From positions 120,682-184,681 of the forward strand of contig KL197719.1 in assembly GCA_000697665.1 (NCBI GenBank): a DNA stretch of 64,000 nucleotides. Direction: 5' to 3'. How positions within the stretch are numbered: position 1 is the stretch's first letter; each line of letters starts with the position of its first letter. This document shows positions 1-64,000 of the stretch, in pieces. The notes below the pieces were generated by a model. The model saw nothing but the letters and a program-made list of their open reading frames with translations. It ran no database searches and was not told where the DNA came from. The stretch is from Jaapia argillacea MUCL 33604 (lineage: Eukaryota > Basidiomycota > Agaricomycetes > Jaapiales > Jaapiaceae). Made by a program: the position numbers and the translations under genes.

Positions 1-787
1 CGCAAAGTCGAAGAAGGAGACGGGTAGGAAACAAGACGCGCCGAAGTCGAGGGCCACAATCTTGTTTTTGCGGTCTTTAATAAAGTTGTTACGGTTCATG
101 TCCGACAGGCAGAGGCGCAGGCCGTACTCCTCGACCTCGGGGCCGAGGCTGACAACATGGCGCCTCCCTTCGTGCTTCAGAATCTGTGTCAAGAGAGTTA
201 TCATCCAGGAATCATCAGCCACGGTGTAAGAGGCGAAGGGCGGAATGAAGGGGAACACTCACACCGTTGATATGTTTCTCGAGCAATCCGACAGAACTGT
301 ACGTTAGCGATGACTCGCGGTCGATGAAGAAGTCATGGCAGATCGGACCTCCGCCGATGGGGCCTGGCTGTGTGGTCGGCCCCTGGATAGTGACGAGGAA
401 CTGCACGGCGGCGGCGACGAGCCTAGCGTCCGCATCGCTGCAGATTACTCCGTCGATGAACTCCATGACGATGTATCCCCAGCCGTGCGACTCGAAAGAG
501 AGGTAGACATAAGGGACCCGGACGACGGCGGCGTCGTCGTCGCCGTTGACAACCTGCGCGACGTAGTGCTGCGTTCGTGCCTCTGCCATGGTGATGGATC
601 GATCGTACTTGACCCATGCATAGGGGGGGCCGTCCTTGGACTCGTCGACGAGAGAGACACCGCGTTTGTAAGAGGTCGAGTTGACGTTTGCCAGCGCGTG
701 TGTGTTGCACTGCTGGATGATCTCCTCGGCGCTCGGGAGGCTGTTCGGCTTGTTGTCGGCGACGATGTCGAACTTGATTTTGGACAT
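1..787 (-). CDS. Kinase-fold (aminoglycoside phosphotransferase-like) protein, copy 1, 3' end outside window
   Basis: Two exons are visible: 263-787 (175 codons from the ATG at 785-787) and 1-183. They are joined across an intron at 184-262 (GTGAGT...ACAG). The protein matches the complete copy at 22,833-23,826 almost residue for residue, so the splice is well supported. Exon 2 carries an HxDxxxxN-like catalytic loop (SDMNRNNF, about residues 202-209) and a DFG motif (about 221-223), as in protein-kinase-like phosphotransferases. The substrate is unknown. In this copy the loop reads MNRNN where copy 2 has MNRDN. The start is chosen because the paralogue begins at the same methionine. About 0.97 kb of 5' sequence present upstream of copy 2 is missing here. 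An alternative is that this copy is a degenerating duplicate; the rest of exon 2 lies off the window. Confidence 0.8.
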
Positions 788-794
788 GGCGAGC

Positions 795-905
795 ACTGAG
801 GATGCTACTCTGAGGGGATTTCAACAAGGATCGTCCTTCGGAAGCATAACCAATACACGATGGATCATGGGGTCACCAACCAATCTGACTCGGTGAGCAG
901 TACAG
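795..905 (-). repeat. 5' flank shared with kinase-fold copy 2
   Basis: Read on the minus strand, this stretch closely matches 21,713-21,830, upstream of kinase-fold copy 2. It includes an ATTGG (inverted CCAAT) box and the run GATCCATCGTGTATTG. Here it lies directly against the start codon, whereas in copy 2 about 1 kb separates it from the ATG. It is probably part of the ancestral promoter. Confidence 0.75.
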
Positions 906-1194
906 TGCTCAAGTTGGGACACTTTCCATAAAATGTCTTTAGCTTCTCAGATGCCGATCTACTTTGATCTGTCAGTCATCTGAAAAGGGAGCTGAGCAAA
1001 GCAAGGTCCTGGAGAAGATTTTGGGAGCACCTCCATGTCCGCCTGGCTACCAACAAAATCATTTCCAGGCGTCATTTTGTCTGAGGAGACAGGTCAATTT
1101 CGCATCACGTGATCAAACCGCGTCGCGTTGGAATCGAAACTGTAAGCCGTCACTGAAGGTCTTGAATGGTCCACGGTGACGTCTCCATGCTCCT
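906..1194. other. Intergenic, no gene seen
   Basis: This lies between the kinase-fold promoter fragment and the first repeated block. Only short open frames occur and nothing recognisable is present. Confidence 0.5.
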
Positions 1195-2054
1195 CTGCAG
1201 AGATTCACGTGTAAGCGTAACCCTTTTCATGTGATAACTTTGCAGGTATATGAACCAGCCCCGGACGGCCACACCCCCAACTTCCATTTCTCCTTCTCCC
1301 ATCACCTCCTCGAGGCCCCTCGTTGTGGTACGATAGTTGGCTGACTTGGCTTCGTTGTCTCTGCTTTACTCGCTCTCGTCTGTTCTTTTCCTCTCATCGT
1401 CGAACACTCCTTGGATGTCCCGTTTGTCTCCGTGTTCACCAACGCGGCGAGGTCAAAACAGAACCCGACGCCGAAACCATGGACCCCTCACTCCGGTCGC
1501 AATCGAGGCCCGTTTGAGGTGGGATGAAGTGCGGAGGAGCACACCCGGCGGCTATGGACGGTCTTGAAACTGGCAGAATTGGCTCCGTTCTGTGCTTTGT
1601 ACTTTGCTCTCTTTCGTCTTCTCTTTCGCCTCATTGTTGAAGACTTCTTGGATGCTCCTATCTTTCTCTGCATCCATGGATGCAGCAAGGCCAAAACAGA
1701 ACCCGACGCCGAAACCATGGACCCCTCACTCCGGTCGCAATCGAGGCCCGTTTGAGGTGGGATGAAGTGCGGAGGAGCACATCCGGCGGCTATGAATGGG
1801 TCTTGGGAACAGAGAGATATGGCGCCGATTAGATGGTCAACGTTTCAACAAAGAAAGAGTATTCGACGGTAAGTCTGTGCCTCGTTCGGAACGAGATGTG
1901 ATTTACTTACACCGATTCCCGGCCGGGCAAAACCTCGGTTTTGTTTGGTCGGTGAGTTGATCTCTTTTTCAGGACCACCAGAGACTAACTCTGTTTCTTC
2001 GAATCTACTGTATCTATAGGTGGTAATCAATGCTCCTAGTCGGTGCGTGATCAT
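1195..2054 (+). repeat. Duplicated block, left copy: E-box/TATA-like region, two tandem 238-bp units, intron-like tail
   Basis: A CACGTG (1206-1211) and a TATA-like TATATGA (about 1247) precede two tandem units about 238 bp apart. The GAACCCGACGCCGAAACC segment starts at 1461 and at 1699. Each unit holds an ATGGACCC start-like segment followed by CCGGTCGCAATCGAGGCCCG. A tail follows at 1838-2054 that looks like an exon edge, a GTAAGT...TTTCAG intron and the next exon. The whole arrangement recurs at about 4710-5545. No protein family is recognised. It may be the 5' end of a duplicated, broken gene or a non-coding transcription unit. Confidence 0.65.
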
Positions 2055-2513
2055 TTTGTTGGGGAAAGCCCTTCTTTAGCTAACTACGCGCACTGACAAT
2101 CATATACCTTTCGGAGCTTGTCAATACAGATTACTATATCAATGACTGTCCGACTCGTGCACGATTCTTTGCCGGCTATTTATTATATACAGTATGATAC
2201 GCTGGTACTCATTGATACAAGTATACGCTAAGAATCCGGAGTTGCTATGGCTTAGAGAGTCAACTTTCAGAGTTCGACACCTGTTGAATTTAAGAACGTC
2301 CAATGTCAACGCATTCGACGGGAGGGCCTGGTGACCTGTAATTGCACCACGGTAGTCCGGGGTCGCGTATGTGCTGAGATATGCACACAGAGTATATCGT
2401 ATCATACAAATCGAAGATGTAGGAGGAAGGCAAACGTGTAAGAAAAAAATCGGTAGAACTCGATAATCACGCCGCCCCACGAAGCGAACTATCCACCCAT
2501 CAAAACTGACCAG
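2055..2513. other. Intergenic, no convincing gene
   Basis: A 113-codon open frame on the minus strand (2139-2480) has no recognisable features. It lies just downstream of the 2514-3839 gene, so it is most likely 3' UTR or spacer. Confidence 0.4.
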
Positions 2514-3839
2514 TCAAGCATTGGAAGACTCGAGCTTCTCAATCCTGGTGAGAAGCGCGTCGTGCAGCTGGTAGTCATACCATGAGCACTCCATGCCAAG
2601 AATGGCAACAGTCTGCAGAAAATTCAGTCAACGTCAGTTAATCCCGACTGAGTGGACGTACTGCGACTCGACGTTCAAACGCCCTGATGATGGCTGGGGC
2701 CGTCAGTGCAGTTCTATCATCCAACACATCATCTGCAACATTCTCGGCCTTGGCAATTTTCGATCTCAAATGTCTCAATTCCACCGAATACGGCCTGAGG
2801 ACCTCCGATGCGAGTGCATCCTGGGACTAAAGCATATTATCATTACCAACCAAGTAGAACGCGAATAGATTGACTCACCGCTGCATCAAGCTGGTCAAAC
2901 TCTTTGTCTGAGAGAGTCCCAAGTTTTCGAAATGTATATTCGCCAGCGTACCACCGTGCGCCGGTGCCATCGTCGATCATGATAGAATGCTCAGTCCCAT
3001 CACATATGAGGTGGTGCTCCGCAGACAGGATCAAACCACACTCTCCGGGGCGGAAAGCGTTCGATGGGGTGAGACTGCGCTTCGGCGTTACGAGTCGATG
3101 CATTGGAACGGGGTTGGAGGAGGTGGAAGTGGAGGTAGATGAAGAGGCAGATGACTTGAGCTCGATTATTTGGAGTATCTCAGGGAAAAAGCTGATGAGA
3201 CGTTGCTCGGCAATCCCAAACACCGGACGAAGGTGATTGGGCGGACAAACAGCGTCTGCATCTTTCGGAGGTACAACTGGAAGATCCTTCAATCCCTCCT
3301 TCTTCTTCAACGATTGTAAGTTACGGAAGAGAGTCTACCATGTTAGCAGCCAATACAAATCGATCAGTATCCCAAAACTCTAGTGAAGAGCGTGCTTTCT
3401 CACCTTTTCTTCTCGGCCCTGGGTTCGAGCGGGCGTAACAACGCGCTTCTTGCGGGACGGCGGGAATGGCAGGGCATCGTCTCCTTCCATCGAGTGGGTG
3501 CGTTTACCGAAGGGGTTCAAGTCCCCACCGTACGACACGAAAGTCATGGTTCCAAGAGGAGTCTCGACTGTCTGAAGACCAGGCAGCATCGTAGCAGGCG
3601 GCGCCGGAAGGGTGGGCGGTGGCGCGACGTCGGCATCCTAAAGAAGAGTGAGTACGATGGTATATATATGAAGGTATGAGAGTACGAACCGGCGCTTCGT
3701 TTAATATTTCGCTGACCTCTTCGATCTCCCCTTCCTCCAACTCACTTTCGATGGTGGTGGTTTCGTGCTGCAGCTCTGCAACACGTGGATGCGAAGATGG
3801 ATGTTCGATGGGGAGGTCGGCTTCATTGCTTGGAGCCAT
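2514..3839 (-). CDS. Conserved-looking protein of unknown function, 5 exons, about 365 aa
   Basis: Exons are 3690-3839, 3404-3637, 2879-3334, 2662-2820 and 2514-2612. Phases are continuous and give 365 codons before the stop. The first intron has a GTTCGT donor. The N-terminus is acidic (a run of Glu around residues 33-45) and Pro-rich. A basic KKR patch near residue 110 could be a nuclear signal. The middle exon (residues 129-280) is the best-ordered part, with Ser/Thr-rich low complexity around residues 180-195. The C-terminus looks helical with many charged residues. I do not recognise a family. The coherent five-exon structure and balanced codon use argue that it is a real gene. It is transcribed away from the large duplicated block at 4.7 kb. 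Confidence 0.7.
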
Positions 3840-4709
3840 AGTAGGGAGCGGGTAAAATAGTAGTGCGGCTGAGAGGAGATATGTACTCGGGGCGAAAAGG
3901 GAACAAGAAGGGGGAAGAGAAAGGGGCCTAATGGGTAGAGGGTTTCGTCGCCAGTTCTTATACGGTCAGGAAACAGTCGGTGACGTATGCGGAGGTGTGA
4001 TACGCACGAAGAGTAGTTGCTGACAGCCCTTGAGCTTGAAGAGAAGAGCGACAAGTGGACGCCCACGTGATGTAAATGTATCGTGAATCGCGAAGCCGCT
4101 CGTCGAGTTCAATTTTGAGAGAAATTGCAGCCTTTCAGTGCTCCCTTGGGAACACCAGGGTCATCCAGTGCAGTGCTCGCAGATGCAGTATAGGTCCCAA
4201 GAAAGCCGTGGAGTCCAATCGCCAGGAAAGATCATTTAACGAGACGAAAAACATGGCGCAATATTCCTCCGGCGTAGAAAAAGCCTAGCATAGACTACCC
4301 CGAGGAGGCTGGCAGGAGCAACAGCACGAGACACATTCTTCAGGCGAAGGCTTATTATGCAATAACGAGCGGCCGTGAACAACAGGAGGCTTCTGCCGAA
4401 TTTGAATGACTGAAATGCTGCTAAACACTGAGAAGTAATCGAAAGCGGGACGACGACTTTGGGCGGTCGTGGAACTGAACGAGGAGATGGATGAAGGAAC
4501 TGAGGGCCTCGTTGTTTCATAACTGGCGAAAAGATTGCCTGTACCCGATATACCGAGACACAAAGAGAAACCCGCTATTTGAGAGCCGGATTATGCATGC
4601 AAGCTATGTAGCTTGACGAGGAGAAACACCAAGACACAGCCAAGTTGGTCTTGTATTCAAGTTTTCAAGCGATAACATTTTTGGAGCAAGCAGGGCGAAT
4701 TGACTTCCC
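3840..4709. other. Intergenic, no recognised gene
   Basis: Two overlapping minus-strand open frames of about 93 codons (4236-4563) show no motif, and nothing supports either. The first 200 bp should contain the promoter of the 2514-3839 gene. Confidence 0.4.
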
Positions 4710-4833
4710 AAAGATTCACGTGCCTTTTTACACCTGACCGCCACGTGCTTTGACGCGACTACCCCGACGTCATCGATTCCTGTTGACTTTGGGCACTCAG
4801 GCTCTTCACATGTGAAAACACAGAATGACAAGG

Positions 4834-4840
4834 TATAAAG
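4834..4840 (+). promoter_or_regulatory. TATA box (TATAAAG)
   Basis: TATAAAG sits downstream of two CACGTG E-boxes and upstream of the repeated units. The left block has TATATGA at the equivalent place. Promoter function is inferred. Confidence 0.45.
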
Positions 4841-4970
4841 AGCAGCTGCGATTGAACGAGTCAGCCTCACCCCTCTCCCTCCCCCACGTCTGGGCACATC
4901 GATCGCTCCCATTTTCTGTCTCTGTGTTACTTATCCACAGTGGATGCAGCGAGGCTAAAACAGAACCCGT

Positions 4971-4980
4971 NNNNNNNNNN
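4971..4980. other. 10-N assembly gap
   Basis: Ten N interrupt the first tandem unit of the right block. A gap inside a repeat suggests uncertain copy number or a collapsed repeat. Confidence 0.95.
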
Positions 4981-5545
4981 GGACCCCTCACTCCGGTCGC
5001 AATCGAGGCCCGTTTGAGGTGGGATGAAGTGCGGAGGAGCACCCCCGGCGGCTATGGACAGTCTTGAAACTGGCAGAATTGGCTCCGTTCCGTGCTTTGT
5101 GCTTTGCTCTCTTTTGCCTTCTCTCTCACCTCGTTGTTGAACACTTCTTGGATGCCTTCATCCGTCTCTGTATCCACGGGTGCAGCAAGGTCAAAACAGA
5201 ACCCGTCGCCGAAACCATGGACCCCCCCACTCCGGTCGCAATCGAGGCCCGTTTGAGGTGGGATGAAGTGCGGAGGAGCACACCCGACGGCTATGAATGG
5301 GTCTTGAAAACGGACAGATATGGCACCGATTAGATGGTCAACGTTTAGACAAAGAAAGAGTATTCGACGGTGAGTCTGTGCCTTCGTGCGCGAGATGTGA
5401 TTTACTTACACCAATTCCGGCCGGGCAAAACCTCGGTTTTGTTTGGTCGGTGAGTTGATTTCTCTTTCAGGACCGCCGGATGCTAATTCTGTTTCTTTGT
5501 ATCTTCTATACCCATGGGTAACGAAGTGATGGATATTGGTATCGG

Positions 5546-6123
5546 TACGGGGTCATTTATTGAGGAAATTTATCTTCGCTGACTTCTCTTCAAGTTCTGT
5601 ACGCTGGCATTCAACGAGAACCGTGATTTCCCCCGCCAGCCTGACGAGAATGACAAGGTATTTCTTGGGGTAAAATGGAGGTCTAAAATGTGGTGCTGAT
5701 GTCGGTGTTGGGTCTAGTAGCGACTCTCCACGGCGAAGTAAGCAGAGGACTTTCGGGAGTTGGATGGGACGAACGAGTGCTTCCATGGGATACTTGGTTG
5801 GATGCTCGCATATTGATGGTGGAGAGGCTATGTGATCGGATTGAGGGAGGACAACCGTGCTTGGGTAGACGTGGATCATGCTGGTGCTGGTGCTCCTCGA
5901 CGAATTCGTCGTTCGCATACATGTCGTTGTCGTCTTGATAGAGTCATCATACCGGCGGTCATTCTTCGGAGTCTCTCAAGTTCCCATTCTGACGGCAGTG
6001 TCAAGGATATCTGACATTGTTTTTGAAATGACAAGTCACTTAGGATAATCAGAAAACGAAGAATGGTAGCTGGTTGCGGTCGAGGGCTTACTACTACCAC
6101 CTCCGCGTTCACCACCGACCTAA
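5546..6123. other. Intergenic with overlapping unsupported open frames
   Basis: Minus-strand frames of 121 codons (5553-5918) and 79 codons (5683-5922) overlap a plus-strand frame of 82 codons (5690-5938). None shows a motif or a convincing splice partner, so no gene is called. Confidence 0.35.
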
Positions 6124-6808
6124 CTACCCTTCCCCTCCTGAGACGTTCACGACAGCTCCGTGCCTCAACGCACGACTATAAGGGCAAGCCTATCAAGAAC
6201 ACGTCAGCCGAGTGGACGCCATGGACGACGAAACATCTACGCGCCTCATGTCCTGCCTGGATTAGCTCTTCGTCATCGATCCCAGAAACCTTGATGTCAA
6301 CTGCCAATCCAAACCCTTCTGCCCCTTCAGGTTGCTACATGTGAACATTGGCGTGAACTATGGCGTTCCTGGCGATGTCAGCCTTCCCCATGCTACCAGC
6401 AGCCAGCTGCAGGGCGCCCAAGAAACAAGCTGAGCCAGGCCAAACATTAGAGATGCAAGCCTCAGGGATGCCACATTAAGCATACCTGCGTAACCCATGG
6501 CGAACAGTTGCTCTGGATTCTGACCATCTCCTTTACCTCCCAAGGACTTAGGCATAGCTAAACGTAGTTGAAGACCGTCATCGTCATCCGAGGTGACTTC
6601 TCCATTCCTTCCTTGCCCTCTCGCGGTTGCGTGAGCCGTGTACTTGAATATCCGAGGCAATGAGCAGATGCCTGGCAGAAGTAATAATCTGACATACCTT
6701 GACGTTCTTCAGAGTCATCAACCCACGTGAGTTGATGCGGGAACGGTTGAGCGTGCCCTCCAAACGACGAGCACACCCTTTCAAAGCTGCTGAGCGGATT
6801 AACGACAT
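6124..6808 (-). pseudogene. Ohr/OsmC-family organic hydroperoxide resistance protein with an in-frame TAG
   Basis: Exons are 6698-6808, 6486-6642, 6245-6429 and 6124-6189. The family is clear. The Ohr signature GQNPEQLFAMGYAACF holds the first redox-active Cys, and EACPYS near the C-terminus holds the second; these pair with peroxides in Ohr enzymes. A basic N-terminal extension of about 37 residues (start MSLIRSAALK) looks like a mitochondrial presequence. Inside exon 3 the codon at 6335-6337 is TAG, in frame between VHM and QPEGAEGFG. No splice that removes it keeps the frame. Everything downstream still reads as Ohr, so the break is recent, an assembly error, or a read-through stop (TAG followed by CAA). 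Intron 3 has a GC donor (GAG|GCGCGT). The gene lies 240 bp downstream of RSE1, on the same strand. Confidence 0.75.
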
Positions 6809-7050
6809 AGGGATTTGGAGAATATTCAAGAAGCATTCCGTATGGTGGAGCTTTATAACAAGATAGTAGCCGATCGTTCGGGGATCCTTGACTTCACCTT
6901 CGCCGCGATCGAAGCAGCGTAACCAAACCAGGCGTGGTTCCTCCATTCCCTTGACATTCATGGATCGAGAAGTGACAGGTCTCTGAACAAGAAAGTGGAT
7001 TGACAAACGTACAAGTACAAATCTCTCGACAATCACCATAAGTAGACCCT

Positions 7051-10000
7051 CTAGAAACCACTGGCGGTCACCCTCAACTGCTCTAACTTCTTCAACACCT
7101 CTCCGACCGTCCGATCCAGCTCACCGGCAATCGCACTCTGCTTGCTCGCCGGTAATTTCGCGAACGTCTCACAGAGATCACCATCCACGACAGCCTTCAC
7201 AGGCGCGTAATAGCCTCTGAAGGCTAGTTGATCCCGACCCACCAAACTGGATTGTTCCGAGCGAATGTGCTGCTCAAGCGTCGAAATGAAGTCCACATCC
7301 TCCTTGGACACAAATGGTACGAGAATACCGATGGTCCCATGAAGTCCTGTGTACAGCAGCACTTCCCTACCACCAGCCACCATCGATACTTTGTGGATGG
7401 AGGTGACCAAATCACCAACGTGATAATGACAGAGCATCTTCGTTTTGTGAGGCGCCCCCATCAAGAGACCCTTCTCATGAAGGATGCCTGCACCAGTCGG
7501 GTCATCATCAACTTGCTCCGATATCTTCATATCCAGTCGGTTGATAAAGACGTTGCCAAATCTGTCACCAGCAGCGACGGTCGTATAATCAACCATTGCG
7601 ACGGCGGTGATCCATCGAGGTTGACTGTCGTCTGCAAAGACCAATAACCGGTTCTCGGGAGCCTTGTACACGGCGAAGGAAACGGACTCTTGCATGTCGC
7701 CAACGAGGATTCGCGAGCCCTGTGTGTTTAACGTGACGATGGCGGATGCAAAGTTCTGGCAAACGTGATAAGATCTACTCGGATAAGGTTGACTTTGCGT
7801 AACGTACCTTATTCTCGATTTTTCGGAGCAGCTTCTTCTTTCCAACATCATAGATCCTCAAGGCTTTGCCCACACCAGCAACTAGTTTCCCTTGGAAAGC
7901 CATCACCGCCAATGGAACATCGTTCGTCTCCGTCTGGAAGATTGTTAGTCATAATGCGGGAAGTTGGTTCGAGTCGGGTTGACGTACTTTATGTAGTAAT
8001 TCTAATCCAGCTCCATCGTCCGTGAATCGGTATGTCCTCAAGAACCCGCTGGTGCAGGACCTCGGCGACAAGAAAGTGTCTTGTGCAGTACCGACGACAA
8101 GGTGCAACTCCCCACCTCTAGCTGCGAATGGAACCACTGCGAGGGAGAAAGCGCATTCGTTGTTATCGATGGGCAATACGGCGACAGTTTTCGCCTGGAA
8201 AATGGGTCAGCGAGGCATCGAAACTTAGATGAAAAGCGACTCGCCTCCACGGGGTCGATAATTCTTATGCACGAGGCCCAAGTCCCAGCGGGTGCCTTGA
8301 TCCGACCAAAGGCATCTGGAGGAAGATCAAGGACATCCTCATCGACCATCTTCCCTTGCTTTCGCTGGAATTAAATTCGATAAGTGGAGGGGTAACTAAG
8401 ATCGCGATCGTAACCCACCATCTCATCCAATTTCCGAGCAGCAGCTTCTTCGCCCCATGTCCGGTGATCACCTTCAATGAGGTAGAAATAGCGATTGGTG
8501 GGATGAGAAATGAATTTTCGTGGAGTGTATGACAGCGGGATGGCGTCTTGTTTTAGTTTCGTTCCCAGTTTCGGGATCTGGAAGATGCTAGAGGGAAGGC
8601 AATATTCAGCACATCATAAAATAGGTGAGAACATAAAGCAAGCCAAAGCCACTCAGTAGGAACAATTGATATGAAACAAAGACGTCGCCATGGTGCCATT
8701 TTGACATAGTCCGATCCCTTGTGCTCATCACAGTGGCTGAAGAGACGAGAAATAGTTTGTGAGGATTAAGGGCACTCACCGAAGGACACTGCCGGTAATG
8801 CCGATCAACCCCTCTGGGCAAAGCTCTGCTGAGAAACTCCAAGCAAAGTCCAAGCTTTCAAAAATGAGCGGCGTGAAGTGCATGAGATTTTGATGTGTGT
8901 AGTTGAGCCATGAGCGAGAAGACAGAGCCAAGATTGCAGGATTTCTCTGGGTTTGAATTCGAACAAGTTTAACCGGACGTGTTCCCAGAAACCTGATGCA
9001 AGGACACCGGTTAAGAAGACTAGGTAAACGGCACAAAGGAGAGACACCCACCGGGTGCGTGTATCAGTAAGCTGTCCATTGACGGGATCCAAAACAGTCC
9101 TCAACAAAACACCGTTTTGAAGGCCGATGTTGACGAAAGTGGTTGGGTGCGACTTGTTGATACTGGCATCCAGGATATCCGCTATACAAATGGCGGATGG
9201 AGGGGCTGTAAGAGCTTGTAAACTGATCGTTTCTAGCGTGGTTTCCGGGTCGAGTGATATTATCCTCACAGTCTGATCTTCGCAGCCAACAGCCTGCAAA
9301 TGGACATCATCAACAGACATTTCAGAGATCAAGTTATTCGAAAGCCTCACCAGGTAAGGTGTTCGCTGGCGACCTTCAGGTACCTCCCCAATGCTCAGCG
9401 CAAGCACAGTACTTCCCATGGCCTTCCTATCCTGGTACTCGTTGAGCTGTCCATCGAGATCAAGCTCAAAATAGACCAGTTCTGCGGAGCTAAGTGCTAC
9501 GACCACTTGTCGCTTATTGGTGGTAGCGGTGACGATGGTCTTGCCAGGGGGGACTCTCCATTCGTTGACGCGCCTATCTGAAAGAACATGTCTGATACCC
9601 TGAGGATGGACTTGTAGGAGCGCATCTTCGCCAATTTGTTGGACGGCAAGAGTAGGCGCAGATGATAGGAATCCGGTGTCCTGGACTTCCTCAATGTTCT
9701 CGCCGATTGAGAGTACTAGGGTGCCGTTGACGAAGGATAGGATGATGTACGAGTCGTAAGGATCTAAAGAGGCGAGATTAGAAGCGGATCAATGGATATG
9801 CAGGGACGACACACCTTCCTCCTTGATCTTCGTGGTCCAGACGGCGTTCGGGATACCGGGGAGATCTGAGCTGACTACCTCCTCAACCTCGAGCCCGTGC
9901 CTCAACATCCGGAACGTACTCCTTGGTCCTCGGCCACAGGCAGCGAAGATCTGAGGTGTATCCGAGTTGGGCAATAGGTTCATTACCTTCGCATCAAGAA

Positions 10001-11493
10001 TAGGATCCAGTGATTCCATCTCGTCCGCAAGAGCTAAATTTTCCAAACCGCGGGGCTTGAAATAGGCACGAGGTAGTGGTTCTGAGGGGGAGGCCATGCC
10101 GAAGGACGGGTATGAAGATGAGCTGAATTCGGGTTCATCATCGTCATCACCAAGCTTTTGGAACTGGTACAAATAACTGGAAGATAGTCAGCAGTCCGTT
10201 CGATCAGGGGCATGGACAAGACTCACTGGTTACCAAATTCAGAGGCAACGAAAAGGAAACCGGATTTGAGAATACAGAGACTAGACGCAACAGGGACTGT
10301 GTCGAAGTACTTAATTCTGAGCGACTTCACTTCTTCCTCTTCATGTTCTATGGTGACTTTGTACAGGTCGCCCTCTTCGCTCTGCAGAAGGAAGAAGAAA
10401 GCACCCTGATGGAAATTGGCGAGTATAGCAAGTTAGTCAGCGAGAGGGATCGAATGACCACACGACGAACCTTCATTTTGTGCATCACCGCGGACACAAT
10501 GATGAGTCCACGGTCAGGATCCTCCAGAGGGTGACGCCTCCGAGGAATAGGGACACGATGCTGGGGAACGTCCATATGCCGATAAATAATGTGGTCCTCG
10601 CAGCAGACCAGAACACCAGAAGGGCCGTCATACCGGTCCGAGGAAGCTAGTTGACCGCCAGGGACCTGAACGAGAAGGTTTGCCCTCGCATCTGTTGGTT
10701 CGCTCCATTTGCGCACAACGTGATTGAGGCCAAGATCTAGTTCGTAGTAAGTCAACAACTTTGGAAAGTACTCAGTCAGTGGGCGGACGGGAGAAATAAC
10801 TTTGGCTGTTCGCGCACCTTTTCAGCATTGTTGAAAGCCTCACCGCTAGGATCTTGGTCCGACTCAGAGTAGTCGACTTCCAGAGCAGCGAAAGTGGGAT
10901 TCTCAAAACCGACATCCAGCCCGACAATATTGTGGATGATAGCGGCGTTTTTGTGTGCTTCCAGTGGTGATGATATCGTCAAATTGGCAGCGGCGTCACG
11001 ATTCAAGATGTACACCAGTTTTGCCTTCTCCATTGCGGATATCATAACACTTCGACCTTTGGGGTCGACGGCCAGATACTGACCTGGGACAATGCGACGT
11101 GCACCAGATTTTCCGTACGTTTCTTGATGTAACTTCACAAAGCTACTCGTCTTCGGGTCATAGTCAAGAATGACAATCCGCCCAGAGTCAGATCCTACGA
11201 TGGCGTAATCTGAGGGTTTTCAAAGTGAATATGGATGCAAGGAGCGGAAATACGTACAGGAGCTCACCCTTAGTACCGCCAGTCAAGCGAAAGGCCGCCA
11301 GGGAGCGTATCGATCCAAATACATCGCTCGCTATCACCGTCGATATCTTCCCGGTCTGGGGATCAGGTCGCAGCAGTTCTAGCCGCGTCCCATGTGAGAC
11401 AATTATCTCCTGCTGCCGAGCACCAGAGAAGTTGCCTACAATTGCTTGAGTGACCGCCGTGGGCGGTTGGAGCGTTAGATTGTAGAGATGCAT
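7051..11493 (-). CDS. RSE1: Splicing factor 3B subunit 3 (SAP130/Rse1)
   Basis: Thirteen exons with continuous phase give 1,213 residues, close to the 1,217 of human SF3B3. The exons are 11268-11493, 10818-11209, 10471-10758, 10227-10405, 9815-10176, 9351-9763, 9052-9293, 8780-8992, 8419-8587, 8245-8364, 7988-8194, 7808-7933 and 7051-7755. Family-diagnostic stretches include [25 protein letters not shown] and [13 protein letters not shown]. In the U2 snRNP the protein is a WD40-type triple beta-propeller scaffold that helps hold SF3B1 at the branch site. It acts in the nucleus and is normally essential. The intron at 8195-8244 has a GC donor (GAG|GCGAGT...CCAG), forced by frame. The third intron uses GTTCGT. 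The start matches the family N-terminus (MHLYNLTLQ). Confidence 0.96.
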
Positions 11494-11892
11494 CGTAAGC
11501 TAGGCGTCAAACGTCGCTGAGGTTTCCAACGCGTCGAGTAAAGGTAATAGGGGCGAGGAAGAGAGGCGACAAGGAAAGGAAATCGAGGAGATTCAAGGAG
11601 ATTAGAGAACCGATTAGCCTTCAAAATGAGTAGAAATTGGCGTCGAAGTCGTTGACGAGCAACTTGAAAGTCCTTGCGAAGTTTGGTGGGAAGTTGACTT
11701 TGCCCTTATTTGTAACTGATGGCTGATTGTCCCTTCAAAGTCGCTCTCACACCCAGCGGTTACAACACTCGTATGGAGGTACTAATTGACGCGAAATCTA
11801 TAGATTTATCGCAAAGAAAACGTTCCCCCAAAACAAAATCTGCCTACGTTGAACCCGGTTGACATCTACCAGATCCTCGCCCTCAAATTGGA

Positions 11893-14315
11893 TTAAATGA
11901 CATATCTGCCAAGAACGAGACTCAGTGCCCAGTAGCCAAATCCACTGGGAGCAGGGTTGCATTTACCTGAACAGAGGACTTTGGTCACCCAAGTCCCTGA
12001 ACTCCTCCTTCCTCGTATCATCAATACCCTCTCTCTCACAAAGCTCAACCTTCAGCTTGTTCAGTCGATGGTAATTCCACATGGAGAAGGTCGTCAATAT
12101 GATCCTTGAAAAATTTCATGCCGTCAAGGGGGGTAGGCTGAAAAGTAGGGAGACAAACATACGAAAGGCTCAACCATCCCATGATGGTGCCGTGTCCCAC
12201 ATGGAAACGGGGAGGGTTGAAATAAATGAACGAGGAGCAAATTCTGATTCACGGCGTTAATTCAGGACATGCTAAACCCGGAGGATACCCACTCACCCTC
12301 CAAGATTTCCGATTCCAATTACCATAGCGATGACAACACCTCTCTTCATGTCTCCTCCTGCATTACCTCCTGCCCAGGCAAGGTTAACAGCAACGGTGGG
12401 AAATACGCCCATCGCCGCCAATATTGCTCCAACATAGGCCTTCCCGGGCGAGACTTCCGTGTACAACACGATATAACCAATCAAGGACACAAAAGCGCTG
12501 CCAACAATGAACGGCCCGCGCAGGTGATAATGATCTGAAGCAAAACCGACGACAATCGTAAAGATGCACCCGACGACGAAGGGAGGAATTGTAAGGAGTT
12601 GAGCTTGAGCAGCCGTGTACCCCAGATTGTTGACGATGGTTGGTGTGAATAAGGAGATGGCATAGACGGGGATGAGAACACTTGGAAGAACCGTTGTAAG
12701 TAGATCTTGGAAAAGAACCTGATGTCCGTTACATACCCAATGTAAATCCCAATTTGGAGATATGTTTTATAGTCTTGGACCGCCTGCCAGAAGAACTTAA
12801 TGTCAAAATGAGTGGCCAAGTCTTGGCCTTCTTTCAACATTTGTATAACTCGCTCGCGTTCCGGTTCCGTGAGGAACTTAGCTGTCTGTGGGTACTGTGA
12901 AGAGCATCAGGTAGGTCCATGGGGTGCTCCGTTGGCGGAGAATACCACGAACGTCGTGCATGTAGATGTAAGCCAGTCCGGCAACCACCACCGTCGCTGG
13001 GGCTGAAATCAGAAGGGATGCGGTCAAGAATGAAGATGAACCCCACCAATGCCTTCGAGACAAAACTACAAGAAATCAGTCGGCCGAACCACAAATCATT
13101 AGCTACACACTCACAATCCACTGCCACCCATGTAAACCACCGACGCTACGATGTCTTAATTTGATGTCCATGGGAGTACCAGAATCACTCACCCCTCCAT
13201 TTTCTCAATTGCGAAACTGGAAGACTTTGAGCAAGAAGACAACATTTATCGTGAAAAATGGGGACGTACGCCAGGATGCCTCCGAACGCACCTGTCCCGA
13301 ACCTGTTAGCTGAATATGCCGTGACTCACAACCGTAACCATACCTGCAATTGTCGCTGCCGAGAAAAATATTGCAACACGAGAAGGTTGGTTTGCTCTCG
13401 GATACCAGAGAGATAGATAGTAAGTGACGCCTTAAAACGAGTGTCAAATAAGCACGATTGATTCGCTACAAGCCGTGGACTGACCAGGAAAAAGGCCGCC
13501 CTCAGCAAGGCCTAAGAAGAAGCGAGCACTGATGCCGAATAATGGTTGAGTTGAAAGCCCTCAATCCCCGCTGTTGACGCGACTCACACAAGAAGAGCAC
13601 CATAGCTGTTTACTAGACACATCAAGGTCATAACGAGGCCCCAAGCTATCATAATGCATGGTACTAGTTGAGCCAGGGCAGTCAGTCATAGATTGAACAG
13701 GAAACATCCAATGTACTCACTCCAGACTGAGGGTTTCACCAGTTTCAACACGATATTACTGGAGAAAGTTCAGAGAATGGCCCATATCAAGGGGAAACCG
13801 ACGATACCCACGAAGGGACTTCTGCCAAACTATATGGGATCTAGTAAATTGGTCAAGCCAATAGCCACCGCTTACAACTAGAGTGGAACACACGAAAAAT
13901 AGGGCTGCGGCAATGTTGTATTTCAAACCCACAAGCGCGAGGTCCTTCGTCATCCCAGCTACTTTCGCATTGCCTGCTAGGATGTGAGCAATGAGGCCTT
14001 TAGCTTGGATGACAGGCATTTACCTATGTTACTCCGGTCGCTGAATACGCACAATTTGACCATCAGTTCCAGCAGTTCAAAGCTAACTGGTAGTACTCAC
14101 AGAAAAGATAACAGATAGAGTAGTGAGACGAATGGCAATAAATGCCAATCCAGCTTCCTTAGCAATCGTCTGTCCTCGACTGGACTGAACTTCGACAACG
14201 AACCCTCCTTCTGTTCTTCTTGATAAACGACGACCTTCTCGTTCTCCAAACTTGAGTGGGAACCGGTCATGGTGTTGAGGATGGCAGTGGGTTGGAGAAG
14301 GAATCCTTCTTCCAT
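11893..14315 (-). CDS. MFS anion:cation symporter, Dal5/Tna1-like permease, 18 exons
   Basis: Eighteen exons with continuous phase give 507 residues, the normal size for this 12-TM family (allantoate, nicotinate, pantothenate and biotin permeases). The exons run 14101-14315, 14024-14040, 13876-13973, 13812-13840, 13721-13758, 13588-13663, 13485-13528, 13344-13430, 13270-13291, 13193-13216, 13115-13145, 13047-13065, 12953-13002, 12737-12894, 12297-12680, 12163-12243, 11967-12104 and 11893-11905. Family marks are LDRSNIGNAKVAGM after TM1, LGLAEGGLFPG, GWQWIFCLEGI, and NLAWAGGN in the C-terminal half. Nine exons are shorter than 50 bp, the smallest being 13 and 17 bp. The ATG at 14315 is the first that leads into the frame. 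A second Met 15 codons later is an alternative start. Substrate cannot be told from sequence. A plasma-membrane proton symporter is the family norm. Confidence 0.9.
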
Positions 14316-14639
14316 TGCCAGATTTCCATTGAAACTCACATACCGTAACGTTATCTAAGAAATTTTGTGTTAGCGTATCAGTGACAGCACGGTGTGGCTT
14401 ATGGCGCTCTCTTCGTGTGATACGGAAGGAAGTGGGCCATGGGTGAATGTTTGACAAGGAAGAGCGTAAGAACCGTAAGAAGCGAAGTTTTGTTGGTGAT
14501 ATTGGCCCCACGGTTACGAAGAGAAGCACCCGAGATTGTTCCTGGATTCACACCAAGTCGACAACGCGGGGCCCCGCACGATAGCTTGGCCTGGGGACTA
14601 GTTTACATCGTAGGAATCAGTATACATGGCTTAGCAACA
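14316..14639. other. Intergenic between TOP3 and the permease
   Basis: This 324-bp stretch must hold the permease promoter and the TOP3 3' end. No distinct motif is recognised. Confidence 0.4.
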
Positions 14640-17600
14640 TCAATACTCATCAGCCGCCGCAAGGTTGGTCTTTCTCTTCCCTCTCTTCGCGGAAGTGCCC
14701 CTCGTACCGCCTCCACGTTTTGACCCTCGGGATTTCGTACTAGTATACGAATTCCTTCGGGACGGGGGCTTTGACGCCTGGCCATTTGTACAAGCTACGC
14801 GTTGACATGAGTTTGACGGATCTACACGCCGAGATAACATACAACATACCATTGCTGTAGTGGCCTTCTTCTCCGCACTTGAAACATGCACCGTTCGTTG
14901 GCGTGCTGGCTCCGTTGGCGCTATTCGACCCAAAGCTCCGAGAGCGATTCTCGGAAGGACAAGCTAAGACGTGCGATTTCAATGCCCCCTCGACAGAAAC
15001 ATCTGGAAACACTTACCGCTTTGCCAATGTCCAGATTGCCCACACTAGCAGTTCGAGCCCTCCGTTATATATTTATTTAATTGAAGACAGGGTAAACTCA
15101 CCTTGAAGCACTCGCCCGATGTTTGGTTACTGTTACTCCGAGTGGCATTCAGCTCCCTCCCACCGCGATCAACTTGACCTTGCTCCTCATCATCCCATTC
15201 AAAGAATTTGCATCTTGCCTTCTCCGAATTTGGGCATGACCAAAACCTCCTTCCCTTGTTCTCTCCTTCCTTCACCGTCGTCTTCACTACCGCTGTCAAG
15301 TCACATTGACAACGTCTTTCCTCACTCGCTTTCCGGGCATTCGATTCCTATAGTGGCATAAAACGAATGAGCGGATGGGAACGAGAAGTGATGAACATAC
15401 AGAACGGGAAGAGTACGGTCGCTTGGCAGGAATGATGGGTGCTACACTGCTGCTTCCGGCTGAAGGGCCCTGGGACTCCTCCCATTCAAAGAAGCTACAT
15501 CCTCCATCCTCCCTGTCCTTCCGACAAGCCCAGAACTTCCTCCCTTTGTTAGCCGACTCCTTAGTCGCGGTACGTTGAACGGCTTCACAAGGGCATTGAC
15601 ACTTTACAGTATTTGTCGAAGGAGGGTCTTGCCGCGCGGATGATATGGGGGCTTGACGTGTACGGCTGCGTGGTGGTGGTGGTGGATCATCGAATGCTTC
15701 TAAAGACCGGTTTCAGCGGAGAGACTAGGGAGCAAGAGGGCTTGGTATCACCATCGGACTCAGAGTCACTAGGTTGCCGGCGTGGACGACCTCCGACTCC
15801 GACTCCGCCACCCCGGCCGTTACCTCTGGAAGGAGGGCCGTTACCCCTCGGCTGACCTCTCCCACGACCTCTTCCACGACCACCGCCTCCTGCACCATCC
15901 CCTCCTTCACCGCCGCCACCGCCACCAGCTCCCCGGCCACCTCCACCGCGCCCCCCTCTACCGCGTCCCCCTCCACCACGGCCCCCACCGTTGCCACCCT
16001 CGCCCCCGTCCCCGCCTCCACCTTCACCTGCCCCACCTTCAATTCGCCGCCGAACGTTCTAGGAAAATGTGAAACAATGCAGAACTACCATGTGTAAAAC
16101 CACCTACCGAGACAACCTGATCAAAATCTCTCCTGGCCAATATGAACATCTCCTTATACTCTTCAATACTCTCCTCTAACATCACGTTCTTCGTCTTCAC
16201 TCCTTCACAGACTTGAACCATACTCCGCTCCGTCTAAGTTTCCATTTCTCAGTCAGGCCTTCGACTGGATGAAACAGCGGTGTCGCATAAAAACAGTGAC
16301 GGACCTCTCTTCGAAGTTGGGGTTTACTCAAACTTTTGTCAAACCCAATGGCATTATACCCTTCGATCAGGCCTATCCCGAGGGTTGATGGGACGAGATA
16401 CTTCGTGCTGCCCTCCATTCTTTCAATCACATATTCTCGCTTGATGATGGTGTCAATATGCTGAGCAATAGTGGCGTCTGTCCCTATACAAATCGAGTCC
16501 ACGATGAGCAAGCAATTGTAGGGCCACGGACAAGGAGTGTGGTGAAGAATAACAAACCAATTCCATTCTTATCCATCAATGTGACTAGATCAGCTTCGGT
16601 GAGCAATGTCGGGCTTGTCGTTTGTCCCTCCTTCAGTTCACAGACTGTTGGCATGAACTCTTGCCCCTCAGTAAACTCTGGTAGCTCCTTATCTGACCAT
16701 TTGTCATAGGGATAAACCAGGAGGTAATTCCGCTCAAGGACAACCAAACCTGCAAACCATTGATGAGAATGGAGTCTATTCGAGGAAAACAGGGCATATA
16801 ACAAACCTGTGGCCGAAAACTCCTCCCCACCACATTCGGCATCAACAGTCCTCTGTAATCCCAGCGCGTCCTTGGAACAACATGCCAGAAAACGCCTTGT
16901 GATAAACTCGTATACCTTCTTCTCGTCTCCCGCTAGATTCCCAGCATGTGCGGTGGGATGGATCGGAGGGTGGGCCTTGTCGTCGTTCTTTCCCTTCCTG
17001 GGTTTAGTAAACTGCCCATCCTGAAGTCTATGAAAGATGAATGAAGGGTTTTTTGAGGAAGGGGGGAGACTTTGGAACCTACGAAGTTGCAAATTCACCC
17101 CATGCAGGATCGACAGTTTGTTTCTGAATCAGAGACATAAAGTCGAACTGGTCGTCAAACCGATCTGTTTCCGTACGAGGGTAAGACAAGAACCCTTGTT
17201 GATAAAGTTTCTCTGCAATCTGTCAACGTAGCTTAGCAAATTATCGTTACAATGAACAGTCCGTAAAGGATAGACTCACATCGAGAACTTTCTTTGGCGC
17301 AAGCTTCAGGAGTCTCGAGCCCGCCTTCTGTAGCTCTACAGTCGTTAGAGGTAACGGCTTCCTGGCAATAGCGTCAGTAACGACGAAACTGGCGGAAACG
17401 AGGTTGACTGACCATTTCTTGGTTTCCTTATCGTTCGCCTTCGTAATGCGAGCAACGGGATTGTCAAGAACGGCCTCGTAAAGGGCTAGGGCAACATCAA
17501 AATCGAATATATGCCCTCTCTTCCACGTAAAGGGAGTCTCCTTCCTCTCTCCCTGACGGGAATCAGGATCATCCTGAGAAATCGACATATATATGTGCCA

Positions 17601-18453
17601 AAATGCCTCAGGAACAAACGATTGAACTTGATTATATCGAGCGACGACAAATCCCAATGTTGGGAATTGGCAAGGGCCTAGTACGAGGGTAAGATAATAT
17701 CCACGCCGGAGGGAGCCAACGCGATACCTGACACATACCGTAGGATATCACTCCTTGGAGTTGACCGAATCGTGGCTGCAGAGACATGGTCTGCATACGA
17801 GTGAAAGCTGCCCCAAGGCGCAGATCCAACAATATTCGGGCTTCAACAGCTTCTGCCTGTGCCATGTCCAGGTCAACCGGATGTTGAGCAGCGTGATGGA
17901 TTTGCCTTGCCAGACGTGTCAAAAAGGAGTAGATGGATCATTGGGGAACGGACACACTGGGCAATAATTGCACTGAATCTGGCTCTCTTCACAGTGATGT
18001 TGCGGTTAGCTCTTCGACAGATAGTTGCAATTTCCGCCCCAATATTCTCGCCCTCCCTATCGCAATCCGTCCAGATAATCAGGCTTTGCGATTTCTTAGC
18101 TTCGGCAATTAAATTCTTCTCGATAGGCTTGTTGTCATCCTCAACCTTGGCTTGGATGGGGGCGTCGAACAAGCTGAAAGGATCACAGGAGTGCCACTGC
18201 CGATGGGCATCCGTGAAGTCATGGCTGATAAGGTGTCCTGAGACGGCGGTGACGGTGAAATGAGAGCGTGTTTGTGGATAGTCGAATTCATAGTTCTTGA
18301 TGTATCTGCACGGGGTGTTTCGCTGTACAAACATTTGAGGCGAAGCCATTTCTCGAGGTTCAAAGGACTTACGGTGTCAAATTGTCCTCCAGAGAGGATT
18401 TGAGTAATGGATCGTGCAATAGACGATTTCTCAGCTACGCATAGCACGCGCAT
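14640..18453 (-). CDS. TOP3: DNA topoisomerase III (type IA) with paired GRF and CCHC zinc fingers
   Basis: Sixteen exons with continuous phase give 987 residues, similar to human TOP3A. Toprim motifs are present: VAEKSSIARS at the N-terminus and the acidic metal-binding TDCDREGENIG. The active-site tyrosine is in GFLSYPRTET (Tyr about 333). The core continues through MDKNGIGTDATIAQH to about residue 600. After a Gly/Arg-rich RGG-like segment come two GRF zinc fingers (WACRKDREDGGCSFFEW and WSCPNSEKARCKFFEW) and two CCHC knuckles (CFKCGQSGHWQSAC and CFKCGEEGHYSNAC). The C4 fingers of human TOP3A are not seen. With RecQ and Rmi1, Top3 removes single-strand crossings and dissolves double Holliday junctions. 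Exon 14 is only 28 bp. The start is fixed by the conserved VLCVAEK. Confidence 0.95.
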
Positions 18454-18992
18454 TGGTGGAATACTTGACAAGTGTAAACAGGGCAAATATGGGTGGTATT
18501 GAGGGAAACTCGGAGAGCCGGAGGCCGAGAGTGAAACCGAAGCGTAGGTCAAGATGTTTCGGGGCAGAATGGCTCGGTGTTGCAAAGGTTATGAAGGATG
18601 TGAACACGTGGGAGCATAGGATGGAGAGGCGAAGGTTGATGGAATCAAACAAGATTCTCGAGGCGCGTCGCGTCACGCCAGACTCTGAGAGGCGTGGACG
18701 TGACTTTTTGCCGACCAGTCTAAGTGCATCATCAAGTGACCAGATAGTAGTCTCGTTCCAAGACCCTGATTTATGTACAAGGTATGTACAGTGGATTGGG
18801 GTGCAGATAAGGATACATCCCAGAGAATGGGAGGTCGTTATTTTTGTGGTCAATTCTAAAATTACAAGGTACAGAGTGAGTATCGATCTACAACTACTAA
18901 GCATGATATTTGCAATGAATTGCCTTCCAAGATTTCCAAATTGTAGTAATACACCGCCCAAGAAAATGAAGTGGAAACAGAGCAGTAAGGCC
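18454..18992. other. Intergenic; long open frames on both strands without recognised features
   Basis: A plus-strand frame of 186 codons (18,453-19,013, with a TTG at its left edge) and a minus-strand frame of 176 codons (18,431-18,961) overlap. Neither has a recognisable domain. The region should hold the TOP3 promoter and the 3' end of the monooxygenase gene. Confidence 0.3.
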
Positions 18993-20838
18993 CTAACCGA
19001 CAGAGATGATTGACTCGTGTACGACTACGCCAGCTACGGCGCTACTCCGATGAGTCCCTATCGCTTCTGCTATTGGTCGACCCCACCGAACAAACCACTC
19101 GTCCGTAGCTTCGTTTGCGTCATACGCAAAGATAGGTGAGTACGTCTCCCACTGCTGCATCGTAAGGTCATCGTAATCGCCAGGTTGGCCCGACAGCTTC
19201 TTCGACCACTGCCGGTACAACTCGTCTCGTGCTTCTTGATCGGGTCCATTAACCAGCATGGATGACTGCAGAGTTAAAGTATCTGCTTGCCGGACCATCT
19301 CGCAGCGGTCCTCTCGGATGCTTTGGAATGCTTGCAGCATTCTAGGGATCTGACCGCGACATTGCAGTCGAGAGAAAAGATTGCCTAGAACAGCTGCGTC
19401 CTCGACGACCATGCTGGCTGAGAACATCCCGCAAACTGGCATGGGGTGAACGGCTTCTCCTATACACATCGCTTTGAAGCTTGGATGTGCCCAGTCTTGT
19501 GGAGCGGTGTAGTCACACCATTTCACGCGGCTGACTGATGTCATCAGGTTGATAAACCTTGATATTCTACAAGAAGACGGTCAGACGACGTAGAGCAACC
19601 AAAAAGAAATTACGTACATAGGATCGCCTCCGGCGCACAGCGAGAGGACTTCCGATGGATCTACAGACGACCGCCATTCGTCTTCTCCTGGTGGAACCCC
19701 ATCGCTATCGGGGACATAGACGTGCATGCCACATAATCGCCCAGGAGACTTCTCGATGTGAGTGGCCTCCTCAGACGAAGGCACTGCGAAACTCACTGTG
19801 GGATATACCAAGGCCGTGTGACCAGGACCTGCCCACACAACCATGTCTGACTGTTCGAGAAGGTCAGTAACGTCGATAAAAATGCACAAACAAGGCCTAC
19901 ATCAGATTTGCTCATAAATTCTGTCAGTACAGGGTCTTCTGCGATCGAGGACGCAGGAATATTTCCGCTGAACAAACCGGATTGAGATGTAGCGGAGGTG
20001 AACGTAAAATGTGCACTTACGAATATACGACTGTGCCCATTGACCGTCGATCGTCTTGACCACCGAGGAATGTTTTTCGAACGATACTGGTCTTCCCGTC
20101 CGCCCCAATCAGAATGTCACCGGTTATTGTCTCGCCCGAGGCCAACGTAACGGATGGTGTCTCTGGGTTCACTGAAACGATGGTCGCACCGAGTCTAACC
20201 TTGGCACCGGCCTCCGTGGCAATTTTGTGGAGCCAACCCCATGCCTCGTTATGCTGTCAAAAAGGTAGATGTCAGGTCGAGCACCATTGAAATAGGTCGG
20301 AACATACATTGCTATAGAAATGCTTTCCCCCTGATTCCTCCATGACCAGCTCATCCCATCCATGCACGCCGATCATCTCGCCCGTCTCCCCTGAAAGAAA
20401 GATTCAGAATCCCGCTGTGGACGATTGGGATAGATACTCACATCTGTATATCGGGGACGACTTGGCGATGACACCCACGTCGACCATACTCGCTCCACTG
20501 TCATCCCACTGTGTCAGAATCTTGAAAGCGTTTGGCGCTAGGACAACACCGGAAGTCTATGGAAGTGGGGATGAGCACATCGACCATATGAGAAGCATGA
20601 TGGGATGGGACCTGTTGTTCTCCAATAGATGCTGCCCTCTCAAAAACTTGGACGCGGTGGCCGGCATTCGCGAGGGCAATGGCGCAACATAATCCCGCGG
20701 GCCCTCCGCCGGATATCAGGAAGTCTAAAGGCAAGACAGCTTTGCGACCGTAACAACTGGGCTGTTTGCGAACAAATGAGCATTAAAGTGACGGGTGAGA
20801 CGACGGATTGATTGTCGTACCTTTGAACTGGAAGCCAT
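18993..20838 (-). CDS. FAD-dependent monooxygenase (salicylate hydroxylase/UbiH-like)
   Basis: Eight exons give about 490 residues: 20821-20838, 20612-20761, 20442-20556, 20308-20390, 20021-20253, 19901-19967, 19618-19850 and 18993-19566. The Rossmann motif FLISGGGPAGLCCAIALANA lies near residues 20-39. The second FAD/NADPH motif DG is in ILIGADGKTS. Group A aromatic hydroxylases carry a GD motif binding the FAD ribityl chain; here it reads GEAVHPMP, with Glu in place of Asp. The first exon codes for only six residues. An additional 48-bp intron at the end of YPT (near 19,798) is possible and would keep the frame. Such enzymes insert oxygen into aromatic or polyketide substrates using NAD(P)H; the substrate is not predictable. 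No biosynthetic partner is adjacent except the Dal5-type permease two genes away. Confidence 0.85.
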
Positions 20839-21712
20839 GGTGATGAAAGAAAAATGGGACGAACGATTGATTCTGTCAAGGACATGGCTGCTTCACTCTT
20901 TAAGCAGGTGAGGATAAACCCCGAGATGAAACGCGATCGTTCTTGATCGACAACCTTAATTCCACAAGACAGAGAAGCACGAGAGCGGAGGGTAACCCAA
21001 ACTCGGACAGTCCCGCCTCTCGCGAATCTTATCTATGCGTCCGGACAAAGTGAGCACACGGCGCAGACCTCAATATCCCCGTCGGGAGCCATTTCCTATC
21101 AGCATGGAACACCAGAGAACATAGAGGAGGGCGCAGGAGGGTGCACCCACACAAGGTGGACCTGCTTGAGCAGCGAACATGCGAGTATCAAACATCCTGT
21201 GATCGTCGCAACAGCCCGGTTACAGGCAGACAAAGGGATGAACGTGATATCCTCCCGTGCTGCAGATACGATCGTGTACCTGAGGCTGATGCCACGAAGG
21301 AACATCGGAACGGACCAAGATCTAGCACACAGTTAGACGAATGGGTGTAACTCGTGTCCCACAAAAGCAAAGCCAGAACGCCACCAACAGACCCATCAAT
21401 CAGAATCTATCAGAATAATGCACGAAGACAAGCAGAAACCTGGGTTGAGGAGGCACTTGACCAGAACACATTCAAGAGACCGGAACGCCTCGGATGCTGA
21501 TTGGTATTGGAGAGCCAAAGAAATAAGTGTGGAACTGCCTTTCCCGGAAGTCCTCGCAGGAAGAGGTCACTAACTCCAGCCAACTCCGCGGTTGCAACCG
21601 TGATCTACAGACAGTAGCTTCCGTCAAGGACATAGCCAGAATTGAGAAACGACCGACTCGGAAGAATAATGACTTAACCATTATAGGTCAACACCTCCGA
21701 CTGTGACAATAA
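20839..21712. other. Intergenic, no gene seen
   Basis: About 870 bp with only short open frames. It should hold the monooxygenase promoter next to 20,840. Confidence 0.45.
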
Positions 21713-21830
21713 CCAATACTGCTCACCGAATCAGATTGGTTGGCGACCCCATGATCCATCGTGTATTGATTATGCTCCCGAAGGACGATCGTTGTTGAAA
21801 TCCCCTCGGTCCCCTCAGAGTCAGAGCACT
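21713..21830 (+). repeat. 5' flank shared with kinase-fold copy 1
   Basis: This closely matches the minus strand of 795-905. In copy 1 the segment adjoins the start codon; here it is followed by about 1 kb of additional sequence before the ATG at 22,833. Confidence 0.75.
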
Positions 21831-22143
21831 GTAGGGAGCAAGATTTGCCTCGCCCACTTCCGGACGAAATTCGTTGTCGGCAATGGTAGCCGCACGTGGC
21901 AAATCTCGTCCAGTGTCGGTGCTGTTTCACCATCGTCTCTCCAGGACTCCCGACGTCGAGTAAGCATCGTCAACGAGGGGCCATGTACGTCGAAGCCACG
22001 ACAAGATCTGTTCCGTCTCGTTGTAGCCAGTGGCTCCTGGAAGACAAGGGTCCACCTGACCGACGTGCCGGTGGTCAGGGAGCTATAAGTAACGGGGGAC
22101 CCTCACCGCCGGCTGGAAATGGGCTGGACGCGGCTGCATCGAG

Positions 22144-22560
22144 CTCGTTTCTCCCTACCTCCCTCCTCCCATACCTCCCTCCTCCCATACCTCCCTCCCG
22201 CCCTCACACTTCCCCCTTTCTCCATCCCTTCCCACCTCTCTTTTCCCCCCACCTCCCTTCCCCCCTCCCCACCTATCTGCCTCCCTCACCTCCCCACCTT
22301 CCTCCACCCCTCCCTATCTCCTTGATTTTGTTGCCCATCTCTCTCTCCCCCTCCCCACCTCCCCCTTCCTCTCCAAACCTGTCCCTCTCCTTCTTTGGTT
22401 CTCTACTCTGTCTACTTTTTCCCCTCCTACTTTTCGTTTTCCCACTCCTCTCCTCTCCTCTTTCTCCTGTTTCCCAATCTCTCCCTCTCATTTTCTCTCC
22501 CCTCCTGTACTTTTTCTTGTGCCTTAGATTTGTTTCTGATTTCTTACTTGTGATGTATTT
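22144..22560 (+). repeat. Polypyrimidine tract, about 0.4 kb of C/T-rich DNA
   Basis: The plus strand is almost purely C and T here, built of imperfect CCTCCC, CTCCCTACC and TCTCCC steps. The minus strand is therefore purine-rich. It lies 270-690 bp upstream of kinase-fold copy 2 and is absent from copy 1. A 226-codon open frame through it is a low-complexity artefact. Such tracts can form triplex (H-DNA) structures, and CT-rich DNA is common near fungal transcription starts; either role here is inference. Confidence 0.85.
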
Positions 22561-22832
22561 CCCTCCTTTGCAATAGATCTTGGATTTGAGGAATCAAGTA
22601 TCATACATGGCCATCGGCCGAACTCCACCGAATGACTGTTCACCTTCATACAATACATAGTTTCTCCTCATAGCCGCTGCTCTGTCCTCTTGCTTTCCTC
22701 TCGCTCATCGACTAAGCGCACCTACACGCACCTTGCCCGAGCTTGCCTTCGGCGTCGTCATCGACAAGTGCCCTACCTCTTGCTGAGTTTGCTCATCTGT
22801 GACTGACACAATCCTCTGCCTCACCGCTCGCT

Positions 22833-23826
22833 ATGTCCAACATCAAGTTCGACATCGTCGTGGACAACAAGCCGAACAGCCTGCCGAGCGCCGAGGAGAT
22901 CATCCAGCAGTGCAGGACACACGCGCTGGCAAACGCCGCCAACTCGACCTCTTACAAACGCGGTGTCTCTCTCGTCGACGAGTCCAAGGACGGCGCCCCC
23001 TATGCATGGGTCAAGTACGGTCGATCCATCACCATGGCAGAGGCACGAACGCAGCACTACGTCGCGCAGGTTGTCAACGGCGACGACGACGCCGCCGTCG
23101 TCCGGGTCCCTTATGTCTACCTCTCTTTCGAGTCGCACGGCCGGGGATACATCGTCATGGAGTTCATCGACGGAGTAATCTGCAGCGATGCAGACGCTAA
23201 GCTTGTCGCCGCCGCTGTGCAGTTCCTCGCCACTATTCGGGGGCCGACCACACAGCCCGGCCCAATCGGCGGAGGCCCGATCTGCCATGACTTCTTCATT
23301 GAACGCGAGTCATCGCTAACGTACAGTTCCGTCGGATTGCTCGAGAAACATATCAACGGTGTAAGTGTTCCCCTTCATCCCTCTTACACCGTGGCTGATG
23401 ATAACTCTCTTGACACAGATTCTGAAGCACGAAGGGAGGCCCCATAGGGTCAGCCTCGGCCCAGAGGTCGAGGAGTACGGCCTACGCCTCTGCCTGTCGG
23501 ACATGAACCGTGACAACTTTATTAAAGACCGCAAAAACAAGATTGTGGCCCTCGACTTCGGCGCGTCTTGTTTCCTACCCGTCTCCTTCTTCGACTTTGC
23601 GCTGCGCCATTTCGACTACTTTACCCAGCTCCTCCGCATGCGGATCCCCCGCCCCAAGTCGAAGCAGCTGGAAGCCTTGTTGGTGGCGTCCTTTTCCTTG
23701 GTCCCGTACGGAACGAACAAGATCGGTGAGCATATCTCCTCGCTCTCTCTTTTCCTTGGCAGGAGACGGAAAACCAATGTGCAGCTCACAGGTGTCCCAC
23801 CCGAGCTCAAGGAAGTGGCCCAGTAG
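22833..23826 (+). CDS. Kinase-fold (aminoglycoside phosphotransferase-like) protein, copy 2
   Basis: Exon 1 is 22,833-23,360 (176 codons), then an intron at 23,361-23,418 (GTAAGT...ACAG). Exon 2 starts at 23,419. Near the 3' end either exon 2 reads straight to the TAG at 23,824-23,826, or a 66-bp intron (23,726-23,791) is removed; both end at the same stop. The catalytic loop SDMNRDNF (about 203-210) and DFG (about 222-224) mark a phosphotransferase fold. An N-terminal lobe with VPYVYLSFE and YIVMEFIDG fits the hinge region. The total is about 290 residues. The substrate is unknown. I recall the family as expanded in mushroom-forming fungi. The start is preceded by a CT-rich leader, typical of fungal promoters. 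Copy 1 at 1-787 is the closest relative. Confidence 0.82.
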
Positions 23827-24147
23827 ATTTTGCGCACAAGCCGTCCCGGCTTTCGACGGGGCCGCGTCTTCTTAGGGTCATTGTGCGTCGTTGCGAGCTC
23901 TCTCGTTGTCTGCTTTCCCGTTCCTCACTGCCAACCCCTTCGCACACTGTTAGGGCTCGTCGATTCTCTGATATATATATGCCCTAATAGTTGTAACATA
24001 TCCTTTTATCGCATTAAGCACGTACAGTAAAATCGCGCAGTGTCAGACGGGGGCAATACTATGACCCGCCAGTAAGGAGAAAAGAGTTTGCGGATTCGAC
24101 CGCAAAAAGAGGCACCGGAAAACAACATATCACAGGATAAATGAAAT
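23827..24147. other. Convergent intergenic spacer
   Basis: Shared 3' spacer between the kinase-fold gene and the hydrolase. It contains a TATATATATG run near 23,970 but no gene. Confidence 0.4.
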
Positions 24148-25092
24148 TCATTCACCCAGCGAGGGCTCCTGAAGACCACCGACAAGCGGTCCTAGAAATC
24201 GCAGAGCAAAGGGGAGTATCTTGGTACCTTCGTGCCCAAGCCCTGGCACCACATCAACAACCGACGTGACGCCAAGGTCTCGCCACGCGTCCTTCAAAAG
24301 AATAATCTTGTCCATTCTTGACTCTTTAGCTTCATCTCCACGTTCCGTGCCATCTCCAGGTTTCGCCACTGGAACCGGCTGGGTATCCTTTTCACCGGTG
24401 ATGAACTGAATGGGAACCTTGCCCATTAGTGTAAAGTCTGGGACTTCGCTTGCTTCTTGTGCAACGCCGAAGTGTTCCTTGATGTTTGAGATGCCTCGGG
24501 GCCAAGTGTGGCCCAAGAGAGGTAAGGTGACGGCTCCAGGAGCGCCAATCGAGATGCCGGCGAGTCGCGAAGGGTGAAGGTATAGGAAGCGGTGACAGAA
24601 TTGGCCTCCTCCGCTGAAGCCGTGCATCAAGAATTTATCCGTTCGGATTCGCCAAATGTGGGACGCTTGCTCTATCATGGAAAGAAGGACGAGGTCAAAC
24701 CGAATGTCGTGGAACAATAGTGACTTGTAACTGTGCATGTCTATAGTTCGTCGTGAGCGTGCGGCACCCAGAACGAGATGCTCAATACCTGTCAGTTCTA
24801 TAATCCCGCAAGGAAACAGAGGTGCGAGGACGATGCAATTATGATCCTCAGCGAACTGCGTCATCGCGCTTAGCGGTATGAGTCTAGAAGTTCCGTGGAT
24901 GAAGACTACCAGGGGGAGAGGAGGTCCATCGAAGGTATGACAGGCGGGAACGTATGTCGAGAAGGAAAATCGAGGATCAAGAGCGGATGCGAAAGAAGGT
25001 GTACGACCAGTGAGAAGTTTGGATGTATGGTGCTTTCGAGGCACGTTCGCCATGCGTTTGTTCAGGGCATCCAGTTGGTGGAGGTTGCTCAT
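24148..25092 (-). CDS. Alpha/beta hydrolase, PHB-depolymerase/esterase-like
   Basis: A single exon of 314 codons. The nucleophile elbow is GFSGGG in FLMHGFSGGGQFCHRFLYLH (Ser about 170). An oxyanion-type segment VVFIHGTSR lies near residues 61-69. The likely acid is the Asp in TGEKDTQ and the likely base the His in GLGHEGT near the C-terminus, giving a full catalytic triad. No signal peptide or membrane segment is visible, so it is likely cytosolic. The substrate is unknown. It is divergent from UTP25 with 235 bp between the start codons. Being intronless is unusual in this gene neighbourhood. The Met at 25,092 is the first in frame; a second Met 13 codons later is possible. Confidence 0.8.
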   Translation of the reverse strand: MSNLHQLDALNKRMANVPRKHHTSKLLTGRTPSFASALDPRFSFSTYVPACHTFDGPPLPLVVFIHGTSRLIPLSAMTQFAEDHNCIVLAPLFPCGIIELTGIEHLVLGAARSRRTIDMHSYKSLLFHDIRFDLVLLSMIEQASHIWRIRTDKFLMHGFSGGGQFCHRFLYLHPSRLAGISIGAPGAVTLPLLGHTWPRGISNIKEHFGVAQEASEVPDFTLMGKVPIQFITGEKDTQPVPVAKPGDGTERGDEAKESRMDKIILLKDAWRDLGVTSVVDVVPGLGHEGTKILPFALRFLGPLVGGLQEPSLGE

Positions 25093-25327
25093 ATCGCGCA
25101 GGGAAGCTCTGTTTGAGAACGATGGAATGCGGTTGGAGAAGCAATCCGAATGAACTCGCAGCAGTGCACTGATGGAAGGGCCCTTACAGTGCTCTCTGCA
25201 AGAATATGCTGAAGGTCACAATTTGTCACGGCGTTGATCTGCTCACTCCGGCGACACCAAGTTTTCCTGAAGGTCTCCCTCGCATCTTCCTCAGCACCTC
25301 TGGTGGTCAGAAATAGCCACCCCAGAC

Positions 25328-27853
25328 ATGAGCGACGGGAACACCACCACGACTCGTCTTCTGACTTTGTTGAACGTTTCTGCCACAAAAAGTCACAAGC
25401 GGAAATGGGTTGACGAAGTCTCGTCCCCGCCAAAAAAACTGAACAAAAGAAAGTCAACCTCTTTCAATGTCTCCCCGCTTGATGCTCCAACCTCCGTGAA
25501 GCCAAAAGTCGTGGAAGTGTTAGAGGAAGGGATGGCGTTGAGCGCAGATGATGATGAGCCTGCGCAAGGTCTACCAGACGCGGTGGATGATGCAGAGACT
25601 GAAGGTGAGTGGAATGAAGTCTGACTTGTCTTGGAACCTTACCTCGAAAAGTTAGCGGAGATCCTTATGAAGTACACTTCGGGACAGACTCCACCGTGTT
25701 CACAGAAGTAGCCAAGGCAGACATGGACCAACGAGCCTTGAAATCCACCAAAGAACAACACGGCAAGTTAGGGACACTGATCTCCGAGTTTCCGAGGTCA
25801 TGTCCTGAACCAACGAAAAAGGGGGAAAGCACGCGAGCAGTGGTAAGTTCATCAAGTTTCGGCTGGACAAGGGAATTCACGTCGTTCAGATTCTCGATAG
25901 GCTGAAAACCCCCTTCATAAAACGACAGCAAAAGGTGCCAAAAGGTCTGACCTGACATGGTGCCCATATCCGTCCTCGGCTGACAGTCTCCGCACTCAGA
26001 TCACCAGGAAATCCAGAACGACTTGCTCGATCTCCTCTCGTCACAAAGGGACGTTTATCTTAACCCCATACCTCTGGAGGTGCACCATAGTATTCGAGAG
26101 GCCATTGCTCTGCATGCTTTGAATCACGTTACCAGGTGCTTAGAACGATATTCGACATATCCTAACCCATCTCACCCTGACTTGCAGGAAACGGAGACGT
26201 GTCCTCAAGAATAACGAACGCATCTCCCATGCTGCCAAAGCAAACATGCCACCACCTGAGGATGTTCAAGACCAAGGCTTCACCCGGCCATCGATCCTCA
26301 TCCTTCTCCCTTTCCGAAACTCGGCCCTCAATTGGATGAACGCATTAACATCCCATACCCCAAGGCCGGAATTCCAAATTGAGAACCACGCCCGTTTCCT
26401 CTCGGAGTTTGGCCTTCCTGACGGCACGGTTGACAAACTGGCATCTGCTAAGCCAGGAACTTACCCACCGGATCATGTTCAGACATTTTCCGGGAATGTA
26501 GACGACAATTTCAGGATTGGCGTAAAGCTGACGAGAAAGAGCGTTAGACTGTTTGCGGAGTTTTATGGGTGTGATATCATCTTTGCGAGTCCCCTTGGGT
26601 TGCGAATGTCAATCGAGAAGGAGAAGTCAGTCTTTAGTGCATATCACGCTTAACCAACTCATCGCGATGCGATTTTCCAGGAATGGTGACTTTTTGTCTT
26701 CTATCGAAATGCTGATAGTGGATCAGCTCGATGCATTGACAATGCAAAATTGGGAACATGTCCAAGTACGTCCTTATGCCATTCTATCGCTCAAAATATC
26801 GACACTGACCCCTCTCAGTTTGTTTTCTCAAACCTGGGTAAACTTCCGAAAGAGTCCCACGACGCTGACTTCTCTCGCATCAAGTCTTGGTACCTCGATG
26901 GAAAGTGAGCAATTTACAAATCTCTTGCCTCTTTGAGATTCTCCCCTCACCTCAACCACTCCAGCGGACCATATCTTCGGCAGTCAATCTTGCTATCATC
27001 ATATGAAACGCCAGAAATCCGATCTCTGTTCAACACCAGTCTAAAAAATGTCGCCGGGAGACTTCGATCGGAGAGACGATGGCTTCCAATTGTAGTTCCT
27101 GAGGGTATTCATCAGGTAGGCACATTATCCTTCTACCGGAGAAGGCATCCTGATCAGGTTATGGCAGGACTTTGTTCAGTTCAATTGCTCTAGTCCCAAG
27201 GACGAACCCGATAAACGTTTCCATCACTTCACCACACAGGTATCCATCGACTCTTCGATCTGTTCGCACCACCTCTGACTGTGCTCCCTCTAGCTACTCC
27301 CCTCTGTCCTGAAGTCCGCTGTACAGAGCGTCAATACAGTAATTTTCATCCCATCCTCGTTCGACTTTATTCGAGTACAAAATTACCTAAGAAAACGGGA
27401 AGATGTATCGTTCACCGTCCTATCAGAGTCTGTGGCCCCATCGCGTCTTCTTCGATCGAAGTAACTCATCCTGGTTCCTAGATATTCATCCAACCAAGAG
27501 ATATCGCGGGCCAGGCAAGCCTTCTTCGCGGGACAGAAACCATTCCTCCTTGTCAGCGAACGTTTCCACTTCTTCAGAAGGTTGTCTCTCTTCTATCCCG
27601 TCTTGATATTCATCTGACCATGCTATGTTCCCCTAGATATAAAATTCGAGGCATTCGAAACGTCATCTTCTACGGCCCTCCGGATCATCCTCAATTCTAC
27701 ACCGAATTCTTATCTTACCCATTCCTGGACGAAGATGTCGACCCCTCCGACGTTACTTGCCGCCTCTTGTATTCAAAGTATGACTGGTTCAGACTGGAGA
27801 GGATAGCCGGGACCGAGAGCGCCATCGACTTAGTCAAGCGGGATTCACTATGA
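25328..27853 (+). CDS. UTP25: U3 snoRNP-associated protein Utp25 (DEF family)
   Basis: Twelve exons with continuous phase give 651 residues: 25328-25604, 25652-25796, 25841-25944, 26000-26135, 26188-26625, 26681-26765, 26819-26904, 26965-27104, 27145-27239, 27294-27427, 27482-27580 and 27637-27853. The family is known from yeast Utp25 and vertebrate DEF. It resembles a DEAD-box helicase without the catalytic motifs and acts in the nucleolar small-subunit processome. Recognisable stretches are [47 protein letters not shown] and [17 protein letters not shown]. The N-terminus is acidic and basic by turns, with a KKLNKRK nuclear-type signal. Two introns are short (44 and 40 bp) but are forced by the frame. 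Confidence 0.9.
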
Positions 27854-28573
27854 AGCTGTATATTCGTATTTGCTGACACTATTGGATTAGTGTCTCTGCC
27901 TCTTTGAACAGACGTTCCCCTCTATCATCAACCTCAAGACCCACTTCCATCGAATCAATTGGATTGCGCATATCTTCGAACGGCACCATGATTCATTCAT
28001 TATGGCCCCAGATGCGTCATTGAAGGCTTTCATCCCCTCGGAACCCCCTTATCTTCGCTACTGAGCGCTCCGGACACCACTAGCGCTATGCGAGGCAAAA
28101 GTTCGTGGGTGCCGCATGCCCAAAGCCTCCCACCATGGGGCCAAGATCTTTCCTTCATTTTCGGTGAAGCCATCATGAGTACAGCATCCGCGCCCGACGG
28201 TTCGCTTCGACATCTTGATGCGTCTACTGGACTCCCCATTTCATTACCGGTTGATTACCAGCATCCGCCCTCTCGCCCTCCCCCTTGTCTGGTTGATGCC
28301 GCATGAACATCAGACCTATGAGGAATGCGCTGCATGTGGATGTCTGCTTCGCCTAAATTTCGAGATGGGGTCCAACGTTTTGAGTTTCATTTCACTCGGC
28401 ACAGCCCAAGTAGTCTCCTGAGGCAGACCGACGGTATCGTCCTTTTTGAGAAGGGACTGGTGGTCGACTCATAAGCGCACAAGGCACCACTGTCTCTAAC
28501 TTCTGTGCCTTGAATCTATGCTGCATAGCACTGGAGTTAGGGATCAGATAACTATGGATTCTCCTGTTCTTAA
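27854..28573. other. Intergenic, no gene seen
   Basis: About 720 bp between UTP25 and the tRNA gene, with only short open frames (the longest about 72 codons) and no motif. Confidence 0.45.
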
Positions 28574-28668
28574 GGGCCGATGGTGTAGTTGGTTATCACG
28601 CCTGTCTAACACGTTACGAATTCCGTGATGTGCACAGGCGGTCCTCAGTTCGAACCTGGGTCGGCTCA
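28574..28668 (+). tRNA. tRNA-Val(AAC) with 21-nt intron
   Basis: The acceptor stem GGGCCGA pairs with TCGGCTC (28,661-28,667), leaving discriminator A. The anticodon stem CCTGT (28,601-28,605) pairs with ACAGG (28,634-28,638). The loop is CTAACA plus C, giving anticodon AAC at 28,608-28,610. A 21-nt intron (28,612-28,632) sits at the canonical place one base 3' of the anticodon. The T arm CTCAG-TTCGAAC-CTGGG contains the B box. Confidence 0.9.
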
Positions 28669-29086
28669 CATTTTGCACGTTTACAGTATCCTAGTTGTCT
28701 TTTACCTCAGACAGTTGAAACAAGACAGACGCAGCGCTGCCTCCAACGTAAACAACAATGGAATGTATACTGGTGACGTGGCTAGGTGAAATGGAACTGG
28801 GTGGGACCAAAAACTTGCTACGGGACTCGAGCCTGATCTGAAGATAGGGCGAAGCTCTTCGTGCTCGCAGCGTGCGGTATGGAAGGGCACCGATGGATAT
28901 GAGGGCCTGCCAAAAGAACTGACAGGCAGGGGGGGTATCCGCTTGCGCAAGTGCTGCCTTGAGCCTACACCCGCCAGGGGTACGCGAGAGGTGAATCCAA
29001 AAGCATGAAATAATTACAAAAACAATGGAATAAACCCAAGGTCAAGATCCAATGTCCTTGGGCGTCACACCGAACGAGAAACGGGT
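28669..29086. other. Intergenic, no gene seen
   Basis: Spacer between the tRNA and the SEY1 3' end. It should include the Pol III terminator and the SEY1 3' UTR; nothing else is recognised. Confidence 0.4.
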
Positions 29087-32000
29087 TCACAAAGGCTGTA
29101 CCCTCCTCCTGCGAACCTCGTGCCGCATTTCATCGTCTTCCAACGCGTCTTCCAAGGGCCGTGTTCGTACTGGCTCGGCGAGCGTGGGCTGAGCAAAGTG
29201 TTCTCGTAGACGGTCAGTGGCCTGACGCTGGACCTGTCGGAGGGTCAACTATTGATTTGCGAAAAACCTGGATCAAACGTACCTCGCCTCCAATTGTCTT
29301 CGTTATCTGCATCAGCGGACCAACCAGATGTAACTTGAGCACCGTGTACCTAGAGTCGAATGCGATCAGTCAAGACCACAAACGTAAACTCCAACACTTA
29401 CGCAGTCGCCAAAGCTAACAGTAATGCAACAAAGTAAAGTGGGTTGAACAAAACAATCATGGCTTCGTTCCAACCCAACACGACAAGCACTCCATACATC
29501 CAATAAGGAATCTGCGCGATACTCGAGACTGTACTCCGCTTGGCCTCGACGTAGTAGGCATCTGCATCGCGACGGAATCGGTTGATGAGATCCAGGGATT
29601 TGGTTTCGGAAAAGATTATGAGAGTTGATGGGAAGTCGAACTCGTCGGAATTAGTTAATGAGTCGGAGGGTTCGGATGGTAAGGTATATTCTAGTGAGGT
29701 ATCCTTGGGCGAGATTTTTGAATAAAGAGGGACGAGTTCGAGGGTCTGAATGATCGGAGAACGTGAGTGGATGATCCAACATTTGAACAATATTTGGCTA
29801 AGCCCACCTGATCCTTCGCCTTCTTGAAAGCGCCATCCATATCATCCTCTGGTTTCCAAACCCGCGGAACACCATGCTCATCATACCTGAATCTCTCCTC
29901 GAAATGTGTTCGCAGTTTGGCCAAGATAGCAGTGTCGGCCGTTCCCTCATCGATCTTGGCGCGTAGCGCAAGCCAAGCACGTTGTCGAAGGGTGGCCAGC
30001 GCATGAGCGTTCTCTTCCTCAGTGCAGTTAAAGCCTGATGTTAATGGATAGGATATTCAACAAGGGTGAACACAACATGGGGGAAGAAGGTCCCAACGTA
30101 CTCTTTGCCTTAGCCAGATATGTCGATTCTGCCTTGTCCAAAGTCTCCCGGAAGGCACGCAAAACCTTGTCCCACATATCAAATGTTGCGGTGTTGAGAG
30201 CAAGTTCCACTGGTTCCGCGATCTGCTTCTTGAAGTTCCGCTACACAAGGTTTGACAGATCAACGACCATACAAGAAACTCAGACACTCCGCGAACGCAC
30301 CTCGATAAGGTTGACCATCTTCTTCGTCTCATCCTTCCGCGACTGATCGGCAACAAGCTGAACCTCCTCCTTCAATAACTCAAACTCCTCTTCCCAACTC
30401 CACGTTGTGCCTTCCACCAACACCTCCTTTCCCCCTTCAACAAAATTCTTTTCACAAGTCGCTCTTGCCTTGCCCACCAACTCCGCAAAATCGTATTCCC
30501 CGGCCTTCATACCCTCCACCACATCTCGCTTGAAAGCAACTAGACAGGCTTTGTGGAGATTCTTAAGTTGTCCGAGGAACAGGGGTTGAAGTGTGGAGTC
30601 AACCACGGCGAGGAGGTCGGTACGTTTGCGCTTGTAGACTCCTTGGTGGTATCGGGACGCATCGCGGTCGTAACGAGCTACCATGAAGCTGACTGAGTAA
30701 CCATGACTCATGACAATCAGCTGTGCCAGACTCACCTAAGGTGTCTGAACGCCAGGTTCGCATCATTTGGCCAAGGCCTTCAACGACACGGCCAGCCTCA
30801 ACAGGTCTCTTCTGAGACTTGGCCTGTTCGCTGAACTCGGCCAAAGCAGCAGTCGAAATCTCGTCGCAACGGAACTGAGCCAGCAATTCCTGTTGAGTAG
30901 GTAGATCCAAGTCTTTGTTATTTTGGACTTGTTCCTATTCACAACAACGCGTCAGGATCATGAAGACTACTTCAGGCACAACACTAACCCAGATACCCTC
31001 CATGTAGAACGCGACACCATCGGCAGGTATCCTCTTGTGGTAGGCAGGTTTGAAGAAGTAATCCGAACTGTCTTTCTGAACGAATCGCTTCCTCAACACC
31101 TGGACGTCACTTTCGAATTTGTCGGCAGCCCAGACTTTATGGGGAAGCCCAGTGAATGCCAAGTCAAAGTAATCGGAGAGTTTGCAGCCTTGAAGTTCCT
31201 TCGGCTTCGACAAGCTGTCCCAGATTTTGGTAAGGTCGGCAGTGAGCGTTGCTTGGAGATTGACGAGAGGAGTTGTTCCGATAAAGTCTCGGATGACGAA
31301 GAGGAGGAGAGTACGTTGGCTAGTCCTAAAGGTAGAAAGATGAATTAAAAGGGTAGAAAGATTTCAATTGAAGACTGTATGCGTACGCTTCTGCGGACTT
31401 CTTCCCGAACAGGCTCAAGTTCACCTCGAAGACAGTCTTGAGGAGACCCATGTTGGCACCTTGGTATAGGCCGACCTGATGTTCCCATAGGTTGATAATC
31501 AGGACCTCCGACGAAGCAAGGGAGAATAAAGCAGATTTGCGTTCGAAGTCCTGGTTGTTGGATGGATGAGTTGTCGGTCACAACAATAGACATGTCTGCG
31601 AACCTGATCTTCTCCTCGTTCTCGCCCATCAGTACCTTCCACATCCATTACCAGGACGTTCATATCCTTGCCTCTACACATCCAAATACCTGTGCAAAGA
31701 CAAGCCAAACACCTCCTCAGCTTGAATTTGCCAACGGGAGAGTAAAACTCTCACCTTTGGTCGTCTGTCGTCGCTGAGTCTCGTCCATGACATCAAAGCT
31801 AGTGCCAAACAATCTGTTTAGCAGGGTACCTAGGTGAGTGGTCAAATCACATTTCCGTTGGGGTTCAACGGGATGAAGACCCACTCTTTCCTGTGGACTG
31901 AGAACCAAAGACAGCGACGATATTATAATCAAACCCAGCGTCTCGAAGGCCCCAGCGGCCTATTTGCCCTATTAGTTCCGGTCTAGAGAACCAGTGCTTC

Positions 32001-32237
32001 AGTTAACACCCCCCAGAAACACTCGTGACAGACGAACGTGAATTCCTTCTCGTCGTTGACAATCTGCATCCTGTCATACGTGACTGGTGTGTTCGGCTTC
32101 GACGTCCCATTGATGGCACGGCCATTCATCCTAGGCATAGTGGCAGATATTTGGTCTGAATTCGGTGACGTGCTGGCCGTCTTGGACACGTCGGTTGGTA
32201 GGATATTGTTAGGAGAAAGTGTGCTGGCAGTAGCCAT
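29087..32237 (-). CDS. SEY1: Sey1 (atlastin/RHD3-like) dynamin-family GTPase for ER membrane fusion
   Basis: Thirteen exons with continuous phase give 824 residues, the usual fungal size. The P-loop GSQSTGKS (about 93-100) is split by an intron between K and S. Switch I lies in RRQTTKGIW and switch II in [14 protein letters not shown]. The G4-like RDF is in [12 protein letters not shown] long helical stalk follows. Two hydrophobic segments near the C-terminus ([14 protein letters not shown] and [16 protein letters not shown]) form the membrane hairpin, with a short charged tail after it. Sey1 tethers and fuses ER tubules in a GTP-dependent way. The first intron uses GTTCGT and another GTTCGC. 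The start codon is 510 bp from that of acetoacetyl-CoA synthetase copy 1, transcribed the other way; the left duplication arm begins in that gap. Confidence 0.95.
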
Positions 32238-32746
32238 GGTGGCAATGTATCGTTTTAACGGAGGATGAACGTGGCAGGGAGCAGGAAACCGACCAGGTGG
32301 ACTGGGGCTGGCTTGGAGCGAAATGTGGTGGTCACCGTTCGGAATCCAGAGGACTATGTATTGGAAGATGTTCCCACGCATACATTTTGTGATGGCCACC
32401 GTGACCGCCAACAATCTGGAGCTCCATTTTCATTTTCATCATTGTCCCGCCCGCCATCCACGCAACCTCTGCATTGTGCGAAGTCCGTTGTTTGCAGCGG
32501 ACACGTCGACGACAGCCGTCTGACGCGCCTGTGATTCTTCTGACCAACGCCACTTTTATAGGGCTATCATCTGACACCCGGAATGCCGGCAAGATTAGCC
32601 GTCGAGCCTTTGGGGGAGGGGAATCAGGAAGCCCGACATCTTCTTGTACAGGTACTTATCAACGTTGAGTGGGAATCTAGCTGTACTCTGTTTCTCTCTG
32701 CCACCTTTCGCAGCCTCTCGTCTAGCACCCTCCCGCCTGTGGAATC
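32238..32746. other. Divergent promoter region, SEY1 and AACS copy 1
   Basis: Similarity to the right arm starts at about 32,431, so part of this intergenic DNA was duplicated with the synthetase gene. No gene is seen. Confidence 0.5.
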
Positions 32747-35562
32747 ATGACAGAAAACCACTTTGCTCATTCTCGTCTGATATGGCGACCTGCCAATCCC
32801 AATGCAACTCGTGTCGATGCTTTGCGTCGAACAATCAACTGGAAACATGGTCTGCACCTGAGTGAGCTGAATGGTTTCAGAGCTCGGGCCTCGTCTCTCT
32901 GAACCTCTGACTGTAGAGGATTTCCACGATCTCCACAAGTACTCTGTTGAAGATTACACGTTTTGGCAAGACCTCTGGGAGTTTCTCGGAATCATATACT
33001 CTGTGCCACCGCAAAAGGTCACTTCACTTTAACTGCATTACGATGTCTCCCAATGCGACAATTTCCCCAGATTGTCGTGGAGGGGCGCATGAAAGAAGTC
33101 CCCACTTGGTTTCCCGGAGCACGGTTGAATTATGCTGAGAATCTCCTCTACCGAAATGATGATGCAATTGCAGTCACTTGCAGCAGAGAGACGGGAAGCG
33201 TGGCCCATTACACCTTCCGGCAATTGAGAGACATGGTGAAAGATGTTGCCACGGCGCTGAAAGTAAACGGACTGGAGGTGGGGGATAGAGTTGCAGGTGA
33301 CACACTGAAACTTTGCCAAAGAGATGGATGTTTTGTCTGATATGTTTCACTACTCAGCTATCGCGACCAACTCCATTCACGCTGTCGTGGTGTGCTTAGC
33401 TGCAATCAGTGCTGGCGGAGTTTATAGCTCGACCGCGACTGACATGGGCACTCAGGTCGGTACCCTCCCTTCTTTTTGCTAAAGGTCTCAGAATCCGTGT
33501 AATTACTCATATCCACGATCAGGGCATCCTAGACCGATACAGGCAAATCCAACCCAAGTTCGTCTTCGCCGAAACTGAGGTGTGCTATGCCGGCAAGACG
33601 ATAGACCTCCTACCCAAGGTGGCCGAAGTCGCACGAGACTTAGCCTCCAAAGGCCTCAAACATGTAATTTTATTTCCAAGTGCCAAGACGGAGAAGGAAG
33701 TTCACCCTGCCATCGAAGTACCTAGAGGGTGAGCGCGATGATCCATATATTCTCACATCACAAAGTTGAATGAGCATTCCTTCCTAGCATCATGCTGTCG
33801 AAATTCCTTGCTAGCGGAGATGGCCGAGAGCTCACGTTCGAACAACTTCCCTTCAATCATCCCGTGTACATCTTGTATTCATCTGGCACGAGCGGTGCCC
33901 CTAAGTGTATGATTCATGCAGCCGGGGTACGTTTGCAACTACAGCCCAATCTCCGAAGGGCCTCGAAGGCTCACTAACTGTGAACCGACCGATTATTAGG
34001 GAGTCTTGATGCAAACTAAGAAGGAATTGGCTCTCGCTTATGACCTAAATGTCGGCGACACATATTTCCAGTATACCACCGTAAGTTACCAATTTCATCG
34101 GGGTGTCCATATCGCTCTCTACGAGAATCCACTCAACTTGAATTTTGCAGACCGCGTGGATGATGTGGCCATTCATGCTGACCGGATTGGCTTGCGGTGC
34201 TCGTATCATCACATACGATGGCTCGCCCTTCTACCCGGATGTCAGGACGTTCCTGAAATTTGTTAGCGATCAGTGGTGAGTAAGGACCCTGCTCCGTCTG
34301 GCAAGACTTAAAACCTATCGACGCTTCCAGCGTGACTGTCTTTGGAACAAGCCCGCGGTTCTTGACAGAGGTGCAGGGCAATGGTATTAAACCCTGTGAG
34401 ATGGATTGTCATTCCGCATGTCCCATACATCTGAATTTTGTGATGTTTGTAGCGGAATTGGCCCCGTTTGAATCCCTACGGATCATCATGTCAACGGGTG
34501 CCGTACTCACAACCCCAATGTTTGAATGGACGCAGCAGGCCTTCAGACCTGATGTTCACCTCGTATCTGGATCTGGTGGAACCGATATCTGCGCCCCATG
34601 TACGATTTCTTCCATTGACACTGTATCCTGCTAATAGCTATTTTTGCAGTCGTCACTGGAGTTCCAACTCTACCTGTATATGCCGGAGGTAGGTCGCGTT
34701 TCCCAGAATATAACTCAGCTCGCGACGTTCAAAACTCTTCCAGAGATCCAGGGGAAGTCCCTCGGTATGAAAGTGGAAGTTTTCGATCCGACGGGTCAGA
34801 ACATCGAGCACACCGGTCAACCTGGCGAGCTCGTTTGTACCCGACCTCATCCATCCCTGCCTGTTGGCTTTTGGGGCGACGTGGATGGCACGAAGTTCCG
34901 CAGCTCTTACTATGAAATGTATCCCGGTAAGAAATACTTCATCCTGGCCTAGTAGCAGGTCTCGTTGGTTTACCCCCTCCTGCTGTTAGGAATCTGGAGA
35001 CAGGGTGACTTCATAGTGGTTAATCCCAAAACCAAGGGCCTTATGATCTTGGGGCGCAGTGACGGCGTCCTAAACCCGAGCGGAGTGCGATTCGGGTCAG
35101 GCGAGATATACTCGGTCATGGAGAAGTTCTCTTCAATCCTGGACGACTCTTTGTGCGTGGGTCAACGTCGACCTCACGACAACGACGAAAGGGTTCTACT
35201 CTTTCTCAAAATGCGACCAGGACAGAAGTTTACTGCTGACCTATGCCAACAAATCCGTGGTGCCATTCGTAGTGCTCTCAGTGCTCGACATGTTCCGTCG
35301 TACATCTTCGAGATATCTGACATCCCAGTCGGTGACCTTTGTTCTCCATACATGATACTCAACTAATGCCCCCGATTGTTTTCAGTACACTGTCAATGGC
35401 AAGAAGATCGAGATTGCCGTGAAACAAATTGTTTCCGGCGTAGATGTCAAGCCAAGCGGGACGGTTGCGAATCCGGAGAGCTTGGAACTTTACTACAAGT
35501 ATCGGGACGTTGAGGCGATGGCTGCTTCTGAGCAGGGCACGGCGTTGAAGGCAAAGTTATAA
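32747..35562 (+). CDS. Acetoacetyl-CoA synthetase, copy 1
   Basis: Fourteen exons with continuous phase give 679 residues: 32747-32861, 32917-33017, 33071-33296, 33358-33455, 33523-33728, 33788-33926, 34000-34080, 34151-34275, 34331-34395, 34453-34599, 34650-34688, 34744-34926, 34990-35327 and 35386-35562. This ANL-superfamily enzyme activates acetoacetate to acetoacetyl-CoA in the cytosol with ATP and CoA. The AMP-binding signature is [13 protein letters not shown]. The adenylate motif lies in [10 protein letters not shown], the hinge region in [19 protein letters not shown], and the catalytic lysine in YTVNGKKIE (about 627-628). The N-terminus ([12 protein letters not shown]) aligns with the AACS-specific extension, which argues against plain acetyl-CoA synthetase. 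Every exon length is the same in copy 2. Confidence 0.93.
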
Positions 35563-35932
35563 CGACAGAAGATTCCTTGCATCGATGCACGAGCACTCTG
35601 ACTTTGTTTCTACACCGGGCGAGGATACGGGCTAGGTCTGCTGAAAGACCAACGAATAAACATTGGATTATACTTGCCATGCACGCATAGGATACAGTGA
35701 AGAAAAGGACAGTGATTGAGTAACGACTAGGTCCCACAGCAAAGCCGAAAATAAGCTAAACAATGGCATGTCGAGGGAACCGAAAAAGGCAGAATAAAGT
35801 GAGGTATTGATGAATCGAATGAGATGATCGACTAGCTGGGGGTATACAAGGCGAAGATTGTTGAGAATAAATAGGCGAAGCCACGTCGTAACGCAAGAGT
35901 GGAAGTCCGCGTAGTGAGTGGAGTGGTAGGGA
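35563..35932. other. Convergent intergenic spacer in left arm
   Basis: 370 bp between the 3' ends of AACS copy 1 and the membrane-protein gene. Nothing is recognised. Confidence 0.4.
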
Positions 35933-38900
35933 CTATAGAAAGTTCTGTTCATAAATATCCAGGAGGGCCATATCCCGTCTCCAGAAACGCAACATTTGTT
36001 CTTGGACATGCTGAAAACATCGAAGGCGTCAGGTGAAACTCCAACTCGAGACAGACACCACTCACAAGATCATCATGTATCGGAGGGGCCCATCGAGGAT
36101 TGGGCTGGATGCTGCTAAGCAGCATTGCCAAACATTTATCGATGGAGAAGCCATGTTCGTCGGTGTCATCATCACCCTCGTCAATAGCGATGGAATCGGC
36201 ATCCACCATAGAGCCCTCGTCTCCACCATCGATAACCTCATTATTCTCTTGATCATGCTCCATCTCTCCTTCTGCACGGGACTTGCCCTTCTCCAATCGG
36301 CGATCGTAGACCTCATCCCAGTCAGGCTCGTCCTCCTCGTCCTCTGCAACCTCGCCGAACTCCTCAAGAACCCTATCATCCACTCCCTCCATCATCCCTA
36401 GCTTCACCCATAAGTTCCTCGTCACGTACCTCACCGCCCTCCGTCCGTCTTCCATCGACATCCGCTCCGACCGCTCCCGCTCGCTAGTCAGCCGCTTCGA
36501 CTCATGATGGCGACCCTCCAATTTCATCAGGGCCTGCTCCCGTCCCAAATTGGCGCCAACTCGTTCCCCGTGATGGACCCGCTTCAGCATGAATATCATT
36601 TTGTATAGGTTGATCTCGAAGGCTTTGTCTTCTCGTCGCCTGGCCACGTAGCGAAACCACAAATCAGTGTCAATGTCATGTACCGACTCGGGGCGTTCTT
36701 GGAAAGACGTTGGACTGCCAGTAGGAGGTGACGAGGGAATAAGTGGAGTCAGGCTTGCAAATGACAAGAATGTGGATGACGACGGGAGGAGGGAGCACGA
36801 GTGTGATGATGGAGGAGCGAGGAAGCACAAAGACGACACAGATGGAGATGTAGCAACGAAGAGAGATTTAAGATAATGGACCTGTTCAGGAGACTCGCCC
36901 GGTGAAGGCGCTGCCGGGCGAGCAGCGTTGTGATAACATGATAGAACAGTGGAGGCAGAAGCCTGAAGATATGCAGCACGAGAAGGAGTTTGAGGAGACC
37001 ATACCAGCGAGGCGGCACATGGGGTCCGACGGAACCTTGGCGAGTACGAAGGAGATGGCTCAAGACGTCTCCGGGAATACGGTGACCTGGAAGTAGAAGG
37101 ATTCAAAATGGGGGATCCACCGGAAGCGATAGATTGCCAGGAGCTTGACGGTGTCTTGAAACATGATTGAAGATACTGTGCTTTCTCTGGGGAATCATCC
37201 GGCGATGGTGCGCCAGGACGGACTGGAGGACTCCAGTGGGGAGGGCGATGAGGCTGTGGAGAATCCGCGGTAGATCCAAAGCGGTGAGATGAAGCACTAC
37301 AAGTGGGGTAGTTTTCCGCTTGAGAGGATCCGAGAACAGGTGATCTCGACAGCGAGGCAGCATAAGGTTGTGGAGGCGGTATTTGTTGAGATACAAGGAG
37401 GCAAGGAGGGGTCTGTTGACAACGATGATCATTGAATCCTGACTGACCTAAGGGCCAAGAGTCGTACGTACGACTTGAAACTGAGGAGGAACGCCTTCGA
37501 TTGGGACGGTGATTAGAAGCCCGAAGGTGCGAGCTACGTGGCGATGGGTTGAAGCGCCAAAGTTGATAACGAGACTGGGTCGAAGTAGTGGATCGGGGAC
37601 TCGACTTTGACTTGGGAGTGTGGGCGATCTTGGCAATCTTGGGAGGAGTAGGATACGCGGATCCCGTAGTTGAGATGTTCTCCGATGAGGGAAATGATGG
37701 TGAGCCGCAGGGAAGCACTTGTAGACTGGCAGCCGATCCGGGAGTGGGAGCCGACGGTCTGGGTGGAGGGGAGTCGAAACTTGAGGATGAGGCCACAGGC
37801 AGTCGAAGCACAGAAACAGAAGGAGACGAAGTAGACGATGCTGGAGGTGTGAAGGAGGGCTTGAGGAATGGTCGTTGTTGGCCAGGCAGTTCCATCGTCT
37901 GATGTTGTTCACGAGAGAGCGATGGCAAGACAAGTGGCGAATGAGGCCGAGAAGACTCAAAGGCGGCACTCGTAGGAGGAGTGTCGAAAGGGTCTACAAC
38001 GAATCTTGCATTGGCGAACGATGTTGGGGAGAGAGGGTCGAATCCAGTTTCCAGAGAAGAACGACATGATTGCTGTTCACTAATTTCACCATGGGAGGAG
38101 GCAGAGATGAAGTCGCGCTCCGAAGCTATGGGTGCGACAAATATACCAAGGCCCTTCATCAATGACTGCGGAGGCTCCCATCAGAAGTCATTCAGAGATA
38201 TGCAAATAAGGGATTCACATACCTTCCGCAGTGTTCTGTCCGGTCGAATCCTATCGGGATAGTGGGGCATTTCGTTCAAGATGCACTTCTCGTTCTCGAT
38301 TGACGATTTGTTAAACGTCGATATGTCTTCCTCAAAGTGCAAGCCAGGCCGACCGACGAGCGGACTTAAGATGTCGAAGGACGGAGATTCGTCGACTCTG
38401 TAGGAGGAAGTTGGGCAGGACATTGAAGGGCCGAAGGTGACCGCCGATTCGAAGCAACCTCGACATTTTGGGGGAGGTGTGGTATATTCAGTTTCCGGAG
38501 GATCAATTAAAGCTATCCCAGAGTCATCGGCGTCCTCTTGCTCGACACTCTTGGGGGCACAGACGATGATGCTTGGAACCGACGATGTCGACGGTAAATT
38601 GACCTGTAGGGCCGTCTTCAACAGTGGTATGAGAAAAACCCCGCATTGTATTGACGTGATTGACTCACTTTGCTTTTGTATGATGGTACAACAGGCGACA
38701 ACTGGTGCTCACGGTTGCTGGGTCTAGCCATTCCACCTTCAGCAGCCTGAGAGTCGACGGGGTCTTGAACGCAATCGAAGAGAGACATGTGGTCGCCAAC
38801 AAAACTGGCGGGGCTCAAAAGCATCAACCCTTGGTGTAGTTCGCCTTCTAGTCCCGCGATACATTGCTCGATGCGATCGTTCGACGCTTGGGTATATTGT

Positions 38901-40059
38901 TCGACCAGTTTAGAAGGCCCTTGAGAATCGGAGGTGTAGCTGCCCGCTGAGCAATTTGGATTAAGTTGTGATGTAACGAGGTTCTTGGTTTCAACTGAAG
39001 GCCCAGAAGGTCCGGCAAAGAGCGCAGCAGATTCTTCAAGAGTACCGGGGAAGGGAACGGTGGACTGGAGTAAGGCTTCGACGTCCATGTCGTCCAACGC
39101 CATTGCGAACGGAGAAGAATTGACCAGGCACCGAGAATCATCGGCCAATTTTGGTAGTGATGCGGTATTGAAGTAGATGGATGGCATAGGCATGTCGTTC
39201 GCTTTGGAGGATATAAACTCATCTTGAGCATTGCCAAGAAGACGGAAGGGACCGATGTTGTTGATAGTCAAGGTTACAGAATTGGGAGTAGAATTAGGTC
39301 CTAGAGGCAAGGGTTCCAAAACTGGAGCGCTCGTAGTAGAATTTGCCTTCATTTCGATGGTGGTATGTAGGTTCGTAGAGCCAGGGATATTGACATGGGT
39401 CCGTTTGGAAGTAGATATGTTCATATTTGAGCGAGCTCTGGTAATGGCAGACGGTGGGATAGAAATGTTGACGCTTCGCGGATTGGCCAGAGCTGCTTGT
39501 GTAGCAATGTTGGCGACAGAGACGGCCGATGGATTACTAAACCGAATGAGCAGAGCATCCAAAGGCACAGTTGGCAGGAACCGGAATGGCGGAAGACCGG
39601 CTTCGAGGTCTAAGTCTAAGAAAGCGCTGTCGTTGTGAACGAGGACCACCGATTCCGTGGAACAGGTTGAAAGGAACGAATTTGCGTTGTATGGACGATG
39701 TAATTCAGACAGAGGCACTCGCGGGATCCGGCAGACTTTGTTGCCACAATCAATTGGAATCAAAGAACACAACTGAACCAGGACATACCAGCAACGGTTG
39801 GAGTTCGAACGCTGGAGACAGGGCCACAACCGACGAGACTTTCAACTGTCTGCGTTGATTCGACATCGAAGGCGTTGACAGTGGCCTTGTTGACCTGTTT
39901 CTTGGCCTGGAAGGCACGGAAGGCCAGGATACCCGGAATGACAAGGGCTACGAGACAGACAAGAACGAGAATGCCCAAAAGCACTTGAACGAGAGGCAAG
40001 GGCGAGACGACTTTCGAGGCATCGATGGTGACGAGAGTTGCAATAGCAGAGGGAGGCAT
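35933..40059 (-). CDS. Large single-pass membrane protein with Ser/Pro-rich tail, intact copy
   Basis: Five exons with continuous phase give 1,302 residues: 39789-40059, 38669-39735, 38223-38615, 36066-38165 and 35933-36010. One hydrophobic segment at about residues 22-47 (within LVQVLLGILVLVCLVALVI) is followed by a basic AFQAKKQVNK stretch, so the long C-terminal part is probably cytosolic. The middle is Ser/Pro-rich and looks disordered, with many SPRSS and SYSPR-like steps. A charged helical block follows (near SVHDIDTDLWFRY), then an acidic region (EEDEPDWDEV). I recognise no family. The last intron (GTGAGT...TTTCAG) is preferred over reading through because it gives a natural end (QNFL). 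The promoter carries GACGCGTCGCGTCGGG and TATATATA, shared with the right arm. Confidence 0.78.
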
Positions 40060-40533
40060 GATTGACAGTGCTATATATATCGCAGAGATTAAAGCCGGTG
40101 GGCAAAGAAAGTGATTGCGCTGGTGGGCGGGTGATTGGCAAAAGGGTTGATTGTTCAGGACAAACGCGAACCAAAAACCAAAACCCCGACGCGACGCGTC
40201 ACTTCGGGGTCACACATCACGTGTGTCAATGAGTGACGGCTCTGAGTTGGTTCTTAGTCCCCTCCCCCCACCTTCAATTGGTCTCATTAAACTCTACGAA
40301 AGTCCCACTTTAAGGTCTGGCTCGAATTTACTACCTACTTATTTCCCCCTGGGTAGTGCAAGAGGTGTGCCACTTCAAGGATTTTCTGAGCTCCCGCCCA
40401 TTTGCGCTTGGCCCACTCAGGCTGTCACCCCCCGCACTCTCCAGGGCCTCTTGCAATAAGCCGACCCAACAAAGTTCTTCAATCTGTAGTCGTGGAAATT
40501 CTGCCTAGGGAGACGAGTTTTGTACCAAGTTGT
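40060..40533. other. Intergenic with left-arm inner boundary
   Basis: Holds the membrane-protein promoter, including a GC-rich GACGCGTCGC palindrome-like box near 40,190 and a TATATATA near 40,075. The duplication ends at about 40,440. Confidence 0.5.
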
Positions 40534-41597
40534 CTACGAACTTGGCGGATAGGGTGGCAACCCCCACTCTTCTGGTACAAACTGTTCCACTGACTTGAGA
40601 GTTTGATCAGGTGGATGCAAGCTATCGCTGTACTCCACATTCAGGAGACCCGAATCAGGCACCCAAACGACTATTTTGGGGGAAGTTCAGTTGCCAAGAA
40701 TCTACTGAGATTGTGCTGGCCGACGTACCATGCATTCCTGCCGCCTTACCAGCCTGAACTCCAGGGATGGCATCTTCAAATACGAGACCTTTGGCCCGTT
40801 CAGTTTTCTCCTCGTCCCCGACACTCCCTTCTGCGACTTCCCCCCTCCCGACCTTTCTATCTAACAGATCTCTCGCTGCAACTAAGAAAATATCAGGATG
40901 CGGCTTCCCTCTCACTCGACCTCCGCCCTCCTTGATCAGCATATCATCATCACCGCAAATCACCCTCTCTCCAAACATCCAAAATATTTCTTTCTCGAGG
41001 TGGGATGTTTTAAGAGCGAAGTTGGATCGTCTTGTCCCAGTTGCAATCGCGAATGGGATCGAGTTCGCATGAAGGTGGGAAATAAGCCGAGGGATACCAG
41101 GGAGAGGTTGAACAGTCGGCCAAAGTTCATTTTGAATTTTGTCACGAGTTGTAAGGTAAGTGTGGAGGGACAACGGAATATCGGGGAAGAAGGAAAGTAG
41201 GTGCATCGCTGCATCTTTCTCCGCTAGGAACAAGCGTTAGCGAGGACAACTATGAGGTCGGGAACGTCTGCGATCGACTTCGATGGCAATGGGACTTACG
41301 CTTTCCCATAAGACCTGCTTTGATATCCCAAGTCATCTCCTTGCCGTACTCTGCAAGGATCTGATCTGGGGTGACGGGTTGAGATTACAGTTCCAGAGGA
41401 TGGCGTTCAGATCCTACGCACTTGTCACGTCGGTGTATATCCGCTCCGAATCAATCATCAGCCCTTCAAATAAATTCAGATATCATCTCTTAGGGACGGG
41501 AGGGGGTTGAAGTACCATCCAGATCAAAGATCACATATTCTATCTTGCCTCTAGTGGGTGTTGGTCCGCCTGAAGTAGTGGCCATATCTCTCGTCAT
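40534..41597 (-). CDS. HAD-superfamily phosphatase (pseudouridine-5'-phosphatase/GS1-like)
   Basis: Five exons give 273 residues: 41516-41597, 41422-41463, 41300-41365, 40729-41223 and 40534-40670. All four HAD motifs are present: FDLDG (nucleophile Asp25, acid Asp27), AIATGTRR (motif II Thr), KPHPDIF (motif III Lys) and GLVFEDAIPGVQAGKAAGM (motif IV acid pair). The cap follows motif I, as in subclass I beta-phosphoglucomutase-type HADs such as human HDHD1/PUDP. The substrate could be pseudouridine-5'-phosphate or another small sugar phosphate; sequence alone cannot decide. It lies in the unique spacer between the inverted arms. The C-terminal tail after WVPDSG is longer than in bacterial relatives. 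Confidence 0.88.
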
Positions 41598-41790
41598 GCT
41601 AGATTACTCGTCTTAAAGCTGGAAGGTCGGAGGAGGACTCGAGGGGAATGCTTAGATATTTGTGTGCGACTGAGGGTGGGGGGCAGATCTGAGATCCCAT
41701 CAATCCCGCCTCATTAGGACTCCGCGCTTCTTCACTGACCTCGTTGCTCAAGCCGACCCACACCGTTCGTGCTCATCACCTTGTCCGACA

Positions 41791-42719
41791 ATGTCTCTCC
41801 TTCCAACTTCCAGGCCATTATCAAGTTCATATCCTGCCCGCCAGCACGCACCATACAGGCGCAGACGCATTATCTGGTCATTACTCCTCCTCTCAGCATT
41901 CTGCCTCACGTACTTCCACTTCTACCCATCCTCCTCGTTCCCCCTTTCCCTGACCTCGCTATCCCCTTCCACCAACTGGAGACCAGACAGAAATGGCGAC
42001 GCTCCACCTCCAGAACCAGAAGTGCAGAAGAAACCCATCAAACTTCAGGAAATCTATGGATTGTTGCATTTTCTCACATCAGCGAAGACAAGCGGCCTCA
42101 TGTTGGATGAGGTTGTTGTGAGAGGGTTACAGGATGATGTTGTCGACTGGGGTAAGCCAGTTGACTTTAGAGTGTATGCGAATGGTGAAGAGGATGATTG
42201 GGACGAGAATGCTCGAGAGTTATTGCACAATTACCCTGTCGTGGTATTCAGCAAGGTCCGTCCTTCGCCGTCTGGCCTCTCGATGTGTACGTGAATTGAA
42301 CCTCGTTGGTGCAGACATACTGCCCGTAAGTGGCCCCTCTTTGCGATTTTGTATCGTCCCCTTGACCGCCACTAGATATTCTAAACGAGGCAAAGCACTC
42401 CTGGAAACCTACTCTCTCTCACCATCCCCCAAGATAATCGAACTCGACCTTCGGACGGACTCACATGTCATCAAGCAAATCCTCACCCGAACAACAGGCC
42501 GCTCCACTGTGCCCAATATCCTGCTCACGGGCAGAGATCAAAAGGATATGTCCATAGGTTTGTACCGTTGACCACTCCTTTACCGTTTTCCTCATGCCGA
42601 CCATCGGCCCCTCTTTCCATTCCCTAGGAGGTTCTGACGACATCCATCAACTCCACGAACGTGGAGAACTGAGAGGTATCTTCGAGGAAGCCGGGTTGAA
42701 AGTGAATGGGTCACCTTGA
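41791..42719 (+). CDS. Membrane-anchored monothiol glutaredoxin (Grx6/7-like), CPYS on an 11-bp exon
   Basis: Exons are 41791-42255, 42315-42325, 42376-42557 and 42628-42719, in continuous phase for 249 residues. A signal-anchor lies near residues 28-45 (IIWSLLLLSAFCLTYF) after a basic RRRR, typical of the early-secretory Grx6/Grx7 group. The glutaredoxin domain begins about residue 145. The 11-bp second exon codes for T-Y-C and the first two bases of Pro, so the catalytic Cys of TYCPYSKRG is wholly on it. Later marks are STVPNILL and IGGSDDIHQLHERGEL (GSH-binding GG). Monothiol glutaredoxins of this group act in glutathione-dependent reduction or Fe-S binding in ER/Golgi. An additional RDQKDMS stretch before the GG motif could hide a further splice choice. 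Confidence 0.85.
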
Positions 42720-44375
42720 GCGCTATCTCCTAACAGCCCCATATGTATGACTCCATGGACCTACCCGCCTTCCTACTCCTTGTGCTGTATGATTAGTTAT
42801 CATGAACAACCGTTGAGCGCTCTAAGAGCGGTGAACTTGGAGTGTGGAGCGACGGGAACGAAGGCGTGGTGCATTGGATTCCAATGTAACCTTTCGGAAC
42901 GGACGTAGTAGAAGATCGGCGTGACCATGAACCACCTTGCACCTTGAGTGCTGGCAGGCATTCCGCCTAGTCCATTGAGAACATTCGAAATGAAATGTAG
43001 GGATGAACGATACCAAAATTCGTACCAATAACTCCACCGTTAGCTCGAACGTGCTCCCATGTTCCACACAACGTGTTGGGTCCGAGTGTGGATATTTATA
43101 GAACTCGGTGCTGGTACGTTGGCAGGCCTTGTTATCTGGCTGCTGTGGTTATGAAGCGAAATCTAGAACACCGATGAAATACAAACTTTCCCAGTGGGGG
43201 CATGGATGATCTATCTGTGCGTCCGGAATAACAAGCTTTGGCTTCCCTGTCTCCGACGAAGAGGCGGGGATGCAGACTGCTTGATTGACACTAACCGGCT
43301 CGAGGTTTGAGGAGCATGAGATAGGAGCACAGAGACGAGAAGAACAGTGTGGTTCAACCAGCAAAATGAAAGTCCTCCGATGTATTCTCAGAGAAGAGGT
43401 CGAAGGTGGCGTTCATCTGGAGACAACTGAGGTCGACTCGCCAAAACTCTAACTTGCAGAGGTTAGACCACGGAAGCGAACACGCTCGAAACGGTGAAGC
43501 AGCGACTCGTGTCGATCAAATGACGACGAAGGTAAAATCATAGCGAATGAGAGGAAAGCTAAACTTGTATCACTCCCCAACGAGCCAGATCCCAGAATAG
43601 ACGAAGCTAGAGCAAATCGTGATGGAGGGGTGTATCTGGTGGGTAGAGTGCGGCACCGGGGAATCGTGGACCCTTGAGCTGGGGTGCCTTGCTCAAAATA
43701 TCGCTCTCCAGAGCAGCGGTTGGGGATGGTCTGACCCTTTACGTCGCTTTGCGCAGGGTGGTGCATGGGCCGCAGATGATAACCCCGGTGATTGGTTGCG
43801 ATATCATGTCCGGCGATAGATTGTGTTGCACGCGAGGTGCGTAATATTCGAGGGTCCCAACGAGATAAGTCTCGCCAGGAACGAGGGGCGGGCGAAACAC
43901 CCTCCGATTTAGTGTTCCATAAATTTGAGTTCCGTCACAAAATATCACGATGGGATCGAAGGCCGGGAAGCCGAACAAGCTATCGGAGAAGAAGGCAGGA
44001 GTTCATACCTTGGCCTCCTGTTCGATAAGTAAGATAGTCGACTCTATGTGTTGGAATGGAACACAAGGGAAAGGTCGCAGACTAGACACACATTCATGAA
44101 GGTGCGGAGGAAACAGGGGACTGGAGGTGGCGGTGGGTGACATGGAGTGACAGATCGGAAGCTGGGGTTCGATGCCACATGTGGTAATACAAAGCAAGGG
44201 AATTCGTGTACCACGGTCACTCCTGGACAACTGTCGCCCTTTGTTCTATTTTACCATTCATCCCCAGTTCTAGCCAACACACTCGTTGAATTTTTTATCT
44301 TTTATCTTTCTCGGCACCATTGCAGGGAACACGTTCAGATCTGCGCATTCGTTTCATATATAAGATCATCAAACC
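42720..44375. other. 1.65 kb without a recognised gene
   Basis: Several minus-strand frames occur: 43,149-43,364, 43,449-43,766, 43,739-43,978 and 44,003-44,230. The one at 43,739-43,978 (79 codons) reads like a folded protein, but I could not join it to its neighbours with consistent splice phase. A short gene or a decayed one is possible. Confidence 0.35.
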
Positions 44376-45595
44376 ATGGCTCACCGCCGCACCGACTCTG
44401 CGCGCCGCCTCCACCTCATGGGCGAAAAGTCTTCATACCACTATGATCACCATAATCTTCCTACTCCCCCGCTATCCCCCCTCCCGTCTCCCCCTGCTAC
44501 ACTGCTAGCCAGTGCCATGGACGAGGACGAGGAAGCCCCGTCAGCCTACCACGCATCCGCACCCACGAAGGTCAACCATCTCCGGGGCCTCTTCCAATCA
44601 ATATCCCCGTTGGCACGCAAGTCCCCCAAGTCATTCCATCGTATGACTTACGTCGCTCTCTCCCTCCTCATCGTCACGACCATCTACGTCCTCTTCCTCA
44701 CCCAGCAACACTCGATTAGCTCGAGCCTGTCACTATCCCCCTTCTCCTTCGGACCAACTCCAAGTACAAATGCGAACGTCGAAAATGTTCCTGATCATGA
44801 CGACGGTAGTGCATCTCTTTCACCACAGCACCTTGACTCGAATCCTCATTCGAAACACAAAGGTTCATCATTTCACTACCCTGGACATTTCCGGCCAAAA
44901 TACCAAGCTCATCGACCGAGCCGACCTCAAATTGCATTGGATCCGGCACAAGAACTTGCCGCCGTGACGTCTTTCATCGTCAGCTTGGCAGAGAACCTTA
45001 TTCCACTCTCGGTGGATCCATCAAAACCCATCGATCCCGAAGTCGTGTTGGATTTCGATACAAGGAGTGACAGGGCGCAGGAAGAGTTGGATGCTATTAT
45101 TAAAGATGTTTGGTCGAGATTCCCGGTGGTCTTGTTCTCCAAGGTTCGTCCTCGTTACTCCTTCGTCCACGTTGCACTTTGACTGATCATAATTTATGTA
45201 GTTCCACTCCGCGATATCGAGGGAGGCAAAGGCGATTCTAAGTGAACTCAGCTTGAAGCCGGCACCGATGATCATCGACGTCGACAAGCGCGGTATGTCT
45301 TGCCACTGTATATGACATCTTCATCGCAATGCTCATTTTCGCTATTTCAGAGGACGAAGAGATACTCGTCCCGCTTCTCTATCGCTTAACATCGCCGTAC
45401 CATATTCCAACAATATCGCCGATAACGCAAGAGGAGGAAGAGAGGTCGCTTCCCATCCTGCTTATTGCAGGGCAGCCCATTACAACTATCTCTCAGTTGC
45501 GCGACTTGCATTCGAGAGGGGAGTTGGGGAAGCTTCTTGGAGACGCGGGTGCTGTTGTGGGTGGTGCGAAAAAGAAGGGCAAGGGAAGACGGTAA
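44376..45595 (+). CDS. Glutaredoxin-like protein lacking the active-site cysteine, membrane anchored
   Basis: Exons are 44376-45143, 45202-45292 and 45351-45595, for 367 residues. A hydrophobic anchor lies at about residues 92-112 (MTYVALSLLIVTTIYVLFL). The C-terminal domain follows the neighbouring glutaredoxin closely: FPVVLFSK then REAKAILSELSLKPAPMIID, and LPILLIAGQPITTISQLRDLHSRGEL. Where the paralogue has TYCPYS this protein has FHSAIS, so the catalytic Cys is Ser. The exon boundary before this segment is conserved, but the paralogue's 11-bp exon is fused with the next one here. A KKKGKGRR tail ends the protein. Redox catalysis is unlikely; a binding or regulatory role is inference. The first intron uses a GTTCGT donor. 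The start is the first Met in frame; a later Met (MDEDEE) is an alternative. Confidence 0.8.
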
Positions 45596-46469
45596 CAACC
45601 GATATCCCCGTCATTCCTCTTTGGCCGCCGATGCTTGGTGCCGTTGAATGGTCTCAGCGTCGTTGTATGCTTCATCTACGCTGGTGGCATCTTGGTACGG
45701 ACTTCCATTTTCTGTGTTTCTCGGACAAGTTATTCCCAACGTCTTCGTGGGGTGATCTGGTTATTACCCAGGTGAATTAGCGGTCACCGTACATACACTC
45801 ATACAGTTCCTTGTCTTGTATGACCAGTCGTTACTCTCACACCTCCCCACGCAACCTATATGTCGTATCTAGTACCGTTTACGATTACATACCCACGAGC
45901 TCACTATTACCTCCACGTCGTCACATCGGACCTTATCCTCTACCCCCCTACAGATTCGTTGCTTGTTTGAAGTGTTTTTAGTACAGTACTTTGACGATAG
46001 AGTAGTAATAGTAGAAGTCGATCGCTCAATCAAATAGAATCCCTGTTTCGAAACCGTCACCTCACTGTATTATGGATCTATTGTCTACGTATACATCTCC
46101 CGTTGGGAGTGAATGGTTGTACGAACAGAGCCCACAAGAGCAAGACAGCTCCCCCATCCGGGTCGGGAGCTGGGAGACCAAGAAAGCTCCGTGGATCCAA
46201 GCAACATGTCTCTCAGACTGCCTGCCCGACGAAAGTCGAAAAAGTCGAGGGATCAGCAAGAAGCATCTTGGGGCCAAGCATTCTTACAGAACCGTCCATT
46301 CGGTGCCATAGAAGATAAGATACGTTAGAAAACCCTTACGGAGTGCTTCGAGATGAAACAGCACTGAGGTACGTCAGAAGGGGCTGAGAGGTATCCGTGT
46401 CAGCCCCTACGGCACGATGGCATAGCCTTCATAGCCCGGTCATCGCCGGCACATGGGGTAGCACGGGAA
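45596..46469. other. Intergenic, no gene seen
   Basis: Stacked open frames of 60-79 codons at 46,062-46,328 overlap on both strands without motifs. Nothing is supported. Confidence 0.4.
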
Positions 46470-47241
46470 TTGAACAGGATTGAGCTGGGAGGTTCAACGG
46501 GGCAGGACCACCAGTATAGATGCGTGGTCTCCTTATCTAAAACGAGGGGGGTCGGGAATGGGAGGGCAGGGTTCCAATGTCAGTTTAATGATGCACTTCT
46601 CTGCACGATGTGCTTGCCAAGGGGAGTTGCAAAGATACGTGATACTGAACCTCAACGAAAATACAGGTTAGGATCGCAGTCTCGTAAGAGGAATCCCCGG
46701 GGACAAACCTGTGTGGTAGTCAAGGAAAATGATTGCGAATCAACTGGGGAAATTCTGATCGCTGGACTAGTGGGAGGTTCTGATAAAATTACGGCTCACC
46801 GAAGTCCAGATAATCGTCGTACTATCAGACGGGTAGTTCTGACCAACATGTATCAATATTACCGATCTTCAAAATCACACCTGCAGCCTTCCGCACTTCC
46901 CCGTTCTCTGTGCGATGTGCTTGCCGAGGGAAGCTTCACGTGATACCGAACCTCAACGAAAATACAAGTTGGGATCGCAGACTCGTAAGAGGAAGCGACA
47001 GGGACAAGCCTGCGTGGTGGTCAAGGAAAATAATTGCGAAAGAACTGGGGAAATTCTGATCGCTGAATTGGTGGGAGGTTCTGATAAAATTACGGCTCAC
47101 CGAAGTCTAGATAATCGTCGTAGTGGTAGATTTTGTCCACTACTTGTAGAAACGTGCTTTCCTGAGGAGGTGACATTAGGCCAAGCGCAAATGGGCGTAC
47201 TCGCCATAGGAATTGATCCACGGAAGAAAGACAATCCTTGA
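46470..47241 (+). repeat. Tandem direct repeat (about 215 bp, period about 307 bp) with conserved open frame
   Basis: The segments at about 46,608-46,830 and 46,915-47,127 are near-identical. Shared runs include CCTCAACGAAAATACA, ACTGGGGAAATTCTGATCGC and GAGGTTCTGATAAAATTACG. Both copies keep the same reading frame: DTEPQRKY...LGSQ...RKR...CVVVKEN...GEILIA...LVGGSDKITAHRS. Open frames span them (46,470-46,943, 157 codons; 46,915-47,241, 108 codons). No domain is recognised. The repeat abuts the inner edge of the right duplication arm (about 47,160). Confidence 0.7.
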
Positions 47242-47544
47242 GGCAGCAGACCTCTTGCCCTACCCAACGGGAAATAAGTAGGTCGTACTTTCGAGTAGGA
47301 CCTGCCGCTTAAAGTTTGACCTTTGTTTTCGTAGGGTTTGATGACGCCAATTGAAGTTGAGGGGAACCGACACTCATCAACACACGTGACATGTGACCGC
47401 GTAGTGACGCGACGCGTCGCGTCGGGGCGCGAATCCTATTTTCGTTCGCGTTTGTCCTGGGCAATCAACCCTTTTGGCAATCACCCGCCCAACTTTTCTT
47501 TGCACCCCGGCTTTAATCTCTGCGATATATAGATTACTATAATC

Positions 47545-50500
47545 ATGGCCCCCTCAAGTCTGAATCTCGTCACTATCGATGCCTCGAAAGTCGTCTCGCC
47601 CTTCCCTCGCGTTCAAGTACTTTGCGGCATTCTCGTCCTTTCTGTCTCGTAGCCCTTGTCATTCCGGGTATCGTGGCCTTCCGTGCCTTCCAGGCCAAGA
47701 AATAGGCCAAGAAGGTCACTGTTAACGCCTTCGATGTCGAATCAGCGCAGGCCGTTGAAAGCGTCGTCGTTTATGGACCTGTCTCCGAATGCGTCCGAAC
47801 TCCAAACGCGGTCGGTATTTGCTAGTTCACTTTCTTGCTTTGATCCCAATTGATGTGGCAACCAAGTCTGCCGGATCCCGCGAGCGCCTCTGTCCGAATT
47901 ACATCGGCCGTACAACGCTAATTCCTCCCTTTCAACCTCCTCGACCGAATCGGTCGTCCTCGTTCACGACGACAGCGCTTTCTTAGACTTGAATTTTGAA
48001 GCTGTCCTTCCTCCATTCCGGTTCCTGCCAACTATGCCTTTGGCAGCTCTGCTCAATCAGTTTGGCAATCCGTCAGCCGTCTCTGTCACCAACATGGCTA
48101 CACAACGCGTCCACACAGAGGCGGGAAGCGTCGACATCTCCATCACAGCGTCCGCTATCGCCAGAGCTCGCTCAAATCTCAACATCTCAATTTCCAAAAG
48201 GACCCATGTCAATACCCCTAGCCCCATGAACCTACATCCTAGCGTCGAAACAAAGGCAAATTCCGCAACAAGCGCTCTAGGTTTGGAACCCTTGTCTCTA
48301 GGGCCTAATGATACCCCCAATTCTGCAACCCTGACTATCAGCAACATCGCTCCCTGCCGTCTGTCTGGCAATGCTGAAGATGAGTTTATATCCTCCAAAG
48401 CGAACGACATGTCTATGCCATCCGTCTACTTCAATACCGCATCACTACCAAAATCTAGTCACGATTCTCCATCCCTAGTCAATCCTTCTCTGTCCGTACA
48501 GGCGTTGGACGCCATGGACGTCGAAGCCTTACTCCAGTCCACCGTTCCCTTCCCCTGCACTCGTGAAGAATCTACGGCTGTCGTCGCCGGACCCTCCGAG
48601 CCTCCAGCTGAAACCAAGAACATCTTTGCTGCACAACTTTCTTCAAAATACGCAACTGGCAACTTCGGGCCTTCCCCATCGGACCCTCGCATCCCTGAAT
48701 ATCGAGGATCACCCAAACTGGTCGAAAAATATACCCAAGTATTAGACGACCTCTTCGAGCGATGTATCGCGGGACTAGAAGGCGAACTACACCAAGGGCT
48801 GATGCTTTTGAGCCCTGCCAGTTTTGTTGACGATCACATGTCTATCTTTGATTCTATTCGAGCCCCTGTCGACTCTGCTGAATTTGGAATGGGCGGACGC
48901 AACAATCGTTAGGACCAGCAACCATCCATTTTACCATCATGCACGAGCAAAGTGAGTCAGTCGCGTCAATACAAGGAAGGGGTTTTCTGACGCTGTTGTT
49001 GAAGACCGTCCCACGGGTCAATTTACCATCGACATCATCTATCCCAAGCATCGTAGTCCGTGCTCCCGGGAATATCGAGCAAGAAGACATCCAAGATTCC
49101 GGGGTGGCTTTAAGTGACCCTTCGCAATCTGAATGTACCACACCTCCCTTAAACTGCCGAGGGCGATTCGAATCAGCGATCACCTTTGGTCCATCAATGT
49201 CCTGCCCAGCTTCCTCCTACAGAGTCTACGAATCTCCATCCTTCGACATCTTAAGCCCACCCGTGGGTCGGCCTAGCATGAGTTTTGAGGAAGACATGTC
49301 GACGTTTAGTAGGTCTTCGATCGAGAACGGTGGGAGCGTCTTGGGTGGAGTGTCCCACTATCCCAACAGAATTCGACCGGACAGAACGCTGCGAAGGGTT
49401 TGTGGATCCCTTGGGTGTATATGTCCGAATGACTTCTGACGGGAGCCTCTGCAGTCCTTGATGAAGGGCCTTGGCATTTTCGTCGCCCCTATAGCTTCAC
49501 AGCACGAGTTCATCTCCACCTCTTCTCTGGGTGAAACCGGTGGACAGCAATCTTCTCATTCTATGCTGGAGACTGGATTCGACCCTCTCTCCCCAAAATC
49601 GTTTGCCAATGCGGGATTCGCTGTAGAACTTTTTGACACCCCTCCTATGAATGCTGCCTTTGGGTCTTCTCGGACTCATTCGCCACTTCTCTTGCTATCG
49701 CCGTCTCTTGGACAACGTAGGGCGATGGAACTTCCCGACCAACAACAACAATTCCTCAAGTCCTTCAACTCTTCAACTCCAGCATCATCTACTTCTGTTT
49801 CTGTTCTTCGACTGCCCATGGCCTCGTCCTCAAGTTTCGACTCACCTTCACCCAGGCCGTCGTCTCCCACTCCTGGATCGGCTGTCAGCCTACGAGCGTT
49901 TCCCTGTGGCTCACCATTATTTCACTCACCGGAGAACACCCCAACCACCGGATCCACGGGTCCTACTCCTCCCAAGGCTGTCCACACTCCCAAGTCAAAA
50001 TCGACTCCCCGATTTACCACTTTGACCCAGTCTCCTTGGCAACGTTGCCGTCAAGAAACGACTCCTCCTTGCCTCCTTGTATCCCACCGAACACCACCTT
50101 CGCAGCCATGTGCTCCCTCGCTGTCAAGATCGCCTGTTCTCAGTTATTCTCAAGCGGGGAACTACCGCACGTGTAGTCCTTCATCACATCGCATCGGATC
50201 TGCCTCGGGTCCTCCACGGCGTCACGGTCCTCCCGGCTGGAGTCCCCCACCCCGTCCTGTCGCACCATCGCCGGGTGATTCTCCAGAGCAAGCACGGTAT
50301 CCTCAATCATGTTTCAAGACACCGTCCAGCTCCTGGCAATCTATCGCCTCTGGTGGATCCCCCATTTTGAACCCTTCTACTTCCAGGTCACCGTATTCAC
50401 GGAGACGTCTTGGGCCGTCTCCTTCGTACTCGCCAAGGTTCCGTCGGACTCCATGTGCCGCCTCGTTGACGTGGTCTCCTCAAACTCCTTCTAGTGCTGC

Positions 50501-51538
50501 ATATCTTCAGGCTTCTACATCCACCCCCTACGGTAGTCATCGTAATCCCACGAGTACTGCTCTATTATATTATCGCAACGCTGTTCGCTCGGCAGCGCCT
50601 TCACCGGACGAGTCTCCTGAACAGGCCCATTATCTTGAATCTATCTTCGTTGCTACATCTCCATCTGTTTCGTCTGTGTGCTTCCTCGCTCCTCCATCAT
50701 TACACTCGTGCTCTCTCCTGCCATCGTCATCTACATTCCTCTCCTTTACAAGCTTGACACCACCCATTCCCTCGTCACCCCCTACTGGCAGTCCAAAGTC
50801 TTTCCAAGAACGCCCTGAGTCGGTACACGATATTGACTCTGATTTGTGGTTTCGCTACTTGGCCAGGCGACGAGAAGATAAGGCCTTCGAGATCAATCTA
50901 TACAAAATGCTATTCGTGTTGAAGCGAGCCCATCACGGCGAACGAGTGGGCGCCAACTTGGGACGGGAGCAAGCCGTGATGCAAGTGGAGGGGCGCCATG
51001 GCGAGTCGAAGCGGCTGGCAAGCGAGCGGGAGCGTTCGGAGCGGATGTCGATGGAAGACTGAAGGAGGGCGGTGAGATATGTGACGAGGAACTTATGGGT
51101 CCTTGAGGAGTTTGGCGAGGTGGCTGGAGACGAAGACGAGGAACCTGACTGGGACGAGGTACATCAATGCCGACTAGAAAAGGGGAAGTTCCGCGCTGAT
51201 GATGAAATGGAACACGATGAAGGGGCTGAGGGTATCGACGGTGAAGACGAAGGCTCTATCGTGGATGACGATTCCATCGCCGTTGACTCGGGCGACGATG
51301 ATACCGACGAGCATGGCTTCTCGGTCGATCAATGTTTGGCAATGCTGCTCAGTAGCATACAGCCCATTCCTCGATGGGCACCTCCGACACATGATAACCA
51401 TGTAAGTGCTGACTTTGTCCTCTTAGTTGAAGTTTCACCTGACGCCTTCGACGTCTTCAGTATATCCAAGAATAAATGTTGCGTTTCTGGAGGCGGGATA
51501 CGGCCCTTCTGGAGATTTATGAACAGAGATTTCTATAG
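47545..51538 (+). pseudogene. Decayed copy of the large membrane-protein gene
   Basis: The five-exon layout of the 35,933-40,059 gene is recognisable throughout. However, the first exon has a one-base loss in the transmembrane segment and a CAG-to-TAG change (KKQ to KK stop). The end of the second exon is out of frame. GGA has become TGA after SERMSMED (about 51,059-51,061), with a short deletion just beyond it, and the last exon has a TAA. Long pieces remain open: 47,989-48,912 (307 codons) and 49,458-51,062 (534 codons). At least five disabling changes make a normal product unlikely. A short protein from an internal start cannot be excluded. The promoter motifs (GACGCGTCGCGTCGGG, TATATA) are still present. 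Confidence 0.85.
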
Positions 51539-51818
51539 TCCCTTAATTCAGTGCCCCGTCCCTTTTTGCTGTTCTCAATTGCCTCGCCATGCTACTGTTC
51601 ACCTTATTTTCTAATTGGGTCTCTTTGGATTAAACCGTACCTGTATCTCACTGTCCCTTCCATCACTAGCCATTCCTATTTGTAATCTTCGCCGTGTCCT
51701 ATATAATCCAGTACTTATTATTTTGCCATTCGGGAGATCTATCCAGTGTCTGGTTGTCGGGTGGAAAACAAAGCCAGAGCCGTAGAGGTAAGCAATCCAC
51801 TGAAGAAATCGTTTGTCG

Positions 51819-54631
51819 TTATAACTTTGCCTTCAACGCCGTGCCCAGCTCAGAAGCAGCCATCGCCTCAACGTTCCGATACTTGTAGTAAAGTTGCAAG
51901 CTCTCCGGATTCGCAACTGTCCCACTTGGTTTGACATCTACACCAGAAACAATTTGTTTCACGGCGATTTCGATCTTCTTCCCATTGACAGTGTACTGAG
52001 AACGATCAGGGGCATTAGTTGAATATCATACATGAAGAACGAAGGTCACCGACTGGGATGTCAGATATCTCAAAGATGTACGAGGGAACGTGTCGAGCAC
52101 TGAGAGCACTGCGAATGGCACCGCGAATTTCTTGGCATAGATCGGATGTAAACTTCTGGCCCGGTCGCATTTTGAGAAATAGTAGAACCCTCTCGTCCTT
52201 GTCGTGAGGTCGACGCTGACCCACGCACAAAGAGTCGTCCAGGATTGAAGAGAATTTCTCCATGACCGAGTATATCTCGCCTGACCCGAATCGGACTCCG
52301 CTCGGGTTTAGGACGCCGTCACTGCGCCCCAAAATCATGAAGCCCTTCGTCTTGGGATTAACCACTACGAAGTCACCCTGTCTCCAAATTCCTAGCAGCG
52401 GGAGAGAATAAGCCACCAAGACCTGCCACTACGTCAGGTGAAGTATTTCTCACCAGGATACATTTCATAGTAAGAGCTGCGGAACTTCGCCCCATCCACG
52501 TCGCCCCAAAAGCCAACAGGCAGGGATGGATGAGGTCGCGTACAAACAAGCTCGCCGGGTTGACCAGTGTGCTCGATGTTCTGACCGGTTGGATCGAAAA
52601 CCTCCATTTTCATACCGAGCGATTTGCCCTGGATCTCTGCAGGCATTTTAACGTCGTAAGCTGAGTTATATTCAGGGATTTATGACGTACCTCCAGCATA
52701 TACAGGCAGAGTTGCAACTCCCGTGACGACTGCAGAATAGCTATCAGCAGGAGGTAGCGTAAGTGCAAGCCTTCATACAATCAGCGCAGATATCAGTTCC
52801 ACCAGATCCAGATACGAGGTAAACATCAGGTCTGAAGGCATGCTGCGTCCATTCAAACATCGGAGTTGTGAGTATGGCGCCCGTTGACATGACGATCCGT
52901 AGGGATTCAAACGGGGCCAATTCCGCTACAAATGTTACAAAATTCAGATATATGGGACAGACGGAATAAAAATCCATCTCACAAGGTTTAATACCATTGC
53001 CCTGCACTTCGGTCAAGAACCGCGGGCTTGTTCCAAACACAGTCACGCTGGAAGCATCGATAGGTCCCAAGCCTTGCCAGATGGAGCAGGGTTCGTACTC
53101 ACCACTGATCGCTAACGAATTTTAGGAACGTCTTGACGTCGGGGTAGAAGGGCGAGCCGTCGTAGGTGATGATACGAACGCCACAAGACAATCCGCTCAG
53201 CATGAACGGCCACATCATCCACCCGGTCTGCGAAATTCAACGTCAGTGGACTCTCCTAGAGCTCGACGGACGTCCCCATAATGCTGATAACTTACGGTTG
53301 TGTGCTGGAAATATGTATCGCCGACGTTTAGGTCATAAACGAGAGCCAATTCTTTCTTGTGTTGCATCAAGACACCCTAAGAATCAGATTGTCAACAGTA
53401 AATGAGCCGTCGTGGGATTTCCGAGATAGGGCTGGCGTTGCAAACGTACCCCAGCTGCATGGATCATGCACTTCGGGGCACCACTCGTGCCAGAGGAATA
53501 CAATATGTACACGGGATGATTGAAGGGAAGTTGTTCGAACGTGAGCTCTCGGCCATCTCCGCTAGCAAGGAATTTCGACAACATAATGCTATGCAGAAAC
53601 GCTCATTCAATTCTGCAATGTGGCAATATATAGATCATCACACTCACCCCCTCGGTACATCGATCGCGAGGTCAACTTCCTTCTCCATCTTGGTACTTGG
53701 AAGTAAAATTACATGTTTGAGGCCTTTGGAGGCTAAGTCTCGTGCGACTTCGGCCACCTTGGGTAGGAGGTCGATCGTCTTGCCGGCATAGCATACCTCA
53801 GTTTCGGCGAAGACGAACTTGGGTTGGATTTGCCTGTATCGGTCTAGGATGCCCTGATCGTGGATATGAGTAGTTACACGGATTCTGGGACCTTTTGGGA
53901 AAAGAACGGTGGGTACCGACCTGAGTGCCCATGTCAGTCGCTGTCGAGCTATAAACTCCACCGGCACTGATTGCGGCTAAGCAAACGACGACAGCGTGAA
54001 TGGAGTTGGTCGCGATAGCTGAGTAGTGAAACATATTAGCACAGCGTCCATCTGTTTGGCAAAGTGTTAGGTGGTTTCACCTGCAACTCTGTCCCCCACT
54101 TCTAGCCCGTTCACTTTCAGCGCCGCGGCAACATCTTTCACCATGTCCCTCAACTGCCGGAAGGTGTAATGGGCAATGATCCCCGTCTCTCTGCTGCAAG
54201 TGACTGCAACTGCATCATCATTTCGGTAGAGGAGATTCTCAGCATAATTCAACCGTGCTCCTGGAAACCAAGTGGGGACTTCTTTCATGCGCCCCTCCAC
54301 GACTATCTGGGGAAATTGTCGCGTTGGGAGACATCACAATGCAGTGAAAGTGAAGTGACCTTTTGCGGCGGTACAGAGTATATGATTCCGAGATACTCCC
54401 AGAGGTCTTTCCAAAACGTGTAATCTTCAACAGAGTATTTGTGGAGATCGTGGAAATCCTCTGCGGTCAGAGGTTCAGAGAGACAAGGCCCCGAGCTGTC
54501 GAACTATTCAGCTCACTCAGGTGAAGACCATGTTTCCAGTTGATCGTTCGACGTAAAGCATCGACGCGAGTTGCATTGGGATTGGCAGGTCGCCAGATCA
54601 GACGAGAATGAGCAAAGTGATTTTCGGTCAT
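51819..54631 (-). CDS. Acetoacetyl-CoA synthetase, copy 2
   Basis: All 14 exons match copy 1 in length: 115, 101, 226, 98, 206, 139, 81, 125, 65, 147, 39, 183, 338 and 177 bp. They give 679 residues with no break. The exons run from 54517-54631 to 51819-51995. Catalytic stretches are unchanged: [36 protein letters not shown] and YTVNGKK. Differences are mostly conservative; in the last exon 3 of 58 residues differ (SLE/SLQ, YRD/YRN, SEQ/SEL). Splice sites also drifted without loss, for example CCGCAG for CTGTAG at the first acceptor. Retention of a full frame beside a decayed neighbour gene suggests selection on this copy. Its upstream neighbour, transcribed the other way, is the decarboxylase-like gene at 55,364. 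Confidence 0.92.
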
Positions 54632-55363
54632 GAATCCACAGGCAGGGGTGTTGTGGACGATATACAACGAAAACCGGCAGGAAGAAACGGAGTGCAGCTG
54701 GAATCCCACCAATGTCGATAAGTACAAGAAGACGTCGGGCTTTTTGATTCCTATTCTGCCAACTTCCCCCCAATGGTGGTTTGAAGGCTACTAATCTTGC
54801 CGGCATTTCTTATGTCACTGGATAGTAGCCCTGAAGAAGCGAGGTTGGCCAGAGGAATCACAGGCGCATCAGGCGGTTGTCGTCAACGCGTCCGGTGAAA
54901 GCGAGGGCCTCAATGCAGAGGTCGCTTCCATCGCGATGGCGGGCCAGAGCAAGGTAGAGCAGTCAACTCCCCATCGTCCTCATCGTGGTAACTGGTCCCC
55001 AACTCTATGTTTGTTGACTTGATGTTCCCCTGCAATTTACCAGTGTGCGGTGGAAGCGGTTTCCATTGAAAAGATCTTGAGAGTTGGCATATCCTTGACC
55101 TCTATTACTAGACCACGCTGTGTATCTATCTATCTATCTATGTAGTCCAACTCCTGGATCAACGTGGCGAGATGAGGTATTCTCTTTAACAGACATCAAT
55201 CTCCGTGCACACTTGCCCCGAGAAGGTATCGTATCACGGACCCTCTAATTCCGTTGCATCATGCACCGGGTTCCATGGGCGCTGTTTGGTCGTGGTGGGC
55301 AGTGCAAACTGTTCCTTATTGTCCTTCTTGACCATCCCCAAACTCCTACTTCGTCGTTCAACA
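54632..55363. other. Divergent promoter region with right-arm outer boundary
   Basis: Similarity to the left arm ends at about 54,960. A short (TATC)n microsatellite lies at 55,123-55,141. The region is shared by AACS copy 2 and the decarboxylase-like gene. No gene is seen. Confidence 0.5.
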
Positions 55364-56381
55364 ATGAGTTCTATCAGTGATCTCCCTGTTGCTCCTGGTC
55401 CATGGACGCTGAAAGCCCAGGTTCGTTGTCTGTCGCCCCATTACCAAACGACTTGCTAATAACATTCCACAGACCTGGTGGTTCATCACGTCCTTCCTCG
55501 CGAAGCCCAGCATTCTCCCACTAAGCTACTTCGATTCTTCCGAAATCGCGCTTTATCAGGAATGCACGAAAGATGGTGCATTTCAAGGAGGGATGGGAAC
55601 CATTATGATCGTTAGATATACTGAGGGTCCCGTCGGTGAGGCCAGATTTTATCCCGTCACTCTCACCGCGTTGTCTAACAACATTCTTTGTGCTGGACGA
55701 ACAGGTCCTTATGATGAGCTCATGATTGTTCCTGGAGAGTTCAAGAACCCGCCAGGCGCCAAGGCGAAGCAATCCCTTCGTATCACTCGTATCTACGTAT
55801 CCTCCCTCGCTTCTGTCGTCAATGGTGAGGCTTAGCCTCCACTCGCCGGAACTGCTCTCATGTATGGCTCCACAGGACGTCGCAACTGGAACATCCCCAA
55901 GCACCTGGCCCAGTTCATCTGGACTCCTTCAATGACCCATCGCGGAGCTACAGAACTTCGAGTTTTCGAAGCTACCTCCTTCTCTCCTATCGTCTACTCA
56001 ACCAGGCCATTCTTTGCCGCACTCTTGAAACCGATTTCTATCCCCCTACCTTCAATCCCACTGAACCTCAAGTACTCACCCCTTCCATTGGATCTCGTCC
56101 AACCACCCTTGTCCGCGTCTGACGAGCCATCGGTTGATGGTGTCATCGCTACTGAAGGATGGACGTCCATCGATACCAGCGGGTATAAGGGAAAGGTGTC
56201 ATTGGTGAATTGGGAGGGTTTGTTGGATGATGACGACGACGAGACCAGGAGGCCAGTGAAGAAGATGGCAGATGGGAAGGGTTTCCCGGATGTTACGCCA
56301 TATAGTGTGGGCATGCATTGGGACCATGCGACGATTGAATTCCCTGCTGGGATTCCTGTCGGGGGTACAACTACTACTTAG
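55364..56381 (+). CDS. Acetoacetate decarboxylase-superfamily-like protein
   Basis: Exons are 55364-55420, 55473-55635, 55705-55824 and 55876-56381, for 281 residues in continuous phase. The stretch GPYDELMIVPGEF, then RITRIYVSSLASVVNGRRNWNIPKH in two pieces around an intron, fits the beta-cone fold of the acetoacetate decarboxylase superfamily as seen in fungal proteins. I do not see a clear catalytic-lysine context like that of the bacterial enzyme. It may therefore be a pigment- or polyketide-type hydrolyase/cyclase relative rather than a true decarboxylase. The first intron uses GTTCGT. It lies head to head with AACS copy 2 (732 bp between starts) and converges on PalC with 117 bp between stops. 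Confidence 0.7.
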
Positions 56382-56498
56382 CCAACAATACCCATGGCAC
56401 CGTTCACACCGTCATGCCCGCATGTATCCCTCTCTGTATTTGTACATCCTTCCCATTGATTCCGGTGCCATTCGAATTCACGGACATTGATGTTACTA

Positions 56499-58130
56499 CT
56501 AGAAATAAGATCCTGAACCAGCATATGTGCCACCCGACCTTGGACTGGAAATCCCTTCACCATCTCCTTCACTCCCCAAACTCAGCCTCTCTAGCTCTCG
56601 CCTATCATCCTCCTCCCCCTCCTCACTGCCGGGTCCAAAAGCAGGCTTTGGTATAACCCACTCCCTCCTCGCAACAGCCAACCTCCCAGCTGGTATTAAC
56701 GACTGCAATTCTCCTTGGGGAGTGACAGGTTGAAATGAAATCGAATCATTCATCTTCTGATACCCCTTCAAGAACACTCCAACACTATCAATCTCCCGTA
56801 TGGTTCTAGCCTTTCTCCATTCCCTCATCTCCTTGTCCCGATCATTCATATTGACGGAGAGATGCTTTGTATTATTGTCTTTGATGTCGTCCAATTCCTT
56901 CTTGGCCCATTGAAGGAAACCTACAGCTTCACCCACGCGTCCTCGCTCGCCTGTGTCCACGCCCAACCATTTATGAGCGAGAGCCGTGTGTAACGTTGTT
57001 TCCGAGGAGAGGTAATGTCGTAATGAGGGTATCACGGAACCAACTTCGTCGTCTTGGTCGTGATGCTTGTTACCTTTGGATAGTCCGAGCTTCCCCATGG
57101 CAGATTTAGACGAATGGGACGAGGTGGACGACGGGGTCTTGGCCAATGAGCGGGCGGACGAGTACAAAGAGGAGCATTCAAGGTGAAGTTTGGCGATCAG
57201 GGCGGGGGAGGGATGGGATTTGGGGAGGGGAGGTCCAGGTGTGAGCGTACTATCATAAGAAGCTTTCGAGAGAAGTTTGCGGATCGCGAGAGATTGAGCA
57301 TCTGCTAGAGACATCCTGGACACACTGTTAGTTTCGACGGTTCGAGAATGGGACAGAAGGAGATATCTGACTTTGCCAAGGCCGCACAGACCTCTTTGCT
57401 TAACTCCACCGGTCTTTCGACCTTCCCCAGGCCACCTCTCTCCTTTACATCTTTCTCCCAATCCCCAACCCCCACCTCACTCAACCACCCGAATATCCCA
57501 GCAGCCTTCGTCAACAACGTCACAGTGAAATTCACCTTGTCATCTTTAACCTTCCTCTCCTTGTCTAGGATCTCTCTCTGGTGCTCATAACTTCCCAGCG
57601 AGACGAGGACTGAACGGGCGAGGTTTGTGAGAGCGAATGCAGATGTTATGAGGGTGAAGACAACATCTGTTTGGAGGCAGGGGAGGGAGAGACGGGGTGA
57701 CGTCTGAAAGACATTGGAGGAGAGTGTTGTCCGCCAGCTGAAGACTGGGTTAACGTCAATGCTGCGTGTCAGAGGAACTCAAAGATCGAAGCTTACAAGG
57801 CTCTGTGGTGATAACAAGATCGCCAGCACTCGTGCAATTCACGATCCCGTAGAGGTGGGGCAAGTAGTCGTCAATGATCTAGCAAGCGGGAGGAAAGTTA
57901 TCCCATTATTCTCGTCACTACCCTCGTTGATCAGGTTTCGAGCACACCTTTACAAGCCTCAGATAATCCTTTGTGTCGGTCCGCTTACTCTCCTTGAGGG
58001 CAGCTCTCAAATTCGCCCTGGCCTCAGTCGCTTCGGCAATACGAGCCGTATACGAGCTGGATGGGTCACTGCAGAAGTCTGTGAATGAGACTGCTCCTGT
58101 AGTCGGAAGTTCGTAGAGATAGATGCTCAT
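56499..58130 (-). CDS. palC: pH-response regulator PalC (BRO1 domain)
   Basis: Four exons give 484 residues: 57948-58130, 57797-57878, 57372-57744 and 56499-57315. The helical BRO1-like fold starts at the N-terminus (MSIYLYELPTTGAVSFTDF). It contains EVCAALAKMSLADAQSLAIRKLL, a family hallmark where the domain meets ESCRT-III, and HLECSSLYSSARSL. A later region with WAKKELDD and VGVFLKGYQKMNDSISF matches PalC C-terminal parts. PalC links the arrestin PalF and the ESCRT machinery in the Pal/Rim alkaline-pH pathway at the plasma membrane and endosome. The C-terminus after IPKPAFGPG is low-complexity, acidic and Ser/Gly-rich. Confidence 0.85.
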
Positions 58131-58414
58131 TGCAGGGAGAGGAATGTTGCTGTGGATTGCTGTGCATCATCTGATAAGATGACATTCATAAAGGAAAAGG
58201 TATTGCACTGCCACGCTGGTCGTGAAGTCCCGAGCAACTCGGAATCTTCTCCGTAACGTTATCCGCGAGCAAGGAAAGTAATTCAGCCTGAGAACAAGAT
58301 GCAAGTTTACTCTATGTTGTTCCATTGTATCGAATGTAGACTTTGGCCTTCCCATTACTTCAGGGTGTCGGACTCGAGTCAAAGCTGGCGGCCTCCGTGG
58401 TTTCCCATTCACAC

Positions 58415-60594
58415 TCAAGCGACGGGGGCCACACCGTCCTCACTCACGGCATTCCTCTTGGTACGTTTTCTCCGAGCAACGCCTTGCATCGACATCTTCC
58501 TTTTCTTCTTGGGTGGTGAAACATCGACGGCTACACCCTCTGGACCCTCCAATGCGGGCATACCGTCATCAGACGTATCATCTTCAATAACACCAGTTTC
58601 GATCGTCTTCGTGTTCTTCTTTGACTTTCTTCCTTTCGTCTCTTTGGTCTGATGTTCCGCAGGGGGTCGGAGATTCCCTGCGGTGAGAGTCGTAGTCAGG
58701 AAAATCAACGCAGGGACAGTTGGATAAGGGATGGCGACTAACCACGTATCACCGGTTGCAAATTGTACATCCGATACAGATGCATTACGGCTTGTTCTTT
58801 ATCCTTGGCCTGGCGTAGGAATCAGCAAACGTCTTGGCTACCATCACCGACAAAGCCACAATGCGGGACTTACCTCAATCATCAAGTCTACCCATGCCAA
58901 GAATGGTCGCAGTTAGACCGGACAGCGAACATGGAGCAATTGTGGAGATAGGGCTCACCCATATCATCAGGCAAATCATCAGGCAACTTCTCACACCGAT
59001 CGGCGTGGGCCCTCTTCTCCATGACAGTCACAGCACCAGGTCTTGGCTCGCTTAGATGTTGTTTCGGCCTAATACCCCTTCGTTTGAAGATGGCGTTGGC
59101 GCGTTTGATAATCTCGGCCGGTGGGATGTTGGATGGATTAATCCAGTCATGGTGATAATCTACAGAGTGGAGGATTTAGCCGATAATCTTGGGTATGCTA
59201 GGTGGTGATAACATACCAAAGACGAGAGGGATGTTCAATTCCTCGCACAATGGAAGAAGCTCCTCGGCGTTGTAACACATCTACTCAAGAGAAAGTATCA
59301 GTGAGCTAACATACTTTCAATTGAAGAAAGAAGTTGACCTCGTCATTCTCGAGGACCAATCTGTCTTTCACATTCTGTGGCAACAACTCGTTGTACGACT
59401 TCTTGATTCGTGCAAGAGCAGCCTCTTTGTCACCGTAAGCCCCACCACCCTTTGATTGACGAAATGATCAGAATGCCGACCGAAACTATTGAAAAAATAG
59501 TGAAATCCTACATGGATGATCATCACACTATCCTTCCCCAACCCCATGCGGTCGATCATCTCACAATGATACTTCAAATCCCTCACCGCATTCGTCACGA
59601 CTTTGGGGTTTGGGCTTCCCAGCTGGGTGAACTGTCCAGGGTGAGTGGTTAATCGGTGGCCGAGTTTGTTGGCTAAGTCTCCGGCAGCCTTCAATTCCTC
59701 TGCACAATATTCGAGGGAGTACCCGTATGTTTCGTGGGATGCGAATGGGAACATCTCAGACGACATCCTCATGAACCGGATATTCTGGATAGTGATCATG
59801 AGTATGCGGAATGTGGGCTGAAGTAGGAGAAGTAGGTATCTCACGTTCTCCTCGCTCCATTCAATCAGTTTGAGAAGATCCTTAACATTTTGTCGACCAA
59901 GTTCTTTCACCCAATCAAGGCCATTCTTCTTGATGGATTCGATACTAGGGCACAGGTTCTGAATATGGTCACAAGAGCAACCACCCTAAGCGATGGCACT
60001 CACCGACAAGTCCTCGAACAAAATATCGCCTCGCTAGCTGGCTTTTTGTTTCGAAGTATGGTGTTCAAGCATGCATAACCTAAAGCCAAAGAATAACGTA
60101 CTCAGATCAGATTTGAAACTAAGGAGGGGATCCATACCCAGTCTGCCTTTGAAGGTGGTTGACTTTTTTTCAACATCAGGAATCACGTATACTGGTTCGG
60201 GTTTCGGTGCTCGGCGCTTTCGCGGGTTCTTGACCTTGACTTGCACCTCGGCATCATCGTCCACAACACATTTTCTCTTCGTTGACTTGACTTTTGGCTG
60301 CTTCAGACTAATTTCTTCATCCAGGGATGTCAAATCAGAGTCGGTATGGTCAGCATTGGCCGAGGGCTCGACAGATTTAACCTCGCTCCTTGTCTCTCCG
60401 CTCCTAGAGGCAGTTGATTTGCCCGTACGCTTCTTGGTCGCACGATTCATGGTAGTATGGTCGACAAAATCTCCAGAAGCTTCCATGTGATCAATCGCAG
60501 AGGCCGTAGCCGCCATACTCCTCGTCATCCTCGCTGTCGCCACAGCCATGGAGGGAGCAGCCTCAACGGTGCTTGGATGAGTCCGGCGAGGCAT
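58415..60594 (-). CDS. UVE1: UV damage endonuclease UvdE/Uve1
   Basis: Ten exons give 541 residues: 60138-60594, 60004-60079, 59845-59944, 59512-59784, 59339-59449, 59217-59280, 58959-59159, 58874-58887, 58743-58809 and 58415-58677. The TIM-barrel domain starts at RLGYACLNTILR and continues with VKELGRQNVKDL, FRMSSE-like FMRMSSEMFPF, THPGQFTQLGSPN, LENDE and DYHHDW. These carry the His/Glu/Asp metal ligands. The enzyme nicks DNA 5' of UV photoproducts, starting the alternative excision repair known from Schizosaccharomyces and Neurospora. The N-terminal 150 residues are basic with KKRT- and RKRR-like nuclear signals; the C-terminus is also basic. The eighth exon is 14 bp. The start is the first ATG, since the upstream in-frame GTG is preceded by a stop. 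Confidence 0.92.
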
Positions 60595-61447
60595 TTTGAG
60601 TCTCAATGGGCTCTGTGTGAGGCTATCTCGACCAGTCGAAAAGTGGCGAAAAGGACCCTGGGAAGCAATGCTGGTAGGCGGAACGGAAGTGTACTTCACT
60701 AGTCTGGGTGTACGCCACGACAGAATGGTACGAATGGAAGCCACGTCGAGGACCTATGGCTCCCGACGAGAGTTAGGTCGGGATCTCAATACGACGTCGG
60801 TGCTAGAGCCCAGAGGAGGTAAATGTCTCCCTTCCAACCGCCAACTAAGAAAACGGTAGACTCACTCGTCGAATCGAGGAATTATGGAGATAATGATGCG
60901 GGAAAGACCTAAAGTTTTTCAGCCCAGGAGAGACCGTCTCTTTGTGGTGCGAGTTCGATCCAAGCGACGGCATTTGCATCATCCCGATTGCTGTTGGTAG
61001 CTCGGAACTTGGAGGCGACGATCGTCGGTGGCGCTCCGCTTCTGCTGTTTGTACCAATTTGTAGAAGGAATGATCGCAGGAGCAATGGCCCAAGTTACAT
61101 ACTTTGACAGCTAGTTTCATGTCGATAGACCACTGAATTTTTATTCCACTCAGTCGGAATTTCAGAAGACTACTTTATCAGGGCACAAATCTTGATGGTC
61201 TCAAGGAAATTCAGCACAAGCTCGACCAATATGGACAGAGACCTGAGCTGGAACTCATGTCATTACCGAAATTGGGTCAGAATGTCTCGGGATATTGGAT
61301 GACCATAAGCACGAAAAAAACGCAGTCGGTCTATCGACATGAAACTAGCTGGAACAGACTCTCTTCGCATTCCTGATGCGCGGGACAATTCCACAATCAA
61401 TGGATCATCATCTCCAACATGACGACATGTACATTGTACGGAATTGT
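60595..61447. other. Intergenic, no recognised gene
   Basis: Holds the UVE1 promoter. Minus-strand frames at 60,845-61,120 (91 codons) and 61,263-61,451 (62 codons) show no motif. Confidence 0.4.
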
Positions 61448-61687
61448 TCACAAGACAAGGTCCTTAGCAAGGCCCTCCTTCAGATCGATAGCGTGCCGCT
61501 CGTGGGCCATGGAAATCATCTCGCTAGTGAGATAGACGAGATCAGCTAGGTTGTCGCCTTCATTGAGAATCTCTCGCTTTTCAACGGCCGCCATGATTTT
61601 GTCGGGACGGTTTGTGGTGATGCGGAAAAAGTGGTCAAAGCGACTCTCCAAATCTGTTTGCTTCCCCTCATCGGCCATGAGGATCAT
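61448..61687 (-). CDS. Small unrecognised ORF, possibly the last exon of a spliced gene
   Basis: 79 codons of balanced, charged, helical-looking sequence (TDLESRFDHFFRI, then KIMAAVEKREILNEGDNLADL). Upstream on the same strand an ATG at about 61,834 opens MAAPAPELYQPVYAPSFGD, followed by a GT donor. However, joining it to this frame needs an awkward acceptor (GGGGAAG). A two-exon gene of about 90-115 residues is likely, but the splice is unsure. The function is unknown. Confidence 0.45.
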   Translation of the reverse strand: MILMADEGKQTDLESRFDHFFRITTNRPDKIMAAVEKREILNEGDNLADLVYLTSEMISMAHERHAIDLKEGLAKDLVL

Positions 61688-61984
61688 TTGCGGTTTCGTA
61701 GATCAGGTGCGAGGAGAGGTCGATGACTATGAGTTGCGATAGTTACGTCAGCATGGATTTTATGATCCCACAAACATCTCCGAAAGATGGAGCATATACT
61801 GGTTGGTACAACTCAGGCGCGGGAGCGGCCATGGAACGAAAGGGATGTTCCAACTGCGGTTAAGTTGCTAGGGCTCGCAGCCTAGTCTTCATTGTTAAGG
61901 TAGAGCGTGGGCGAATGACAATGTATTCGTCCTGCCGGGCAAATGCAGTGTGACATACCCAAACATGGCCACTAAAACCAAGGA

Positions 61985-63082
61985 TCACGTCCGCCGTCCT
62001 CTGCCACCAGCAGGGACCTTGCGTTTGCGGAATAAACCACCGCTCTCAGATGGTGGTGAGATGGAATCTGTGGGCTCCAGTTTGACAGATGATTTCTCCT
62101 CAACCTTCAGAGAGGGTGATGTATCGAGGACCTCGTCTTGCTTTATCGAAGGTGTTTCCTGCTCCCCAACTGTTTCATGAACCGCTTCATCCACAATCTC
62201 CCCTCCCTCTTGCTGAGTTCCTTCGTCCCGATTCCCCTCCTCCCCGGGCCTCTTCCACTGCAGCTTCGTCCATTTCGGCAAAGGTGTGGCAGTTTCCTGA
62301 AGATATGGACTACCTGATCCGCTGGGTCCGGCGCTCGAGCCATTCTCATCCACACCATCCAACGTATCCTCCTTCTTTGGATTCTTCAGTTTGACGGGTA
62401 TGAGGCCTGGGTCGTAGATCTCTCCCAAGCCAGTACCCAATGTCTTCTTCCTCAGTTTAAACTGCCGAGTATCCAGCTCCTGCCCAGATTCTGCGGCTCT
62501 CTTCTTTCCGTCGTGTCCGTCTTCGAAGCTCGGTACGACAGGTTCTTCTGGGGTAGGTAGGGGTTGCGCGACGACTTCCCACTCGCCTGCAATTCCAGCC
62601 ATTCGACGACGTTCTGCTTCGGCTAGACGTTTCTCCTCGTCGGGATCATCGTAACCCAACGAGGCAGCAGTGCTGTAGTTCTGCCATGGATTCGAAGGCT
62701 TTGGAGGCGGTTTTCGAGGAGCAACAGGGGCAGAAGTCGAGGCCGCTGACGAGCTACTGCTCCCAGCTTTCGCATACCCAGCTCCGACGTCTTGAGCAAA
62801 GGCCGCTTGGGCTGCCTTGATAATAAATCCATTGAATGACGAAACATAGCAACAGGAGCGGTCGGAGCTCACCTGCTCGACCCTAGCCATCTCTCTCTTC
62901 TCCTCGTCTTGATCATGCTTCTTCTGAGAGCTGGCCTTGTACAACCCACGGACAAACCGTTCCACATTCCCTTTGTGCCTCAGGCCGGTTTCATGCTGCC
63001 TCCGCGAGGGCGCATCGTCGGCAATGTAGATTTCACAATACTTGCAATAGTATCTGTTCTTTGATACCCAGTATTCGCTCAT
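61985..63082 (-). CDS. Matrin/U1-C-type zinc-finger protein, WBP4 (FBP21)-like splicing factor
   Basis: Exons are 62,873-63,082 and 61,985-62,815, for 346 residues. The N-terminal zinc finger YYCKYCEIYIADDAPSRRQHE continues with GLRHKGNVERF, a C2H2 U1-type finger as in WBP4 and other spliceosomal proteins. A coiled, charged stretch follows (KKHDQDEEKREMARVEQ). WW domains of animal WBP4 are not evident. Later parts are low-complexity and acidic, with a KLRKKTLGTGLGEIYDPGLIPVKLK motif in the middle and a basic KRKVPAGGRGRR end. A nuclear role in pre-mRNA splicing is inferred from the family. The start is fixed by MSEYWVSKNRYYCKYC, conserved in the family. Confidence 0.82.
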   Translation of the reverse strand: MSEYWVSKNRYYCKYCEIYIADDAPSRRQHETGLRHKGNVERFVRGLYKASSQKKHDQDEEKREMARVEQVSSDRSCCYVSSFNGFIIKAAQAAFAQDVGAGYAKAGSSSSSAASTSAPVAPRKPPPKPSNPWQNYSTAASLGYDDPDEEKRLAEAERRRMAGIAGEWEVVAQPLPTPEEPVVPSFEDGHDGKKRAAESGQELDTRQFKLRKKTLGTGLGEIYDPGLIPVKLKNPKKEDTLDGVDENGSSAGPSGSGSPYLQETATPLPKWTKLQWKRPGEEGNRDEGTQQEGGEIVDEAVHETVGEQETPSIKQDEVLDTSPSLKVEEKSSVKLEPTDSISPPSESGGLFRKRKVPAGGRGRRT

Positions 63083-63439
63083 CGGCAGAGTGCAGTCGTG
63101 GTGGACGAGAGGTAGCTGTTACGTGACTAGTCGTGACTCTCGATCAGGCCCTTAGACTTCGGGTAAGGCGGTTTACGGCAGTTCAATTTCTCGTGTCCGA
63201 GCCTGTCACGAACTCAATGCAGCTTACAGCAATCTGGCAACGGATGCTGTCAAGGTGTTCTAATAACTTGAACCCCGAGAGCGATACTTAGCTATACTTA
63301 GCTGAGTGGGTGCTTGTTGAAATCCTTTAACCCCCGCGCGCGAATCTCACCACTCGAGGTGTACGCCCGGTCCACGCCCAGCAAAGCCCAGGTACTTGGT
63401 TCGAGTCCGACTTTGCATCATCCCCAGACGTTATATAAT
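63083..63439. other. Divergent promoter region
   Basis: 357 bp between the zinc-finger gene and the MFS gene. A CCCCCGCGCGCG run lies near 63,332. A TTCGAGTCC near 63,398 resembles a tRNA B box, but no tRNA fold was found. Confidence 0.4.
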
Positions 63440-64000
63440 ATGGGACTCGGTGGTGGACGCACAATGGAAAAACTCCCGGATGAAGGCTCACCGATTCCCC
63501 TCACAACCCCTGCCTTCGACGTGGCTGAAAACCACTCACACGACAAGGATGCGAAAAGATTTCCTCCCCCACCAGAGGCATATCGACTGTACAAACGGCG
63601 GTTTACAGGCGTCTTAGGGATTGTGCGTCGTATATCTCTGTGCTGCAATCGTTCCCCTGCTGACAAACAGATCAGTTTATCTTGAACGCTGTAGGAGGAA
63701 TGGGTTGGCCATATTTTGGCCCTATCTCGAACGAGAGTGAGTTACCGCGCGTTGTATGGTAGCTCAATCCTAATCTTGTCGCAGTGGCACAAGAATTCGG
63801 TATCACACTGGATGAAGTAAATTGGCTCGGAAACATGTTCGCCTTGGTGTACTTGCCTGTTGCAATCGCTTTCCCGACACTCGTCTCACGATATGGAGTT
63901 CGAAGAACGGTATATTTTTCGTTGTTATATCTCATCATTCACTCATCTTCGTTCAGTGTATGATCGGTTCTGCTTTTCTCCTTGTATCTGCCTGGGTTCG
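63440..64000 (+). CDS. MFS transporter, FLVCR/DIRC2-like, 5' part (runs off window)
   Basis: Exons 63440-63622, 63676-63736 and 63785-63909 are followed by 63957 onward, cut by the window end. After a cytosolic N-terminus of about 50 residues comes YKRRFTGVLGI, then FILNAVGGMGWPYFGPISN (TM1), QEFGITLDEVNWLGN, MFALVYLPVAIAFPTLVSRY (TM2) and GVRRTCMIGSAFLLVSAWV (TM3). This pattern is typical of the fungal FLVCR-type group (relatives of heme and choline exporters). The start is the first ATG in frame, with an alternative Met nine residues later. The substrate is unknown. Confidence 0.82.

Follow-up and report, generated by a model that had tools for sequence, protein, structure and literature searches.

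An inverted duplication of a two-gene block in the fungus Jaapia argillacea, with a pair of acetoacetyl-CoA synthetase genes and one decayed neighbour

Results

Structure of the inverted duplication

The window analysed here is a stretch of 64,000 nucleotides from Jaapia argillacea MUCL 33604 (contig C11, positions 120682-184681), and the genome searched comprises 43.7 Mb in 95 contigs. The window contains two arms, arm A at 32443-40413 (plus strand) and arm B at 47179-54946 (minus strand), the latter being the reverse complement of the former. Three mutually collinear inverted blocks were identified by self-BLAST, all with E=0: 32443-35672 against 54946-51702 (86.7% identity), 35928-37413 against 51543-50060 (82.0%) and 37555-40387 against 50050-47229 (79.1%). 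Global alignment places the outer edges at about 32443 in arm A and 54946 in arm B, and the inner edges at about 40413 and 47179, respectively. The edges are sharp, with the 100-column identity dropping to about 31-53% beyond them, and the arms are therefore kilobase-length reverse-complement copies with defined limits, as expected of an inverted segmental duplication. A first-pass annotation, made from the sequence alone, had described an 8-kb gene-bearing inverted duplication; self-BLAST and global alignment agree that it is real, and the arm coordinates given there (32,431-40,440 and 47,160-54,960) are accurate to about 30 bp. The arms contain no assembly gap, and the single N run within the window (4971-4980) is distant from both. 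A genome DNA search with positions 33,000-34,000 matched only the arms, and searches with both flanks across the genome returned the flanks themselves, except that the right flank also matched contig C25 over 34 bp.

The spacer between the arms (40414-47178) measures about 6.8 kb and had been annotated as unique, in agreement with the genome DNA search in which positions 40,500-46,500 returned only themselves. It comprises a HAD hydrolase gene on the minus strand, identified by a Pfam HAD match, and two glutaredoxin-like genes on the plus strand: the first at 41674-42568, with a weak match below the Pfam cut-off, and the second at 44364-45179, judged by eye alone. These neighbours are perhaps older tandem paralogues. 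No recombinase was identified in the 7 longer spacer frames to which the Pfam scan was confined. A direct repeat of two copies of about 225 bp, 87% identical, was found by self-BLAST at 46597-47122 (plus strand); about 57 bp separate its end from the inner limit of arm B. A genome search with 46550-47160 returned only itself. This repeat is possibly a scar from the insertion of arm B. A transposon origin was rejected, since the repeat has no other copy in the genome and no transposase was present in the frames scanned around the arms. The gene to the left of arm A encodes a Sey1-like GTPase, with Pfam matches to RHD3_GTPase and Sey1_3HB.

An APH-like gene forms another inverted duplication in the window, comprising positions 1-902 (together with a stretch left of the window, L014 8791-9998) and 21717-24410. 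Its pieces are 85-95% identical and lie about 21 kb apart, the near copy ending some 8 kb to the left of that arm A; the APH matches are below the Pfam cut-off. The presence of this second inverted gene duplication weakens the first-pass description of the 8-kb arms as unusual. Direct repeats were also identified at 1338-2021 and 4932-5519 (79-88% identity), the second of them containing the N run.

The acetoacetyl-CoA synthetase pair

Each arm carries a gene for acetoacetyl-CoA synthetase (AACS, gene 1), an enzyme of ketone-body metabolism, and a second gene convergent to it (gene 2). AACS-A (32747-35562, plus strand) and AACS-B (51819-54631, minus strand) are intact genes of 14 exons and 679 amino acids, modelled by eye from three-frame translations with the usual splice rules, and neither reading frame has an internal stop. 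Against TIGR01217 (acetoacetate--CoA ligase) AACS-A scored 695.4 bits and AACS-B 698.0 bits, the curated equivalog cut-off being 520.9. In exceeding it both copies resemble the acetoacetate-CoA ligase PDB 4wd1, which was the best match of AACS-B among solved structures, aligned over residues 31-660 of 679. The ATP-binding loop and the C-terminal lysine region (NGKKIE) are common to both copies and, in AACS-B, were aligned to 4wd1; we take these two regions to be catalytic in acetoacetate-CoA ligase.

The two proteins are identical at 643 of 679 residues, and the pair has a dS of 0.28 and a dN of 0.025 (pS 0.234, pN 0.025), giving a dN/dS of 0.09. Over the 14 exons taken singly pN runs from 0 to 0.063 and pS from 0.125 to 0.404. 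Had one duplicate drifted freely, a pair dN/dS of about 0.5 or more would be expected, so AACS-A and AACS-B both appear, on these substitution patterns, to be under purifying selection.

Residue conservation, the sole use made of the bacterial homologues, was scored on the best 80 of at least 575 prokaryote relatives, fetched with a query that included the 4wd1 stretch. Of these, 74 were used; in the other 6 the chosen ORF did not match, a different gene probably having supplied the longest plus-frame ORF, and they were dropped. A prokaryote genome scan with the two-copy AACS alignment gave no match, and neither did viral contigs. Positions at which AACS-A departs from the bacterial homologues include residue 324, which is Ala where AACS-B and 74/74 of them have Gly (one of the fetching patterns spanned this position, permitting Gly or Ala there), and residue 301, which is Thr where 73/74 have His. 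AACS-B in turn has Ala at residue 440, which is Pro in 70/74. A third and far more distant AACS-like gene was found on contig C1 at about 1,647.9-1,650.6 kb (within C1:1646500-1652500). In this paralogue residue 324 is Gly in two same-frame alignment pieces and another residue in two out-of-frame ones. None of its five alignment pieces has His at position 301, which makes that position less telling. Since residue 324 is changed in AACS-A, full activity of this copy is uncertain. A shift in the function of AACS-A under strong overall constraint, with the pair retained because the enzymes differ in substrate or regulation and gene 2-B decaying as a passenger, would be one reading of these residues; we hold it to be rather unlikely.

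Gene 2 and its pseudogene

Gene 2-A (35933-40059, minus strand) is intact, with 5 exons and 1,298 amino acids, in a model also drawn by eye with the usual splice rules. The protein is Ser/Pro-rich and has, by eye, one N-terminal hydrophobic segment. It has no Pfam match at E<=1, and a genome protein search with its 743-aa exon-4 frame matched the two arms alone. Gene 2-B (47545-51538, plus strand) is a pseudogene, as judged by its lesions relative to gene 2-A: the frame is shifted by 1 bp at about codon 34, and stops interrupt it early at codons 55, 433, 1147 and 1278 (counted in the A register), the last of them 21 codons ahead of the end. The first-pass annotation had placed the same two convergent genes in both arms, which is right as to the layout but not as to the state of gene 2 in arm B. 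Introns and upstream sequence are included in the arms, as had been noted: intron positions are common to both (13 in AACS and 4 in gene 2), the block edges lie upstream of both genes, and every gene copy has retained its own upstream region.

The coding indels in gene 2 are multiples of three in 11 of 12 cases (binomial p 5e-5 against one third), and the dN/dS between A and B is 0.415. Neutral decay was simulated starting from the gene 2-A coding sequence, with 300 runs apiece for branches that were 0.14 and 0.168 long (in substitutions per site). The mean numbers of stops were 13.9 and 16.2, and 0/300 runs in either case gave four or fewer. A branch of 0.10 gave a mean of 10.0 stops, with 5% of runs at four or fewer, and branches of 0.03 and 0.05 gave means of 3.4 and 5.3. 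The four stops observed, against about 14-16 under neutrality throughout, point to a late loss: gene 2-B was probably constrained as coding sequence for most of its history. One of its long open frames may still yield a shortened product.

Silent divergence of the arms

Silent divergence is about 18-24% across most parts of the arms. Differences at 4-fold sites amount to 64/321 in AACS (0.199) and 116/518 in gene 2 (0.224); at aligned intron sites they amount to 137/770 and 45/229, and in the upstream regions to 67/285 and 53/298, respectively. The DNA between both stop codons differs at 97/257 sites, in an alignment that is less sure there. Within AACS, introns 1-4 differ at 27/235 sites and introns 5-13 at 110/535, and exon 5 has a pS of 0.125. 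The similar overall values for AACS and gene 2 fit one duplication of the whole block, and their unevenness makes some conversion or constraint likely.

Low-divergence tracts were sought by permutation with two sets of sites, a lenient one (all third positions, introns and intergenic DNA) and a strict one (strictly silent sites only). In the lenient set, a tract at 33489-33705 of arm A has differences at 3/95 silent sites (p 0.0015 over the whole arm and 0.0005 on the AACS side), and another at 36795-36948, on the gene 2 side, has 1/52 (p 0.0185). The strict set gave a longer tract at 32886-33702 of arm A, where 39/306 sites differ (whole-arm p 0.006), and the tract at 33489-33705 has 2/60 (whole-arm p 0.025; 0.11 for AACS by itself). 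The signal is weaker in this set and varies with the mismatch penalty: for the three penalties applied, p was 0.28, 0.006 and 0.025 when the arm was taken as a whole, 0.81, 0.07 and 0.11 when AACS was taken by itself, and 0.91, 0.15 and 0.31 for gene 2. The whole-arm signal may be due in part to the more diverged intergenic DNA. Gene conversion between the arms is thus possible, with 33489-33705 as the candidate tract.

Discussion

The locus very probably goes back to an old segmental duplication in which a two-gene block of 8 kb was copied, inverted, about 6.8 kb away, the copies having since been largely independent. A single event would have copied the whole block with its two convergent genes into inverted orientation, by template switching or break-induced repair, or by a tandem duplication and later inversion. 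Purifying selection would then have retained both AACS copies, for dosage or for a divided function, and gene 2 would have remained mostly constrained until the copy in arm B died. In this scheme arm B would be the daughter, for which the evidence is conflicting. The FastTree branch is 0.041 for AACS-B against 0.013 for AACS-A (in a tree without a support test), and arm B also holds the pseudogene and adjoins the direct repeat. Polarised against 4wd1, the 36 AACS differences comprise 7 apparently derived in A, 4 apparently derived in B and 25 uninformative; against the bacterial set, 12 of the 36 were scored, with 4 apparently derived in A, 6 in B and 2 unclear.

The arms could instead be an active inverted repeat that stays similar by flipping its spacer or by conversion. 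They do lie inverted on one chromosome, they contain the low-divergence tracts described above, and inverted paralogues with repeated conversion are reported from Aspergillus (PMC12844118). Invertible elements, however, are recognised by near-identical repeats or by a recombinase in the spacer, and here the arms are 79-87% identical, with a longest exact match of 78 bp. The strict-site tests within each gene and the confinement of the gene 2 lesions to one arm also speak against an active repeat, which we consider improbable. In budding yeast, mismatches suppress recombination, and 3% divergence cuts single-strand annealing to less than 50% efficiency (PMC8072546). With arms diverged by 13-21%, this sensitivity makes flipping at present unlikely, and the extrusion or spacer flipping that had been proposed for the locus was rejected, as an activity of the present, on the arm divergence and the short exact matches.

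A narrower form of this idea, in which recent conversion and not selection on both has kept the AACS copies alike and intact, draws on introns 1-4 and exon 5, whose divergence is below that of the rest. It is marginally less probable still, as the 4-fold divergence of AACS is near that of gene 2, and pN is low in all 14 exons while pS runs from 0.125 to 0.404. Least credible of all is an assembly artefact, in which the mirror would come from joining two haplotypes, or the two nuclei of a dikaryon. Fungi can be dikaryotic, and the N run indicates that the window comes from a scaffold, but there is no gap near the arms, their flanks are unlike each other, and divergence of this extent with a pseudogene on one side only bears out the earlier remark that visibly diverged arms are not a trivial mirror.

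An old segmental duplication of this kind has counterparts in other fungi. Inverted paralogous groups are described on chromosome 1 of Aspergillus flavus and chromosome 8 of A. oryzae (PMC12844118). There, as here, opposite-strand paralogues flank unrelated genes and some copies are split by stops, and conversion was proposed. The Aspergillus paralogues lie 47-174 kb apart in four nested groups compared between two species, whereas the Jaapia argillacea locus is a single compact block of 8 kb, with 6.8 kb between its copies, for which conversion is possible but not demonstrated. Yeast foldback inverted duplications (PMC10622511) likewise involve DNA copied in inverted orientation; they originate at breaks close to short inverted repeats and lead to a dicentric chromosome, unlike the internal, old block with diverged edges identified here.

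The locus belongs to a known kind, of which it is a well-preserved case, and the outcome of its gene duplications is ordinary. It raises no new question on mechanism. Its interest lies in two adjacent genes that were duplicated at about the same time and met with opposite fates, the AACS pair being kept and one copy of gene 2 dying late. It also shows that a fungal chromosome can retain long inverted arms without erasing them.
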